Source of the DNA: SAR86 cluster bacterium
GTDB lineage: Bacteria > Pseudomonadota > Gammaproteobacteria > Magnimaribacterales > AG-339-G14
Length of the DNA: 64,000 nt
Assembly: GCA_023703675.1 (NCBI GenBank)
Contig: CP097974.1
Span: forward strand, 271,288 to 335,287
Reading direction: 5' to 3'
How positions within the stretch are numbered: position 1 is the first letter of the stretch; every line of letters begins with the position of its first letter. This document shows positions 1-64,000 of the stretch, in pieces. The notes beneath the pieces were generated by a model. The model was not told where the DNA came from, searched no databases, and was given only the letters and a program-made list of their open reading frames with translations. A program made the position numbers and the translations under genes.

Positions 1-1254
1 ATCTCAAGGGTTTTTGGGTATCTTCGTGATCTAACATTAGCGGCTTTTTTAGGAGCTGGACAAATTTATGACATATTCGTTGTAATATTCAGAATCCCTA
101 ATGTCTTCAGGAGTTTTTTTGGAGAAGGAGCAATGGCACAATCTCTTGTTCCAAGCATTATCGAAGCAAAAGAAAATATAAATAATTTTCTAAATCAAAT
201 TTTTTCTTTGTTACTTTTTTCTTTATTGATTTTTGTTGGATTAGCTGAGGTATTTCCTAAATTATTTGTTTCCCTTTTTGCACCTGGTTTTATTTATGAT
301 GAAGAAAAGTTTCTAGATGCCACGAATTTTTTGAGAATTGTATTCCCTTACATACTTTTGATTTCTCTTACTGCATTTTTTGGGGCAATACAAAATTCTA
401 GGAAAATCTTTCAATTTGTAGCTGCGACTCCAATTTTTTTTAATCTTAGTTTAATTTGTTTCGCTTTTTCATTTGCTGAACTTTCTTTAAAAGTTTTAGG
501 AATTTCAGTATTAACTGCTGGACTGATTCAATTAATTTTAAATTTCTCTGTTGTGGCTTATTTCGGAATTTTTCCAAAACTCACATTGACTTTTGATCGT
601 GAAATTCTCAATTCCTTCTTCAACAAATTCATTCCCGCAATTTTCGCAGCTGGCGTTTATCAGTTAAATGTTTTAGTAGATACGATATTCGCTTCATTTC
701 TGATAACTGGCAGCCCAACTTGGTTGTATTTATCTGAGAGACTAATTCAATTTCCTCTTGGTCTGTTCGGAGTGGCAGTTGCACTTGTTTCTTTACCAAA
801 CTTAACAGAACTTTTTATACAAAAAGATATGAAACAAATAAGTTCACATAGTTTTAAAATTTTGAGAGTTTTATTTTTAATGGGATTTGGATGTTTCTTA
901 GGGGCTTACTTCCTTGGCGACTACATAATTGAAATCCTCTTTAAGAGAGGTGAATTTTCTTCTTTTGATGTAGGAATGACTTTTTTAGCTCTTCAGGGGT
1001 ATGCTATTTCGCTCATCTTTTTATTACCTCAAAAATATTTTAATAGTCTTTTCTTTGCGATTTCAAAAACAAATATGGTTGTTTATACTGGATTGTTATC
1101 ACTTTTAGCTAATTTGATCTTGAATTATTATTTTATTTTTATAATAGATTTAGGCCATTTTGGATTGGCTCTCGCAACTTCTATTAGCAGCATAATAGTC
1201 TTTTTTGTAAGCTTGTATTGGCTGTTGAGTAGAAAAATTTTATTGGCTTTTTAA
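1..1254 (+). CDS. murJ: Lipid II flippase MurJ (5' end cut by window; short C-terminus)
   Basis: Flips the peptidoglycan precursor lipid II across the inner membrane. The frame is open from base 1, before the first internal ATG at 133. Those 44 upstream codons carry the MurJ N-terminal signature (SRVFGYLRD, then RIPNVFRSFFGEGA), so only about 16 residues are missing at the edge. The central SERLIQFPLG segment holds the arginine expected in the MurJ cavity. Many hydrophobic segments follow. The protein stops after HFGLALATSISS and one more helix, about 75 residues earlier than E. coli MurJ, so transmembrane helices 13-14 appear to be absent. ribF begins 2 bases after the stop. Identity is secure; the true start lies outside the window. 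Confidence 0.93.
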   Translation: MSRVFGYLRDLTLAAFLGAGQIYDIFVVIFRIPNVFRSFFGEGAMAQSLVPSIIEAKENINNFLNQIFSLLLFSLLIFVGLAEVFPKLFVSLFAPGFIYDEEKFLDATNFLRIVFPYILLISLTAFFGAIQNSRKIFQFVAATPIFFNLSLICFAFSFAELSLKVLGISVLTAGLIQLILNFSVVAYFGIFPKLTLTFDREILNSFFNKFIPAIFAAGVYQLNVLVDTIFASFLITGSPTWLYLSERLIQFPLGLFGVAVALVSLPNLTELFIQKDMKQISSHSFKILRVLFLMGFGCFLGAYFLGDYIIEILFKRGEFSSFDVGMTFLALQGYAISLIFLLPQKYFNSLFFAISKTNMVVYTGLLSLLANLILNYYFIFIIDLGHFGLALATSISSIIVFFVSLYWLLSRKILLAF

Positions 1255-1256
1255 CA

Positions 1257-2204
1257 ATGTATTTAATAAGAGGACTTAAAAACATAAATCTCTTTAAGGA
1301 AAGATTTTCTGATTTTAGAGTCATTGCAACCATAGGAAATTTTGATGGACTACATCTAGGGCATCAAAAAATTATTTCGGACATGAAAAATATTGCTAAT
1401 GAAAAAAAACTAAAAACAATGGTAATTTTTACTGAACCACATGCAAAAGAATTTTTTGCTGAAAGCTCTAATTCCTCGTCTCAGCCAAGCAGAATATCGC
1501 CTTGGCGTGATAAATTTCAAAGATTAAAAGCACAAGGAGTAGATTTTGCTTTCTATTTAAACTTTAACAAAAAATTACAATCGATGACCCCCGAAAAATT
1601 CATAAATAACGTTCTAGGAAATTTAAACATTCATTATTTAACTATCGGGGATGACTTTAAGTTTGGAAATCGTAGAAAAGGTGATTATGAGATGCTTGAA
1701 AACTGGGGCAGTCTTAATGATGTTATTGTTCAACAAACTCCAACATATCTCAGGGGAGATAGAAGGTACAGTAGTTCCTGGATAAGGGAGGCACTTGATA
1801 AAGATGATTTTGAATTGGCAGCTGAATTGCTCGGAAGAAGATATACTTTTTCTGGCAAAGTAGTTAGTGGAAACAGTTTAGGCAGAACTATTGGAGTTCC
1901 AACAGCAAATTTGTGGCTGCCTAAAAGTAACCTGCCTATAAAGGGTGTGTATGCAGTAAAAGTTCACTATGAAAAAGAAATTCTTTTGGGCATTGCAAAT
2001 ATGGGAATAAGACCTACCATTGGTGGGGAAAATCCAGTCTTAGAAGTTCATATATTTGATTTCGATAAAAATTTATATGGGAAAAGAATTGAAGTTGAAT
2101 TTTGTAATAAAATAAGAGAAGAAAAAAAGTTTTCAAACCTCGAAGAATTGAAATCGCAAATCCATAAAGATATTGAATTGTCTAAAAATCTATTAATTTC
2201 GTGA
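1257..2204 (+). CDS. ribF: Bifunctional riboflavin kinase / FAD synthetase
   Basis: Makes FMN from riboflavin and then FAD, in the cytoplasm. The N-terminal adenylyltransferase half shows the GNFDGLHLGH nucleotide-binding motif at residues 27-36. The C-terminal flavokinase half shows GRTIGVPTANL near residue 210 and a GIRPTIGG...LEVHIFDF segment. At 315 residues it is full length for the family. It starts 2 bases after murJ, and its stop overlaps the GTG start of ileS by 4 bases (GTGA), as expected for a co-transcribed murJ-ribF-ileS-lspA-ispH operon. Confidence 0.96.
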   Translation: MYLIRGLKNINLFKERFSDFRVIATIGNFDGLHLGHQKIISDMKNIANEKKLKTMVIFTEPHAKEFFAESSNSSSQPSRISPWRDKFQRLKAQGVDFAFYLNFNKKLQSMTPEKFINNVLGNLNIHYLTIGDDFKFGNRRKGDYEMLENWGSLNDVIVQQTPTYLRGDRRYSSSWIREALDKDDFELAAELLGRRYTFSGKVVSGNSLGRTIGVPTANLWLPKSNLPIKGVYAVKVHYEKEILLGIANMGIRPTIGGENPVLEVHIFDFDKNLYGKRIEVEFCNKIREEKKFSNLEELKSQIHKDIELSKNLLIS

Positions 2205-4990
2205 AACAACTTAAGGAAACATTAAATTTACCTACTACCAGGTTTTCCATGAAAGCGAATCTTTCACAAAAAGAACCAGGAATATTAGAGTATTGGAAAG
2301 AAATTAATCTATATCAACTGATTCAAAACAAGAATAAGGGCAAACCTTCGTTTAATCTTCATGATGGACCTCCATATGCAAATGGGCCTATTCATTTAGG
2401 CCACACTGTAAATAAAATTCTAAAAGACATAATCATTAAGACCAAAAATTTCTCTGGATATTCTGCGCCTTATGTTCCAGGATGGGATTGTCACGGACTT
2501 CCAATCGAGCTAAATGTTGAAAAAAAATATGGAAAAGCTAAGAAGGATTTATCTATTGATGAATTTAGACTTCGTTGCAGAGATTATGCCAATCAACAAG
2601 TTGCCATTCAAAAAAAAGATTTTATTAGACTTGGAGTGCTAGGGGATTGGGAAAATCCATACAAATCTATGGACTTTGAATTCGAAGCAAATATTGTTCG
2701 AGCGCTTGGAAAAGTTATAGAAGCAGGGCATTTATCAAGGGGATTTAAACCTGTTTATTGGTGTGAAAATTGTGCATCTGCTCTTGCAGAAGCGGAGGTT
2801 GAATACATTGAAAAAGAATCAAATGCTATTGATTTTTTATTCCCTGTTGATTCTAAGTTATTGGAGAAAGTATTTAACTTGAAAATAAATTTCGACTGTT
2901 ATGTTGCTTCATGGACAACAACGCCCTGGACTATTCCTGCTAATAAAGCTATATCTGTTAATCCAGATCTAGAATATGAGCTAATTGAATTAGAGGTTAA
3001 TAAAAGAAAATTAATTTTAGTTGTTGCATCAAGTCTTAAAGAAAAAACCTTAGAACGATATGAAGTTACCAACAATAATTCTTTAGGAAAAAGCTTAGGA
3101 AAAGAACTAGAAGGCATTGTTTGTAAGCATCCTTTGTTGGATCAAGAGTCTCCAATTATTTTAGGCTCCCATGTTACTGATGAAATGGGAACGGGACTTG
3201 TTCATACCGCTCCAGCTCATGGTTTAGAAGATTATGAAGCATGTAAAAATTATAACTTTGATTCTTCTAGCCTAGTTCAAGCTGATGGAAAATTTGCAAA
3301 AGATACTCCATTTGTAGGCGGAAAAAAATTAGATGAAGCAAACGAAATTGTTATAGACGAGTTAAACAAAATGAAGCTTTTGTTTTCAAAAAATAAGTTT
3401 AGACATAGTTTTCCGCATTGTTGGAGACATAAAACCCCACTTTTTTTTCGTGCTACTCCTCAATGGTTTATTTCTATGGATAAAAATAAACTTCTTGAAG
3501 AATGTCTATCAAAAATTGAGGAAATAAATTGGTTACCTGATTGGGGTAAATCAAGAATAAATTCTATGATGTCGGAACGACCTGATTGGTGTATCTCCAG
3601 ACAGAGACATTGGGGAGCTCCAATTCCTTTATTTGTAAATAAATCTTCCGGAAAGATTCATAAAGATACAATAAAGATAATCGAAATGGTTGCAGATGAA
3701 ATTGAAAAAAATGGTGCTGAAAGTTGGTTTACCTCTGATCCATCGAAATTTTTAGGAGATGATTCCGATGAATATGAAAAAATTACTGATACCTTGGACG
3801 TTTGGTTCGATTCTGGCGTGACTCATTATTGTTCAAATTACCAAGCAAAAGATTCAATAGTCCCTGCGGATTTGTATTTAGAAGGTTCTGATCAACACAG
3901 AGGTTGGTTTCAATCTTCACTACTTACTGGTCTAGCAATTAATAATGAATCGCCTTATCGGACAGCATTAACGCATGGATTTGTTGTTGATGCCGATGGT
4001 AGAAAAATGTCTAAATCTCTAGGCAATGTAATTTCACCTCAATCTATATGGAATAAAAAGGGGGCAGATATTTTAAGAGCATGGACAGCATCAACAGATT
4101 TCAGAAATGAAATGAATTTTTCAGAAGAATCTCTTGAAAGAACAAGCGATGCTTATAGAAGAATTAGAAATACGCTGAGATTTTTAATGGGCAACCTGAA
4201 TGAATTTAATTTCCAAAGAGATAAGATAAATCCTGAGAATTATTCAGAACTTGATAAGTGGATTATCATGAAGGGAATAGAGCTCCAAGAAGAAGTAATC
4301 AAAGACTATGACAGTTACGAAATTCACTTAGCTTTCCAAAAAATTTTAAATTTTTGCACCAACGAACTTGGCGGTTTTTACTTAGATATTATTAAAGATC
4401 GACTTTACACTTCTAAGAGAGACGGGGTTGCAAGAAAGTCAGCACAATCAGCGATGTTTCAAATTTACTCTTCATTAGTAACTTTAATTGCTCCAATACT
4501 CTCTTTCACGGCCGAAGAAGCATTTGTTGAAATGAGTGGCGAAGGTTCCTCAATTTTTCTAGGTGAGTGGTTCAATGATTGGGAAACTTTTGATTCCAAG
4601 ATTGATGAAGATTTGTGGGTCAAACTTATCTCTTTGAGAGACGAGGTAAATAAAGAAATTGAAGAAAAAAGAAACTTAAATGAAATTGGATCTTCCTTAG
4701 AAGCTAAGGTAGATCTGAGTTGTGATGATGGGCTTTTCATGAGGCTAAACGACCTTAAAGATGAGTTAAAATTTCTGTTCATTTCTTCTGACGTAGATTT
4801 AAAATTAGATGAACAAAATTCAAAAAATTTATCCGAAGAAGTAAAAATAAAAGTCTCAAAAAGTTCAAACAAAAAGTGCGACAGATGCTGGCATCACGTA
4901 GATAGACTAATAAAATATCAAGACGAAAATATTTGTTTGAGATGCCAAGAAAACATAGACGGTTCTGGAGAAATAAGATTATTTTTCTGA
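2201..4990 (+). CDS. ileS: Isoleucyl-tRNA synthetase
   Basis: Class I synthetase that charges tRNA-Ile. The HIGH-type motif PIHLGH is at residues 63-68 and KMSKS is near residue 601, with an editing domain between them (WTTTPWTIPANKA, GTGLVHTAPAHG). The C-terminus has the zinc-binding cysteine set (CDRCW...CLRC). Its 929 residues are close to the E. coli length. The start is GTG at 2201, coupled to the ribF stop; the next codons match the usual N-terminus (KETLNLP). lspA begins 4 bases after the stop. Confidence 0.97.
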   Translation: MKQLKETLNLPTTRFSMKANLSQKEPGILEYWKEINLYQLIQNKNKGKPSFNLHDGPPYANGPIHLGHTVNKILKDIIIKTKNFSGYSAPYVPGWDCHGLPIELNVEKKYGKAKKDLSIDEFRLRCRDYANQQVAIQKKDFIRLGVLGDWENPYKSMDFEFEANIVRALGKVIEAGHLSRGFKPVYWCENCASALAEAEVEYIEKESNAIDFLFPVDSKLLEKVFNLKINFDCYVASWTTTPWTIPANKAISVNPDLEYELIELEVNKRKLILVVASSLKEKTLERYEVTNNNSLGKSLGKELEGIVCKHPLLDQESPIILGSHVTDEMGTGLVHTAPAHGLEDYEACKNYNFDSSSLVQADGKFAKDTPFVGGKKLDEANEIVIDELNKMKLLFSKNKFRHSFPHCWRHKTPLFFRATPQWFISMDKNKLLEECLSKIEEINWLPDWGKSRINSMMSERPDWCISRQRHWGAPIPLFVNKSSGKIHKDTIKIIEMVADEIEKNGAESWFTSDPSKFLGDDSDEYEKITDTLDVWFDSGVTHYCSNYQAKDSIVPADLYLEGSDQHRGWFQSSLLTGLAINNESPYRTALTHGFVVDADGRKMSKSLGNVISPQSIWNKKGADILRAWTASTDFRNEMNFSEESLERTSDAYRRIRNTLRFLMGNLNEFNFQRDKINPENYSELDKWIIMKGIELQEEVIKDYDSYEIHLAFQKILNFCTNELGGFYLDIIKDRLYTSKRDGVARKSAQSAMFQIYSSLVTLIAPILSFTAEEAFVEMSGEGSSIFLGEWFNDWETFDSKIDEDLWVKLISLRDEVNKEIEEKRNLNEIGSSLEAKVDLSCDDGLFMRLNDLKDELKFLFISSDVDLKLDEQNSKNLSEEVKIKVSKSSNKKCDRCWHHVDRLIKYQDENICLRCQENIDGSGEIRLFF

Positions 4991-4994
4991 TTGA

Positions 4995-5468
4995 ATGAAA
5001 TTTTTTTTAGTTGTTTTATTAGCTTCATTGATAAGTCTTGATCAATTATCTAAAGCTTGGATTTATAAAAATTTTGAAGTTTTTCAATCCTTAGAAGTCT
5101 TTTATTTCCTAAACTTCACGTTTGTTAAAAACTACGGCTTTGCTTTTAGCTTTTTGAACGATGAAAGCTTAAATTTAAATGCTCTAATAGGTGTTTTAAT
5201 TTTTTTTATTTGTGTTTATTTAGCTTATTTTATTTTTTTAAAAGCACATAAAGAGATCCTATTAAAAAATCAGTTAATGAGTTTTAGTCTGATTTTAGCA
5301 GGCGGATTGGGGAATTTACTGGATAGATTGATGTATGGATATGTAATCGATTTTATTGATATAACATTCAATCCTTACGTGTTCAATTTAGCAGATTCTT
5401 ATGTCACTATAGGATTGATAATGTATGTTATTTTTTCTCTGAAAAGTAAGCCTTATGAAAAGAATTAA
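4995..5468 (+). CDS. lspA: Lipoprotein signal peptidase (signal peptidase II)
   Basis: Inner-membrane aspartyl protease that removes signal peptides from diacylglyceryl-modified prolipoproteins. It has four hydrophobic segments in 157 residues. The two catalytic aspartates lie in GNLLDR (Asp110) and FNLADS (Asp134), and the conserved N-terminal DQLSKAW and VKNYGFAFSF segments are present. It overlaps ispH by 14 bases. In Pseudomonas the prolyl isomerase gene fkpB sits between lspA and ispH; here there is no room for it. Confidence 0.96.
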   Translation: MKFFLVVLLASLISLDQLSKAWIYKNFEVFQSLEVFYFLNFTFVKNYGFAFSFLNDESLNLNALIGVLIFFICVYLAYFIFLKAHKEILLKNQLMSFSLILAGGLGNLLDRLMYGYVIDFIDITFNPYVFNLADSYVTIGLIMYVIFSLKSKPYEKN

Positions 5469-6390
5469 GCTAGCGAATCCAAGGGGTTTTTGTGCTGGGG
5501 TAGATAGAGCAATTGACATAGTTTCGAAAGCATTAGAGATTTACGATGATCCAGTTTATGTCAGACATGAGGTTGTCCATAACAGAAAAGTAGTTGACGA
5601 TCTCAAATCAAGAGGTGCTGTGTTTGTAGAAGAACTATCAGAAATTCCTGACGATGGCATTACCATTTTCTCAGCACACGGAATTTCAGCATCTGTAGAA
5701 AATGAAGCTGAAGATAGAAAATTAAAATTCTTTGATGCAACTTGCCCTTTGGTTTCAAAAGTACACAAAGAAGTTATTAGGTTTGCTAGCGCAGGTAAAG
5801 ACATAATTATGATTGGTCATAAAAATCATCCAGAGGTTGAAGGAACTCTTGGAAGATTTCCGGAGCATTCTCGAGGAAAAATGTATTTGGTAGAAAATTT
5901 AGAACAGGCTAAAACTATAAAGGTTAATCAACCAGATAATTTATGTTTAGTAACACAAACAACTTTGTCTGTTTCAGATACGGAAGAAATTGTAGAAGAA
6001 TTGAAGACTAGATTTCCTCTAATGCAAGAGCCAAAATCTGAAGACATATGCTATGCCACTCAAAATAGACAAGATGCCGTAAAGCAACTAGCTTTAGAAT
6101 CGGATTTAATAATTGTGGTTGGATCTCAGAATAGCTCGAATTCAACCAGGCTAAAAGAGTTAGCAGAAAATTGTGGAGTTAAGTCTGTGCTTTTAGACGA
6201 ACCAGAGAAAATAAATCTATTAGACTTGAAAAATATAGAAACGATTGGAATTACTGCAGGAGCATCAGCTCCAGAAGAATTGGTTCAAGAAATGGTCAAG
6301 AAATGCAATTTGCTTGGGTATCAAATTAACGAAGAGATGGAAGGTTTGAAAGAGAAAGTATTTTTTAAATTACCCATTGAGTTGCGATGA
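5455..6390 (+). CDS. ispH: 4-hydroxy-3-methylbut-2-enyl diphosphate reductase
   Basis: Last step of the MEP isoprenoid pathway, an iron-sulfur enzyme that makes IPP and DMAPP. The three cluster cysteines are Cys13 (RGFCAGV), Cys97 (DATCPLV) and Cys199 (DICYATQNRQ). Substrate-binding histidines sit in EVVHN (His42), SAHG (His75) and KNHPEVEG (His125). SNSTRLKEL and AGASAPEELV near the C-terminus complete the active site. At 311 residues it is full length. The last codons overlap the start of the next gene by 4 bases (ATGA). Confidence 0.97.
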   Translation: MKRIKLANPRGFCAGVDRAIDIVSKALEIYDDPVYVRHEVVHNRKVVDDLKSRGAVFVEELSEIPDDGITIFSAHGISASVENEAEDRKLKFFDATCPLVSKVHKEVIRFASAGKDIIMIGHKNHPEVEGTLGRFPEHSRGKMYLVENLEQAKTIKVNQPDNLCLVTQTTLSVSDTEEIVEELKTRFPLMQEPKSEDICYATQNRQDAVKQLALESDLIIVVGSQNSSNSTRLKELAENCGVKSVLLDEPEKINLLDLKNIETIGITAGASAPEELVQEMVKKCNLLGYQINEEMEGLKEKVFFKLPIELR

Positions 6391-7628
6391 AAAAAAAAGT
6401 AGCAATTATTGGCGCTGGTATTGCAGGTACGACAACCGCTTATTCTCTTGCAAAAAACGGGATGGATGTAACTTTGATTGATTCAAGAAGGTATCCTGCA
6501 ATGGCCACCAGCTATGCTAATGGAGGGCAATTGAGTGCTAGTAACTCAGAGGTATGGAATACTCCAAAAAATCTTCTAAATGGCATGAAGTGGATGTTTA
6601 AAAAGGATGCACCTTTATTATTCAATCCTTCTCCTAGTCTTGAGAAATATAAGTGGATTTTAGGATTTCTCGTAGCTACTTTTGACGGAAAGCATAAGTC
6701 GAAAACTCAGGAAACAATTGAGTTAGCAAAAAGGGCGAGAGAGATTTATTACAAAATTTCAGATGAGGAGGGAATTGAATTTGATCTATTAAAAAAAGGT
6801 ATTCTGCATTTTTATGATACTCAAAAAGAGTTAGATTCAGCCGCCTCAAAAGCATCCTGGCTTGATCAAGAAGGAATGGAATGGGAGGTCCTAGATGCAG
6901 ATCAAGTTGAAGATCTAGAACCGGCTTTCAAGTCTACCGCTAATAAAAAAAAATTAGTCGGCGGAATTTACACGAAATCCGATGCTAGCGGAGATATTCA
7001 TAAGTTTTGTAAAAACATGCATAAACTTTTAGAAAAAAAATACGATGTCAAATCACTTTTTAATACAGAAATTGAAAGTATTTATAAAGATAGAGATAAG
7101 GTGATTTTATCCGCAGCGACGGAGACAGAAACTAAAGGATTTCATTTCGATAAAGTCGCGATTTGTGCCGGCATAGATACTCAAAAATTTGCTGACAGTC
7201 TTGGAGATAAAATGCGTGTATATCCAGTAAAGGGCTACAGTGTGACCATCCACTTAGATGACAGCGTTTCTCAAAATTCAGCCCCACACGTATCTCTTTT
7301 AGATGACCCAAAAAAGATTGTTTCTAGCCGTCTTGGGAACAGGCTAAGAGTTGCAGGAACCGCAGAGTTAGCAGGAAAAAATAAGGACATAAAACAGGAT
7401 AGAATAAGACCTTTGTTGGCTTGGGTCCGTGAATATTTTCCAAATGTTAGCACAGAAAACTATACACCTTGGGCAGGTTTGAGACCTATGACTCCTGACA
7501 TGATGCCGCTTGTGTTTGAAAGTAAAGCTAAAGGCATTTTTTATAACACTGGGCATGGCCATTTAGGATGGACTCTAGGCGCCGCTACTGGAGATTTATT
7601 GGCCTCAAAAATAATAGATGCAGATTAA
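6387..7628 (+). CDS. dadA: D-amino acid dehydrogenase (DadA-type FAD oxidoreductase)
   Basis: Oxidatively deaminates D-amino acids (classically D-alanine) to 2-oxo acids, passing electrons to the respiratory chain. The FAD-binding Rossmann motif GAGIAG is at residues 9-14. The DadA-like segments ATSYANGGQLS, KWMFKKDAPL, YPVKGYS, WAGLRPMTPD and NTGHGHLGWT all align in order with E. coli DadA. Its 413 residues are a little shorter than E. coli (432), at the C-terminus. It overlaps ampD by 11 bases. Placement next to ampD and ampG suggests turnover of wall-derived D-alanine, which is an inference. Confidence 0.88.
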   Translation: MKKKVAIIGAGIAGTTTAYSLAKNGMDVTLIDSRRYPAMATSYANGGQLSASNSEVWNTPKNLLNGMKWMFKKDAPLLFNPSPSLEKYKWILGFLVATFDGKHKSKTQETIELAKRAREIYYKISDEEGIEFDLLKKGILHFYDTQKELDSAASKASWLDQEGMEWEVLDADQVEDLEPAFKSTANKKKLVGGIYTKSDASGDIHKFCKNMHKLLEKKYDVKSLFNTEIESIYKDRDKVILSAATETETKGFHFDKVAICAGIDTQKFADSLGDKMRVYPVKGYSVTIHLDDSVSQNSAPHVSLLDDPKKIVSSRLGNRLRVAGTAELAGKNKDIKQDRIRPLLAWVREYFPNVSTENYTPWAGLRPMTPDMMPLVFESKAKGIFYNTGHGHLGWTLGAATGDLLASKIIDAD

Positions 7629-8157
7629 ATCAGGCTGGATTGCTGAAGCAAAAAAAGTAATTTCCCCAAATTTCGAGGACAGACCTTTAAATACTTCTAT
7701 AGATCTTGTAGTTATCCATTGCATAAGTCTTCCTCCGGGTGAGTTTGGGGCAAAAAATATTGATGACTTTTTTCTAAATAAATTAGATATTTCTAAGCAT
7801 CAATATTTTAAGAAAATATCTAATTTAAAAGTTTCCTCTCATTTTTTAATTGAAAGAACTGGAAATTTAAAACAATTTGTTTCAATTGATAAAAAGGCCT
7901 GGCATGCCGGAGTTTCTTCATTTGAAAATAGAGAAAATTGTAATGATTTCTCTATAGGTATCGAGCTTGAAGGAACTGATGATTCAAAGTATGAAAAAGA
8001 TCAATACAATACTTTGATAAAGTTAGTGACTTCATTGATGCGAAAATATCCAAACATTACCAAGGAGAGAATAGTTGGGCATTCGGAGATAGCTCCAAAA
8101 AGAAAAACTGATCCAGGAATAAAATTTGACTGGGATTATATAAAATCTAAAATTTAG
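7618..8157 (+). CDS. ampD: 1,6-anhydro-N-acetylmuramyl-L-alanine amidase AmpD
   Basis: Cytoplasmic zinc amidase that cleaves the peptide from anhydro-MurNAc during peptidoglycan recycling. The zinc ligands of the amidase_2 fold are His34 (VVIHCIS), His155 (VGHSEIAP) and Asp165 (KTDPG), with catalytic Glu116 (IGIELEG). SSHFLIERTG and AWHAGVSSF are typical of the family. At 179 residues it matches E. coli AmpD (183). The ampG-type permease lies one gene downstream, so uptake and cleavage of anhydromuropeptides are encoded together. Confidence 0.95.
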   Translation: MQIKSGWIAEAKKVISPNFEDRPLNTSIDLVVIHCISLPPGEFGAKNIDDFFLNKLDISKHQYFKKISNLKVSSHFLIERTGNLKQFVSIDKKAWHAGVSSFENRENCNDFSIGIELEGTDDSKYEKDQYNTLIKLVTSLMRKYPNITKERIVGHSEIAPKRKTDPGIKFDWDYIKSKI

Positions 8158-8159
8158 TT

Positions 8160-8642
8160 ATGCCTTCCTTTGACATAGAATCTAAAGTAGACAACCATGA
8201 GCTAACAAACGCAATCGACCAATCAAATAGAGTCATTTCTAATCGTTTCGATTTTAAAAATGCAAATGCTTTGTTTGAAATAAAAGAAAATAAACTTTCA
8301 CTTTCGGCAAATGAAGTTTTTCAAATTGACCAAATGATACCTATTTTAAAGGAAAGTCTTTCGAAGCGATCTATTGACTTAAAAGCTTTAGAGTTTGGAG
8401 AAAAAACTTCTAACAACAATAAGGCTCTATTAGATGCCAACATTATCCAAGGGGTAAGTCAGGAAATTTCTAAAAAAATTATCAAAATCATTAAAGATTC
8501 AAAAATAAAAGCTCAAGGATCTATTCAAGGAGACAGCGTAAGGGTGTCAGGAAAAAAGCGGGATGATCTTCAAGCAATTATAAATTCTTTAAAGAATGAA
8601 GAATTTGAAATCCCACTACAGTTTGTAAATTTCAGAGATTAA
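8160..8642 (+). CDS. yajQ: YajQ-family nucleotide-binding protein
   Basis: Small cytoplasmic protein of two similar alpha/beta domains. Family members bind nucleotides, and some bind cyclic di-GMP and act as co-regulators. The hallmark N-terminus MPSFDIESKVD and the ISNRFDFKN segment are present, as is the C-terminal VRVSGKKRDDLQ...QFVNFRD. At 160 residues it is full length. It lies 2 bases after ampD and 1 base before ampG, so it is probably co-transcribed, though no functional link to wall recycling is visible. Confidence 0.93.
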   Translation: MPSFDIESKVDNHELTNAIDQSNRVISNRFDFKNANALFEIKENKLSLSANEVFQIDQMIPILKESLSKRSIDLKALEFGEKTSNNNKALLDANIIQGVSQEISKKIIKIIKDSKIKAQGSIQGDSVRVSGKKRDDLQAIINSLKNEEFEIPLQFVNFRD

Positions 8643-8643
8643 T

Positions 8644-9924
8644 ATGTCTTGGCTCAATTCTTTTAAGGGTTACTTGCAACCCAGAGTACTTTTAATTGCC
8701 GGACTTGGAGTTCTTTCGGGCTTACCACTGGGGCTTTTAGTTGATCCTTTAAGATATTGGTTATCGGAAATAGGTATTGAAAAATCTACTATTGGGTTGC
8801 TTTCTTTAGTAATGCTTTCCTACTCATTAAAAATGTTTTGGGCTCCTTTAGTCGATAGATTGAGAATTCCTTTTTTATCTGCGTTTGGGCAAAGAAAAAG
8901 TTGGTTGCTCCTGGCCCAAATTCTTACCTTTTTATGCATTCTCGTTGTTGGATCAATTGATCCTTCCAAAGAATTAAATTTATTTATTCTTTTCGTCTTG
9001 GGTATAAGTTTTTTTTCTGCAACTCAGGATATTTGTGTTGATGCAATGCGTATTGAATTGGTCGAAAAGAAAGCTATCGGTGAAGCCTCGGCGCTATACA
9101 TTATCGGATATAGAATCGGGGTTATTCTTCTCTCGCAGGTGATAACTTTTTACATTGCAGACTCATATGGCTGGAGTGCAGCTTATTTTAGTATCGGAGG
9201 AATTTTTATCATTGCCTCTTTAATTCTGATACTTATAGTTCCAGAGCCAGCGAGAGATGAAAAAGATTATATTTCTTTGTTAAAAAACCCTAATTTGTGG
9301 TTTAAAGATTCATTTATTCTGCCATTTACCGATTTGATTTCAAGATACAAAACTCATCTGTTCTTATTAATAGCAATTACATTTACTTATAGATTAAGCG
9401 ATATGTTTCTTGGCCCTATGGCTATGCCTTTTTATCAAGAAATTGGTTTTACAAAAATTCAGGTAGCTCAAATAACCAACTTCTATGGAATGTGGATGAC
9501 AATATTAGGCGGACTCTTTGCAGGATTAACTCTTCATAGATTCGGATTAGTTAAGAATATGATTGCAGGTGCAATATTCGTTCCATTAGCAAATATTCCT
9601 TTTATATTTTTAAATTTAATTGGCAATGATGTAAATTTCTTAATTTTTACAATTACTGTAGACAATTTCTCACAGGGATTTATTTCTGTTGTTGGGATAA
9701 CTTTTTTGTCAAATATGGTTTCTGCAACCTACACAGCAACTCAATATGCCTTGCTTTATGGTCTGGTAGTAATTCCACCAAATATAATTTCAAGTGGATC
9801 AGGATTTGTTGCGGAAGCTTACGGTTTTCAAAATTTTTTTATTCTTTGTGCTCTTTTAGGCATACCAGCTATCGTTCTAACTTTGATGGTTTGGCAGAAG
9901 AGGGAAGTTTTCGGCTTTGACTAA
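8644..9924 (+). CDS. ampG: AmpG-family muropeptide permease (MFS)
   Basis: Inner-membrane major-facilitator transporter, expected to import GlcNAc-anhydroMurNAc peptides released from the wall. It shows about 12 hydrophobic segments. The AmpG-like N-terminus reads GLLSLVMLSYSLKMFWAPLVDR, followed by GQRKSWLL and the ATQDICVDAMRIE motif. At 426 residues it is shorter than E. coli AmpG (491) but typical of the shorter AmpG relatives. The ampD gene two genes upstream supports the assignment. It overlaps the next gene by 8 bases. Confidence 0.87.
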   Translation: MSWLNSFKGYLQPRVLLIAGLGVLSGLPLGLLVDPLRYWLSEIGIEKSTIGLLSLVMLSYSLKMFWAPLVDRLRIPFLSAFGQRKSWLLLAQILTFLCILVVGSIDPSKELNLFILFVLGISFFSATQDICVDAMRIELVEKKAIGEASALYIIGYRIGVILLSQVITFYIADSYGWSAAYFSIGGIFIIASLILILIVPEPARDEKDYISLLKNPNLWFKDSFILPFTDLISRYKTHLFLLIAITFTYRLSDMFLGPMAMPFYQEIGFTKIQVAQITNFYGMWMTILGGLFAGLTLHRFGLVKNMIAGAIFVPLANIPFIFLNLIGNDVNFLIFTITVDNFSQGFISVVGITFLSNMVSATYTATQYALLYGLVVIPPNIISSGSGFVAEAYGFQNFFILCALLGIPAIVLTLMVWQKREVFGFD

Positions 9925-10264
9925 AAATAAATTCTCGTTGGTTTGGACGATAATTTTTTTATCTTTTTTTAGTTTAATTTCCTATGGCTTATTTTCTCAT
10001 CCAAATGTAAATTCAGATTTTTTTCTTCCCGACGAAGTTTCCCATTTTATGGCTTTCTTAATTTTGTCTTACACAATTTATAAATCCATGGGGTCAATTA
10101 ACTGGATATTTCTAATCTTAATTTACGGATTAATTTCTGAGATCATTCAATTTTATCTGCCGTATAGAGATTTTCAGCTAAATGATTTATTTTTTAATTT
10201 TTTTGGCATTTTAAGTGCAATATTTGTAATTTTCTTTTTAAAAAAACTTGAAAAACCTAATTAA
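9917..10264 (+). CDS. VanZ-like small membrane protein
   Basis: Predicted inner-membrane protein of 115 residues with about four hydrophobic segments. The conserved VanZ-family pattern is present: SHFMAFLILSY, then a segment with Glu/Gln (ISEIIQFYLPYRDFQLNDLFFNFFG). The molecular role of free-standing VanZ-like proteins is unknown. The start is TTG at 9917, inside the ampG 3' end; no closer ATG fits. It closes the leftmost operon, before the groES promoter. Confidence 0.75.
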   Translation: MTKNKFSLVWTIIFLSFFSLISYGLFSHPNVNSDFFLPDEVSHFMAFLILSYTIYKSMGSINWIFLILIYGLISEIIQFYLPYRDFQLNDLFFNFFGILSAIFVIFFLKKLEKPN

Positions 10265-10283
10265 GAACATAAATACATTTTAG

Positions 10284-10312
10284 TTGTGTATTTAGCTAGT
10301 CTTAACTAGAAT
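10284..10312 (+). promoter_or_regulatory. Sigma70-type promoter of groES-groEL
   Basis: TTGTGT (10284-10289), a 17-base spacer and TAGAAT (10307-10312) lie 45 bases upstream of the groES ATG, followed by a good ribosome site (AAAAGGAG). No convincing sigma32 (heat-shock) or HrcA CIRCE element is visible in the gap. This is a pattern match, not a mapped start. Confidence 0.6.
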
Positions 10313-10357
10313 GCGCATCTTAGACATTTATTAAGAATTTTTTAAAAGGAGAATTAA

Positions 10358-10651
10358 ATGAAATTTAATCCACTTGGCGATAAGCTCCTAGTAAGAAGAG
10401 GAGAAGAAGAAGAAACCTCTGCCGGAGGTATTGTGCTGCCTGGTTCTGCAGCTGAGAAACCCTCTCAAGGAGAAGTTCTCGCAGTTGGACCTGGAAGGAC
10501 TTTAGATAATGGAGAAGTCTCCGAAATTCCAGTGAAGGTAGGCGATATAATTGTTTTTGGTCAATACGCTGGAAGCAACACAATTAAAGTAGATGGTGAA
10601 GAGCTTTTAATTTTATCTGAGAGCGATTTACTAGGAACTGTTTCAAAATAA
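10358..10651 (+). CDS. groES: Co-chaperonin GroES
   Basis: Seven-subunit lid of the GroEL folding chamber. The N-terminal [14 protein letters not shown], the mobile loop with [13 protein letters not shown] at about residues 19-31, and [12 protein letters not shown] are all canonical. At 97 residues it is the normal length. A strong ribosome site (AAAAGGAG) precedes the ATG. groEL follows after 23 bases with its own AAGAGG site, in the usual two-gene operon. Confidence 0.98.
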
Positions 10652-10671
10652 TTAAACTTACAAAGAGGTAA

Positions 10672-12321
<1,650 letters not shown>

Positions 12322-12334
12322 CAATTACATTTTT

Positions 12335-12366
12335 AAAAAAAAGGGCTTTATTGAGCCCTTTTTTTT
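12335..12366 (+). terminator. Intrinsic terminator after groEL
   Basis: GGGCT (12343-12347) and AGCCC (12354-12358) form a hairpin with loop TTATTG, extended by A-runs on the left pairing with T-runs on the right. The T-run continues to 12366. It sits 14 bases after the groEL stop, so groES-groEL ends here. Confidence 0.85.
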
Positions 12367-12408
12367 GGCTGTTTATACAATATAATATAGCTTTGAGAGG
12401 GATAAATT

Positions 12409-13059
12409 ATGGAAGCTTATTTATACAACGTTTTATTTAGATGGGGCCACATTGTAGTAGGGATCGCATGGATTGGATTGCTTTATTATTTTAATTTTGT
12501 TCAAACCGAATATGTAAAAAAAGCAGATCCTGAAGCTAAAAAAGACGTCATGCAGAAATTAGCTCCTAATGCGCTTTGGTGGTTCAGATGGGCAGCTTTT
12601 TTTACTTTTTTAACTGGTCTTTACCTTTTATATGTTCAAGAAAGAATGATCACTACCGCTATAGCTCTGGGAACTCTTATGGGCACCATAATGATGTTGA
12701 ATGTGTGGGGCATAATATGGAGAAACCAAAAGGTTGTTATAGGTTTAAAAGAGGGCGATGCAGTAAAAGCAGGAGCAAAAGCAGCGCTTGCTTCAAGAAC
12801 AAATACATTACTTTCTCTTCCAATGCTTTATTTCATGGTCTCCTCAGCACATGGTGGAACAGCAGCTTACCCAAAATCATATCTATTAATTGATGGATAT
12901 TTAAGTACAGGGTTTTGGATAGTTTTTGTAGCAGTTTTGCTCATTGAATTAAATGCTATTTTTGGAAAAATGTATTCAATGATTACCTCAGTGAGAAGTG
13001 TAATCGCATCAAGTTTAGTTTTAACTTTTATTAGTTCGGGACTAGTATTTTATCTTTGA
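12409..13059 (+). CDS. Membrane protein like the N-terminal domain of urate hydroxylase PuuD
   Basis: A 216-residue integral membrane protein with about five or six helices. The opening RWGHIVVGIAWIGLLYYFNFVQ, then LAPNALWWFRWAAFFTFLTGLYLL and FMVSSAHGG, resembles the urate-oxidase N-terminal family (the membrane half of PuuD). The cytochrome c domain of true PuuD (a CxxCH site) is absent. No purine-degradation genes lie nearby, so a role in urate oxidation is unproven. A perfect TATAAT at 12381-12386, without a clear -35, could be its own promoter just past the groEL terminator. Confidence 0.7.
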   Translation: MEAYLYNVLFRWGHIVVGIAWIGLLYYFNFVQTEYVKKADPEAKKDVMQKLAPNALWWFRWAAFFTFLTGLYLLYVQERMITTAIALGTLMGTIMMLNVWGIIWRNQKVVIGLKEGDAVKAGAKAALASRTNTLLSLPMLYFMVSSAHGGTAAYPKSYLLIDGYLSTGFWIVFVAVLLIELNAIFGKMYSMITSVRSVIASSLVLTFISSGLVFYL

Positions 13060-13063
13060 GGCG

Positions 13064-14338
13064 CTAATCTTCTTTAACTTCTGAAACAGAGAGTTTTAGA
13101 ATCTTAGCAAACTTAATCATATTATCTTTGATTAAAACTGTTTCTATCAAATAGTTGTTTAGATTAATTGATACGTTAGATTCAGGAATAGTTTGAATTT
13201 TCTCTAAAATTAATCCATTCAATGTTACAGGTCCTTCTAGTGGAAGGTCCCAAGATAACTTCTTATTGATTTCTCTTATGGCAGCGCTTCCATCTATTAA
13301 ATAGCTCCCGTCTTTTTGTTCTTGAATGTCAATTTTATCTCTAGCTTTATCTGTAGAAAGCTCTCCAACTATCTCTTCCAGAATATCATTAATGTCTATG
13401 AGACCCTTAACATCTCCGTATTCATCAACAACGACCGCTGAAGTCTTGTTATCCTTTTGAAAATTAAATAGTTGATTGCTTAAAGGAGTATTTTCTAAAG
13501 CCACGTAAACATCATCAGCAAAATCCATAAAATTCTTTATTGAGAGTTTATTACTTATCAAAAATTTTTTTATTCCATTCATATCAATTGTTCCTTTTAG
13601 GTTATCAAGACTTTGTTCATAGATTGGCATGATTTCCTTTTGGTTGATTGCTATTTTTTCCATTAAGATCTCAAAATTTTCTTCTATATCAATTCCTAAA
13701 ATTTCATTTCTTGGTGTCATTATTTCGTCAATTAAAATCTCATCTAAATCCAAAATGCTAGTTAACATGTCTTGATATCTCTTAGGAATCATTTCTCCTG
13801 AATTTTCAAGAACACTTTTAAGTTCCTCTGTTGTAATGTCTTCATTTTTATTTTCATCTTTAACATTGAGAAGGTTCAAAAGTGAATTTGAAAAAAAATT
13901 TACAACCCAAATAAGAGGGTATAAAACTTTTTGTAAAACTTTAAGAATACCTGATGCCGGCAGAGCTATGCTTTCAGCATTTTTAGCTGCAAAAGTTTTA
14001 GGAGTCACTTCTGCAAAAATCAAAATTATTATAGTTAAAATAACAGAACCTATAAAAACTCCACTATTTCCAAATAATTCAAGACATAAAATAGTTGTTA
14101 AAGCTGCTGCCAATATATTTACAAAATTATTTCCTATCAAAATAACTCCTAGCAGCCTGTCTGGACGTTTTAATAATTTATCAGCCCTTTTAGCTGAGCG
14201 ATTATTTTGTTTAATTAAGTGCTTCAACCTGTATTTATTGAGTGCCATCATGCCTGTCTCAGCACTAGAAAAAAATGCAGACAACACAAGTAAAATTGAA
14301 ATGCTGGAAAGAAGTAACCAGACGGGAATTTCGTTCAA
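13064..14338 (-). CDS. corB: CorB/CNNM-type transporter-associated protein (DUF21 + CBS + CorC domain)
   Basis: Inner-membrane protein of 424 residues. The N-terminal DUF21 domain has three to four helices and starts with the typical SAFFSSAETGMMALNKYRLKHL. A CBS pair follows (DEIMTPRNEILGIDI and VVVDEYGDVKGLIDINDILEEIVG). The C-terminal CorC_HlyC domain is recognised by YLIDGSAAIREINKKL and TLNGLILEKIQTIPE. Relatives are tied to magnesium or cobalt transport (CorB, YfjD). It is convergent with the gene on its left and divergent from rpsP. Confidence 0.88.
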   Translation of the reverse strand: MNEIPVWLLLSSISILLVLSAFFSSAETGMMALNKYRLKHLIKQNNRSAKRADKLLKRPDRLLGVILIGNNFVNILAAALTTILCLELFGNSGVFIGSVILTIIILIFAEVTPKTFAAKNAESIALPASGILKVLQKVLYPLIWVVNFFSNSLLNLLNVKDENKNEDITTEELKSVLENSGEMIPKRYQDMLTSILDLDEILIDEIMTPRNEILGIDIEENFEILMEKIAINQKEIMPIYEQSLDNLKGTIDMNGIKKFLISNKLSIKNFMDFADDVYVALENTPLSNQLFNFQKDNKTSAVVVDEYGDVKGLIDINDILEEIVGELSTDKARDKIDIQEQKDGSYLIDGSAAIREINKKLSWDLPLEGPVTLNGLILEKIQTIPESNVSINLNNYLIETVLIKDNMIKFAKILKLSVSEVKED

Positions 14339-14392
14339 ATCAGATAAATATTGTTCAAATCAATTAACAGTATAAATTATAGAATGTTTTAC

Positions 14393-14420
14393 TTGAATAC
14401 CAAATCAATTTAAATAGAAT
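14393..14420 (+). promoter_or_regulatory. Candidate sigma70 promoter for the rpsP operon
   Basis: TTGAAT (14393-14398), a 16-base spacer and TAGAAT (14415-14420) lie 21 bases before the rpsP ATG, predicting a very short leader of about 15 nt. No S16 autoregulatory structure is evident. Pattern match only. Confidence 0.5.
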
Positions 14421-14441
14421 AGCCAATCTAATAAAAAATAT

Positions 14442-14747
14442 ATGGTAACAATAAGACTTTCAAGATCTGGTGCAAAGAAAAAGCCTTTTTTTCACATCAC
14501 GGTCACTGATTCTAGAAAACCTAGAGATGGAAGGTTTATAGAAAGAATTGGCTACTTCAATCCTATTGCTAAAGGCAAAGAAGTAAGATTGAAGGTAGAT
14601 CATGAAAGGATTGATTATTGGCTTGGAGTTGGAGCATCTTTGAGTGATAAAGTTGCTCTCTTGGTTAAACAATCTAAATTCACTCCAGAAGAACAAGAAA
14701 ATTATTTCAAATTTAAAGAAGAAAAAAGATTAAAAATTCTTGATTAA
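14442..14747 (+). CDS. rpsP: 30S ribosomal protein S16
   Basis: Small-subunit assembly protein. [40 protein letters not shown] and [14 protein letters not shown] are the standard S16 blocks. Its 101 residues make it somewhat longer than E. coli S16 (82), through a charged C-terminal tail ([14 protein letters not shown]). First gene of the conserved rpsP-rimM-trmD-rplS operon. Confidence 0.97.
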
Positions 14748-14761
14748 TTTAAGCCTCTTTT

Positions 14762-15268
14762 ATGATGACCCAAAATGATGATTACATTTTGGTTGCCAAT
14801 ATAGGAAAGCCAATTGGTTTGAAGGGCTGGATTAAGATTAACTCTTTTACCAGACCAGAAGAAAATATAAGAAATTACAAAGAATTTTTTTTAGGAAAAA
14901 AGAAAGAATTTGTAACTTTTGGTCAAATTAAGAAATCAGGAAAAAATTTGATAACAAAACTCAATAATTACGATTCAATTGAAGAAGTAGAAAAATTTAA
15001 AAACTTTGATGTTTTTATAAAATCTAGTGAGCTTCCTGAACTTAAGGAGAATCAATTTTATTGGAAAGATTTAATTGATATGGAAGTAGAAAGCATAGGT
15101 GGAGAATTTTTTGGAAAGGTAATAGAAATTATTGAGGCTGGATCCACTGATGTAATAGTTGTCAAAGATAAAAAAAAGAAGTCTATCTTAATCCCTTTCA
15201 TCTTTGGCACTTACATAAAAGAAGTGAAAGAAAATACAATTTACGTTAATTGGGAAAAAGATGACTAA
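14762..15268 (+). CDS. rimM: Ribosome maturation factor RimM
   Basis: Helps 16S rRNA processing and 30S head assembly by binding S19. The N-terminal RimM domain opens with ANIGKPIGLKGWIKINSFT, and the PRC-barrel half begins at WKDLIDMEV near residue 101, ending in LIPFIFGTYIKEV. At 168 residues it is of normal length. Two adjacent ATG codons could serve as start (14762 or 14765). It overlaps trmD by 8 bases. Confidence 0.95.
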   Translation: MMTQNDDYILVANIGKPIGLKGWIKINSFTRPEENIRNYKEFFLGKKKEFVTFGQIKKSGKNLITKLNNYDSIEEVEKFKNFDVFIKSSELPELKENQFYWKDLIDMEVESIGGEFFGKVIEIIEAGSTDVIVVKDKKKKSILIPFIFGTYIKEVKENTIYVNWEKDD

Positions 15269-16043
15269 AAAATCTTACTTCATTTCTATATTTCCTGAAA
15301 TCTTTGAAACTGCACTAAGAATTGGAATCACAAAAAAAGCTTTAATCAACAAGATTGTAGATTTTGAAACAATAAATCCTATATCTTTCTTAAAAGATAA
15401 AGAAAGGCTAGATGACGTTCCATTTGGCGGCGGACCAGGGATGCTGATGAAGGCTAATCCCTTAGTAGATGCAATAGACTTTTGTAAGGCCAAAGCTGAA
15501 AAAAAAACAAAGGTGATTTATGTCAGCCCTCAAGGTAAGTTATTTGATCAATCTCTTTCTAAAGAACTTGCGAATGAAAAAGAATTAATTTTTTTATGTG
15601 GAAGGTATGAGGGCATTGATAATAGAGTTTTAGATTCCAGAGTAGATCTAGAAATCAGCCTAGGTAATTTTGTTCTATCTGGCGGCGAACTTGCAGCATT
15701 GGCTATTCATGATTCCATTTGTAGGCATTATGAAGGATTTCTTGGTGATCAGAAGTCGCTTGTAGAAGAAACTTTTGTGAATAATCTTCTAGAATATCCC
15801 CAATTTACCAAACCGCGGCAATCAGAACATGGCAAAGTTCCAGAAGTTTTGTTGAGTGGAGATCATAAAAAAATTTCAAATTGGAGAAAGAAACAAGCCT
15901 TAGGAAAAACTTTTCTGAATAGACGAGATTTACTTGAAAGATCAAAATTGAAATCAGAGGATATTGAAATACTAGAAGAATTTCTTAGTGAACTTGGCTA
16001 TGATTCTGATAGAATCATCGACTTACTAAATGAAATAAGATGA
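15261..16043 (+). CDS. trmD: tRNA (guanine-N1-)-methyltransferase TrmD
   Basis: Methylates G37 next to the anticodon, preventing frameshifting. The SPOUT-family trefoil-knot segments are [23 protein letters not shown] and [30 protein letters not shown] near the N-terminus and [16 protein letters not shown] are also characteristic. At 260 residues it is full length. It overlaps rplS by 4 bases. Confidence 0.97.
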
Positions 16044-16393
16044 CTAGTTCAAGAAAATCGGTTGATATCGTAGAAAAAAGTCAGCTAAAAGCTGATCTAC
16101 CAGTATTTTCTCAAGGGGATACTGTCTTGGTTGATTACCTTGTTAAAGAGGGGACAAGAGAGAGATCTCAACCTTTCGAAGGGGTTGTAATTGGAATCAA
16201 AAACAGAGGCCTTAATTCTTCATTTATAGTTAGAAAAATTTCTAATGGAGTGGGGGTGGAGAGGACTTTTCAATCACATAGTCCATTGATTAAATCAATT
16301 AAGGTAAAAAGAAAAGGTAAAGTAAGACAATCGAAACTCTTTTATCTAAGAGAAAGATCGGGAAGATCAGCTCGTATTAAAGAAAAAATTTGA
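16040..16393 (+). CDS. rplS: 50S ribosomal protein L19
   Basis: Large-subunit protein at the 30S-50S interface. It contains [29 protein letters not shown], with the end motif [36 protein letters not shown]. Its 117 residues match E. coli (115). The N-terminus carries a slightly unusual [15 protein letters not shown] lead. Last gene of the S16-L19 operon; xerD follows after 6 bases. Confidence 0.96.
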
Positions 16394-16399
16394 AGAGTC

Positions 16400-17296
16400 A
16401 TGAATAGAGATGAAAGGCAAATTCTTGATGCCTTTATAGATACTATTTGGATAGAAAAAGGTCTCAGTACTAATACTCTTAACTCATATAAAACTGACGT
16501 TGAAAAATATCTAAACTGGATAAGCAAGAATGCGTTGTCTTATAAAAATTTAACGCGATCAAATATCCTAGAGTATTTAGCATTTCTCTTTGGGCAAAAA
16601 AAAGAAGGCAAGACAGTTGCAAGAAATTTATCTTCTCTAAAAGCTTTTCACACTTATTTGTTACAAAAAGGTCTAGTTAAAAACAATCCTTGTGAAAAAA
16701 TCGAAAGCCCAAAATTTGTAAAATCACTCCCTAAATCTTTGTCTGAGAGTCAAGTTGAAAACCTACTCGAAGCACCTGATATAGATTCATTTATAGGGTT
16801 AAGAGATAAAACAATGATAGAAACTCTCTACTCCTGTGGTTTGAGAATTTCTGAACTAGTAAATCTTGAATTAATTCATGTAAATTTAAGACAAGGCGTA
16901 ATAAGAGTTCTTGGAAAGGGTCAAAAAGAGAGATTAGTTCCAATGGGACAAAGATTAGTTACTTTGATTGAAATGTATAGCAATAAATTGAAAGAAGAAA
17001 AAATTGGAGAAACCTCCAATTATCTTTTTTTGTCAAAAAATGGAAACAAAATATCAAGACAGGCGTTTTGGCATAGAATAAAAATTTATGCTGACAAAAT
17101 TGGTCTTAATCAATCAAAAATATCCCCGCACGTTTTGAGACATGCATTCGCGACCCATCTTTTAAATAATGGCGCTGATTTAAGAGTAGTTCAACTTTTA
17201 CTTGGCCATAGTGACCTTAATACGACGCAAATTTATACTGAAGTTGCAAAACAAAGGCTACAGAATTTACATTCATCACATCACCCAAGAGGATAA
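16400..17296 (+). CDS. xerD: Site-specific tyrosine recombinase XerD
   Basis: With XerC, resolves chromosome dimers at dif. The N-terminal SAM-like domain holds EKGLSTNTLNSYKTDVEKYLNW. The catalytic domain shows the first Arg in YSCGLRISELVNLE, then HVLRHAFATHLLNNGADLRVVQLLLGH and the nucleophilic Tyr in TTQIYTEV. Its 298 residues equal E. coli XerD. XerD rather than XerC is chosen from the following dsbC and hom genes, an order shared with Pseudomonas. Its stop abuts the dsbC start. Confidence 0.93.
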   Translation: MNRDERQILDAFIDTIWIEKGLSTNTLNSYKTDVEKYLNWISKNALSYKNLTRSNILEYLAFLFGQKKEGKTVARNLSSLKAFHTYLLQKGLVKNNPCEKIESPKFVKSLPKSLSESQVENLLEAPDIDSFIGLRDKTMIETLYSCGLRISELVNLELIHVNLRQGVIRVLGKGQKERLVPMGQRLVTLIEMYSNKLKEEKIGETSNYLFLSKNGNKISRQAFWHRIKIYADKIGLNQSKISPHVLRHAFATHLLNNGADLRVVQLLLGHSDLNTTQIYTEVAKQRLQNLHSSHHPRG

Positions 17297-18007
17297 ATGC
17301 GATATTTATTAATTTTATTTTTAATTCTTGCATCTTGCAGCAAGACACTTCAAGGTCAAGAGTCTTTGATCATTAATCTAGAAAAAGTCATTCCAGAAGA
17401 ATTATCTATAACTTCCTTCATTAAATCTGACTTAGAAAGTTTCTATGAAGTCGAATTATCCGACGGAACATTCTTTTATTACAGTAACGATGGGGAACAT
17501 TTATTCCTTGGTGACTTATTCCGTATCGAAAATGATAATTTATTAAATTTATCTTATGCTCGTGAGAAAGAAAAAGTATTTTCAGCTTTAAGTGATCTTG
17601 ATAAAAATTCCGCAATTAAATTTCCTTCTCAAGACAAGAAGTATGAAGTTTTTATATTCACGGATGTTGATTGTGGTTACTGTAGAAAATTTCATAGTCA
17701 AATTCAGAGTTACTTAGATTTAGGAATAGAAGTTAATTACCTCTCTTTTCCTAGAGAGGGACTTAATAGTGAAACAGCTAAAAAACTTGTAACTGCTTGG
17801 TGCTCAGACGACAAACAAGCTGCGATAACAGAGTTAAAAAATGGAAAAGAACTGCCTTTTCAAAATTGCGATTCAAATCCTATAGAAGAGCATTATAATC
17901 TTGCAAGGAGAATAGGTATTACTGGAACACCAACTATTATTACTAAAACTGGAATCAGTATACCCGGACTTATGGAAGCAAATGAATTAATGGAATACTT
18001 AAAATAA
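17297..18007 (+). CDS. dsbC: Disulfide isomerase DsbC-like, with lipoprotein signal
   Basis: Envelope thiol-disulfide isomerase. The thioredoxin-like domain has the active site CGYC (in DVDCGYCRKF, near residue 125) and the cis-proline loop GITGTPTII near residue 215, as in DsbC. The N-terminus, MRYLLILFLILASCSK, ends in a lipobox (LASC) rather than a plain signal-peptidase-I site, which predicts membrane anchoring after lipid modification. At 236 residues it matches E. coli DsbC. The xerD-dsbC order is conserved in gammaproteobacteria. Confidence 0.9.
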   Translation: MRYLLILFLILASCSKTLQGQESLIINLEKVIPEELSITSFIKSDLESFYEVELSDGTFFYYSNDGEHLFLGDLFRIENDNLLNLSYAREKEKVFSALSDLDKNSAIKFPSQDKKYEVFIFTDVDCGYCRKFHSQIQSYLDLGIEVNYLSFPREGLNSETAKKLVTAWCSDDKQAAITELKNGKELPFQNCDSNPIEEHYNLARRIGITGTPTIITKTGISIPGLMEANELMEYLK

Positions 18008-18010
18008 GTT

Positions 18011-19186
18011 ATGAATGAGTTAGATAAAACTTTTGCATCAATTGACAGGCTTCCACCTTACATTTTTGAGCAAATTAATGCTTTGAAAATGGAGGCAAGA
18101 AGAAAGGGGGAGGATATCATTGATTTCAGTATGGGCAATCCAGATGGAGAGACTCCCAAATCTATCGTTGATAAAATGACTGAGACTGTTCAAAGAGTTG
18201 ATACACATAGATATTCTCAATCAATAGGTATACCCAAATTGAGATTAGCAATTACCGATTGGTATAAAAGAAAATTCGGAGTTACTTTAAATCACGATAC
18301 CGAAGCTATAGTAACTATTGGCTCCAAAGAAGGTCTAGGGCACTTAGCAATGGCAACTGTTGATAAAGGAGACATAATTTTAGTTCCTAATCCTGCATAT
18401 CCAATTCATCCATTTGGATTCGTAATATCGGGTGCAGATATAAGGCATGTGCCTATAGGACCTAATATAAATTTTTTTGAAAATTTAGAAGAAGCAATTA
18501 AAACTTCTTTTCCTAAACCAAAAATGCTTTTGTTGAATTTTCCAAGCAATCCTACTGCATTGTGTGTTGAGAAAGATTTCTTTGAAAAAGTTATTGAGAT
18601 AGCTAAAGAACATGGTATTTGGGTAGTTCATGATTTAGCTTATGCTGATTTATGTTTTGACGGATATAAAGCTCCCTCTATTTTAGAAGTTGAAGGTGCT
18701 AAAGAGATTGCCGTTGAGTTTTTTACTCTTTCTAAAAGTTACAATATGCCGGGATGGAGAATAGGCTTTTGCTGTGGGAATTCAGAATTGATCAAGGCAC
18801 TAGCCAGATTAAAATCTTATTTCGATTACGGGCACTTTACTCCTATACAAGTTGCTGGAATTGAAGCACTCAATAATGGCGACGATTATGTTAAAGAGAT
18901 ATGCAAGACTTATGAAGTAAGAAGAAACGTTCTTTGTGACGGATTAAATGCGCTTGGCTGGGAGGTTGACAAACCAAAAGCTACAATGTTCGTTTGGGCA
19001 AAAATACCGAAAAAATTTGATATGAAATCAATGGAGTTTTCCGAACTTCTTTTAAAAGAATCAAAAATAGCAGTATCACCAGGACTAGGTTTTGGTGTTT
19101 ACGGAGATGATTATGTTAGATTTTCCCTAATTGAAAACGAACATAGAACTAAACAAGCTTTAAAAAATCTAAAGAAGATATTTTAG
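18011..19186 (+). CDS. alaC: Alanine-type aminotransferase (AlaC-like, class I/II PLP enzyme)
   Basis: PLP-dependent transaminase, probably glutamate-pyruvate. IDRLPPYIFEQINALKMEARRKGEDIIDFSMGNPDG is the typical AlaC N-terminus. NFPSNPTA, the cofactor-contacting HDLAYADL and the lysine-containing TLSKSYNMPGWRIGF are all in place. At 391 residues it is normal length. It sits 4 bases before hom, a placement also seen in other gammaproteobacteria, suggesting coordinated amino-acid synthesis. Exact substrate preference cannot be read from sequence alone. Confidence 0.88.
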   Translation: MNELDKTFASIDRLPPYIFEQINALKMEARRKGEDIIDFSMGNPDGETPKSIVDKMTETVQRVDTHRYSQSIGIPKLRLAITDWYKRKFGVTLNHDTEAIVTIGSKEGLGHLAMATVDKGDIILVPNPAYPIHPFGFVISGADIRHVPIGPNINFFENLEEAIKTSFPKPKMLLLNFPSNPTALCVEKDFFEKVIEIAKEHGIWVVHDLAYADLCFDGYKAPSILEVEGAKEIAVEFFTLSKSYNMPGWRIGFCCGNSELIKALARLKSYFDYGHFTPIQVAGIEALNNGDDYVKEICKTYEVRRNVLCDGLNALGWEVDKPKATMFVWAKIPKKFDMKSMEFSELLLKESKIAVSPGLGFGVYGDDYVRFSLIENEHRTKQALKNLKKIF

Positions 19187-19190
19187 TTAG

Positions 19191-20459
19191 ATGGAAAAAA
19201 TAAATATCGCTCTATGTGGGACAGGGAATGTTGGCTCATCATTTATTGATTTAATTTTACAAAGTAAAGAAAAAATCAAATCTAACTACAATGTTGAACT
19301 CAATCTGAATTTAATAGGATCTCGTAAAGGCAAAATAAATAATTCAGATTTCAAAGGAAAAATTGAAACGGACATTTTAAAAGTTCCAACGTCACATGAA
19401 GTAGATATTATTGTCGAGTTGATCGGTGGAACAGAAATTTCTTATGAACTCGCAAAGCTGAGTTTGAAAAACGACAAGCACTTTGTTACTGCAAATAAGT
19501 CTTTGATTGCCGAGAAAGGTCAAGATTTGTTTAAATTAGCTTCAGATAGGAATCTACATATAGGTTTTGAAGCCTCTGTGGGAGGGGGTATACCAATACT
19601 GAGGACCATTAGAGACGGTTTAATATCCAGCAAAATTAATTGGTTCAAAGGAATACTTAATGGAACTTCAAATTATATTTTGTCCAAAATGTATTTAGAA
19701 AAACAAACCTACGAGGATGCTTTACAATCGGCTCAAAAACTAGGTTTCGCCGAACCTGATCCATCATTTGATATAAATGGAACAGATGCTGCCCAGAAAA
19801 CAGCTATTTTATCGTTCCTATCTTTCAGCGGGAAAATTTCTCCTCAGGATATTTATTTTGACGGAATAAAACATATCGAGCCCATTGATATGGAATATGG
19901 GAAAGAACTTGGATATGTGATTAAACCAATATCAATTGGATTTAACGAAGAAGAAAAATTGCTTTTAGGCTCTTTCCCCGCGTTTATTCAACAGGATGAA
20001 ATTATTGCGAATGTAAATTTTGAAACAAACGTAATAGAAGTTAATTCAAAAAATACTAACTCTACAGCTTTTCAAGGACCCGGCGCAGGAGGGTATCCTA
20101 CTTCAAGCTCTGTGATGAATGACATTTTAGATATAGCTAATGGAAAAGTTTTTGATTATACAAACCTTATGAGAAATGTCGAAGTTAATAGTTTCGATGA
20201 ATTTATAACGAAAAGATATTTGAGATTAATGGTTAAAGATGAACCTGGAGTAGTTGCTGAAATATCAAAACTGATAGCTGAAAAAGATCTATCAATTGAT
20301 AATTTAATTCAGAAAGAAAAAAACAAGACTGAAGATATAATTCCAATAGTCATTATGTTGGGAGAATGTAAAGAAAGCCTTGTAAGTTCGCTTATTAACG
20401 AATTAGAGAATTTGAATCAGGTAAAAGGCTCTATTCAACACATTAGATTTATTGAATAA
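19191..20459 (+). CDS. hom: Homoserine dehydrogenase (monofunctional)
   Basis: Reduces aspartate semialdehyde to homoserine for threonine and methionine synthesis. The NAD(P)-binding GTGNVGSSF is near the N-terminus. ANKSLIAEKG, the catalytic EASVGGGIPILRTIRDGL and GILNGTSNYILSKM follow, then GFAEPDPSFDINGTDAAQK. A C-terminal ACT domain (LRLMVKDEPGVVAEISKLIAEKDLSI) suggests feedback by threonine. At 422 residues it is standard for a monofunctional enzyme; no aspartokinase domain is fused. thrC follows 2 bases later. Confidence 0.95.
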   Translation: MEKINIALCGTGNVGSSFIDLILQSKEKIKSNYNVELNLNLIGSRKGKINNSDFKGKIETDILKVPTSHEVDIIVELIGGTEISYELAKLSLKNDKHFVTANKSLIAEKGQDLFKLASDRNLHIGFEASVGGGIPILRTIRDGLISSKINWFKGILNGTSNYILSKMYLEKQTYEDALQSAQKLGFAEPDPSFDINGTDAAQKTAILSFLSFSGKISPQDIYFDGIKHIEPIDMEYGKELGYVIKPISIGFNEEEKLLLGSFPAFIQQDEIIANVNFETNVIEVNSKNTNSTAFQGPGAGGYPTSSSVMNDILDIANGKVFDYTNLMRNVEVNSFDEFITKRYLRLMVKDEPGVVAEISKLIAEKDLSIDNLIQKEKNKTEDIIPIVIMLGECKESLVSSLINELENLNQVKGSIQHIRFIE

Positions 20460-20461
20460 AT

Positions 20462-21844
20462 ATGTTGTATTCCAGCACAAGAGGAAGCTCTCCTTCTGTC
20501 AATTTTCTTGAAGTTCTTACCTCAGGAGTTGCTCCAGATGGAGGATTATATTTGCCTGAAGAAATTCCTCTATTCAATAAAGATGAATTGAAAAGCTACA
20601 AAAGTCTTACTTACAATCAGCTTGCTTTAAAACTTCTTCATCCTTACATGGATGATTTCTTAGAAATAAATGAATTAGAAAAAATAATTGAGGACGCTTA
20701 TTCTACTTTTCGCATTGAAAACGTAGTGAGAATAAATAATCAAAATAAGTTTGGAAATATTCTTGAGTTATTTCATGGACCAACTTTTGCTTTCAAGGAC
20801 GTTGCGATGCAACTTCTGGCAGGACTTCTAAATAAAGCTTCCGAAAAAATCGATAAAAAAGTTGTAATTCTTGGGGCTACTTCAGGTGATACGGGCTCAG
20901 CTGCTATAGAAGCATGTAAAAGATATTCAGATTTAGACATATTTATTTTTTTCCCAAATAAGAAAATTTCAGAAGTTCAGCAAAGACAAATGACAACATC
21001 AGGAGCAAAAAATGTTAATACAATTGCATTGGACGGAGATTTCGACGATTGTCAAAAATATGTGAAACAACTTTTTTTGGATCAAGAAAACTTCCCAGGC
21101 TTAAGGTTCGTTTCAATAAATTCAATTAATTGGACAAGAATAATTTCTCAAAGTGTTTATTTTTTTTACGCTACCTATCTCTTAAATAATAATTACATAG
21201 CCTCAATTCCATCAGGTAATTTTGGACATGCTTATGCCGGTTGGCTAGCATCCAAAATGGGTTTGGATTTGCAAGGCATTCACATAGCTACTAATAAAAA
21301 TGACATTCTGCACAGATTAATTTCTTCTGGTATATATCAAAAAAATGAAACCATGAAATCTTTGGCTCCGAGCATGGATATTTCAGTCGCAAGTAATTTT
21401 GAAAGACTGATGGTTGAGGTTTTAAATAACGACAGAGATGTTGTTTATGACTTAATGAAGAAATTTCCAGAAAATTCCATAGATTTTAACGAATTCCAAA
21501 AATGGAAAGAAGTTAAAAATTTTTTCCTAAGCAGTTCAACAACAGACGATGACATAAAGAAATGTATAAAAAAAATAGTTTCAGAAGCGCATTATTTTTT
21601 AGATCCTCATACAGCTACAGCCATAGATGGAAAAAGTTCATTGAAAGTAAATCAAAAAGAGATTCTTACTTTTGCTACAGCACATCCAGCCAAATTTCCA
21701 GAGGCCTTTGAGGGCATTCATGGCTTTAGTGAAAATATTCCTGATTCTTTAAAAGAGATTTTTCAAAAAGAAGAGAAATTAATTAATATTAAAAATGACT
21801 ACCAAGAAGTAAGTGATTATATTTCATCAAATTTTTCAATTTAA
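20462..21844 (+). CDS. thrC: Threonine synthase
   Basis: PLP enzyme that converts O-phosphohomoserine to threonine. MLYSSTRG and VAPDGGLYLPEEIP open the protein. The PLP lysine lies in GPTFAFKDVAMQLL, and the phosphate-binding loop in LGATSGDTGSAAIEA. IPSGNFGHAYAGWLA and FATAHPAKFPEA are also characteristic. Its 460 residues place it with the longer thrC class typical of Pseudomonas. It is co-transcribed with hom; prfB begins 5 bases after the stop. Confidence 0.95.
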   Translation: MLYSSTRGSSPSVNFLEVLTSGVAPDGGLYLPEEIPLFNKDELKSYKSLTYNQLALKLLHPYMDDFLEINELEKIIEDAYSTFRIENVVRINNQNKFGNILELFHGPTFAFKDVAMQLLAGLLNKASEKIDKKVVILGATSGDTGSAAIEACKRYSDLDIFIFFPNKKISEVQQRQMTTSGAKNVNTIALDGDFDDCQKYVKQLFLDQENFPGLRFVSINSINWTRIISQSVYFFYATYLLNNNYIASIPSGNFGHAYAGWLASKMGLDLQGIHIATNKNDILHRLISSGIYQKNETMKSLAPSMDISVASNFERLMVEVLNNDRDVVYDLMKKFPENSIDFNEFQKWKEVKNFFLSSSTTDDDIKKCIKKIVSEAHYFLDPHTATAIDGKSSLKVNQKEILTFATAHPAKFPEAFEGIHGFSENIPDSLKEIFQKEEKLINIKNDYQEVSDYISSNFSI

Positions 21845-21849
21845 ACGAT

Positions 21850-22945
21850 ATGAGCGATAAGTCCTTACAAGAAAGATTAAGCACGGCAAGAGATGAACTT
21901 AGCGATCTCAGGGGGTTTCTTTGACTACGATGCAAAAAATCTTAGGCTTCAGGAACTCAAAAAAGAGTTTGAAAATCCTGAGTTATGGAAGAATCAAGAA
22001 AAAAGCCAAACTTTAGGAAAAGAAAAGGCTAGTTTAGAAAAATTAATTGATGCTATTGATGACCTTGATTCTGCTTTGAATGATTTAAGTGAGCTTCATG
22101 TAATTCTAGATAAAGAAAACGACATAGATGAATTAACTTCTATTTCTGAGGATTTGAAAGATTTAGAAAGAAAAATTTCAAGTCTTCAATTTCAGAGAAT
22201 GTTTTCAGGAAAAAATGATTCCAATAACGCTTTCTTGGATATTCAGGCTGGTTCAGGAGGCACAGAGGCCCAAGATTGGGCTGAAATGTTATTAAGGATG
22301 TATTTAATGTGGGGCGAAAAGAAAAAATTCAAAACAGAATTAGTAGAGGTCTCTCCTGGAGAGGTAGCAGGTATAAAGAGTGCTACGATAAGATTTGAAG
22401 GAGAGTTTAGTTATGGTTGGCTTAGAACTGAAACTGGAGTTCATAGATTAGTTAGAAAGTCTCCTTTTGATTCAGGAAGTAGAAGGCATACTTCTTTTGC
22501 ATCTATTTTTATTTCTCCTGAGATAGAAGATAGCATTGAGATAAATATTGATCCATCTGATATTAGAATCGATACTTATAGAGCTAGTGGAGCCGGAGGC
22601 CAGCATGTTAATAAAACAGATTCAGCAGTTAGACTGACTCATGAACCGACTGGAGTGGTAGTCCAATGTCAATCAGATAGATCGCAGCATAAAAATAAAG
22701 ATAAGGCCATGAAACAGCTTAGAGCTAAACTATATGAGTTAGAATTAAATAAGCAGGATGAAGAAATGAAGAATTTAGAAGATAGTAAAGCTGACATTTC
22801 CTGGGGCAGTCAAATAAGGTCGTACGTTTTAGATTCAGGAAGAATTAAAGATTTAAGAACAGGTACGGAAACAGGAAACTGTTCAGCAGTTTTAGATGGA
22901 GAGATAGATATCTTTATAGAGGAAAGCTTAAAAGCTGGAGTTTAA
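21850..22945 (+). CDS. prfB: Peptide chain release factor 2, with programmed +1 frameshift
   Basis: Terminates translation at UGA and UAA. Translation starts at ATG 21850 ([17 protein letters not shown]...), reads 24 codons to an in-frame TGA at 21922-21924, then shifts +1 at CTT-T and continues in the downstream frame ([15 protein letters not shown]...) to 22945. The joined product is 364 residues, the normal RF2 length. The GGQ motif is in [19 protein letters not shown], and the tripeptide for stop recognition (SPF in [11 protein letters not shown]) is present. This is the classical autoregulated arrangement, not a broken gene. Confidence 0.97.
21910..21924 (+). promoter_or_regulatory. RF2 programmed frameshift site
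   Basis: AGGGGGTTTCTTTGA: the internal Shine-Dalgarno-like AGGGGG lies three bases before CTT TGA, followed by C. It differs from the E. coli site by one base (TTT for TAT). When RF2 is scarce the ribosome slips forward on CTT-T and makes full-length RF2. Confidence 0.97.
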
Positions 22946-22946
22946 A

Positions 22947-24401
22947 ATGTCAGATATTCAAGACGAAAATCATTTAATTGAAGAAAGAAAAAAGAAACTA
23001 AAAGAACTTAAAAAAAGTGGCATAAATTATCCAAATTCTTTTAGAAGATCAAATCTATCTATCTCTTTGATTGAAGATTACTCAGAGTTTAGCAAAGAGG
23101 AATTGACCGAAAAAAACATATCTGTTTCTGTGGCAGGAAGAATTATGTTGAGACGAGTTATGGGCAAAGCCAGTTTTTCTACCATCCAAGACATGACCGG
23201 CAGAATTCAACTTTATTTACGACAAGACGCTATCGATAATTATGAGCTTTTTATAGACTGCGACCTTGGAGATATTGTCGGAGCAAAAGGAGTTTTATTT
23301 AAAACCAATACTGGCGAACTCTCCATTCAAGTCAATGAATTTAATTTATTAACTAAATCTTTAAGACCGCTGCCGGAAAAACATCTTGGATTGTCTGATG
23401 TAGAGACAAAGTATAGGAAACGATATTTAGATCTTTTAACAAATTCAGAGTCTCAAGAAGTCTTTGAAATTAGAAGTAAAGTGGTAAATGAAATCAGACA
23501 ATTCTTGATAAAAGATAATTTTATAGAAGTCGAAACTCCGATGATGCATCCAATACCAGGAGGCGCAACAGCCAAACCCTTCGTCACTCATCACAATGCT
23601 CTTGATATGGAGCTATTTTTAAGGGTAGCTCCTGAGCTTTACCTAAAGAGACTTGTAATCGGAGGCATGGAAAAAGTTTTTGAAATCAATAGAAATTTCA
23701 GAAATGAGGGCCTTTCAACAAAACATAATCCAGAGTTTACTATGCTAGAGTTTTATACCGCTTATGTGGATTATAAATTTCAAATGGATTTTGTCGAAAA
23801 TATGCTCCGAACCATAGAGAAAAATTTAAACGCTAGTAATTCAATTTTTTCAAATAAATTTCACAGGTTTTCTATGGATGAATCAATCGCTAATCATAAT
23901 ACAATCGATATTGAGGAATTAGCTAATAAAGAAACTTTAGTTAGTTTTTGTGAAAAGAAGAAAATAAAAATAAACAAGTCCGATCAAATTGGAAATATAA
24001 AAAATGAAATTTTTGAAGCAACTGTAGAAGATAAACTAATTGAACCTACATTTATTTATAATTATCCAATTGAGATATCTCCTTTATCAAGATCTCTGGA
24101 TGAAGATAATTCAGTTGCAGAAAGGTTTGAGCTTTTTGTGAACGGGAAAGAATTAGGAAATTCTTTTTCAGAGTTAAATGACCCGGAAGAACAAGCAGCA
24201 CGTTTCGAGTCACAGGTTAAAGAGAAGGATGCAGGAGATGAAGAAGCTATGCATTTTGATAAAGACTACATAGAGGCTTTGGAGTATGGCTTGGCACCAT
24301 GTGCTGGAGTAGGAATTGGAATAGATAGGTTAGTAATGCTCTTTACAGGACAAGAAAGCATTAGAGATGTTGTCTTGTTTCCTCAACTAAGAAATAAGTA
24401 A
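22947..24401 (+). CDS. lysS: Lysyl-tRNA synthetase (class II)
   Basis: Charges tRNA-Lys. The N-terminal OB-fold anticodon domain includes VAGRIMLRRVMGKASF. The class II motifs follow: motif 1 region FIEVETPMMHPIPGGATAKPFVTHHNALDM, motif 2 FRNEGLSTKHNPEFTMLEFY, and motif 3 GVGIGIDRLVMLFTG. At 484 residues it is close to E. coli LysS (505). It starts 1 base after prfB, the conserved prfB-lysS pair, and ends 2 bases from the convergent oxygenase gene. Confidence 0.97.
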   Translation: MSDIQDENHLIEERKKKLKELKKSGINYPNSFRRSNLSISLIEDYSEFSKEELTEKNISVSVAGRIMLRRVMGKASFSTIQDMTGRIQLYLRQDAIDNYELFIDCDLGDIVGAKGVLFKTNTGELSIQVNEFNLLTKSLRPLPEKHLGLSDVETKYRKRYLDLLTNSESQEVFEIRSKVVNEIRQFLIKDNFIEVETPMMHPIPGGATAKPFVTHHNALDMELFLRVAPELYLKRLVIGGMEKVFEINRNFRNEGLSTKHNPEFTMLEFYTAYVDYKFQMDFVENMLRTIEKNLNASNSIFSNKFHRFSMDESIANHNTIDIEELANKETLVSFCEKKKIKINKSDQIGNIKNEIFEATVEDKLIEPTFIYNYPIEISPLSRSLDEDNSVAERFELFVNGKELGNSFSELNDPEEQAARFESQVKEKDAGDEEAMHFDKDYIEALEYGLAPCAGVGIGIDRLVMLFTGQESIRDVVLFPQLRNK

Positions 24402-24403
24402 TT

Positions 24404-25705
24404 CTAATCTAGGCCTATCCAGCTACCATGAAATCCAAAAGGCACTCTTGAAGGCAATATGACCCTTGCTAAAGGGGCTTCTGAAAAATTTTCCGCGTCT
24501 AAAATAATAAATTCACTTTTATCCTTTTCTTGATCATAAACAAAAGCAACAACAAAACCTTCATCCTCTGAAGCAGCATTCATTTTTGGAATGAATACCG
24601 GCTCAGCACCTTTTCTCAAATCTCCTAAATCATGTACTTCGTTAGTGTCATTCAAGAAATCGTATTTGAATAGATTATTCAATTGACCGTCGTTCAAAAC
24701 ATAACCGAATTGGTGTTTTTTACCTTCTAATTTGGGATGAATCCTGGCAAATTCCATAGGCCTGTCGTCAAGAATTTTTTCACTGCAGGTTCCCTTGCTG
24801 ACATCAATTTCCCATCGGGTAAGATAAGGTTTTTTCCCAAAGGGTAGAGGATTATTAAAATCAAAAAGTTTTTCGTAACGACAAAAATCTAAAATCACTT
24901 TCCCAGTATCGTCTTCATAGGAATTGACTACGTGGAAAAGAAAACACTTGGGTACATCTATCCAGTTAACTTCAAAAGAATTCCTATTTAAAAGTCCAAC
25001 CCTTGGTTGATAGTTATCGTCCCATATTACTGGATAATCTGACCCATTTTCTTGTCCTTCTCTTCTTCCAGTATTAAAAGTTACGGGCAAATCAAAAATG
25101 AGAACATAATTTTTTGTGATAGCACAATCATGAATCATAGGGCTAGATTGCAATTCTATTGGTAGATCGGTTGATATCTCACCTAGATTGTTAACAACAC
25201 GATAATGAACTTGATTTGCCCCAGCAATATATTCTGAAAAGTCATAATTAATAGAATGTAATTCATTTTTGGAGGCATCAAATTTTGGATGAGCAGTGAA
25301 TCTTTTTGTTTCTGTTCCAGGGAAAGGAACTTCATCGGTAAAATTTAAATCCGAATCGAGTATTACTGGAGATGAGCCTCCTTCAACTAAGGCATAGATT
25401 TTTTCGGCATGTTTCAGCACATGAGTATTTGGCCCAAAGCCAAATGGAGATAAAACGTATTTATTTTTGTACCATAAGGCTTTACCGTCCTGAATTTTCA
25501 GTCCATGAATCATTCCGTCACCGAAGAAAGGGTGATAATTTTTATGATCTATTGGTTCTTTGGGATTAGGTCCGTTTCTGAGAAACAAACCATTTAAATC
25601 TTTTGGAATTTCGCCAATAACATCCAGATTTTCAGAAGCAGACTCCTCGACAGGATACCAGTTGCCTTTTAAAAAAACGTTTTCACTCTCTCTTAGATTT
25701 CTCAT
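24404..25705 (-). CDS. Carotenoid cleavage oxygenase (RPE65/CCO family)
   Basis: Non-heme iron dioxygenase family that cleaves carotenoids, apocarotenoids or stilbenes. Four iron-ligand histidines fit the family: FTAHPKFD, MIHDCAIT, LFHVVNSYEDD and GFHGSWIGLD at the C-terminus. The opening LNGLFLRNGPNPKEP and FFGDGMIHGLKI are hallmark. At 433 residues it is slightly shorter than most. Its start overlaps the malate dehydrogenase stop by 4 bases, so it is the last gene of a three-gene leftward operon. No carotenoid-synthesis genes or rhodopsin are in this window, so the substrate is unknown; an exogenous (algal) apocarotenoid is possible. Confidence 0.88.
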   Translation of the reverse strand: MRNLRESENVFLKGNWYPVEESASENLDVIGEIPKDLNGLFLRNGPNPKEPIDHKNYHPFFGDGMIHGLKIQDGKALWYKNKYVLSPFGFGPNTHVLKHAEKIYALVEGGSSPVILDSDLNFTDEVPFPGTETKRFTAHPKFDASKNELHSINYDFSEYIAGANQVHYRVVNNLGEISTDLPIELQSSPMIHDCAITKNYVLIFDLPVTFNTGRREGQENGSDYPVIWDDNYQPRVGLLNRNSFEVNWIDVPKCFLFHVVNSYEDDTGKVILDFCRYEKLFDFNNPLPFGKKPYLTRWEIDVSKGTCSEKILDDRPMEFARIHPKLEGKKHQFGYVLNDGQLNNLFKYDFLNDTNEVHDLGDLRKGAEPVFIPKMNAASEDEGFVVAFVYDQEKDKSEFIILDAENFSEAPLARVILPSRVPFGFHGSWIGLD

Positions 25706-26700
25706 AATAGTTCCTTAACTGCTTCTTTTTCTTCTAACAACTCTTTAGTAGTAATTTCTAATTTTTCTATTGCATAAGAATTTAATTCTATGTTTTTAAC
25801 AATTTCAATTTTACCATCTTCTTTTGTTTTTAAGGGAAATCCATAAATTATTCCTTCCGGGACTTTATAACTTCCATCACTTAAAATTGCAGCGCTAAAA
25901 CAATCTCCTTCTTTTGTCGGAGTTGATGAGGCGATAACAGTTTCTATTGCAGCGTTAGCTGCAGAAGCTGCTGAAGAAGCACCTCTTGCGTCGATTATAG
26001 CCTTTCCACGTTGTTGGACTGTTTCGATAAAGTCTTTTTCAATCCATTGTTTATCTTTGATAAGCGATGAAACTTTTTCTTCGCCTACTTTAGCGTTATC
26101 TAAATCAGGATACATTGTGGGACTGTGGTTCCCCCAGATTATCATTTGACTTATTTCTGATATCGAAATATTTAATTTAGATGAAACTTGAGCCTTAGCT
26201 CGGTTTGCATCGAGAGCAGTCATCGCCATCCACGTTTGGGATTCTTTTTTTGCATGAGTCATTCCAATTAGAGCATTTGTATTGGCAGGATTTCCTACGA
26301 CTAAAATTTTTGCATCAGGTTTACCATTTTCACCTATAGCTTTTCCTTGTTCTGTAAAAATTCCACCATTTATCTTTAAAAGATCACCGCGTTCTTCTAT
26401 TTTTTTACCATTTATAGTTATGCCTCGAGGAATACTTCCAACTAGCAAAGCCCAGTCCACATTTTCTGCAGCTTCATAAATATCTGAATATGCTTCAACT
26501 TGGCCAAGAGTGTCGAAACCACAATCCTCGAGCTCCATTATGGTACCTTTTAATTTCTCAACCACTTGAGGAATTTCAACTAATCTCAAATTAACAATAG
26601 TGTCGCCACCAAAGGTCTCACCACTAGCTAGCCTGGGAAGGAGTGCATAGCCAATTTGTCCAGCAGCACCCGTAACTAAAACATTAATTTCTTTTTTCAT
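25702..26700 (-). CDS. mdh: Malate dehydrogenase (cytosolic-type, NAD)
   Basis: Interconverts malate and oxaloacetate in the TCA cycle. NAD-binding VTGAAGQIGYALLPRL is at the N-terminus. VVGNPANTNALI, TALDANRAKAQ and the catalytic-His segment IIWGNHSPTMYPD follow in order. The substrate loop reads PRGITINGKKIEERGDLLKINGGIF, with about five extra residues between the first Arg and the ER pair compared with the common PRKAGMER form. At 332 residues it is of normal length. It overlaps both neighbours by 4 bases. Confidence 0.93.
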   Translation of the reverse strand: MKKEINVLVTGAAGQIGYALLPRLASGETFGGDTIVNLRLVEIPQVVEKLKGTIMELEDCGFDTLGQVEAYSDIYEAAENVDWALLVGSIPRGITINGKKIEERGDLLKINGGIFTEQGKAIGENGKPDAKILVVGNPANTNALIGMTHAKKESQTWMAMTALDANRAKAQVSSKLNISISEISQMIIWGNHSPTMYPDLDNAKVGEEKVSSLIKDKQWIEKDFIETVQQRGKAIIDARGASSAASAANAAIETVIASSTPTKEGDCFSAAILSDGSYKVPEGIIYGFPLKTKEDGKIEIVKNIELNSYAIEKLEITTKELLEEKEAVKELL

Positions 26701-28241
26701 AATATATTTGGTTTAAAAACGTTTTTGCCCGAAATACTAGTTACCACTCCCTTTTGTCCTAGCATTTCTTTTTTAATCATCATTTTTAGAAGATTCTCAT
26801 CTTTTGGTGTATTTGCAATAAACCTGGATTTATCCTCCAATTCGCCGACGACAATACCATATTCTAAGTTTTTTCTCCCCTGAATAATTGTGTAAGACAA
26901 AATTTTACCAATTCCATCAGGACAAAAGTTTAAATTTTGAATTTCTCTCGAATTAATTTCTTTTTGAATATTTTCAAAGCTTTCACTCCAATTTATTTCT
27001 TTCGGAGATTTTGTTGAAAAAATGTTGATTGCATGCTTTGTTAAAAACCAACTATTTGCAGTAATCATTCCATATTTATTTGGATTCTCTCTTAATTTCC
27101 TCACCATTTCGATAGTAGAAAACATTGTGTAAGCATTACCTGGACCACCAAAGTAGGGAAGTCCTCCGGTTACCGTCAAAGGACGCTTGTCATTTAAATC
27201 AATATTTAGTTCTTTCAAAGCAATTTGTACTGCTGATGGAAAACAAGAATATATATCAAAATAAGAAATATCAGATATTGAAATATCCGCTTGAGATAAC
27301 ACTTCACTTCCACATTTTCTAATTGCAGGGGACTCATCTAGCTTAGGTCGTTTAGATACATTCCAGACATCGTTTAATATACAAGAGCCATGAATATAAA
27401 TTTTTTTATTTTTAGGAATTTTTAATTCATTTGAGAGTTTTTCAGACATTATCACAATCGCAGAACCCATATTTACTCTGATCATTGAATTTAAATACTT
27501 TGTGTAAGGAAATCCTACAAGCCTGTTTGACTCGGTTACGGTTTCAATTTCCATTGGCGACCTGAATTTGGGAAACCAAGAACTAGGATTTTCAGATGCT
27601 ACCTTAGAGAACTTACTGAACAATTTTGCGCATTCACTTAGATGATCTTCGCTAGTTTGAGATTTACTTGCTCTCAAAGAGTTGGCAAAAAGAGGATATA
27701 CATTTGAGGGTAAGTCCATGTGATGATCTTTTTCCATCTTTGAAAATCCCTCTTTATTTATGCCTATTAATTCTGGTTCTCCACCCTGTGTATCTTTCCA
27801 ATCCAATGACCTTCCAGCTTTCAGCTTTGAAATCATCGTATCAAGCACTTCACCTCCAGAAATGAGAGCGCAATTACATTGATTTTCATAAATTTTTTTT
27901 GATATTTCTTGAATAAGCACTTGAGGAGCATTACCTCCCATTCCAGAGTAAAGTTCGTCGATATTCTTTTTTACTCCAAGCTTCTTTGCAAGAGAACGAG
28001 GAAAATTGTTGTATTCGAAGCTCGATTGATTTGTAGCTGTTGAAAAATCTACTGAAAATCTAATTACAGCAATTGAGTCAATATAATCTTTAATGTTTTC
28101 AATGCCCGTATCATTAAGAGCGAGTTCACTGGCATGGGTTAGAAAAGATAATGGATCAGGTCCGTCTTCCTTATTTCTATCAATAATATCGGCTACACCA
28201 ACTATTACTGGTGTATTATCTGATACTTTTAAACTACTCAT
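26697..28241 (-). CDS. Thiolase-like protein, type 1 (TLP1-like), nucleophile Cys apparently absent
   Basis: Thiolase-fold protein of 514 residues, commonly labelled acetyl-CoA acetyltransferase. VIVGVADIIDR and ALISGGEVLDTMISKL fit the N-terminal half. Where thiolases have the nucleophilic Cys loop, this protein reads ELYSGMGGNAPQVLI, with no cysteine. TGGLPYFGGPGNAYTMFSTIEMV marks the second half. The C-terminal 90 residues (LSYTIIQGRKNLEYGIVVGEL...) resemble the extra domain of mycobacterial thiolase-like protein 1. First gene of the operon with mdh and the carotenoid oxygenase. Its reaction is unknown; classical thiolase chemistry is doubtful. Confidence 0.75.
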   Translation of the reverse strand: MSSLKVSDNTPVIVGVADIIDRNKEDGPDPLSFLTHASELALNDTGIENIKDYIDSIAVIRFSVDFSTATNQSSFEYNNFPRSLAKKLGVKKNIDELYSGMGGNAPQVLIQEISKKIYENQCNCALISGGEVLDTMISKLKAGRSLDWKDTQGGEPELIGINKEGFSKMEKDHHMDLPSNVYPLFANSLRASKSQTSEDHLSECAKLFSKFSKVASENPSSWFPKFRSPMEIETVTESNRLVGFPYTKYLNSMIRVNMGSAIVIMSEKLSNELKIPKNKKIYIHGSCILNDVWNVSKRPKLDESPAIRKCGSEVLSQADISISDISYFDIYSCFPSAVQIALKELNIDLNDKRPLTVTGGLPYFGGPGNAYTMFSTIEMVRKLRENPNKYGMITANSWFLTKHAINIFSTKSPKEINWSESFENIQKEINSREIQNLNFCPDGIGKILSYTIIQGRKNLEYGIVVGELEDKSRFIANTPKDENLLKMMIKKEMLGQKGVVTSISGKNVFKPNIL

Positions 28242-28327
28242 TTTTGATTTATTAAATTAAAAAATAGAAGTAATATTACTCTTTTAAAAAATCAATTGAA
28301 AAAAATAAACCTAATTAGGAGAAAATT

Positions 28328-29233
28328 ATGTCTATAAGATTTGATGGGAAAGTTGCGATCGTAACAGGAGCCGGCGGAGGTTTAGGAAGGTGTCACGCTT
28401 TAGATTTAGCCTCAAGAGGGGCGAAGGTAGTTGTAAATGATTTAGGTGGATCTGTTGATGGAACCGGAGGGTCTTTGTCAGCAGCTGAAAAAGTCGTTGA
28501 GGAAATTAAAGCTGCAGGGGGCGAAGCCATTTCAAATGGAGCAAGTGTTACAGATATGAGCCAAGTTGAAGAAATGGTTAAGCAAACTATGGACACTTGG
28601 GGAAGAATAGATATTTTGGTAAATAATGCTGGAATACTTCGCGATAAAAGCTTTTCTAAAGTTACCGATGAAGACTTCAGACTAGTTTTGGAAGTTCATT
28701 TAATGGGGACTGTCAATTGTACAAAAGCAGTTTGGGACATTATGAAAGAACAAAGTTATGGAAGAATTTTAGTTACGTCCTCATCTAGTGGCGTGTATGG
28801 AAATTTTGGCCAAACAAATTATGGTGCAGCTAAAATGGGAGTTCTTGGTTTGATAAACACACTAAAACTAGAAGGAGCAAAATATAATATCAAGTGTAAT
28901 GGGCTTACCCCAGTTGCGGGAACAAGAATGACAGAAGATCTAATGCCACCAGAAGTTTTAGAGAAACTTCAACCCGATTGTGTAAGTCCAGCAGTAACTT
29001 TTATGGTTTCTGAAGATGCTCCAACCGGAGTTGTTATGGCTGCTGGGGCTGGGGTTTTTGCAAGAATAATGACTTTTGAAACAATGGGTATAAACTTAGG
29101 AACTGGCGATGAAATGAACGCCGAGAATATTGCTGAAAATTGGGAAAAAATTTCAGATATGGCAGATGCTAGGCCTTGCACTGAAGGTAATAGTCAAACT
29201 GTGAAAATCTTTGAATTGATAGGCAAATCTTAA
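28328..29233 (+). CDS. Short-chain dehydrogenase, (3R)-hydroxyacyl-CoA dehydrogenase type
   Basis: SDR enzyme of 301 residues. NAD-binding VTGAGGGLGRCHALDLASRGAKVVVNDLGG is at the N-terminus and NNAGILRDKSFSKV marks the NNAG motif. The catalytic Ser-Tyr-Lys are in VTSSSSGVYGNFGQTNYGAAKMG. The NDLGGS turn and NAGILRDKSF are typical of the dehydrogenase domain of peroxisomal multifunctional enzyme 2, so beta-oxidation of acyl-CoA or sterol side chains is likely. It is divergent from the thiolase-like gene. AGGAG at about 28317 is a good ribosome site. Confidence 0.85.
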   Translation: MSIRFDGKVAIVTGAGGGLGRCHALDLASRGAKVVVNDLGGSVDGTGGSLSAAEKVVEEIKAAGGEAISNGASVTDMSQVEEMVKQTMDTWGRIDILVNNAGILRDKSFSKVTDEDFRLVLEVHLMGTVNCTKAVWDIMKEQSYGRILVTSSSSGVYGNFGQTNYGAAKMGVLGLINTLKLEGAKYNIKCNGLTPVAGTRMTEDLMPPEVLEKLQPDCVSPAVTFMVSEDAPTGVVMAAGAGVFARIMTFETMGINLGTGDEMNAENIAENWEKISDMADARPCTEGNSQTVKIFELIGKS

Positions 29234-29276
29234 GATTTTTAGATCTTAGGGCCACATTTTGTTGATCGATTTCTTT

Positions 29277-30044
29277 TCAGAACGTCTGTCCATGTTGGCT
29301 CACTAATTTTGCTAGTTTTTTAGGAAAATCGGTAATGATTCCATCAACTCCTATTTTTAATAATTTTTTCATAAATCTTTTGTCATTTACTGTCCAAGTA
29401 AGGACGAAAATGTCTTCATTTTTTAGATTTTCTACTAATTTGATAGATTGCTTTGAGTCAATGTGCAAACTTATTCCATCAGATAGAGATCTAAAAATTT
29501 CTTTTTTTATTTTTACTGGATCATAATTAAATAAAGAGGGGATCAAATTTAGAGTGGCTTTGTAGTCAGGAAACTTTGTTTTTAATTTTTTTATCATCGA
29601 CGGAAGATAGCACAAAAAATGTATTTGGTTTTTTTCAAGATTAATGTCCTCTATTAAAGTTATTAAGTTCTGAATTTTTTTTAAGACTCCTTTTACTTCA
29701 ATAAATACCAGCTTCCCTTCGGGAACATTAGATAGAACTTGTTCTAATCTTGGTACTCTTTCTTCCTTGAATTTTTTTGATTTCCAAGATCCTATATCTA
29801 TTTCTGATAAGTCTTTGAATTTAGTTTCAGATATATTTCTTTTGGAACCGGATACTCTATTTAAATTATTGTCATGTGCGCAGATAAATATTCCATCTTT
29901 AGTTTTTCTAAGATCTATTTCGATCGCATCTGCCTCTTGCATCCAAGCCAATTTATAAGAAGCAAGAGAGTTCTCCGGTCCTACGGAAGACGCCCCTCTG
30001 TGGGCTATGATGAGAGGGTTTTTAGTCCCAGTTGAGCGCTCCAC
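29277..30044 (-). CDS. ugpQ: Glycerophosphodiester phosphodiesterase
   Basis: Hydrolyses glycerophosphodiesters to glycerol-3-phosphate and an alcohol. The GDPD signature is complete: [55 protein letters not shown], with catalytic His in HRG and HDN and metal-binding Glu/Asp in [30 protein letters not shown] closes the barrel. At 255 residues with no signal peptide, it resembles cytoplasmic UgpQ. Its 5' end overlaps the nrdB 3' end by 23 bases. Confidence 0.92.
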
Positions 30045-31236
30045 CTGTTTGATACTCGATTACCCTGGTTTCGAAGAAGTTTTTCTCTTTTCTCAAGTCC
30101 ATTATTTCTGACATCCATGGAAAAGGATTTGATGCGTTAGGGAATGCTTCCTCTAAACCAATTTGAGTCAATCTTCTGTTTGCGATAAATCTTAAATATT
30201 CAGCCATCATTTCCGAATTCATACCTAGAATTCCTTTTGGCATAGTATCTTCTGCATATTCTATTTCTAGCTGAGTTCCCTGAAGAATCATTGTTTGGGC
30301 TTCTTTTTGCATTTCTTCATCCCATAAGTGGGGGTTTTCAAGTTTTATTTGATTAATCATGTCTATGCCAAAATTAACGTGCATCGATTCATCTCTTAAA
30401 ATGTATTGAAATTGTTCGGCTGTTCCAGTCATTTTATTTCTATTACCCATAGAAAGAATTTGAGTGAAACCACAGTAAAAGAAAATACCTTCTAATACAC
30501 AATAAAAGGCAATAAGATTTCTTAGAAGAATTTTATCGTTCTCCTCTGTTCCAGTTTCAAAACTTTGATCCGAAAGTGATTTTGTAAAAGGAAGCGCCCA
30601 GGCAGCCTTCTTTGCTACTGAGGGAATCTCTTTATACATGTTAAATATTTCGCCTTCATCCATACCTAAAGACTCAATCACATATTGGTAAGCATGAGTA
30701 TGTATAGCTTCTTCTAAAGCTTGACGAAGCAAATATTGTCTACATTCAGGATTTGTTATGTGTTTATAAACTGAAAGAACGATATTGTTAGCAACGAGCG
30801 AATCTGCGGTTGAGAAAAATCCTAGATTTCTCATGACTATCCTTCTTTCGTCTTCTGTTAAGCCGTTTTGGTTCTTCCAAAGCGCTACATCAGCAGTCAT
30901 ATTTATTTCTTGAGGCATCCAGTGATTTGCACTGCCATCAAGGTATTTCTGCCAAGCCCAATCGTATTTGAAAGGAACTAATTGATTAACATCAGCTCTC
31001 GAATTTATCATTTTCTTTTCACTAACATCAACTCTGGCAGAAGCTCCTTCCAATTCTGCTCTACCTGCTTCTAAATCCAAGGAATCCAAGTCAGAAAGCA
31101 TCGATTTTTCTTGTGATGCTTTTCCCACTTTGGGTGGCTCTAAGACGTGGTCTGTCTTTTTTTCAGCAAGATTTTTTTCAGCCAATACCGGCTCTTTTAT
31201 TTTTTCTTTATCATCGAAATCATCCCAAGATAACAT
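30022..31236 (-). CDS. nrdB: Ribonucleoside-diphosphate reductase, class Ia, beta subunit
   Basis: Di-iron tyrosyl-radical subunit that powers deoxyribonucleotide synthesis by NrdA. The core [11 protein letters not shown] holds the Glu, His and radical Tyr with the E. coli spacing. ALEEAIHTH and [15 protein letters not shown] supply further metal ligands. A roughly 80-residue charged N-terminal extension precedes [39 protein letters not shown]. The C-terminal tail, which docks to NrdA, ends [11 protein letters not shown]. Its 404 residues are like the Pseudomonas protein (415). It follows nrdA after 15 bases. Confidence 0.96.
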
Positions 31237-31251
31237 TTTTACACCTCATTT

Positions 31252-34059
31252 TTATTGACAAGCCTCACAGTCAGGGTCGAGGATAGAGCAGGCTTCTGGA
31301 GCCTCCGATCCTTGATTTGCATTAACTGCATTAAGCTCTAAGTTAGTTATTGTTGATTTTTCAGAAGTTGTTGCACTCCTTGAACGTAAATAGTAAGTAG
31401 TTTTTAGGCCTCTTAACCAAGCCATTTTGTACATTACATCTAATTTTTTTCCATTTGGCTCTGATACATATAAATTTAGAGATTGACTTTGGTCAATCCA
31501 TTTCTGTCTTCTAGATGCAGCCTCGATTAACCATTTTGGTTCTACTTCAAAAGATGTAGCGAAAATCTTTTTTAATTGATCTGGAACTCTGCTTATTTCT
31601 TCTAAGCTTCCGTTGAGATTCTTTAAATCGTAAACCATTACTTCATCCCACATGTCTACTTTTTTAAGAGCGTCAACCAAGTGCATATTAATAATTGTAA
31701 ATTCGCCTGATAAGTTCGATTTAACGAATAGATTTGAATAGGTGGGCTCAATTGATTGAGTTAAGCCCGTTATATTAGCTATTGTTGCGGTAGGCGCTAT
31801 TGCCATGACATTTGAGTTCCTCATTCCTTGAGTTTTTACAATTTTTCTTAACCCGTCCCAGTCTAATCTTGAAGAAGTATCTACTTCAATAAATTCTTCC
31901 CCTCTGTCTTTTTTTAAGATTTCTATCGAATCTAAAGGAAGAATTCCTTTGCTCCATAGAGATCCTTCGTAAGAAGAGTAAGATTTTCTTTCAACTGCTA
32001 AATCAGATGACGCTTTAATTGCATAGTAGCTAACCATTTCCATTGATTCGTCAGCAAAAGAAATAGCTTCTTCTGATGAATATGGGAGTTCTTTTATATA
32101 AAGAGCATCTTGGAAGCCCATAATTCCCAATCCAATAGGCCTATGTTTTAGATTTGAATTTTTTGCTTGAGGTACTGCGTAATAATTTATGTCAATAACG
32201 TTATCGAGCATTCTAATAGCGGTATTTATTGTTTTTTCTATTTTCTTTTCATCTAAGTTACCTTCTTCATTTAAGTGATTCGGTAAATTTATAGACCCTA
32301 GATTGCAGACAGCAATTTCATCCGGAGAGGTGTTTAAGGTAATTTCGGTACAAAGATTAGATGAATGAATCACTCCAGTATGTTGCTGTGGCGATCTCAA
32401 ATTGCAAGCATCTTTGAAAGTTATCCATGGATGACCTGTCTCGAATAACATTGAAATGATTTTCCTCCACAATTCTTCTGCTTCCACTTCTTTTGAAACG
32501 TCAATTTTTCCTTCTTTTGCCTCCTTTTCGTATTCTTCGTATCTTTTTTTGAAAGCTGCTCCGGTTAAATCATGTAAGTCGGGAGTTTCGTTCGGAGTGA
32601 ACAAAGTCCATTTTTCACCATTCATTACTCTTTGCATGAATAAGTCTGGTATCCAATTTGCCGTATTCATGTCATGAGTTCTTCTTCTGTCGTCACCTGT
32701 ATTCTTTCGAAGCTCCACAAATTCCTCTATGTCAAGATGCCAAGTCTCTAAATAGGAACAAACAGCTCCCTTCCTTTTTCCACCCTGATTAACAGCAACG
32801 GCAGTATCGTTGACTACCTTCAAAAAGGGTACAACTCCTTGAGATTTGCCGTTAGTACCCTTGATATGGGCTCCCATACCTCGAACTGGAGTCCAATCAT
32901 TGCCGAGGCCTCCTGCCCACTTTGAAAGCATTGCATTGTCACCGAGGGCATCATAAATTCCTTTTAAATCGTCTGGCACAGTAGTTAAGTAACACGAAGA
33001 TAGTTGAGAATGAATCGTTCCTGAATTAAAGAGGGTAGGAGTAGAGCTCATGTAATCAAAAGATGAAAGAAGATCGTAAAATTCTATTGCTTTTTCTTCT
33101 CTATCTTTTTCTTCAATGGCCAGCCCCATAGCCACTCTCATAAAGAATATTTGAGGCAATTCAAATCTTATTTCGTTTTTGTGAATGAAGTACCTGTCAT
33201 AAAGAGTTTGAAGTCCAAGATAAGAAAATTGGAGATCTCTTTCAGGCTTTAAATTTTTTCCTAGTTTTTTAAGATCCATTTTTCCTAATTCAGGATTAAC
33301 TAGTTCTAGCGTGACGGCTTTTTTTATAAAGGCTTCAAGAGATTTGGGGTATAGTTTTTCCATTTCCTTTTGCGTTGCATTCTGGGAAATATCTAGAAAG
33401 GATAAAGCCTCTGTTCTTAAATTATCCAATAGAATTCTTGAAGTCGCGAAAGTGTAGTTTGGCTCTATCTCGACTAATGATCTTGACGACAGAATTAGAG
33501 CTTCCTTTATTTCATTTTCCGAGGCTCCTTCGTATAAATTCTTATTTGCTTCTTTTAAAATTGTTTCAGCATCTGTTCCAGCTAGACCCTCACAAGCCTC
33601 TTTAGCAATAGTTTCTGTCCTTTCAGAGGGACTCAATTTTGGCTCATCCTGTGAAATACTTGACTCTTCTTGCCTAACTTTTGTTCTTTCCGCTCTATAC
33701 AATACATAAGCTCTAGCTACTTTTAGCTCTTCCGACCTCATAAGAGCCAATTCAACTTGGTCTTGTATTTCTTCTATATGGATCGTTCCTCCTGATGGCA
33801 TTCTCGAAGAAAAGGTGTCGTAAACATTTTGGGAGAGCTGAGCAACCTTTTGTTGAACACTCGAGGAAGCAGCTGCAGCACTGGTATGAACCGCAAGAAA
33901 TGCCTTGGTTATGGCTACTTCTATTTTTGATTTATCAAAGTCGACAACTGAACCATTTCTCTTAATAACTCTTAGCGTTCCAGGCTCAACAGCACTGGTA
34001 AGCTTATCTTTGCTTAAATCTATGTTTTTTTCTTGTTCTTTTCTTTCAGAAACGTCCAT
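31252..34059 (-). CDS. nrdA: Ribonucleoside-diphosphate reductase, class Ia, alpha subunit
   Basis: Catalytic subunit that reduces NDPs to dNDPs. One N-terminal ATP-cone (VIKRNGSVVDFDKSKIEVAITKAF) gives allosteric activity control. The barrel has SSCYLTTVPDDLKGIYD, NLCTEITLNTSPDEIAVCNLGSINL and MAIAPTATIANITG. The C-terminus ends DPDCEACQ, the redox-cysteine tail. Its 935 residues are close to the Pseudomonas length. The upstream region holds two NrdR boxes 31 bp apart and DnaA boxes (see those entries), so regulation by NrdR and DnaA is likely. Confidence 0.97.
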   Translation of the reverse strand: MDVSERKEQEKNIDLSKDKLTSAVEPGTLRVIKRNGSVVDFDKSKIEVAITKAFLAVHTSAAAASSSVQQKVAQLSQNVYDTFSSRMPSGGTIHIEEIQDQVELALMRSEELKVARAYVLYRAERTKVRQEESSISQDEPKLSPSERTETIAKEACEGLAGTDAETILKEANKNLYEGASENEIKEALILSSRSLVEIEPNYTFATSRILLDNLRTEALSFLDISQNATQKEMEKLYPKSLEAFIKKAVTLELVNPELGKMDLKKLGKNLKPERDLQFSYLGLQTLYDRYFIHKNEIRFELPQIFFMRVAMGLAIEEKDREEKAIEFYDLLSSFDYMSSTPTLFNSGTIHSQLSSCYLTTVPDDLKGIYDALGDNAMLSKWAGGLGNDWTPVRGMGAHIKGTNGKSQGVVPFLKVVNDTAVAVNQGGKRKGAVCSYLETWHLDIEEFVELRKNTGDDRRRTHDMNTANWIPDLFMQRVMNGEKWTLFTPNETPDLHDLTGAAFKKRYEEYEKEAKEGKIDVSKEVEAEELWRKIISMLFETGHPWITFKDACNLRSPQQHTGVIHSSNLCTEITLNTSPDEIAVCNLGSINLPNHLNEEGNLDEKKIEKTINTAIRMLDNVIDINYYAVPQAKNSNLKHRPIGLGIMGFQDALYIKELPYSSEEAISFADESMEMVSYYAIKASSDLAVERKSYSSYEGSLWSKGILPLDSIEILKKDRGEEFIEVDTSSRLDWDGLRKIVKTQGMRNSNVMAIAPTATIANITGLTQSIEPTYSNLFVKSNLSGEFTIINMHLVDALKKVDMWDEVMVYDLKNLNGSLEEISRVPDQLKKIFATSFEVEPKWLIEAASRRQKWIDQSQSLNLYVSEPNGKKLDVMYKMAWLRGLKTTYYLRSRSATTSEKSTITNLELNAVNANQGSEAPEACSILDPDCEACQ

Positions 34060-34087
34060 ACTCTTTCAACTAAATAATTAGTTAATA

Positions 34088-34134
34088 ACCCTAGATATTG
34101 TGGATTAAATTCTTAACTACACAAGATACGGTGT
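34088..34134 (-). promoter_or_regulatory. Paired NrdR boxes upstream of nrdA
   Basis: Two 16-bp sites, 34088-34103 (ACCCTAGATATTGTGG) and 34119-34134 (ACACAAGATACGGTGT), start 31 bp apart, three helical turns. The right one is an ACAC-N8-GTGT palindrome. Tandem boxes with this spacing upstream of ribonucleotide reductase genes are the known operator of the repressor NrdR. The left site is a weaker match (about 13 of 16 to the usual form). NrdR itself is not in the window. Confidence 0.75.
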
Positions 34135-34183
34135 TTTAAAAGAAAAAGCAATAGAATATTTTATGAAATTTAGGTGGATTAAG

Positions 34184-34192
34184 TGTGGATAA
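34184..34192 (-). promoter_or_regulatory. DnaA box between nrdA and glpK
   Basis: TGTGGATAA is a perfect DnaA box (TTATCCACA on the minus strand). A one-mismatch copy, TGTGGATTA, is at 34099-34107 and partly overlaps the left NrdR box. DnaA control of nrdAB is known in E. coli, so the pair probably serves nrdAB here too; that role is inferred. Confidence 0.55.
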
Positions 34193-34212
34193 CTGTATAT
34201 AAAATGATGTAG

Positions 34213-35667
34213 ATGGGAAATTACTTTTTAGCTATCGACCAAGGCACAACAAGCACAAGAACGGTGCTTTACGGTTCAAATTTTACCGCACTAGACCAAA
34301 ACCAAATTGAGATAAGACAATACTATCCAAGACCAGGGTATGTCGAACATGATGCCCAAGAAATATGGGATAAAACATTTTCCACAGTCTCCTCACTGTT
34401 AGAGAAGAATGGACTGGATGCATCACAGATAATATCAATTGGTATTACCAACCAAAGAGAAACGATTGTCGGTTGGGACCAAAAAACGGGCAAACCGATC
34501 GGGAGAGCAATAGTTTGGCAAGATAAAAGGACAACAGATTATTGTAAGACTCTTCAAAATCAAGGCGTTGAGAAGGAAGTAATTGAAAAAACCGGATTGT
34601 TACTTGACCCATATTTTTCTGCTTCAAAATTAAGATGGCTAAACGACAACTTTAAAGAAGAAATTGTTAATAAAAATATTTTATTTGGAACCATTGATAC
34701 TTTCCTCTTATGGAAATTAACGAAGGGAGATGTTTATGCTACTGATGTCTCAAATGCGGCGAGAACTTCTTTGTTCAATATATCAACCCTAGACTGGGAC
34801 CAAGACCTGATCAAACTATTTGAATTAGAAAAGATTAACTTACCTGAAATTAAAAAAAACGCAGATGACTTTGGATCAACAACATTATTTGGCGGTGATA
34901 TAAAGATTTCGGGTATGGCAGGAGATCAACAAGCAGCCTTATTTGGCCAGACATGTTTTGAGGCAGGAGATATAAAAAGCACTTATGGGACCGGATGTTT
35001 CTTAATTCTTAACACTGGTAACCAAATATTGAGGTCTCAAAATAAGCTTCTTACTACTATAGGCTATAAAATTGATCAAGAAGTTGTATATGCGTTGGAA
35101 GGAAGTATTTTTATTGCGGGTGCATTAATTCAATGGTTGAGAGATAAAATGAAGTTTTTTATATCCGCGCCTGAATCCGAAGGTTTAGCAAAAATTGCAA
35201 ACGAAAATTCTGAATTAATTATCGTACCTTCATTTACTGGTTTAGGAGCTCCTTTTTGGAATCCCGACATTAAAGGCTCAATCCACGGAATTTCTTTAGA
35301 TACGACTCAGCAAGATATTATCTTAGCCAGTTTAGAGGCGATAGCTTTTCAGTCAAAGGATCTTATAGAAGCTATCAAACAAGACGGAGCAGAGATTAAT
35401 TCGATAAAAATTGATGGCGGCATGGCTAATAATGATTTTTTTGTTCAAATTCTGTCCGATGTTCTTGACTTAAGCGTGCAACGTCCAAAAAACATAGAAA
35501 GCACAGCACTGGGAGCTGCATTTTTTGCGGGAATAGGATCAGGCCATGTTAAATTTAATGAATTACCCGACATTTGGAAAAGGGATAAAATTTTCAATTC
35601 CGAGAAATCTTACGATGCCAAATACGCTTCTTACCTGAAAGCTCTTAATGCCTCAATTAATAAGTAA
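34213..35667 (+). CDS. glpK: Glycerol kinase
   Basis: Phosphorylates glycerol to glycerol-3-phosphate in the cytoplasm. AIDQGTTSTRTVLY opens the FGGY fold; GITNQRETIVGWDQKTGKPI and IVWQDKRT are substrate-side motifs. The second FGGY signature is in SIKIDGGMANNDFFVQILSDVL, and AGDQQAALFGQ and TYGTGCFLILN are conserved. At 484 residues it is near E. coli (502). No glpF or glpD lies beside it. Its 3' end overlaps the convergent argF by 15 bases. Confidence 0.96.
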   Translation: MGNYFLAIDQGTTSTRTVLYGSNFTALDQNQIEIRQYYPRPGYVEHDAQEIWDKTFSTVSSLLEKNGLDASQIISIGITNQRETIVGWDQKTGKPIGRAIVWQDKRTTDYCKTLQNQGVEKEVIEKTGLLLDPYFSASKLRWLNDNFKEEIVNKNILFGTIDTFLLWKLTKGDVYATDVSNAARTSLFNISTLDWDQDLIKLFELEKINLPEIKKNADDFGSTTLFGGDIKISGMAGDQQAALFGQTCFEAGDIKSTYGTGCFLILNTGNQILRSQNKLLTTIGYKIDQEVVYALEGSIFIAGALIQWLRDKMKFFISAPESEGLAKIANENSELIIVPSFTGLGAPFWNPDIKGSIHGISLDTTQQDIILASLEAIAFQSKDLIEAIKQDGAEINSIKIDGGMANNDFFVQILSDVLDLSVQRPKNIESTALGAAFFAGIGSGHVKFNELPDIWKRDKIFNSEKSYDAKYASYLKALNASINK

Positions 35668-36549
35668 ATACTCGAGTAATGCTTGCTGTACGTGGAGTCT
35701 GTTCTCTGCTTGAGACCATACTTTACTTTTATCATGGTCTAACATATCAATTGACACTTCTTCTCCTCGATGGGCAGGGAGACAATGAAGAAAAATAGCT
35801 TTTGAATCAGCTAATTCCATGCAGGATGGGTCGATAGAATAGCCTTCAAATATTTTTAGTTTTTCACGAGTTTGTTTCTCAGAGTGCATAGACGTCCATA
35901 CATCTGTGGTAACAATTTTTGCTCCTTTTAGAGCTTCCTCTTTAGTTTTTGTTAGGGTTAAGTTGTTTTTTTGTTTTTTTATAATTTCTGGATTTGGTTC
36001 AAAGCCTTTTGGACAAAAGATATTTAACGAAAAGTTAAATAAACTCGCAGCTTCTATATAAGAATTGCAAACGTTGTTGCTATCACCTATCCATGCCACT
36101 TTTGAAACATCTAGGTTTCCCAGACATTCCTTAAAAGTCATTAGGTCAGCTAAAATTTGACAAGGATGATAGAGGTCGCTGAGACCATTAATAACTGGCA
36201 CAGAGGAGTTTTGGCTAAAAATCTCAAGCAATTCATGGCTGGCTGTTCTGATAACAATTGCGTCAAGCATCGAAGATAGGACTTTAGCTGTATCTGAAAC
36301 TGGTTCGCCTCTGGACATTTGCAACTCTGAATTAGATAGAAAAATAGAATTTCCTCCAAGCTTTTGCATACCAATTTCAAATGAGACTCTAGTGCGAGTA
36401 GAGGGTTTCTCAAAAACTAAACCAAGGGACTTGTTGTCCAAAGAATTAGGTAATTTGTCCAAAGATTTTAATTCCAAACCTCTATTAATAATTGAAGTGA
36501 GCTCTTCCTTTGAAAAGTTATGGAAATTTAAAAAATGTTTTGGTGACAT
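35653..36549 (-). CDS. argF: Ornithine carbamoyltransferase
   Basis: Makes citrulline from ornithine and carbamoyl phosphate in arginine synthesis. The carbamoyl-phosphate loop is FEKPSTRTRVSFEIG. HPCQILADLMTF and the ornithine-side FLHCLPAHRGEEV are standard. At 298 residues it is of the compact anabolic type. It stands alone, with no other arginine genes in the window. Arginine synthesis is the pathway PII and PirA control in cyanobacteria, though at a different step. Confidence 0.96.
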   Translation of the reverse strand: MSPKHFLNFHNFSKEELTSIINRGLELKSLDKLPNSLDNKSLGLVFEKPSTRTRVSFEIGMQKLGGNSIFLSNSELQMSRGEPVSDTAKVLSSMLDAIVIRTASHELLEIFSQNSSVPVINGLSDLYHPCQILADLMTFKECLGNLDVSKVAWIGDSNNVCNSYIEAASLFNFSLNIFCPKGFEPNPEIIKKQKNNLTLTKTKEEALKGAKIVTTDVWTSMHSEKQTREKLKIFEGYSIDPSCMELADSKAIFLHCLPAHRGEEVSIDMLDHDKSKVWSQAENRLHVQQALLEYLLIN

Positions 36550-36592
36550 TGTAGATGCGTTATAGAATTGTCTCTCTTCTGAATTTAATTAG

Positions 36593-37783
36593 ATGAATTT
36601 TAAAGTAAAAACATACAATGCAATAGCTGAAACTGGCATTTCTCTTTTAAATGAATCTAAATTTGACGTCTCAGAAGAGCTTAAATCGCCGGACGCATTA
36701 TTACTAAGAAGTTTTAAATTGACTGAAGAAGATATAGAAAGTTCGCTCAAAGCTATTGCGAGAGCCGGGGCGGGAGTAAATAATGTTCCTGTTCAGCAGT
36801 GTTCAAAAAATGGTGTTGTTGTCTTTAATACACCTGGTGCGAATGCAAATGCAGTAAAAGAGATTGTCTTAGCTGCTTTGCTACTATCTTCTAGAGGCAT
36901 CTATAGCGGAGCAAATTATATAAATGCTATTGACGGAGTAGATGCAACGAATTTAAAAGGCCATATAGAACAAGGAAAGAAAAATTTTAAGGGAAGAGAG
37001 CTTAAAGACGCTACTCTGGGTGTAATTGGTATGGGTGCAATTGGAGCTAAGGTTGCGGACATGGGGGTTATGTTGGGAATGGAAGTTATTGGCTACGATC
37101 CTGCAATATCGGTAGAAGCGGCATGGAAACTACCAAATTTAGTCGCAAGAAGAGAAGATATTGAAACGGTTTTTTCGGAATCTGATTACTTAACTCTTCA
37201 TATACCTGCCATTGAAGAAACCAAAAACTTGGTTAATGAAGATCTACTAATTAAAGCTAAAAAAGGTTTAAAATTAATCAACTTTGCTAGAGATGAAATT
37301 GTTGACTCAACTGCAGTTATAAAGTCTCTTGATGCAGGAAAATTGGGGGGCTATGTTACTGATTTTGCTGATTTGGATTTAATTGATAGGGCTAAATCTC
37401 ATGGCGACGTGATAATTCTTCCACATATCGGAGCTAGCACTCGTCAAGCGGAAGAAAATTGCTCTTTAATGGCAGCAGAACAACTTATTGATTTTTTAGA
37501 AAACGGAAATATAAAAAATTCCGTTAATTTTCCCGAGTTAATTGAACCAAGAAGGTCCAAGTTTCGAATTACTCTTTCAAACAATAATATTGCAGGAATG
37601 ATTGGACAGATGACAACGATTCTTGCTGAAAATAACTTAAATATCTTAAATATGGTGAATAAAAGTAAAGGGGAGATCGCCTACAATGTCATAGATGTAG
37701 ATTCTGAGCCTTCAAAAAGTGTAATAGAAGGTTTATCAAAACTAGACGGAGTCATTACAGTGAGGATTCTCAGTGATGGATAA
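36593..37783 (+). CDS. serA: D-3-phosphoglycerate dehydrogenase
   Basis: First step of serine synthesis. The NAD-binding motif is GVIGMGAIGAKVADMGVMLGM near residue 142. The 2-hydroxyacid dehydrogenase signatures include LINFARDEIVD and ILPHIGASTRQAEENCS with the catalytic His. A C-terminal ACT domain (GMIGQMTTILAENNLNILNM) implies serine feedback. Its 396 residues match the short SerA form. It overlaps the following SDR gene by 11 bases. Confidence 0.93.
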   Translation: MNFKVKTYNAIAETGISLLNESKFDVSEELKSPDALLLRSFKLTEEDIESSLKAIARAGAGVNNVPVQQCSKNGVVVFNTPGANANAVKEIVLAALLLSSRGIYSGANYINAIDGVDATNLKGHIEQGKKNFKGRELKDATLGVIGMGAIGAKVADMGVMLGMEVIGYDPAISVEAAWKLPNLVARREDIETVFSESDYLTLHIPAIEETKNLVNEDLLIKAKKGLKLINFARDEIVDSTAVIKSLDAGKLGGYVTDFADLDLIDRAKSHGDVIILPHIGASTRQAEENCSLMAAEQLIDFLENGNIKNSVNFPELIEPRRSKFRITLSNNNIAGMIGQMTTILAENNLNILNMVNKSKGEIAYNVIDVDSEPSKSVIEGLSKLDGVITVRILSDG

Positions 37784-38531
37784 ACCAGTTGCCATAGTTA
37801 CGGGTGCCAGCAGAGGGGTAGGCGAAGCAGTTGCAATTTTACTTGCAGAAAAAGGATGGAACCTAACTTTGACTTGCTCAAGTTCACTGAAAGAGGCAAA
37901 AAAAGTAGCAGAAAAATGTAATGAATTAGGTTCAGAGACTTTAGTTATCGCAGCCGACGTATCAAACGAAGAAAAGTGTAAAGATACAGTGCAAAGTACT
38001 TTGGAAAAATGGGATAGATTGGATTCCTTAATTAATAATGCTGGCACAACAGTCTTTAATCCCCACGATAAACTTGATGGGCTGAGCACCGAAGACTTTA
38101 TAAAAATTTATAAAACCAATACTGTTGGTCCTTATATGATGATTAAAGAATCAGAAGAATATTTAAGGAAAAGTTCTATCGCATCAGTTGTAAATATTGC
38201 TTCAATAGCTGGAGTAATTGGTGTGGGAAGTTCAGTAGCATATGTAGCTTCTAAAGGCGCTTTGGTTATGATGACGAAGTCTCTTGCAAAGGCACTTGGT
38301 CCAATCAGAATTAATGCAATTTGCCCTGGATTCATTGAAGGTGAGTGGCTGAGATCAGGTCTTGGAGACGAAGCCTATGATTTTACAAAAAATGCTATTG
38401 AGGCTAGCACACCTTTAAGCATGGTTTGTAATCCTGAGAAGGTAGCCAAGGGTGTTTGGTTTTTTATAGAAGACGCAGTTGCAACCACAGGTGAAACTTT
38501 GGTTCTGGATGGTGGATTCCACTTGAAATAA
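37773..38531 (+). CDS. Short-chain dehydrogenase/reductase (SDR)
   Basis: A 252-residue SDR. VTGASRGVGEAVAILLAEKGW is the NAD(P)-binding turn, NNAGTTVF the NNAG motif, and NIASIAGVIGVGSSVAYVASKGAL carries the catalytic Ser, Tyr and Lys. The GETLVLDGGFHL ending is typical. Substrate cannot be assigned. It overlaps serA by 11 bases, so it is translated with it. The long AT-rich gap follows its stop. Confidence 0.82.
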   Translation: MMDKPVAIVTGASRGVGEAVAILLAEKGWNLTLTCSSSLKEAKKVAEKCNELGSETLVIAADVSNEEKCKDTVQSTLEKWDRLDSLINNAGTTVFNPHDKLDGLSTEDFIKIYKTNTVGPYMMIKESEEYLRKSSIASVVNIASIAGVIGVGSSVAYVASKGALVMMTKSLAKALGPIRINAICPGFIEGEWLRSGLGDEAYDFTKNAIEASTPLSMVCNPEKVAKGVWFFIEDAVATTGETLVLDGGFHLK

Positions 38532-38916
38532 GTTTAAAGTTGTCTAAAAGAATCATATTGAAAAAAAATAATATTTTAAAAAAAAAATCAATCAAATTTT
38601 TTATTTTTTTAGATTAAATGTTGATAAAAAATTTTCTCTTTAGAAATTATCAACCAATTCTTTTTAAAAGTTACACACAAATAAATGCTTTTGTTCCAAA
38701 CGAATAAATAAATAAAAGAGAATTGCACTTTTATTGAACATAATATTATAAACATTGTAAAGTACTGATTTTATTGACTTTTTTATATTGATCAATTTTT
38801 AACCAATTTATTAAAACCCTTTTTATATTAAGCATTTAGAAGAATTAAATGATTTTATCCAAAGAGTTATCCACAGAAACTGTGGATAAAAAAAATGCTT
38901 TTGTTAGCATAATTTA
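38532..38916. other. AT-rich gene-free region with DnaA boxes and a direct repeat
   Basis: 385 bases with no credible ORF, very AT-rich with long A and T runs. It holds a DnaA-box cluster at its right end (38855-38889), weaker 7-of-9 matches at about 38648 (TTATCAACC) and 38671 (TTACACACA), and a 13-bp direct repeat AAATGCTTTTGTT at 38683-38695 and 38893-38905. It lies upstream of ung. It looks like a minor origin-like or DnaA-binding locus. Gene orientation on both sides does not show the divergence expected around a replication origin. Confidence 0.6.
38855..38889 (+). promoter_or_regulatory. DnaA-box cluster with perfect inverted pair
   Basis: TTATCCAAA (38855-38863, one mismatch), TTATCCACA (38867-38875, perfect) and TGTGGATAA (38881-38889, perfect, reverse). 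The two perfect boxes form a 10-bp inverted repeat (TTATCCACAG / CTGTGGATAA) around AAA. It ends 27 bases before the ung ATG. Confidence 0.65.
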
Positions 38917-39585
38917 ATGGTTTTAAATCTGCCAAAAAATTGGGAATACTTTTTGAAAGGAAGAGATGTAGAAAAGTCACTGCTATCAATTAAATCCTTA
39001 TTAGAGAAAGAAAAAAAATTAGGAAAGGAAATTTATCCAAGCACTGAAAATATATTTCGAGCTTTGGAGTTAGTAAGCCCAGGAGATGTCAAAGTAGTTG
39101 TTGTAGGTCAAGATCCTTATCATGATATTAATCAAGCAAATGGGCTGGCCTTTTCAGTTAATAAAAATAATACGATTCCACCCTCACTGAAAAATATTTA
39201 TAGTGAAATCAAAAGAGATCTTAACTCTGAGACATTGCAAACTGGAGATCTAACTCAAATTGCAAAACAAGGCGTCTTATTTTTGAATTCCGTGTTAACA
39301 GTAGAGGCTCATAAACCTGGTTCACATGTAAATATAGGATGGCAAGAAATTACTGACTCTATAATTTCTCTTTTGAGTTCAGAAAAAAATATTGTATTTA
39401 TGCTTTGGGGAAATTTTGCCCAGTTAAAAGAAAAATTTATAGATTTAAATTCTAATCTTGTTCTTAAAACATCCCATCCTTCACCCTTATCGGCTTATCG
39501 AGGCTTTACAGGGTCTCGACCTTTTAGCAAAAGTAATAAATTTTTAAAATCCAAAGGAAAAAGGATCATTGACTGGAGTTTGTAG
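38917..39585 (+). CDS. ung: Uracil-DNA glycosylase
   Basis: Removes uracil from DNA. The catalytic-water motif GQDPYHDINQANGLAFS is complete. FMLWGNFAQLKEK, then HPSPLSAYRGF with the catalytic His and minor-groove loop, follow near the C-terminus. At 222 residues it is full length. A DnaA-box palindrome lies directly upstream; whether it regulates this gene is unknown. Confidence 0.97.
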   Translation: MVLNLPKNWEYFLKGRDVEKSLLSIKSLLEKEKKLGKEIYPSTENIFRALELVSPGDVKVVVVGQDPYHDINQANGLAFSVNKNNTIPPSLKNIYSEIKRDLNSETLQTGDLTQIAKQGVLFLNSVLTVEAHKPGSHVNIGWQEITDSIISLLSSEKNIVFMLWGNFAQLKEKFIDLNSNLVLKTSHPSPLSAYRGFTGSRPFSKSNKFLKSKGKRIIDWSL

Positions 39586-39586
39586 C

Positions 39587-40300
39587 TTAAAATTGACGAG
39601 AAATAGAAATTGCTTCTCCTTCTTTAGTATATATTTGGTCCAAAGAAAGATTTTTATTCTTTAAAAAAATTAAACTTTCAATATCTGTTCTTGAAGCGAG
39701 TTTACCAATAATATTTTTTTCTAAGTCATATAAATTATCTCCTTCTTCAATATTTTTTAATGCAATTGATTCGGTCAAAAACATGGCTGATTTTAATTTT
39801 GCTCTGTAATGCATCCTTGCTACAACTTCTTGGCCCGTATAACAACCTTTGTCAAAATTTATTATGTCTTGATTCTGATAATTCAGGTCGTGAGGAGTAA
39901 AGGTTTCAGATGTGTAATTAGTAATTTCACAAAGACCGGACAGAATACAATTTTTTCTCCAAACGCCTAATTCGACTAAATTAATTTTTTCAGATACCTT
40001 TTCTGGGAGTGACATCTCGGACTTGTAAAAAACTTTGAATTTTTCAAGAGTTTCCAAAGTTTTTTTAAGTAAACTTTCATCAACATATAACTCAAAACAA
40101 GAATCTTCTGGTCTTCTGATCCAAATTAATGAAATAACTCTTCCTTTGACGTTACAAAGAGCGTTCTTTTGAAAAGTGCTGTCATTAGATAATTCTAAGT
40201 CGTTAGAAAGTTGACCTTGCAGGAATGTAAAAGCATCATTTCCTTGAATTCTTATTAGTTTGTGACTTGAAGATATTTCCATACTCTTATATTTTAACAA
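39587..40300 (-). CDS. ygfZ: Folate-binding protein YgfZ
   Basis: GcvT-fold protein that helps iron-sulfur enzyme maintenance, using tetrahydrofolate. The family motif KGCYTGQEVVARMHYR is intact with its conserved Cys. The N-terminal RIQGNDAFTFLQGQLSNDL is also typical. At 237 residues it is shorter than E. coli YgfZ (326). It is divergent from sdhE, as in other gammaproteobacteria, where both genes concern flavin or Fe-S enzyme assembly. Confidence 0.92.
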   Translation of the reverse strand: MLKYKSMEISSSHKLIRIQGNDAFTFLQGQLSNDLELSNDSTFQKNALCNVKGRVISLIWIRRPEDSCFELYVDESLLKKTLETLEKFKVFYKSEMSLPEKVSEKINLVELGVWRKNCILSGLCEITNYTSETFTPHDLNYQNQDIINFDKGCYTGQEVVARMHYRAKLKSAMFLTESIALKNIEEGDNLYDLEKNIIGKLASRTDIESLIFLKNKNLSLDQIYTKEGEAISISRQF

Positions 40301-40318
40301 TGTTAAGTTAATAAACCC

Positions 40319-40567
40319 ATGAGGAGATCAATAGAAGAAGCTAAATTTAGAAGTCGGCGAGGACTTAATGAGCTAGATTTGGTGCTTGAGCCTTTTTCTA
40401 AGCAGGCGCTGAATAACTTGTCTGAGGATGAGCTGGATCTTTATCTAGAGCTAATGTCTTGGGAAGACAATGATCTAGCAGATGTAATATTGTATGGAAA
40501 AAGGTGTGAAAGCGAGAAACTTCAGTCTATAACTTTAAAAATAATTAATTTTTTTGATGAAATTTAG
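40319..40567 (+). CDS. sdhE: FAD assembly factor SdhE
   Basis: Small cytoplasmic protein that promotes covalent flavinylation of succinate dehydrogenase. The hallmark RRGLNELDLVLEPF lies at residues 13-26, with LMSWEDNDLADVIL in the second half. Its 82 residues match E. coli SdhE (88). It starts 18 bases from the ygfZ start on the other strand. The sigma-E promoter for rpoE begins right after its stop. Confidence 0.93.
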   Translation: MRRSIEEAKFRSRRGLNELDLVLEPFSKQALNNLSEDELDLYLELMSWEDNDLADVILYGKRCESEKLQSITLKIINFFDEI

Positions 40568-40569
40568 CT

Positions 40570-40596
40570 GAACTTATGCAAAATGCACTTGTCAAA
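40570..40596 (+). promoter_or_regulatory. Sigma-E (RpoE/AlgU) promoter of rpoE
   Basis: GAACTT (40570-40575), a 16-base spacer and TCAAA (40592-40596) match the extracytoplasmic sigma-E consensus. It sits 15 bases before the rpoE ATG, which fits positive autoregulation of the operon. Seen directly; activity is inferred. Confidence 0.8.
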
Positions 40597-40611
40597 TGAT
40601 GAAAGGAAGAG

Positions 40612-41193
40612 ATGAACTCAGAAAAAAGCCTTATAAATTTGGTCAAAAAGGGCGACAAAAAGGCCTACAACGTACTTGTTTTGCAGTATCAAGACAGGTT
40701 GGTATATTCTGTATTTAAATTTTTAAAAGATTTCGAATTATCTCAAGACATTGCACAAGAAGCTTTCGTAAAAGCTTTTAAAAATATAGATAAATTCCGC
40801 GGGGATAGTTCTTTCTATACTTGGATTTATAGAATCGCTATAAACACAGCTAAGAATTCTCTGTCTTCTAAAGCTAGAAGTTCTGAAATCTATGACGATG
40901 ACTTAATGGACTTAAAACTTTCAGAGTCTGCTATTACAGTTGATAATCCAGAGAACATTTTAGAAGCTGACCAGTTACGTACTCTTATGATGGATGCCAT
41001 TCAAAACCTTCCAGATGATATAAGAACGACTTTGAGTCTTAGAGAATTTGATGGATTAAGTTATGAGGAAATTGCTGATGTGCAAAATTGCCCCATTGGA
41101 ACTGTTCGATCTAGAATCCACAAAGGTCGAGAGATACTTGATAAAACTTTTTTTAAATATAACCTGTCTAACTTGGAGACAAATCTACTATGA
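40612..41193 (+). CDS. rpoE: ECF sigma factor RpoE
   Basis: Envelope-stress sigma factor. Region 2 is YNVLVLQYQDRLVYSVFKFLKDFELSQDIAQEAFVKAFKNIDKFRGDSSFYTWIYRIAINTAKN. Region 4 is LPDDIRTTLSLREFDGLSYEEIADVQNCPIGTVRSRIHKGREIL. At 193 residues it is full length and close to Pseudomonas AlgU. A consensus sigma-E promoter precedes it. It overlaps rseA by 4 bases (ATGA). Confidence 0.96.
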   Translation: MNSEKSLINLVKKGDKKAYNVLVLQYQDRLVYSVFKFLKDFELSQDIAQEAFVKAFKNIDKFRGDSSFYTWIYRIAINTAKNSLSSKARSSEIYDDDLMDLKLSESAITVDNPENILEADQLRTLMMDAIQNLPDDIRTTLSLREFDGLSYEEIADVQNCPIGTVRSRIHKGREILDKTFFKYNLSNLETNLL

Positions 41194-41876
41194 GCGAAAT
41201 CTTTGAACATAAACTATCTTTGTTAATGGATGGTGAAATTACACCTTTTGAAACCAAGAGGCTGGTTGATGAGATGCATTCTAATGCAAATTTTAAAAGC
41301 CTTTGGCTTAGGATGAACAAGCATAGGGCTGCCATGCATGGCGAACTTCTTGATCCGAATCTAGATCTCTCACAAAATATAATGTCTCAAATTAATAACC
41401 TCCCTTCCTCAGAAACAAACAACATCAATAAATGGCCAAATTTAAACCTCTTTTCACTTAACTATATGAAGGTGTGTTGTTATCTAATAGGTTTTTTCTT
41501 TATTTTATCTCTTCCTCTGCTCAACATTTCTTCTCCTTCAAATCAAATTTCTTCCACTCCCAAAAATTTCTTACCTTTAAACGAATCTCTTTTAGTCGAC
41601 CTAGGCTCAAATTTTAATGGTAGCTTAAAAGACTACAGAATTACGTCTGCATCAAGCATGGAAGCAAATTATTTAATGCCAGGAAATGACGAATTAGTTA
41701 AATTAAAAGTTTTTTTCGACAATATTCCTGAAAAAGACTGGCTCGGAACAATTAATCAAGGAGTAACAGTCCACACTAGATCAGGATCAAGACCTTTAAT
41801 CTTAAATCTTACCAGTGACAACCTTCCCAACCAAAAACTCATAACAATCTCAAATAGCTTCCACAATAAAAAATAA
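41190..41876 (+). CDS. rseA: Anti-sigma-E factor RseA
   Basis: Inner-membrane anti-sigma factor. The N-terminal zone EHKLSLLMDGEITPFETKRLVDEM with the HKLSLLMDGE core is RseA-like. One helix (VCCYLIGFFFILSLPLL) near residue 100 precedes a periplasmic domain. At 228 residues it resembles E. coli RseA (216). rseB and rseC, next in many gammaproteobacteria, are absent; degP follows directly after 1 base. Confidence 0.88.
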   Translation: MSEIFEHKLSLLMDGEITPFETKRLVDEMHSNANFKSLWLRMNKHRAAMHGELLDPNLDLSQNIMSQINNLPSSETNNINKWPNLNLFSLNYMKVCCYLIGFFFILSLPLLNISSPSNQISSTPKNFLPLNESLLVDLGSNFNGSLKDYRITSASSMEANYLMPGNDELVKLKVFFDNIPEKDWLGTINQGVTVHTRSGSRPLILNLTSDNLPNQKLITISNSFHNKK

Positions 41877-41877
41877 A

Positions 41878-43290
41878 ATGAAAAAAACTTTTTATTTTAT
41901 TTTATTTCTTTTCTCAAGCAGCTTTCTTTTCGGTAATTTAGATAATCAGTATCTTCCCAATATTGCCGAGTTAGTAGACGAAACCTCTGCGGCAGTGGTA
42001 AATGTAAGTGTTACTAAAACTATTAAATCTCAAGGAAGGCATAGTCCGTTCCCTGGCGCACCTAGAGGTTTTCCCTTTGATGATTTTTTTAACTCTCCCT
42101 TTGAAGAGCCTAGAGAACAAAGAGAGAGAAAGGTAAGCTCCGGAGGTTCAGGTTTTATAATTTCTAATGATGGTTATATCCTCACCAATCATCACGTAGT
42201 TGCAGAAGCAACTGAAATTGTTGTGAGCTTAACTGACAGAAGGGAATTTAAAGCTCAGCTGATTGGTAGTGACGAAAAATCTGATGTTGCTTTGTTAAAG
42301 GTTGATACTGATGAAGACCTCCCTTTTTTAATTTTAGGGGACTCGGATCAAATAAGAGTAGGTGATTGGGTGGTAGCTATAGGCTCCCCCTACAGGCTAA
42401 ATTTTTCAGTAACGGCTGGCATAGTAAGTGCAAAATCTAGAAGCATTGCAGATCAAGGAACCTCTTATATACCTTTTATTCAATCCGACGTTGCGATTAA
42501 TCCCGGTAACTCAGGAGGGCCTTTATTTAACTTGAAAGGGGAAGTGATAGGTATAAATGCCATGATTTATTCAAGCGGAGGAGGTTATATGGGAATTTCT
42601 TTTACAATTCCTATTAATTACGCATCGGAAATAGTAGACCAGTTAAAAACGGAAGGAATTGTATCAAGAGGGTGGCTTGGAGTAAGTGTGCAAGAAGTCA
42701 CAAAAGACCTTGCTGATTCATTTAAATTAGGAACCCCACGAGGAGCTTTAATTGGGAGCGTTTTGAAAGGAAGCCCAGCTGAAAAATCGGGATTAAAAAA
42801 CGGCGATGTTATTTTAAGCTTCAATGGTCAAAACATAGTTTACTCAGGCGATCTCCCATTGATTGTAGGAAGAATAAAACCCGAAACCTCAGTGAATGCG
42901 GTAATTTTCAGGTCTGGCATAGAAAAAAAAATAAGAGTTAAAGTAGGTGTCTTAGAAGAGGCTACTAAAAATAAAGTAATTCCAGCTTCAATAAATAAAA
43001 ATGACGATATGCTGGGATTAAAGCTTTCGTCTTTGGAAAATTTCTCGAAGGAAAAAAAGGAACAACTTCAAGTTGAAAACGGAATCTTCGTTGAAGAAGT
43101 TCTTGACGGACCTGCAAAAGAAGCGGGAATCCGAAAGGGAGATGTTATCACCACAATGGCTTTTCAAGAGGTATTTAACTTAGCTGATTATAGGTCTATT
43201 GTCGAAAACTTGAATCCTGGGGCTAGCCTTGCGGTTAGAATCGTTAGAAACGGAAATGGTTCTTTTATAACGATAAAACTAAAAAAATAA
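41878..43290 (+). CDS. degP: Periplasmic serine protease DegP/MucD
   Basis: HtrA-family chaperone-protease. Signal peptide [19 protein letters not shown]. The catalytic triad is His in [10 protein letters not shown], Asp in SDVALLKVD and Ser in [10 protein letters not shown]. Two PDZ domains follow ([11 protein letters not shown]..., then [11 protein letters not shown]...). Its 470 residues match MucD. The rpoE-rseA-degP order links it to sigma-E control, as with mucD in Pseudomonas. Confidence 0.95.
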
Positions 43291-43304
43291 GCGATAATCC
43301 TTTC

Positions 43305-45101
43305 ATGAAGGATGCTTCCCTAGCAAATACAAGAAATTTTTCTATCATTGCCCACATAGACCATGGTAAATCTACCCTTGCTGATCGAATCATAGAGTTT
43401 TGTGGCGGTCTGAGTAATAGAGAAATGCAAAATCAAGTTTTAGATTCTCTTGAGATTGAGAGGGAAAGAGGCATTACCGTTAAAGCCCAATCTGTTTCAT
43501 TAAAATTTAGGAAAGACGAAGCAGAATTTAATCTGAATTTGATAGATACACCAGGTCATGTAGATTTCGCCTATGAAGTTTCTCGATCACTAGCTGCGTG
43601 CGATGGAGCGATATTATTAATTGATGCTTCTCAAGGAGTCGAAGCACAAACTCTATCAACTTGTTACAACGCCATTGAGCAAGGATTAACTATTTTGCCA
43701 GTTTTGAACAAAATAGATCTACCTCAAGCGGACCCAGAGAGAGTAAAAAAGGAAATTGAAGAAATAATTGGCATAGATGCTTCAAATGCTCCTTGCATTA
43801 GTGCAAAAAATGGAGAGGGCATTGAAGAATTATTAAATATCATTGTTGAAGAAATACCTTCGCCTCAAGGAAACATCGATTCTCCTTTAGAAGCTTTGAT
43901 AATAGATTCTTGGTTTGATCAATATCTAGGTGTTGTCTCGCTTGTGAAAGTTATGAACGGAAAATTAATGCAAGGCGAGAAAATAAAACTTAATTCTACT
44001 GGAAATACTCATTTAGCAGAAAGACTTGGATTTTTTACTCCCAAAAGACAAGAAATAGTTGAGTTAAGCGCTGGGGATGTTGGTTTCATATGTGCTGGAG
44101 TAAGAGATATTAGGGGCGCACCGGTAGGCGATACGCTTACGCATCAAAACCATACCGCTTCTTTACCAGGATTTAAACCAGTTAAGCCTCAAGTTTTTGC
44201 TGCTTTGTATCCTCTTGATTCTTCTGAATTTGAATTGTTTAGAGAGTCACTTGAAAGGCTTTCGCTGAATGACGCAGCATTAAGTTATCAGCCAGAACAG
44301 TCGTCTGCACTTGGATCAGGCTTTAGATGCGGGTTTTTGGGAACGCTTCATATGGAAATTGTCATCGAACGTCTGCAAGGCGAACATGGAATTGAACTAT
44401 TGGCTACAGCTCCTACAGTGGCTTATCAAATCTTAGATTCGTCAAATAATTTATTAGAGATTGAGAATCCAAGTAAGTATCCAGAGCCAAACCATATTAA
44501 CGAAGTAAAAGAACCAATAGCTAAAGCCACAATTTTAGTTCCAGAAAATTTCATAGGAAATGTAATTTCATTGTGTGAAGAAAAAAGGGGTGCTCAAAAA
44601 TCTTTGAGGTATGTTGGAGGTCAAATAGAGCTTATTTATGAGATGCCAATGAACGAGATAGTTCTTGATTTTTTTGACCGTTTAAAATCTTGTAGTAAAG
44701 GCTACGCTTCTCTAGATTACGATTTTGTCAGATTTGATCTAAGTGACATGGTAAAAGTCGACATACTATTGAATGGAGAAAAAGTAGATGCACTCAATTT
44801 TATGGTGCATCGCTCCAAAGCAGATCAAAAAGGAAGAGAACTCGCAAAATCTCTAAGAGAAGTTATTCCAAGACAAATGTATGACATTGCCATTCAAGCA
44901 GCGATCGGAGGAAAAATTTTAGCCCGAGAAACCGTTAAAGCCTTCAGGAAAGACGTAACCGCAAAATTGTATGGCGGAGATGTTACAAGAAAGATGAAGC
45001 TTCTAGAAAAACAAAAAAAAGGAAAGAAAAAAATGAGGCAGATTGGAAAGGTTGAAGTTCCACAAGAGGCTTTTTTGTCGATTCTTAAAGTATCTAAATG
45101 A
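43305..45101 (+). CDS. lepA: Translation elongation factor 4 (LepA)
   Basis: Ribosome-associated GTPase. [17 protein letters not shown] is the P-loop, [18 protein letters not shown] the switch II region and LNKIDLP the guanine-specificity motif. The C-terminal LepA-specific domain ends with [19 protein letters not shown]. At 598 residues it equals E. coli LepA. lepB overlaps it by 4 bases, the usual lepA-lepB-rnc-era run. Confidence 0.97.
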
Positions 45102-46078
45102 ACTATTTTTCAATTCTATACTTTGTTATTTTTCTTTCGGTTTTACTTTTAGGTATATGGATTTATTCAGAAAAGAACTTGAAAGGAAAATACAATAAAT
45201 TAATTAATTATCTTTCATTCCCTTTAGCCCTTTTGGGTTTATATTCGGTATTTAGACTCAATATAGATTTTAGTTACGTTCTTGTAAGTCTAATTATCGC
45301 ATCTTTGTTTTTATGGATTTTGGGGAGAAGTATTTCGCTTAAGAAACTTGCCAAAGAATCGAGATCTTTTTTCATAATTCTTAGTTTAATTACTATTTTT
45401 AGATCATTTATCTTTGAGCCTTTCCAAATTCCTTCCGAATCGATGATTCCAGGTTTAGAGATAGGAGATTTTGTTTTGGTAAATAAGTATGAATACGGTT
45501 TAAAAAATCCAATTGGGAATCAAACTTTAATTTCAAACAAATCACCTGACAGAGGTGATGTTATTGTTTTTACTCCTCCTCATACAAAATGTAATTCCAA
45601 AATAATTAAATCTTATCCAAAAGATAGTTTACAAACTATTTCTAGAGACATTGAAAAATCTTGGGGAGAATTAAAGAAAAGTTGCTCAAGTCTTGGACTA
45701 AAGTATGTCAAAAGAGTAATTGGAATTCCTGGCGACGTTTTAGAAATCAAAGGAAAAGATTTTCTAATTAATGGAATAAAAGTAGTAAAGAGTATTTTAA
45801 ATTCAAATTCGAGAGAAACGTTTTATGAAGAAAGTTTTGGAAAAGAAAACTACTTGATAAGACAGTCAAAACTTAGAGAATTATCTTTTTATCAAAGTTG
45901 GAAGGTCCCTGAAGGCTTCTATTTTGTCATGGGGGACAATAGAGACAATAGCTTAGACAGCAGAAGCTGGGGATTAGTCCCGGAAAACAACATTACAGGT
46001 AAAGCACAGCTTATTTGGCTAAGTTGGAGTTCTTATGGAAGTTTTCCAAGTTTTGGCAGAAACAAGATCATCAAATGA
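45098..46078 (+). CDS. lepB: Signal peptidase I
   Basis: Releases secreted proteins from their signal peptides. Several N-terminal membrane segments lead to the catalytic Ser in [25 protein letters not shown]. The catalytic Lys is in [11 protein letters not shown], and the domain E box is [14 protein letters not shown]. At 326 residues it is near E. coli (324). Three or four N-terminal helices, rather than two, seem present. It overlaps rnc by 4 bases. Confidence 0.96.
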
Positions 46079-46740
46079 TAAATTCATTAGAAAATCTTGA
46101 AAAAAAATTAGGTTATGCATTTGATAAGAAAGATTTATTAAAAAAGGCACTGACTCATATAAGTAAATCAAATGAAAATAATGAAACTTTAGAGTTTTTA
46201 GGCGACGCTGTTATTAATTTAAGTATTTCTGATTTGATAATAAAAAATTTTCCAAATGTTGATGAGGGAATTTTAAGTTTAATGCGATCAAAGTTAGTAA
46301 GCAGAGACACTTTGAATAAGATTGGTAAAGAAATTAAGTTAAATGAATTTATAATCTGCGGGGAATCCTTCAAAAATCAAGCCCTTCCAGAAAATATTCT
46401 TGGAAATGCTCTAGAAGCTATTTTTGGAGCAATTTATCAAGAAAAAGGTTTCGAGACATCAAAAAAAATTGTTGCAAATTTATTTACCAAAAAAATTGAA
46501 TTAATAATTCCTGAGGATTTAAAAAATACTAAAAATATCCTACAAGAATATTGCCAAAAAAATGGATTAGGATTGCCCTCTTATAATCAGATCTTGAAAA
46601 TTGAAAAAAAAGATTCTTTCTCAGTTGTTTGTAAGATGAATGAAGACTTATATTCTATAGGTTATGGAAAAAAACTTAAATTAGCTGAACAAGATGCTGC
46701 TTTAAAGCTCATAAACCAAATCGGTATTTTAGATGAATAA
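46075..46740 (+). CDS. rnc: Ribonuclease III
   Basis: Cleaves double-stranded RNA, including rRNA precursors. The ETLEFLGDAVINLSISDLI signature holds the metal-binding residues. ENILGNALEAIFGAIY follows and a dsRNA-binding domain ends the protein. I take the ATG at 46075, coupled ATGA to the lepB stop, giving 221 residues; an upstream TTG at 46015 lies inside lepB and adds a non-conserved tail. It overlaps era by 8 bases. Confidence 0.95.
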   Translation: MINSLENLEKKLGYAFDKKDLLKKALTHISKSNENNETLEFLGDAVINLSISDLIIKNFPNVDEGILSLMRSKLVSRDTLNKIGKEIKLNEFIICGESFKNQALPENILGNALEAIFGAIYQEKGFETSKKIVANLFTKKIELIIPEDLKNTKNILQEYCQKNGLGLPSYNQILKIEKKDSFSVVCKMNEDLYSIGYGKKLKLAEQDAALKLINQIGILDE

Positions 46741-47617
46741 AAAATTTGGTTTTGTATCTTTGACCGGAAGAACTAATGTAGGAAAGTCAACATTATTAAA
46801 TTCCCTCTTTGGTAAGAAAATTGCCATTACATCAAGAAAACCTCAAACCACAAGAAATAGAATAATAGGAATTTTTTCTGAAAATAATAACCAAATTGTT
46901 TTCCTCGATACGCCAGGTGTTCATTCGGGATTTAAAAGGGCTTTGAACAAATATATGAATAGAGTAGCAAGAAATTGTTACGAAGAAGTTGATTTAGTAA
47001 TTTTCGTTGTTGATCGAGGAAAGTGGCAAAAAGAAGAAGAGAATATTTTAAAAAATCTTAAGGAGTTAAATAAACCTATCTTTTTAGTAATTAATAAAAT
47101 TGATAGGCTCAAAAGTAAAAATAATCTATTACCTATCATGACTGATTTGAATTCAAAACATGATTTCGAAGGAATCATTCCAGTATCTGCTTTGAGAAAA
47201 GATAATATTACAGAACTGTTAATGAGGGTTTTTGAAAAATTACCTTTAGGAGAATTCCATTATTCAATTTCAAGTGAAAAAGAATTCAGTGAAGCTTTTT
47301 TCATTTCAGAAATCATTAGAGAAAAGGCAATTAATCGGTTAGGCGATGAATTACCCTATCGGATAAATGTTCAGATTGAAAAAGTAGAAGAAGGTAAAAA
47401 TATTCGACATATTTTTGCAAATATCTTTGTAGAATCCACAAGTCAAAAAGCTATTTTGTTGGGGAGAAAGGGGTCTATGATTAAAGCGATAGGGACGTCT
47501 GCTAGAAAAGAATTGGAAAAAGAATTTACCTCTAAAGTAAATTTACAGTTAAGAGTAAAAGTAAAAAGAAATTGGACCAATGATGTTAATCTCCTTTCAA
47601 AATATGGATACAACTAA
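46733..47617 (+). CDS. era: GTPase Era
   Basis: GTPase needed for 30S assembly, binding the 3' end of 16S rRNA. P-loop GRTNVGKSTLLNSLFGKKIAITSRKPQTTRNRI, then FLDTPGVHSGFKRALNKYMNRVA and VINKIDRL. The C-terminal KH domain carries AILLGRKGSMIKAIGTSARKELE. Its 294 residues match E. coli (301). The riboswitch cassette lies between era and recO, which are normally adjacent. Confidence 0.97.
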   Translation: MNKKFGFVSLTGRTNVGKSTLLNSLFGKKIAITSRKPQTTRNRIIGIFSENNNQIVFLDTPGVHSGFKRALNKYMNRVARNCYEEVDLVIFVVDRGKWQKEEENILKNLKELNKPIFLVINKIDRLKSKNNLLPIMTDLNSKHDFEGIIPVSALRKDNITELLMRVFEKLPLGEFHYSISSEKEFSEAFFISEIIREKAINRLGDELPYRINVQIEKVEEGKNIRHIFANIFVESTSQKAILLGRKGSMIKAIGTSARKELEKEFTSKVNLQLRVKVKRNWTNDVNLLSKYGYN

Positions 47618-47620
47618 AAC

Positions 47621-47649
47621 TTGCTTTTTTTAGGGCTTTGTACTAATAT
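47621..47649 (+). promoter_or_regulatory. Sigma70 promoter of the glutamine-riboswitch transcript
   Basis: TTGCTT (47621-47626), a 17-base spacer and TAATAT (47644-47649), beginning 4 bases after the era stop. It predicts a start near 47656 and a leader of about 200 nt. This makes the small gene an independent transcription unit. Confidence 0.7.
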
Positions 47650-47660
47650 TGCACAATAAT

Positions 47661-47791
47661 CGTTCATCTTTTGCACTAACTTAATGCAAAAGACGGAAGT
47701 AGGAAGATAGGAAAACCTCTTTCTTCCCAAGGGAGGAAAGGTTAGCAAGTACCCAATGTGGGAACGAGACCGAATATCTAACGAAGGAACG
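47661..47791 (+). promoter_or_regulatory. Glutamine riboswitch (glnA / Downstream-peptide type)
   Basis: P1 pairs CGTTC (47661-47665) with GAACG (47787-47791). P2 is a perfect 9-bp stem TCTTTTGCA (47667-47675) / TGCAAAAGA (47685-47693). The conserved aptamer strings GACGGAAGTAGG (47692-47703) and GAAGGAACGC (47783-47792) are those of glutamine-binding aptamers. Between them lies a long insertion with stems CTTTCTTCC/GGAGGAAAG (47719-47727/47732-47740), CCC/GGG (47752-47754/47760-47762) and GTTAG/CTAAC (47741-47745/47778-47782). This longer P3 side fits the Downstream-peptide subtype. A GGGA-loop hairpin (47806-47821) separates it from the ribosome site GGAGG at 47845. I infer control of translation. 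Confidence 0.88.
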
Positions 47792-47855
47792 CGTTGAGAA
47801 GGGTGTACGTCGGGAGACGTATGTACGAAATCGAAACGAAAACTGGAGGCATGAT

Positions 47856-48014
47856 ATGACTACTTACTATAGAGGCGTCAAAGTCAACTCTGATAATTCT
47901 TCTTCAAGTAAAGCTTCGAAAGCAGGAATTTACAGAGGAGTCAAACACGACGGACAAAACAAGAAGTCAGCTAAAACACCTGGTATTTACCGCGGTGTAG
48001 AAACAGCTGCATAA
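47856..48014 (+). CDS. 52-residue YRGV-repeat protein (DUF4278 / PirA-like)
   Basis: Small soluble protein with three copies of the motif YRGV, at residues 5-8, 26-29 and 45-48 (YYRGVKV, GIYRGVKHDG, GIYRGVE), joined by Ser/Lys-rich linkers. DUF4278 proteins of cyanobacteria carry such a YRG motif. One of them, PirA of Synechocystis, binds PII and relieves its activation of arginine synthesis. The start is ATG 47856, with GGAGG 6 bases upstream; the ATG at 47851 is too close. It is 40% G+C with C-ending codons, unlike its AT-rich neighbours. Regulation is by the glutamine riboswitch just upstream. The PirA role is inferred. Confidence 0.85.
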   Translation: MTTYYRGVKVNSDNSSSSKASKAGIYRGVKHDGQNKKSAKTPGIYRGVETAA

Positions 48015-48033
48015 CTTTTTTTAAGTTAGAATT

Positions 48034-48063
48034 AGGGAGGCTTAACAGCCTCCCTTTTTTTTT
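48034..48063 (+). terminator. Intrinsic terminator of the riboswitch cassette
   Basis: AGGGAGGC (48034-48041), loop TTAACA, GCCTCCCT (48048-48055), followed by a T-run to 48063. It is a perfect 8-bp stem, the strongest terminator in the window. It ends the small transcript before recO. Confidence 0.93.
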
Positions 48064-48083
48064 GATAAATTAACTAACAAAAA

Positions 48084-48797
48084 TTGAAAAATCCTCGTCT
48101 TTCTTCTAAAGCAGTACTTTTGCACTCAACTAATTTTAGAGAATCTAGTTTAATTGTTACCTTTTTTTCTCAAGATTTTGGCCTTATAAAATTGGTTGCT
48201 AAGGGCGCAAAATTAAAAAATAGCAAGTTTTCTAACATAAAAGTCCCAGGTGCAACTTTTAAGATAGAGTTTGGAGGAAGAAGCGAATTAAAAAATCTCT
48301 ACACATGCGAAACTATCGGTTCACTAATAATTAAAGAATCGAACTTCAAAATTTATTTATATTTGAATGAGCTGATATTAAAAACTTTAGAACTCGAAGC
48401 GCCTATGAAACTGATTTTTGACGATTTAATTAATTTATTCAAAGAATTAGAAACCGTTAAAGATCCTTTGGAGAAAGAGTTAAAACTCAGAAGATTTGAA
48501 TACGGTTTAATCGTAGAGCTTGGTTACGAATTTAGTTTAATGGATGACAACATAGGAAGAAAAATTGAAGGATCTAAATTTTATGAATTTGTCCCAAATA
48601 GAGGGTTTCAAGAAACATACAAAAAGGGAAATAATACGTGTTCAGGAATTACCATAATTAATTTTAATAACGGAATTATTGAAAATGATCAGGCAAAACA
48701 ATATTTAAAATATATAATGAAATCCTCGTTAGATAGCATATCGAATAAACCTTTAAATTCTTCTAAATTTTTTAAATTAAAAAAAGATGCAAGTTAA
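48084..48797 (+). CDS. recO: DNA repair protein RecO
   Basis: Recombination mediator that helps load RecA on SSB-coated DNA. The N-terminal OB fold has SSKAVLLHSTNFRESSLIVTFFSQDFGLIKLVAKGAK, with the RESS and FGLIK elements typical of RecO. At 237 residues it matches E. coli (242). The start is TTG at 48084; no ATG occurs upstream in frame. Unlike E. coli there is no pdxJ before acpS: recO overlaps acpS by 11 bases. Confidence 0.9.
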   Translation: MKNPRLSSKAVLLHSTNFRESSLIVTFFSQDFGLIKLVAKGAKLKNSKFSNIKVPGATFKIEFGGRSELKNLYTCETIGSLIIKESNFKIYLYLNELILKTLELEAPMKLIFDDLINLFKELETVKDPLEKELKLRRFEYGLIVELGYEFSLMDDNIGRKIEGSKFYEFVPNRGFQETYKKGNNTCSGITIINFNNGIIENDQAKQYLKYIMKSSLDSISNKPLNSSKFFKLKKDAS

Positions 48798-49170
48798 AAA
48801 CGGAATAGACTTAATTGAAATCAGTAGGCTGCAAAAGTCTCTTGATACCTTTGGCGATCGATTTCTTAATAGGGTCTATGACCCATCTGAAATAAGTCTT
48901 TTTTTAAAAAAGAGCCCACTTGCACAAGCACCTTTTTTAGCTAAAAATTTTGCTGCAAAAGAAGCTGTATCAAAAGTCCTAGGAACAGGTTTTTCCAAAG
49001 GAATTAGACCAAAAGACATAGTTATTCATAGAAGGTATGGAGGCCCAAAAGTTGAGCTAAAAGGGAAAGCTGCCAAACACGCAAAAGAAATTGGTTTGGA
49101 GCAAATTAGCCTCAGTTTAACTGATACTAAAAGTAATGCTGCTGCTGTAGCTACAGGTATATTCAATTAA
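48787..49170 (+). CDS. acpS: Holo-[acyl-carrier-protein] synthase
   Basis: Attaches phosphopantetheine to acyl carrier protein. NGIDLIEISRLQKSL holds the metal Asp, and FLAKNFAAKEAVSKVLGTGF holds the metal Glu. The C-terminal SLSLTDTKSNAAAVA is typical. At 127 residues it is full length. It overlaps recO by 11 bases, filling the pdxJ position. Confidence 0.95.
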   Translation: MQVKNGIDLIEISRLQKSLDTFGDRFLNRVYDPSEISLFLKKSPLAQAPFLAKNFAAKEAVSKVLGTGFSKGIRPKDIVIHRRYGGPKVELKGKAAKHAKEIGLEQISLSLTDTKSNAAAVATGIFN

Positions 49171-50491
<1,321 letters not shown>

Positions 50492-51256
50492 ATGAGTTTT
50501 TCTGAACTTTTTTTCCTTTCACTTATACAAGGAATTACTGAGTTTCTACCAATATCAAGTTCAGCACATTTAATTTTATTTACAGAGTATTTTGGAAGCT
50601 CAAAGCAAAGCATTACAGTAGATGTCTTTGCTCATTTTGGAACTCTTATAGCAGTTCTAATTTATTTTCGTAAAGATTTAGAGGTCATTTTCAGGACCTA
50701 TCAGGTCAAAGAACTCAACGGTCTTGGAAATTGTCTAATCATCGCCACTTTACCAATTTTAATAATCGGTTTTTTTCTTAGAGATTTTGTTGAAATTTAT
50801 TTAAGAAATCAAAATGTAATTATTTTTTCTACGATCTTTTTTGGCGTTTTGTTGCTTCTGTTTGATTTTTTAAAAAAAGATCGAGAATTAAATGAATTAA
50901 ATTGGAAGGATTCCTTAATTATTGGGTGTTTTCAGATATTTGCTTTACTTCCCGGTGCCTCAAGATCGGCAGTAACAATAATGGGGGCATTTTATTTAGG
51001 GTTTAAAAATACGACCGCCTTAAAAATTAGCTTTTTATTAGCAATTCCTACTTTATGCTTTATCTTCATTGGCGAAAATCTTGCGATAAATTTTCAATAT
51101 GAAATAGGTTTGACCAATTTAATATTGACTTCCTTAACATCTTTTTTAACAGCTTTTTTTACGATTCATTTCTTTCTAAAATTGGTTGATAAAATTGGCT
51201 TCTTACCTTTTGTGTTTTATAGGATTTTGCTAGGTTTATTATTATTTTTTATCTAG
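50492..51256 (+). CDS. uppP: Undecaprenyl-diphosphatase
   Basis: Inner-membrane phosphatase that recycles the lipid carrier of wall synthesis. LIQGITEFLPISSSAHLILF and the second motif LLPGASRSAVTIMGAFYLGF contain the catalytic-site residues of BacA-type enzymes. About seven to eight hydrophobic segments in 254 residues. It follows tsaB with no gap and overlaps the convergent glutathione-transferase gene by 15 bases. Confidence 0.95.
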   Translation: MSFSELFFLSLIQGITEFLPISSSAHLILFTEYFGSSKQSITVDVFAHFGTLIAVLIYFRKDLEVIFRTYQVKELNGLGNCLIIATLPILIIGFFLRDFVEIYLRNQNVIIFSTIFFGVLLLLFDFLKKDRELNELNWKDSLIIGCFQIFALLPGASRSAVTIMGAFYLGFKNTTALKISFLLAIPTLCFIFIGENLAINFQYEIGLTNLILTSLTSFLTAFFTIHFFLKLVDKIGFLPFVFYRILLGLLLFFI

Positions 51257-52108
51257 ATATTTTTTCAAGCTTTCTCCAGTAAAACTTAAATAGAATTTAT
51301 AAATTGAAGAAATTATTGTAAGCGGAAGAGGAAGTAGTGTTTCATTATAAAAATTTTTATTTTTTTTTAATTTCATGAACCATTTATTTAGATTTGGATA
51401 CTCCATCTCAAATCGAAAACCCATGGTTTCTAGTCTCCTAAGATAAATGAACCAAGCTATATCTACGATGGTTAATTCGTCGCAGATTATGTATTTGTTT
51501 TTGACGAGTTCATTTTCAATTGCTTTCAATTTGTTCTTAAACACTTCAATAGAAGAGGTGACAGATTCAGAAAGAACCCCATTATTTTTTATAAATTTTT
51601 CGTGATAATTAACTTGGACATCCTTTCCAAGATCTCTTTTATTTTCAATGAGGCTTGAGGCTTTCTTAAAATTCTCTATGTCTTTCTCTTTTTTCTTCAT
51701 TAGGAAAGTAGGCGCAACAAATTTCATGGTTAAGTTTCTTAGATCAAGATGTATTTCATTTTCTTCTGTAAGAAACTTTTCTATTTTTTCTTTTTGCTCT
51801 TTAGGCCAAAGAGAATTTGTAGGAAACTTCTCATCTAGATATTTTATGATGTCATTACTTTCAATATGAACTTCTCCCTCGTCAATAAGCACCGGTACCA
51901 CTCCTCTGGGATTAATACCTAAAAACCAATCTGAAAAATTATCTCCTTTGACTAAGTTAATGTGATGACTTTCCCAAGATATATTTTTTTCTTTTAGAAA
52001 AATTCTTAGTTTTTGAGAGCAACTTGAGCCTTGAAAATGTAAAACATGAAGTCCTTTCCATTTAATTACTTCTTTTGTCTTGATATCAGTTTCGAAAAGT
52101 TTGACCAT
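51242..52108 (-). CDS. Glutathione S-transferase family protein
   Basis: The N-terminal thioredoxin-fold domain has HFQGSSCSQKLRIFLKEKNISW with the catalytic-region residues, then NPRGVVPVLIDEGEVHIESNDIIKYLDEKFP, the classic cis-Pro and glutathione-gamma-glutamyl (ESNDI) segment. A helical C-terminal domain follows. At 288 residues it is longer than most bacterial GSTs. Substrate unknown. It is divergent from rsmJ. Confidence 0.85.
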   Translation of the reverse strand: MVKLFETDIKTKEVIKWKGLHVLHFQGSSCSQKLRIFLKEKNISWESHHINLVKGDNFSDWFLGINPRGVVPVLIDEGEVHIESNDIIKYLDEKFPTNSLWPKEQKEKIEKFLTEENEIHLDLRNLTMKFVAPTFLMKKKEKDIENFKKASSLIENKRDLGKDVQVNYHEKFIKNNGVLSESVTSSIEVFKNKLKAIENELVKNKYIICDELTIVDIAWFIYLRRLETMGFRFEMEYPNLNKWFMKLKKNKNFYNETLLPLPLTIISSIYKFYLSFTGESLKKYLDKK

Positions 52109-52143
52109 ATTATCTTTTGAAAGAATATATTAATTTGAAGGAT

Positions 52144-52869
52144 ATGAAAATAATCCAAAAACCACTAGTCTCTTATCTTGATGCAGAATTGAGAGAAGCT
52201 GCAAAAAATTTTTCTAAACGACACAATCTAAGATTTTGCACACCAAGAGAAATAAGAAAGTCTTTCAGTTCTAATTTAATAATCTTGGTCACAGATAAAG
52301 GTATATTTTTACAAGATTTATCATTAAAAAATTCAAAACCATTTGATTTAAATTTTATTAGCTTCAGAGAAAGATTAAATAACAAGAATTTAATCGAGAA
52401 GTGTTTTTTAAAATTTGACAAAAAATATCGCGTTTATGACTTATCTGCGGGTTTTTGTTTTGATGCTTTCATAATAAGTTCTCTCGGATTTGATGTGCAG
52501 GCTTATGAAAAGGAGTCCTGGCTTTTTGAATTTACAAGTGAAAACTTAAAAAAAGATAGAGTCAAAAATATAAATTTAATTAATAAAAACTCTTTAGACA
52601 TTCTTAAAACGATTCAAGCTCAATCTATTATTTATTTAGACCCAATGTTTGGCGTAGATAATAAATCTTTTGCTAAAAAGGAAATGCATTTTTTAAGAAA
52701 ATCATTACAAGACGATTCGGAGAATCTTTTGGAGAATGCATTGAATTCTAAAGCAGAGCTTGTTGTTTTAAAAAAACATAAATTAGATGATCTTAAAACT
52801 GAAAAAAAACCATCTTTTAAATTAACTGGAAAAGTAGTGAGTCTAAACATCTTTGATAGAAGAAATTAG
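52144..52869 (+). CDS. rsmJ: 16S rRNA m2G1516 methyltransferase RsmJ
   Basis: Methylates G1516 of 16S rRNA using SAM. VYDLSAGFCFDAFIISSLGFDVQAYEKESW aligns with the DATAGLGRDAF SAM motif of E. coli RsmJ, and IIYLDPMFG with its YLDPMFP catalytic loop, followed by KKEM. I take ATG 52144 (MKIIQKPLVS, like the E. coli MKI start), giving 241 residues; TTG codons at 52117 and 52135 are also in frame. No start has a good ribosome site. Confidence 0.85.
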   Translation: MKIIQKPLVSYLDAELREAAKNFSKRHNLRFCTPREIRKSFSSNLIILVTDKGIFLQDLSLKNSKPFDLNFISFRERLNNKNLIEKCFLKFDKKYRVYDLSAGFCFDAFIISSLGFDVQAYEKESWLFEFTSENLKKDRVKNINLINKNSLDILKTIQAQSIIYLDPMFGVDNKSFAKKEMHFLRKSLQDDSENLLENALNSKAELVVLKKHKLDDLKTEKKPSFKLTGKVVSLNIFDRRN

Positions 52870-53300
52870 AGCCACCTTCTTGTCCTCTTTGAATATTCTT
52901 CCCACTCCGAATCGAATATATCCTCAAGTTTTCTTTCTTCGTGTTTTATCCAAGTGAAATTTATGATTAGACCAAAAATAATAGAAATTATTAGTGATGA
53001 AAAGGATTGTAACGATATTGAAACTCCAATTAAAATAAAAAGCATACCTAAGTAAGTAGGGTTTCTAGAAAATCTAAAAGGACCGTCCATTACAAGCTTT
53101 TCTGGTTTTCCGTCAGGGATAAAAGTGGTCTTCATTTTTGAAAGTTTTCTTAAAGAAATATAAACCAACGAAATGCCTATTACTAAAATCAAAATTCCAA
53201 GAAGGATGCTTAAGTTTACTAAAACAGGGAAAGTAAAATACAAGACAACTTGCGCAATAAGCCCACATAGGAGAATGACGGGAGGGTAGGTAATTTTCAT
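52866..53300 (-). CDS. Isoprenylcysteine carboxyl methyltransferase-like membrane protein
   Basis: Membrane SAM-dependent methyltransferase family (ICMT / phospholipid methyltransferase). Several helices lead to GPFRFSRNPTYLGMLFILIGVSI and the end EERKLEDIFDSEWEEYSKRTRRWL, the defining segments. At 144 residues it is typical of the small bacterial members. Substrate unknown. It overlaps rsmJ by 4 bases, convergently. Confidence 0.82.
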   Translation of the reverse strand: MKITYPPVILLCGLIAQVVLYFTFPVLVNLSILLGILILVIGISLVYISLRKLSKMKTTFIPDGKPEKLVMDGPFRFSRNPTYLGMLFILIGVSISLQSFSSLIISIIFGLIINFTWIKHEERKLEDIFDSEWEEYSKRTRRWL

Positions 53301-53324
53301 AATTGAATTATCTTATCAAATTTT

Positions 53325-55391
53325 TTAAGAAGGAAGATTTTCTAACCAAATCGTTGAGAACATTTTTGCAACATCATGTTCTTCTTCATTTTGATTCCAC
53401 GAAATCATATTCATCTTATCAATCTTAAGTAAATCTAAATTTATGAGTCCTTCTAAAACTAACAAGATTTTCTCATTGTTATCTTGAAAAGGCATATCTA
53501 GGAAGAAATCCTTTCTTAATTGAGGCAATAATTCTTCTATCTTTTCTAAAAGAGATTCTTTTGTAATTGCTTTTCTGCTTTTATAAAAAATAAAAGATTG
53601 AAGAATCAATAAATGTAAAACGTTGTTTTTATAAAATTCAAGAGATTTTTTATCATTAGCTTTCATAAGTATGCGATTTTTCGAATTTGAAGATATGAAT
53701 TTAAGTTTTTCCATCTTTTCAACTATCTCTCTAGAATTTAACTCAGGAAGTTTTACCAATTTGGAATATTCCGAGACTTCTACTACCTTTTTTAGAAACT
53801 CGATTCGATTGAATACTTTATCTAAGCTAATTTTATTTTTATCGAGCCCAGAAATTGAAGAAGCGAATAAACTCGTTGAACTAACAACAGTGGCTTTATT
53901 AATATTCGACATTATTTTGTCCCCCAATAGAGGGGTTACTTCAAAAAGCCAAGAGCTTTTATCCATTTCATCACTCAAATCTATTGTTTCTTTTCGCCAA
54001 TTAGGAGCGTGCTCATCCAAGAAGGACCTTAGATCAATAGGCTCTCCAAATTGAAGATAAGCATTTCCTAGATATCCTCTAAAATCACTAATCGTAGAAA
54101 AGATTGAAAAAATACTTTCTTTTTCCTTGATACGTCTCTTCGATTCTCTTAGATATGATTTGCCTTCTAAAACTTTTTCATAAGTTATGGAAATTGGTAA
54201 AAATTTAACATCTCTTTCGTCCATATCTTGAAATGATTTAATAATCATCGAAATAATTCCTGGTCTCGGACTTAGGAGCCTGCCAGTTCTCGTTCTGCCT
54301 CCTTCTGGGAAAAACTCGATTGAGTATCCTCTTTGAAAAAGCTTTCTAAGGTGTTCAAAAAATACTTTTGAGTAAAGCTTATTAGCTCCAAAAGATCTTC
54401 TCATGAAAAATGCTCCCCCGTTTCTTAAAATTCTTCCCAAAACTGGCAAATTAAGATTTTTACCGGCAACAATTTGTGGAAGCATAAGATTATTAGTGTA
54501 GAGCTTAAAAGAAAGAGCAAGATAATCAATGTGGCTCCTATGAGAAGGGGTGTAAATTAAAGAATTGCCAACCGCAAGATCACTGATTTTTTCGATGCCA
54601 ATAATCTCTAAGCCATCGTATCTGTTGTTCCAAAACCAATTAAGGGCTTTATCATACAAATAAATAACTGGATAAGAGATATCGGAGCAAATTTCTAAAG
54701 CGTATTTGTAAGCTCTCTTATTTTGGGCAGCTTCAACTTTTTTTGATCCTTTTGAAAAGTTACTTATCTCTTTTTTAACCGAGGATGAATTCAAGATAGA
54801 GTGAATTAGGGTTCTTCTATTAGATATGTCCGGACCAAGTTTTGCTTGTCTATTTCTTCTAAATCTAGCTCTCAAGAGCCTATCGGTCTTTAAAACAAGA
54901 TGGGAAGAAGATTTTTTTTGAGTAAAAATCTCTTCTGATTCTAAGGGTTTGTGGAAAAAAACATTAGCTTGTCTACCATTAAATATTACCTTTAAAAGGT
55001 TTCTAAGAAATGAACCACCTTCCCATGAATCGCGGAAAATAAGTTTTACCCAATGATCTTGTCTATCTGGCGATTTTCCCCAAAAAATATCAACAGGAAT
55101 AATAATTTTTTTTGCTGCGTCAGGATCCTTAATTAGCTCATGAAGTTCTCTCGGATTTCTTCTTCTTGGGGTCTGCCAAGGAAAAAGTCTTCTTGCCCCC
55201 TTGAGTTGGAAAAAATTCTTTTTATTTTTTTTGGGAATTGGAAAATTATTAGTCTTTGCAGCTTTTTTTAGGGTATTTAGATCAAAATTAGATCCAGTGG
55301 AAATAGCATAAATTACATTATTTGTTTCAATAATATTTTTGACTTCTTCTGTTTCAAATTCAATATCTGGGCTGATTAGAAAGTTAAGCAT
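53325..55391 (-). CDS. plsB: Glycerol-3-phosphate acyltransferase PlsB
   Basis: Inner-membrane enzyme that makes lysophosphatidate, the first step of phospholipid synthesis. YTPSHRSHIDYLALSFKLY holds the HxxxxD catalytic motif, GAFFMRRSFGANKLY follows, and EFFPEGGRTRTGRLLSPRPGIISM is the next block. FLPISITYEKVLEG completes the active site. Its 688 residues are shorter than E. coli (807). It is divergent from tRNA-Leu, with a DnaA box in the gap. Confidence 0.95.
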   Translation of the reverse strand: MLNFLISPDIEFETEEVKNIIETNNVIYAISTGSNFDLNTLKKAAKTNNFPIPKKNKKNFFQLKGARRLFPWQTPRRRNPRELHELIKDPDAAKKIIIPVDIFWGKSPDRQDHWVKLIFRDSWEGGSFLRNLLKVIFNGRQANVFFHKPLESEEIFTQKKSSSHLVLKTDRLLRARFRRNRQAKLGPDISNRRTLIHSILNSSSVKKEISNFSKGSKKVEAAQNKRAYKYALEICSDISYPVIYLYDKALNWFWNNRYDGLEIIGIEKISDLAVGNSLIYTPSHRSHIDYLALSFKLYTNNLMLPQIVAGKNLNLPVLGRILRNGGAFFMRRSFGANKLYSKVFFEHLRKLFQRGYSIEFFPEGGRTRTGRLLSPRPGIISMIIKSFQDMDERDVKFLPISITYEKVLEGKSYLRESKRRIKEKESIFSIFSTISDFRGYLGNAYLQFGEPIDLRSFLDEHAPNWRKETIDLSDEMDKSSWLFEVTPLLGDKIMSNINKATVVSSTSLFASSISGLDKNKISLDKVFNRIEFLKKVVEVSEYSKLVKLPELNSREIVEKMEKLKFISSNSKNRILMKANDKKSLEFYKNNVLHLLILQSFIFYKSRKAITKESLLEKIEELLPQLRKDFFLDMPFQDNNEKILLVLEGLINLDLLKIDKMNMISWNQNEEEHDVAKMFSTIWLENLPS

Positions 55392-55419
55392 TTTCTTTGA
55401 ATTTCCTTCTTAGGTGGTA

Positions 55420-55428
55420 TTATCCACA
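55420..55428 (+). promoter_or_regulatory. Perfect DnaA box upstream of plsB
   Basis: TTATCCACA in the 96-base gap between the plsB start and tRNA-Leu. A single box without a second strong one nearby; role unknown. Confidence 0.4.
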
Positions 55429-55487
55429 AAATAATTTATCTATTTAACATTGAAATCAATGTAGTATTAGATTTTACAATTAATTAA

Positions 55488-55573
55488 GCCGAAGTGGCGG
55501 AATTGGTAGACGCGCTCGATTCAAAATCGAGTGCCCAAAAGGCGTGAGAGTTCGAGTCTCTCCTTCGGTACCA
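55488..55573 (+). tRNA. tRNA-Leu (CAA anticodon)
   Basis: Acceptor GCCGAAG (55488-55494) pairs CTTCGGT (one G-T pair), the CCA end is encoded, and the anticodon arm is CTCGA-TTCAAAA-TCGAG giving CAA, which reads UUG. The long variable arm typical of leucine is present, and TTCGAGT marks the T-arm. Confidence 0.95.
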
Positions 55574-55582
55574 GAGAAGAAT

Positions 55583-55894
55583 ATGAATGAGATACAAATC
55601 ATAACAGCGCAGTCGTCCTCTTTTTTAGGGCCTCAATTAATTTTAATTGGAGGGTTTTTCCTTTTCATTTATTTTTTGATAATCAGACCGCAAAATAAAA
55701 GAATGAAAGCACAAAGAGAAATGATAGAAAACCTTTCGGTTGGAGATGAAATCGTTGCTTCTGGCGGACTGGTTGGGTCTATATTGAAGATATCAGATAA
55801 TTTTTTAACTATTCGAGCTAACAATTCCGAGTTGATTATTCAAAGATCTTCTGTAAGCAGCGTACTACCTAAAGGGACTATTAAATCTTTATAA
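55583..55894 (+). CDS. yajC: SecDF-associated protein YajC
   Basis: Small inner-membrane subunit of the SecDF-YajC complex. A single N-terminal helix (LILIGGFFLFIYFLIIRPQNKRMKAQREMI) is followed by a cytoplasmic domain with LSVGDEIVASGGLVGSILKI. I choose ATG 55583 (MNEIQIITAQ), 103 residues; an in-frame ATG at 55544 lies inside tRNA-Leu. secD follows after 3 bases. Confidence 0.94.
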   Translation: MNEIQIITAQSSSFLGPQLILIGGFFLFIYFLIIRPQNKRMKAQREMIENLSVGDEIVASGGLVGSILKISDNFLTIRANNSELIIQRSSVSSVLPKGTIKSL

Positions 55895-55897
55895 AAA

Positions 55898-57712
55898 GTG
55901 CGATTTCAAGTCTGGAAAACTTTACTAGTCTTTTTTATAGTTTCATTTGGAATCGTTTTCTTCCTGCCTAACATTTTTCCGCCTGATCCTTCTGTTCAAA
56001 TTACCACCTCAAGTGTAAACGATGGATTCTCTGACGAATTCTTAAACAACCTAGAAGAAAATATAAATAGGTCAGGACTTAATTCAAAGTCTTTCGAGAA
56101 AAATGAAAAATCCATCTTGATAAGAACAAATAGTTATCAGGATCAACTAGAGTTAAAGGACTATTTGCAGGATGAATTAAATGAAAATTTTATTGTTGCT
56201 CTTAATTTGGCAGCAAATACTCCAAATTGGCTTAAATCTTTAAATGCAAAGCCTATGAAACTAGGTCTTGATTTAAGAGGCGGGGTGAATTTTCTAATGG
56301 AAGTAGATACAAACTTATTGATTGAAACTAAGCTGGAGTCAGCTGCTGCAGTTTTAAGAAACAATTTGAGAGAAGAGAGAATAAAGACCGATCTTTTCAA
56401 GTTAAGCTCTAAAGAGATTCAAGTTGTTCTAAGAAATGAAAATAGCGCAGAGGATTTAGAAGAGATAATAAGTGAAATAGGCTCGCTAGATATTGAACTT
56501 AAGGAGCCATTAACTTATTCACTAAGTTTTTCTAGTGAAGAAATTGAAGAAACTATTGATTATGCTGTTTTACAAAATTTAACCACCTTAAGAAATAGGG
56601 TAAATGAATTAGGGGTTTCAGAGCCGGTAGTGCAAAGAGAAGGAGAAAAAAGAATTTCCGTTCAGCTTCCAGGTATTCAAGATACTGCAGAAGCAAAAAA
56701 AATAATAGGTAAAACCGCCAATCTAGAATTTCGTCTTGAAGCAAAAGATAATGCATTGGCGTCAAGAACTGATAATTTTTTATACCGTGGCATACAAACG
56801 AGGCTAGATAAGAAGATTATTATCTCAGGAGACAGAGTTTCAGACGCAAGTGTTGGCTTCGACGAAAATGGATTTCCTCAAGTAAATATTTCTCTTGATT
56901 CAGATGGTGGGGCCCAAATGCATCGCGCGACGCGAAATAATGTGGGAACTAGAATGGCTGTGTTGTTTGTGGAAAAAAAATCTTCAGCAGGCCAAGAGGG
57001 TGGCGTAGTTTCTGTCGAAAATTATTATGAAAAAAGAGTAATTAGTTTAGCGACTATTCAATCAGCTTTGGCTAATCAATTTAGAATTACAGGTTTAGAT
57101 TCTCCAGCAGAAGCATCAGAATTAGCTCTTCTTTTAAGAGCAGGTGCTCTTGCCGCTCCGATGAATTTTGTTGAAGAGGGAACCATAGGGCCTTCGTTAG
57201 GGGCCGATAACATTGAGCTTGGAATTAATTCTTTGATTTTGGGTCTCTCACTCGTACTTATTTTTATGATTTTTTATTACAAAGTATTTGGATTTCTCGC
57301 CAATCTAGCAGTGGTATTAAATTTGATTTTGATTGCTTCAATAATGTCAATTTTATCAGCTACTTTAACTTTACCTGGAATAGCTGGAATAGTATTAACT
57401 ATCGGTATGGCAGTAGACGCAAATGTATTGATATTTTCTAGGATTAGAGAAGAATTAAAACGTAACGTAAAACCTTTAGAGGCAATTTCGTCAGGGTATG
57501 ATAGAGCGTTCATTACAATTGTTGATGCTAATTTAACAACATTGATAGTTGCGTTAATTTTATACATCGTCGGTACAGGTCCAGTGCAAGGTTTTGCAAT
57601 TACTTTATCTGTGGGAATTTTAACCTCAATGTTTACTGCAATACTATTTACTAGAATGTTGGTTTTTTTCATTTACGGAAAAAGGAAAAACTTAGAGAAA
57701 ATATGGATTTAG
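55898..57712 (+). CDS. secD: Protein translocase subunit SecD
   Basis: Membrane protein that uses the proton gradient to pull exported proteins. One N-terminal helix, then a periplasmic region from LGLDLRGGVNFLMEVD to GLDSPAEASELALLLRAGALAAP, and five C-terminal helices with GIAGIVLTIGMAVDANVLIFSRIREELKR. The start is GTG. At 604 residues it is full length. secF begins 4 bases after the stop. Confidence 0.97.
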   Translation: MRFQVWKTLLVFFIVSFGIVFFLPNIFPPDPSVQITTSSVNDGFSDEFLNNLEENINRSGLNSKSFEKNEKSILIRTNSYQDQLELKDYLQDELNENFIVALNLAANTPNWLKSLNAKPMKLGLDLRGGVNFLMEVDTNLLIETKLESAAAVLRNNLREERIKTDLFKLSSKEIQVVLRNENSAEDLEEIISEIGSLDIELKEPLTYSLSFSSEEIEETIDYAVLQNLTTLRNRVNELGVSEPVVQREGEKRISVQLPGIQDTAEAKKIIGKTANLEFRLEAKDNALASRTDNFLYRGIQTRLDKKIIISGDRVSDASVGFDENGFPQVNISLDSDGGAQMHRATRNNVGTRMAVLFVEKKSSAGQEGGVVSVENYYEKRVISLATIQSALANQFRITGLDSPAEASELALLLRAGALAAPMNFVEEGTIGPSLGADNIELGINSLILGLSLVLIFMIFYYKVFGFLANLAVVLNLILIASIMSILSATLTLPGIAGIVLTIGMAVDANVLIFSRIREELKRNVKPLEAISSGYDRAFITIVDANLTTLIVALILYIVGTGPVQGFAITLSVGILTSMFTAILFTRMLVFFIYGKRKNLEKIWI

Positions 57713-57716
57713 TCTT

Positions 57717-58619
57717 ATGAATATAGAATTTATGAGATTTAGAAAGATAGCTTCAACTCTTTCTATTATCTTATTAATTATTTCAATTGGTTCTTTGGCT
57801 ATAAAAAATTTAGAACTAGGTTTAGATTTTACTGGTGGAATTTTATTAGAAATTAAATTAGATCAAGATATAGAAAACCTTGAAGAAGTAAGAAATCTAT
57901 TGGCAGAAGAAGGTATTGAAAACTTCGTTTTAAATTTTTCTGGATCTCAAAATGACTTGAGCATAAAAATTCCTGGTGGAGAGGATAGTTCTAATAATGA
58001 GTCACTAAAAAAAATTCTAAAAGACAATTTTTCTTACAATTTAAGGAAAGAAGAATTTATTGGTCCACAAGTAGGAGAAGAGTTGAGAGATCAAGGCGGG
58101 TTAGGGCTTTTGATTGCTTTGCTAATAATGACTATTTATATAATGTTTAGATTTCAATACAAATTTGCTGTTGGAGCTATTTTAGCTTTAGCTCACGATG
58201 TTTTAATTGTGCTGGGGTTTTTCTCTCTTTTATCTATAGATTTTGATTTGACAGTATTAGCAGCATTGCTTGCGGTGATTGGTTATTCTCTTAATGATAC
58301 GATTGTTGTATCCGATAGGATTAGAGAAAACTTTAGAAAAAAAAGAAGAGCAGAAGCTACACAATTAATCGATAGGTCTTTAAATCAGATGCTTGGCAGA
58401 ACTCTCATCACATCACTTACAACACTTTTGGTACTTTTTGCATTATTTATTTTTGGCGGAGATGCAATTCAAAATTTTTCTTTGGCTTTAATAATTGGAG
58501 TGCTAGCTGGAACTTATTCTTCTATTTATATCGTGTGCAATGTTTTAATTTCGATGAATATCATTGCAGATGACTTAGCGGTGAGGAAGGCTGAAAGTTA
58601 TGACGATGGTATGCCCTAA
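57717..58619 (+). CDS. secF: Protein translocase subunit SecF
   Basis: Partner of SecD in the export motor. The N-terminal helix precedes LELGLDFTGGILLEIKLD, the SecF first signature. AALLAVIGYSLNDTIVVSDRIRENFRKKRR lies in the membrane domain, and LGRTLITSLTTLLVLFALFIFGG near the C-terminus is typical. At 300 residues it matches E. coli (323). The tgt gene that often begins this operon is absent here. Confidence 0.97.
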   Translation: MNIEFMRFRKIASTLSIILLIISIGSLAIKNLELGLDFTGGILLEIKLDQDIENLEEVRNLLAEEGIENFVLNFSGSQNDLSIKIPGGEDSSNNESLKKILKDNFSYNLRKEEFIGPQVGEELRDQGGLGLLIALLIMTIYIMFRFQYKFAVGAILALAHDVLIVLGFFSLLSIDFDLTVLAALLAVIGYSLNDTIVVSDRIRENFRKKRRAEATQLIDRSLNQMLGRTLITSLTTLLVLFALFIFGGDAIQNFSLALIIGVLAGTYSSIYIVCNVLISMNIIADDLAVRKAESYDDGMP

Positions 58620-58620
58620 G

Positions 58621-59418
58621 TTATTTGAAGGATTCCTTGATGTCCTGAAGGATTAATTCTACGCAATTTTTATTTCCGGCGATCAGATGGTGTGAGTTGT
58701 CTACTGTCGCTTCACCAAAAAAATTAGATACATATCCTCCTGCTTCCTGCACAAGTAGGTTCCCAGCAGCAAAATCCCAATGCTTCATTCCATAGCCAAC
58801 AAAAGCATCTAATCTTCCCGCGGCAACATAGGCAAGATCTATTGCCGTTGACCCGGTTCTTCTAAGTGTCAAATTATGACTATAAAGCTTTCTAATAACA
58901 TCTAGGGTGTTAAGTTCGGGCTCGATCTTTCCTGAATGAAAGGAATTGCATAAAAGAGAGTTTTTTAAAGATTTAATCTTGGAAACTCTAAGGCGCTCTT
59001 GATTTAGGTAAGCTCCTTTTCCCTTTGAAGCATAGTATTCATCATCTCGAGTGATATCGTATATGATCCCATGCGATAGGATTTCTTTTTCATAACAAGC
59101 TATAGAAATAGAATAGTATGGAAAGCCATGAATGAAATTAGTGGTACCATCAATAGGATCGATTACCCAAACCAATTCAGCATTTTCAGGACCTGATCTT
59201 CCAGATTCCTCACAAATAAAAGAACTCTCTGGAAAAGAATCGTTAATGGTTGAGATTATTATTTTTTCTGCTATTTCGTCTACTTGAGTGACAAAATCAG
59301 TTGGACCTTTTTCATAAATCTTTACTTTGTCCATTCGACGAGCAAATTTATGGATTTCTTTAGCCGCTAATCTTGCAGCTTTTATGGCTATGTTAACTTT
59401 GGGTTCTTTTGATTGCAC
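58621..59418 (-). CDS. suhB: Inositol-1-monophosphatase family protein SuhB
   Basis: Magnesium-dependent phosphatase; in E. coli SuhB is also a transcription-antitermination factor for rRNA. FICEEESGR-type metal site (SSFICEESGRSGP), then the signature WVIDPIDGTTNFIHGFPYYSISIA and HWDFAAGNLLVQEAGG. At 265 residues it is full length. The start is GTG at 59418. It is divergent from trmJ, as in E. coli. Confidence 0.92.
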   Translation of the reverse strand: MQSKEPKVNIAIKAARLAAKEIHKFARRMDKVKIYEKGPTDFVTQVDEIAEKIIISTINDSFPESSFICEESGRSGPENAELVWVIDPIDGTTNFIHGFPYYSISIACYEKEILSHGIIYDITRDDEYYASKGKGAYLNQERLRVSKIKSLKNSLLCNSFHSGKIEPELNTLDVIRKLYSHNLTLRRTGSTAIDLAYVAAGRLDAFVGYGMKHWDFAAGNLLVQEAGGYVSNFFGEATVDNSHHLIAGNKNCVELILQDIKESFK

Positions 59419-59454
59419 TCTACAATTGTAAACTATTGCCTAATATTAATAAGA

Positions 59455-60186
59455 ATGAATAAAAAAAATAATATCGATATCGAATTTATTTTAGTTGAGC
59501 CTTCTCATCCAGGAAATATAGGCGCTTGTGCAAGAGCTATTAAAAATATGAGTTTCAAAAAACTTGCCTTGGTAAACCCAAGAAAAGAGATAAGCGAAGA
59601 AGCTTTTCATAGAGCTAAAGGAGCTAAAGATATTTTAGAAAATGCTACGATTTATGATTCTTTTGAGGAAGCCCTAAAAGAAAAAAATCTCATCTTTGCA
59701 ACTAGTGCAAGAGAAAGAACAATCTCTTGGCCAACATTTTCTGTTCATAAAATTGACGACGAAGTAAAAAACGAAATTCGTTCTCTTAAGTCTAAAACAG
59801 CAGTGGTTTTTGGGCGTGAAGACAATGGATTGTCTAATAAAGAACTTCAAAAATGTCACTATCATTTGATAATCCCTGCAAACGATGAATACTCTTCATT
59901 AAATTTATCACATGCACTTCAAATAGTTTCTTTTGAATTAATGAAGATAGTTACTTCTGAAAGTAAATTTATGCCAGACGAAAAAGAATTTGTAACTTCT
60001 GAAGAGAATGAACAATTGATTTTACACCTGATGGAAGTATTAAAAAAAATTGATTTTTATGATCCAAAGAGTTCAAAGCAAGTTAAAGTTAGAATAGAAA
60101 GATTGATCAAAAAATCTAGATTAGATAAATTAGAAATGGGCATTCTTAGAGGATTTCTTTCTAAGATTATGGACTTTGAAAAATGA
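59455..60186 (+). CDS. trmJ: tRNA (cytidine/uridine-2'-O-)-methyltransferase TrmJ
   Basis: SPOUT methyltransferase that modifies position 32 of the anticodon loop. EFILVEPSHPGNIGACARAIKNMSFKKLALVNPR, then FATSARERTISWP and VFGREDNGLSNKELQKCHYHLIIPANDEYSSLNLSHALQIVSFEL, form the family pattern. I choose ATG 59455, giving 243 residues like E. coli (246). An upstream in-frame ATG at 59413 overlaps suhB. Confidence 0.93.
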   Translation: MNKKNNIDIEFILVEPSHPGNIGACARAIKNMSFKKLALVNPRKEISEEAFHRAKGAKDILENATIYDSFEEALKEKNLIFATSARERTISWPTFSVHKIDDEVKNEIRSLKSKTAVVFGREDNGLSNKELQKCHYHLIIPANDEYSSLNLSHALQIVSFELMKIVTSESKFMPDEKEFVTSEENEQLILHLMEVLKKIDFYDPKSSKQVKVRIERLIKKSRLDKLEMGILRGFLSKIMDFEK

Positions 60187-60216
60187 CTGTTTCTGATACA
60201 ATCGTTTTTTCGTTGA

Positions 60217-60291
60217 GTCCCCTTCGTCTAGCGGTTAGGACACCGGGTTTTCATCTCGGCAACAGGGGTTCGATCCCCCTAGGGGACGCCA
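60217..60291 (+). tRNA. tRNA-Glu (TTC anticodon)
   Basis: Acceptor GTCCCCT (60217-60223) pairs AGGGGAC (60281-60287), discriminator G, encoded CCA (60289-60291). The anticodon arm CCGGG-TTTTCAT-CTCGG gives TTC. TTCGATCC marks the T-arm. Confidence 0.96.
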
Positions 60292-60386
60292 CAAAGTCGC
60301 TCTTTTAGAGTGCAATTCGGAATTCTTTTATCGGAAACTGGTCAATTTATTACCTTTTTAGGCTTCTTTTCATATTTTTGAGTAAA

Positions 60387-60449
60387 TTCGTTCCCCTTTA
60401 ACGAACCTTTAAAATAATGCTGTAAATTAAATAAACCTAGTTGGTTTAT
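60387..60449 (+). promoter_or_regulatory. Two inverted repeats in the glnK leader
   Basis: TTCGTT (60387-60392) / AACGAA (60400-60405) with a 7-base spacer, and ATAAACC (60431-60437) / GGTTTAT (60443-60449) with spacer TAGTT, the latter ending 9 bases before the glnK ATG. No sigma54 (GG-N10-GC) or NtrC site was found in the gap. They could be an operator or an RNA hairpin over the start region. Direct observation; function unknown. Confidence 0.4.
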
Positions 60450-60458
60450 CTAAAATTT

Positions 60459-60809
60459 ATGAAACTTATGTCAATTGTTGTAAAACCTTCTAAAGTCGAA
60501 GCAGTTAAAAGTGCTATATCATCTGTTGGTGTTAGCGGTGCAACTATCTTGGATGCAAGAGGTTTTGGTTCAACTAAAGGGCACACGGACTCTTATAGAG
60601 GAGCTCAATACCAAGTGGATACTAATCCCAAGGCTATGTTGCAGGTCGCTTGTAAGGACGAGAGTGTTAATGACATTGTTGAAGCGGTTCGAAGTGTTGC
60701 TAATACCAACACTATTGGTGATGGAAAGATTTTCATCACAGAACTTTTAGATGTAATACGCATTAGAACTGGTGAAACTGGTGAAGGTGCAATTAACGGA
60801 GAATATTAA
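60459..60809 (+). CDS. glnK: Nitrogen regulatory protein PII (GlnK)
   Basis: Signal protein that reads ATP/ADP and 2-oxoglutarate and blocks AmtB. MKLMSIVVKPSKVEAVKSAI opens it, the T-loop is GFGSTKGHTDSYRGAQY, and GDGKIFITELLDVIRIRTGE closes it. The Tyr of YRGAQY, the usual uridylylation site, and the Lys in NPKAML are kept, but R38-Q39 of E. coli GlnK are S-T here. Gln39 normally helps place Mg-ATP and 2-oxoglutarate. I choose ATG 60459 (116 residues); TTG at 60441 and ATG 60468 are alternatives. The stop overlaps amtB by 1 base. Confidence 0.93.
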   Translation: MKLMSIVVKPSKVEAVKSAISSVGVSGATILDARGFGSTKGHTDSYRGAQYQVDTNPKAMLQVACKDESVNDIVEAVRSVANTNTIGDGKIFITELLDVIRIRTGETGEGAINGEY

Positions 60810-62047
60810 TGGAAGAAATTAAATTTTCATTAGACACATTCTATGCCTTGATGTCAGGTGCACTAGTTATGTGGATGGCTGCTGGTTTCACAATGCTTGA
60901 AGCCGGTTTAGTTCAGAAAAAAGATGTTTCAGAGATTGTCACAAAGAATTTGGGACTTTATTCCATCGCTTGTGTCATGTATTTAGCGTGCGGATTCATA
61001 CTTATGTATCCTGGATCTGCTTTGGTAGATGGGGTACTTCCTGCAATCGGAACATCATGGGGGCTTTCAACAGCATTACCTAACGAAGAAATAGGCATAC
61101 CTTACGGCATGGATTATTCTCAACAGGCTGACTTCTTTTTCCAAGTTGTCTTTGTTGCTACTGCTATGTCCATCGTTTCAGGAGCTGTAGCAGGTAGAAT
61201 GAAACTTTTACCTTTCTACCTTTTTGCAATCATATTGACTGCATTCATCTACCCAATTCAAGGTTATTGGAACTGGGGTGGAGGATTCTTAAGTTCTGGA
61301 GGTTATTCTGATTATGCTGGATCTGGAACAGTTCATTTATGTGGTGCTGCTGCAGCATTAGCTGTAGTTACAATCCTTGGTCCTAGAAAAGGTAAATATA
61401 ATGTTGACGGTTCAGTTAACCCAATGCCAGGATCTAACATTCCTCTTGCTGCATTAGGAGCTTGGATTTTATGGTTAGGTTGGTTTGGTTTTAATGGTGG
61501 ATCAGAACTTATTGTAAGTGATGAAGCTAGTGCAATTGCAGTTAGTCAGGTGTTTTTGAACACTAACATGGCTGCAGCTGGTGGGGTAATTGCAGCATTG
61601 TTAACTAGTTTATTCGCAACTGGAAAAATGGACGTTACCATGGCGATCAACGGAGCAATTGCTGGTTTAGTAGCAATTACCGCTGGTCCAAGTGCGCCAA
61701 GTGGAGGAGAGGCTGTATTTATCGGTGCCGCCGGTGGAGTATTGGTGTACTTCTCAATACTTTTCTTTGATAAAACTTTGAAAGTTGACGATCCAGTAGG
61801 AGCGATTTCTGCTCACGGAACTGTGGGAATCTTAGGTGTAATGGTTGTTCCATTCACTTCAGATGCTTCTTTCTTGTGGCAGCTTTATGGAGTATTAGCT
61901 ATTGGTGGTTTTACTTACATAGCAAGTTTAATAGTTACATTTATTATTAATGTAATTATGCCAATCAGAGCAACTGACGAAGAGCAAGACGCAGGTCTTG
62001 ATTCAACAGAAGTTGGGGTATCAGCTTACCCAGAATTCTCGGATTAA
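60809..62047 (+). CDS. amtB: Ammonium transporter AmtB
   Basis: Ammonium channel of 412 residues with about 11 helices. The two pore histidines sit in GSGTVHLCGAA and ISAHGTVGILG. ALVMWMAAGFTMLEAGLVQ and GYWNWGGGFLS are canonical, as is LGWFGFNGGSE. glnK precedes it with a 1-base overlap, so the pair is one operon: PII gates the channel. A terminator follows. Confidence 0.96.
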   Translation: MEEIKFSLDTFYALMSGALVMWMAAGFTMLEAGLVQKKDVSEIVTKNLGLYSIACVMYLACGFILMYPGSALVDGVLPAIGTSWGLSTALPNEEIGIPYGMDYSQQADFFFQVVFVATAMSIVSGAVAGRMKLLPFYLFAIILTAFIYPIQGYWNWGGGFLSSGGYSDYAGSGTVHLCGAAAALAVVTILGPRKGKYNVDGSVNPMPGSNIPLAALGAWILWLGWFGFNGGSELIVSDEASAIAVSQVFLNTNMAAAGGVIAALLTSLFATGKMDVTMAINGAIAGLVAITAGPSAPSGGEAVFIGAAGGVLVYFSILFFDKTLKVDDPVGAISAHGTVGILGVMVVPFTSDASFLWQLYGVLAIGGFTYIASLIVTFIINVIMPIRATDEEQDAGLDSTEVGVSAYPEFSD

Positions 62048-62060
62048 TTTCTCCCTAATA

Positions 62061-62093
62061 AAAAGCAGGCAAGCCTCCCTTGCCTGCTTTTTT
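62061..62093 (+). terminator. Intrinsic terminator after amtB
   Basis: AAAAGCAGGCAA (62061-62072) pairs TTGCCTGCTTTT (62080-62091) with loop GCCTCCC, then more T. It is 13 bases after the amtB stop. Confidence 0.92.
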
Positions 62094-62133
62094 CATTTAC
62101 TTATACCCTTAAAACCAAGGATATAATCCTTCC

Positions 62134-64000
62134 ATGAGATGTGTTTTAGGATTTTTAATAATTCTTTCTTTATCTATATTTTCTCAAGAAGAAGAAATTA
62201 TTGTCATTGCTGAGAGGGGTTGGGTATTTACTCCTTCCGTAGACAATCTTTCAGAAGAAGATATCAGTGAAATAAATTCTCACCATTTTAAAGAATTACT
62301 AAATTTATCTTCTGGAACTTGGATCAGCAGAGGGTCTGGTCAGGAAAGTTTAATCTCAATTAGATCGCCAGTCTTAACTGGTTCAGGTGCCTGTGGATCT
62401 TTTTTGATAATTGAAGACGAAATACCTATTCGACCTTTAGGTTTTTGCAATGTAAATAATCTGTTTGAGGTTTCAGGAAATCTTTCTTCCGAAATACAGG
62501 TCATCAAGGGAGCATCTAGTGCAGTATTTGGAGGCAACGCATTACATGGATTAATTAATTTAAAATCTATTACATTTGAAGGTCAAAATTCAATTGGTTT
62601 TGAAATAGATAAAAATAATTCCTTAAGATCAAAATTTATCAATAGAAAAAATAATATTTTGGCCTTTGGCTTGGAGTTAGATAGCGATAAAGGATTTAGA
62701 AAAGGTTCTGGTTATGACCAACAAAAGTTTGTGCTTAAAACGGAAAATCGTTACAACGATTGGTCGATGGAAAGTCTAATAAGTATCACAAACTTAAATC
62801 AAGAAACTGCAGGTTATATTGATTCTTACGAGCACCCTAGGAGACTTGAAAATCAAAATCTTGAAGCTTACAGAGATGCAAATTCTATAAGATTGAATAC
62901 AAAATTTTCAAAACAATTTGACGAAGTAACGCTCACACTTAATCCTTATGTTAGAAAAAGTTCTATGGAATTTATTCAACATTATCTTCCTGGAAAACCA
63001 ATCGAAAAAAATGGTCAACAAAGTTTAGGCTTATTTTTTAAAACTTTAGGATATGAAATCAAAAAAAATACCTTCAATTTTGGAGCACAATTTGAAGTTG
63101 CTGATATAAACCTTGATGAATTCCAGCCCAATAAACTTACCACTAGCTCTGCTTTCAATAACGCTGTTCGTCCAAAAGGATTTCATTACAATTTTGAAGT
63201 ACTAACTAGTTTGGTTGCTGTCTTCTTGAATCATAACTACAAATTAAATGACGAAATATCTTTTTTTTCTGACTTGAGAATTGAATTACTAAATTACAAT
63301 TACGATAACTTAATGAATGATGGCCGTCTGAGAGACGATGGCACTTCTTGTGGATTTGGCGGTTGTTTCTACTCCAGACCTTCGGATACAGATTTAAATT
63401 TTCTTGACAATTCTTATAGGTTTGGAGTTGAGCGAAAATTAATCAATGGAAGTCTTTTTTTTCAATTTAGCACTGGACATAGACCTCCACAAATCAATGA
63501 ATTATTCAGATTGCAAAAAGGCCAAACCTTGGCTGATTTAGACTCTGAAGAAATGGATTCATTAGAAATTGCTTTTATTAATGAAGGTGAGACTTCTAGA
63601 AATCAAATAGTTTTTTACTATTCAAAAAAGAATAATTACATTTTTAAGGATGCATCTTCCAATATGATTTTAGGGGGTCGTTCTCGACATAGGGGATTGG
63701 AATTAAAGGGATCAAAATTTTTGAACTCTAAATTTTCTTTGAAATATGCTTTTAACTTGACAGAGCATCTTTACGATTTTACTAATTCCAGCATAGGAAT
63801 TTATTCAGGAAACGATATAGATACGTCTCCAAATTTTTTTGGAAGCGTTTTTTTTAATTACGAATTAAATGAGCAAATTAATTTTCAAATTGAGCAAGAA
63901 TTTATGGACGAATATTATATGGAACCTTCAAATCTCTATATTTATAAGGGGCATAATTTGACAAACGTAAGATCTTCTTACGAAGTAAATAAAAATCTAA
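62134..64000 (+). CDS. TonB-dependent outer-membrane receptor (3' end beyond window)
   Basis: Outer-membrane importer; the frame is open for 622 codons to the last base. The signal peptide is MRCVLGFLIILSLSIFSQ. A plug domain follows (NLSEEDISEINSHHFKELLNLSSGTWISRGSG, then IQVIKGASSAVFGGNALHGLINL), then a beta-barrel of alternating strands, with FSTGHRPPQINELFRLQ marking the region near the C-terminal half typical of these receptors. The substrate cannot be told; the plug has an unusual pair of Cys (GACGSF, GFCNV). No TonB box is obvious. Confidence 0.9.
   Translation, partial: MRCVLGFLIILSLSIFSQEEEIIVIAERGWVFTPSVDNLSEEDISEINSHHFKELLNLSSGTWISRGSGQESLISIRSPVLTGSGACGSFLIIEDEIPIRPLGFCNVNNLFEVSGNLSSEIQVIKGASSAVFGGNALHGLINLKSITFEGQNSIGFEIDKNNSLRSKFINRKNNILAFGLELDSDKGFRKGSGYDQQKFVLKTENRYNDWSMESLISITNLNQETAGYIDSYEHPRRLENQNLEAYRDANSIRLNTKFSKQFDEVTLTLNPYVRKSSMEFIQHYLPGKPIEKNGQQSLGLFFKTLGYEIKKNTFNFGAQFEVADINLDEFQPNKLTTSSAFNNAVRPKGFHYNFEVLTSLVAVFLNHNYKLNDEISFFSDLRIELLNYNYDNLMNDGRLRDDGTSCGFGGCFYSRPSDTDLNFLDNSYRFGVERKLINGSLFFQFSTGHRPPQINELFRLQKGQTLADLDSEEMDSLEIAFINEGETSRNQIVFYYSKKNNYIFKDASSNMILGGRSRHRGLELKGSKFLNSKFSLKYAFNLTEHLYDFTNSSIGIYSGNDIDTSPNFFGSVFFNYELNEQINFQIEQEFMDEYYMEPSNLYIYKGHNLTNVRSSYEVNKNL

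Follow-up and report, generated by a model that had tools for sequence, protein, structure and literature searches.

A probable DARS of the IHF- and Fis-dependent kind, with a class-wide layout of its own, upstream of ung in SAR86

The function of DARS sites was worked out in E. coli. These sites free ADP from ADP-DnaA, and DARS2 requires both IHF and Fis (PMC4245941); DARS1 is not known to require either of them (PMC5742627). The DARS cores have a common structure with equal spacing and a reversed box I (PMC5742627), and the head-to-head placement of boxes I and II is essential and differs from oriC (PMC10380432). In E. coli DARS2, the published order of elements is core-IHF-Fis, and shifting the IHF site by 5 or 10 bp reduces activity (PMC4245941). 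In E. coli, much DnaA is bound at DARS sites and at datA alike (PMC12371093). In the available parts of PMC4245941 and PMC8682772, the IHF and Fis sites of DARS are followed only into close relatives of E. coli. Here, we compare with these systems an intergenic locus of a SAR86 cluster bacterium, which in our assessment is probably a DARS of the IHF/Fis-dependent (DARS2) kind whose layout is distinct and class-wide, located in the ung promoter region and predicted to release ADP from DnaA.

The three-box core and its intergenic island

The window analyzed is a 64,000-nucleotide stretch (positions 271288 to 335287) of a single 1,194,046-bp contig. Its relevant features, with offsets counted from box III and with IHF and Fis sites given as matches to the consensus sequences in PMC4245941 rather than as footprints, are as follows.

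37773 to 38531, + strand: SDR-family oxidoreductase gene, the upstream neighbor of the island, not constant across the order
38532 to 38916, no strand: intergenic island of 385 bp with 19.0% G+C, between the SDR-family oxidoreductase gene and ung
38671 to 38679, + strand: outlying DnaA-box-like sequence TTACACACA, offset -184
38758 to 38770, + strand: IHF-consensus site TAAAGTACTGATT (TAAnnnnTTGATW, one mismatch), offset -97
38790 to 38804, no strand: Fis-consensus site GATCAATTTTTAACC (GnnYAnnnnnTRnnC), offset -65
38855 to 38863, + strand: weak DnaA box III, TTATCCAAA, one mismatch, in the place and orientation of box III of E. coli DARS1 and DARS2
38867 to 38875, + strand: perfect DnaA box II, TTATCCACA, 3 bp after box III
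38881 to 38889, - strand: DnaA box I, TGTGGATAA on the + strand (TTATCCACA on the - strand), head to head with box II over 5 bp
38902 to 38910, + strand: possible extended -10 element (TG-T-TAGCAT) of an ung promoter, read from the alignment and absent from the promoter-scan output
38917 to 39585, + strand: ung, uracil-DNA glycosylase (NCBIfam TIGR00628, 240.4 bits against a cut-off of 185.75), the gene behind the array in the SAR86 order

The core, TTATCCAAA-GAG-TTATCCACA-GAAAC-TGTGGATAA (positions 38855 to 38889), has the arrangement III-N3-II-N5-I, in which box I faces the other way from boxes II and III. The DARS1 core of E. coli K-12 (bioD-uvrB) reads TAATACACA-TGG-TTATCCACA-GGAAT-AGTGGATAA, and that of DARS2, close to mutH, is TTCTTCACA-ACT-CTATCCACA-GAAAA-GGTGAATAA; the SAR86 core is identical to both in box orientation and in its 3- and 5-bp spacers. 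The perfect boxes II and I form the palindrome TTATCCACAG-AAA-CTGTGGATAA with 10-bp arms. An initial sequence-only reading of the window had described three close DnaA boxes, two of them perfect and forming such a palindrome, in an AT-rich gap, and this description was confirmed (whole-genome G+C content is 34.2%). However, the same reading called the island the largest gap without any gene or RNA, whereas it ranks third by a crude measure, the stretches of the window without ORFs of at least 100 amino acids. The larger gaps are 466 bp (47618 to 48083, with a glnA-type glutamine riboswitch at 47659 to 47795 on the + strand) and 410 bp (10265 to 10674) long. An Rfam scan identified no RNA family in the island (38532 to 38916).

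The array is exceptional in its genome. There are 15 perfect TTATCCACA boxes (7 forward and 8 reverse), from which ~5e-5 exact inverted pairs at one fixed spacing are expected per genome by arithmetic. Among the 137 boxes of the TTWTNCACA type, only two pairs of neighbors lie within 60 bp of each other, that of the island and one beside dnaA. Self-overlap aside, the III-N3-II-N5-I array is unique in the genome at up to 7 mismatches in 27, and a control with reversed boxes gave three weak places. The same scan revealed no second trio at uvrB or elsewhere in the genome. A lone perfect DnaA box, not accompanied by a trio, is located at contig positions 678189 to 678197, ~460 bp from uvrB on its upstream side, the place of DARS1 in E. 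coli. We considered and rejected a chance pair, since the array is unique in the genome and is conserved before ung in all 49 regions described below. Similarly, the 10-bp arms have the potential to form a hairpin, but a transcription terminator or a palindrome of chance origin is highly improbable: the terminator scan returned nothing in the island, no T-run follows the stem on either strand, and the identity of the boxes is conserved, as are sites located 65 to 185 bp away.

Genomic position and conservation before ung

The dnaA gene is found at contig positions 100 to 1425, i.e., ~100 bp into the contig, and the cumulative GC skew of the whole contig is lowest at 1,193,973 and highest at 619,175. 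Because the skew minimum and dnaA coincide, the chromosome origin is most likely beside dnaA. Over the ~200 kb to each side of dnaA, the skew changes much less steeply than in the remainder of both arms. The island (at 310,142) lies in noncoding DNA ~310 kb from dnaA and the skew minimum, on the rising limb of the cumulative skew. The sequence-only reading had likened the island to an origin and had proposed whole-genome GC skew and the position of dnaA as a check; carried out here, this check placed the minimum away from the island, and the likeness did not hold. An active or former replication origin would account for the A+T-rich sequence with DnaA boxes and IHF and Fis consensus sites, which are also present in E. 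coli oriC. We nevertheless regard this explanation as barely credible, given that the skew minimum and dnaA are together elsewhere, the boxes of the array are head to head rather than head to tail, and the flanking genes, both on the + strand, do not diverge, as had been noted before. In addition, sampled skew in two relatives (G059 and G042) showed no falling-to-rising turn at the array (in G042, the skew maximum is not far from the locus), and no dnaA match was identified in the 30 class loci first fetched. Expressed as a fraction of the genome, the distance from dnaA to the ung/array locus is 0.26, 0.31, 0.34, 0.36, and 0.37 in five closed order genomes whose contigs start at dnaA (G000, G059, G041, G042, and G045, respectively) and, taken the other way round, 0.40 in the sixth such genome (G040).

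A Ung match was obtained in 53 of the 61 genomes searched, and 50 regions upstream of ung were read (30 plus 20), one of which was left out as its contig ends too early. The trio with both spacings was present in all of the 49 readable regions, box II being mismatch-free in 49 and box I in 48 of them, while box III varied in sequence (TTATCCAAA, TTATCCATA, TTATCCCAA, TTTTCCCCA, and others). The absence of the boxes from relatives, which the sequence-only reading had named as a possible refutation, was thus not borne out, conservation being nearly total. The gene upstream of the array changes between families, and the array and ung are constant. A search for the palindrome alone (at most one mismatch) was positive for 172 of 203 order genomes and for 38 of the 40 of good quality, and its backwards control was 0 in every row. 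Six of the relatives without a Ung match (G016, G023, G026, G027, G031, and G036) also lacked the palindrome, a joint absence that fits assembly gaps.

A second head-to-head pair was observed in SAR86 family f2, between gcvT-like and aminotransferase genes, in the five genomes looked at (L194, L200, L201, L202, and L203; the genes were named for one pair). One of its boxes is AGTGGATAA, as in E. coli DARS1, and a Fis consensus is found at -53 or -54 in four of the five.

The constant ung neighbor would suit a DnaA-controlled promoter, at which DnaA, Fis, and IHF repress or activate ung and no DnaA is reactivated. In each of the 49 readable regions, ung directly follows the core, whatever the upstream gene, and the -35 element of the putative ung promoter would coincide with box I, as judged from the alignment. 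However, the same geometry with the same IHF and Fis offsets occurs before priA and other genes in other families, the core geometry is found in E. coli upstream of uvrB and near mutH, and it stays constant while the downstream gene changes. Outside SAR86, array and ung were both listed for 18 genomes, and comparison by hand showed them adjacent in none, many of these assemblies being in pieces. Promoter control as the sole function is therefore unlikely, but the array may possibly have a second role at the ung promoter. As a DARS, the SAR86 element happens to precede ung, its layout of core, Fis site, IHF site, and outer box being found across the Gammaproteobacteria.

Upstream sites in SAR86 and related arrays in the class

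The IHF and Fis sites recur at fixed offsets on the box III side of the core. In the 49 order regions, the IHF consensus with at most one mismatch was found at -98 ± 2 in 39 regions (11 of 13 genera) and the Fis consensus at -65 ± 2 in 43 regions (11 of 13 genera), the maxima over any offset in 60 rounds of dinucleotide shuffling being 4 and 2, respectively. The outer box TTACRCACA at -185 ± 2 was found in 29 regions and 5 of 13 genera (shuffled maximum, 1). The IHF match at -98 is mostly absent from family f4. Family f2 includes one genome, G040, in which both the IHF site and the outer box lie roughly a helical turn farther out, at -109 and -199.

In most members of families f1 and f2, the IHF site lies between the outer box and the core. 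Such a placement, as in datA (PMC5742627), would be expected if an IHF bend between the outer box (-184) and the core promoted hydrolysis of DnaA-bound ATP, or the boxes could simply titrate DnaA, which is held in quantity at DARS and datA sites alike. A datA-like element of this kind is improbable, since the core is a head-to-head trio with DARS spacing and the box near -185 is confined to 5 of the 13 SAR86 genera. The titration site suggested by the sequence-only reading is partly right because DARS sites also bind DnaA; what does not agree with it is the architecture, which points to reactivation rather than to a passive sink.

We also scanned 369 gammaproteobacterial genomes for the full three-box array with at most one mismatch and detected it in 90 of them (a backwards control gave 0 in every row). 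Of the 90, three are SAR86 genomes; the other 87, from 57 families, yielded 101 distinct arrays, all of which were read. An IHF site was present at -99 ± 2 in 65 of the 101 arrays (43 of 57 families; single-base shuffle maximum, 4), a Fis site at -66 ± 2 in 45 arrays (28 families; maximum, 5), and a further DnaA-box-like site at -177 ± 2 in 71 arrays, or 69 with another window (42 families; maximum, 6). All three sites were present in 22 arrays, and 8 arrays had none of the three. In 18 or, by a second count, 17 of the 101 arrays, a reverse box lies over the Fis site near -67, which recalls, by analogy, the competition between ATP-DnaA and Fis at E. coli DARS2 (PMC8682772). Since the class arrays peak at SAR86-like offsets, the SAR86 layout is the common one, and that of E. 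coli the deviating one, among arrays found with a pattern that favors cores close to itself and that, at one mismatch, misses the cores of E. coli.

The gene for the replication restart helicase PriA was located directly downstream of 41 of the 101 non-SAR86 arrays (by tblastn in L102 to L131 and L245 to L315, two representatives being named by NCBIfam). No SAR86 DARS, ung-linked DARS, or priA-linked DARS was found in the literature searched, which covers few subscription papers.

Proposed function and comparison with known elements

Candidate trans-acting factors were recognized in the SAR86 genome. Searches by tblastn with E. coli proteins identified Fis (47% over 70 residues), IhfA, an IhfB-like protein, HU, and Hda, and the best NCBIfam matches agreed for each factor; IhfA scored above the NF001401 cut-off, and Fis (93.9 bits against 99), IhfB, HU, and Hda were below their curated cut-offs. 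The host thus encodes IHF and Fis, with Fis and IhfB recognized as best matches below cut-off. For E. coli SeqA, Dam, MutH, and DiaA, there was no tblastn match in the genome better than an E value of 0.59. Of the 442 residues of the SAR86 DnaA protein, 252 are shared with E. coli DnaA, and K178, R227, R285, and L290 are retained; R227 (AID-1) and L290 (AID-2) are important for ADP release (PMC4245941). Residue R245 of the E. coli B motif, which takes part in binding of the single-stranded DUE (PMC5742627), is a glutamine in SAR86 DnaA, as it is in all six of the eight order loci in which this stretch was found.

The mechanism is most likely IHF- and Fis-assisted release of ADP from head-to-head DnaA, every biochemical step being carried over from E. 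coli. ADP-DnaA would occupy the head-to-head boxes I and II, and another DnaA molecule box III, while IHF would bend the DNA at -98 and Fis would bind at -65. The assembled complex would drive ADP off DnaA, and the freed DnaA could then take up ATP and start replication at the origin beside dnaA. This suggests that an abundant, streamlined ocean bacterium that is uncultured and has no detectable SeqA, Dam, or DiaA nevertheless runs a DnaA-ATP/ADP cycle. The tightly spaced layout of IHF, Fis, and DnaA-box sites, different from that of E. coli and common to the SAR86 order and many of the other 57 families sampled, also provides a defined set of sites on which to test how bending of the DNA leads to ADP release.

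A broader reading, which we put forward only tentatively, is that a box at -177, IHF at -99, Fis at -66, and the core represent an older standard gammaproteobacterial DARS, of which the E. coli sites would be rearranged or stripped descendants; within this reading, a faint IHF-like stretch in DARS1 could be a trace of the ancestral layout. In this reading, the element would also tend to precede genes of genome maintenance, namely ung in SAR86 and priA in many other bacteria, with uvrB and mutH nearby in E. coli, and might thereby couple DnaA recharging to the expression of repair and restart genes.

Among the known elements, the oriC of the SAR86 genome resembles the array in having two perfect inverted TTATCCACA boxes (contig positions 18 to 26 and 46 to 54) but differs in that these are spaced by 19 bp, adjoin dnaA, and lie at the skew minimum. 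Like datA as described in PMC5742627, the array combines DnaA boxes and an IHF site in noncoding DNA; however, in datA it is boxes 2, 3, and 7 with IHF that drive ATP hydrolysis, and no DARS trio is described for it in the available part of that source. With DARS1, the array shares the core geometry, the perfect box II, and the position upstream of a DNA repair gene. In E. coli DARS1, the IHF-like stretch at -99 is very weak, with two mismatches, and, unlike in the SAR86 array, there is no Fis consensus within 200 bp upstream. With DARS2, it shares IHF and Fis sites on the box III side and an intergenic location away from oriC, although the neighbor is ung and not mutH. In our scan of E. coli DARS2, IHF sites were found at -87 and -71 and a Fis site at -125, in agreement with the published order, whereas SAR86 has the reverse order and other distances, with Fis at -65 followed by IHF at -98. 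The forward IHF site of E. coli DARS2 and the SAR86 IHF site differ in offset by ten bp, close to one turn of the helix.
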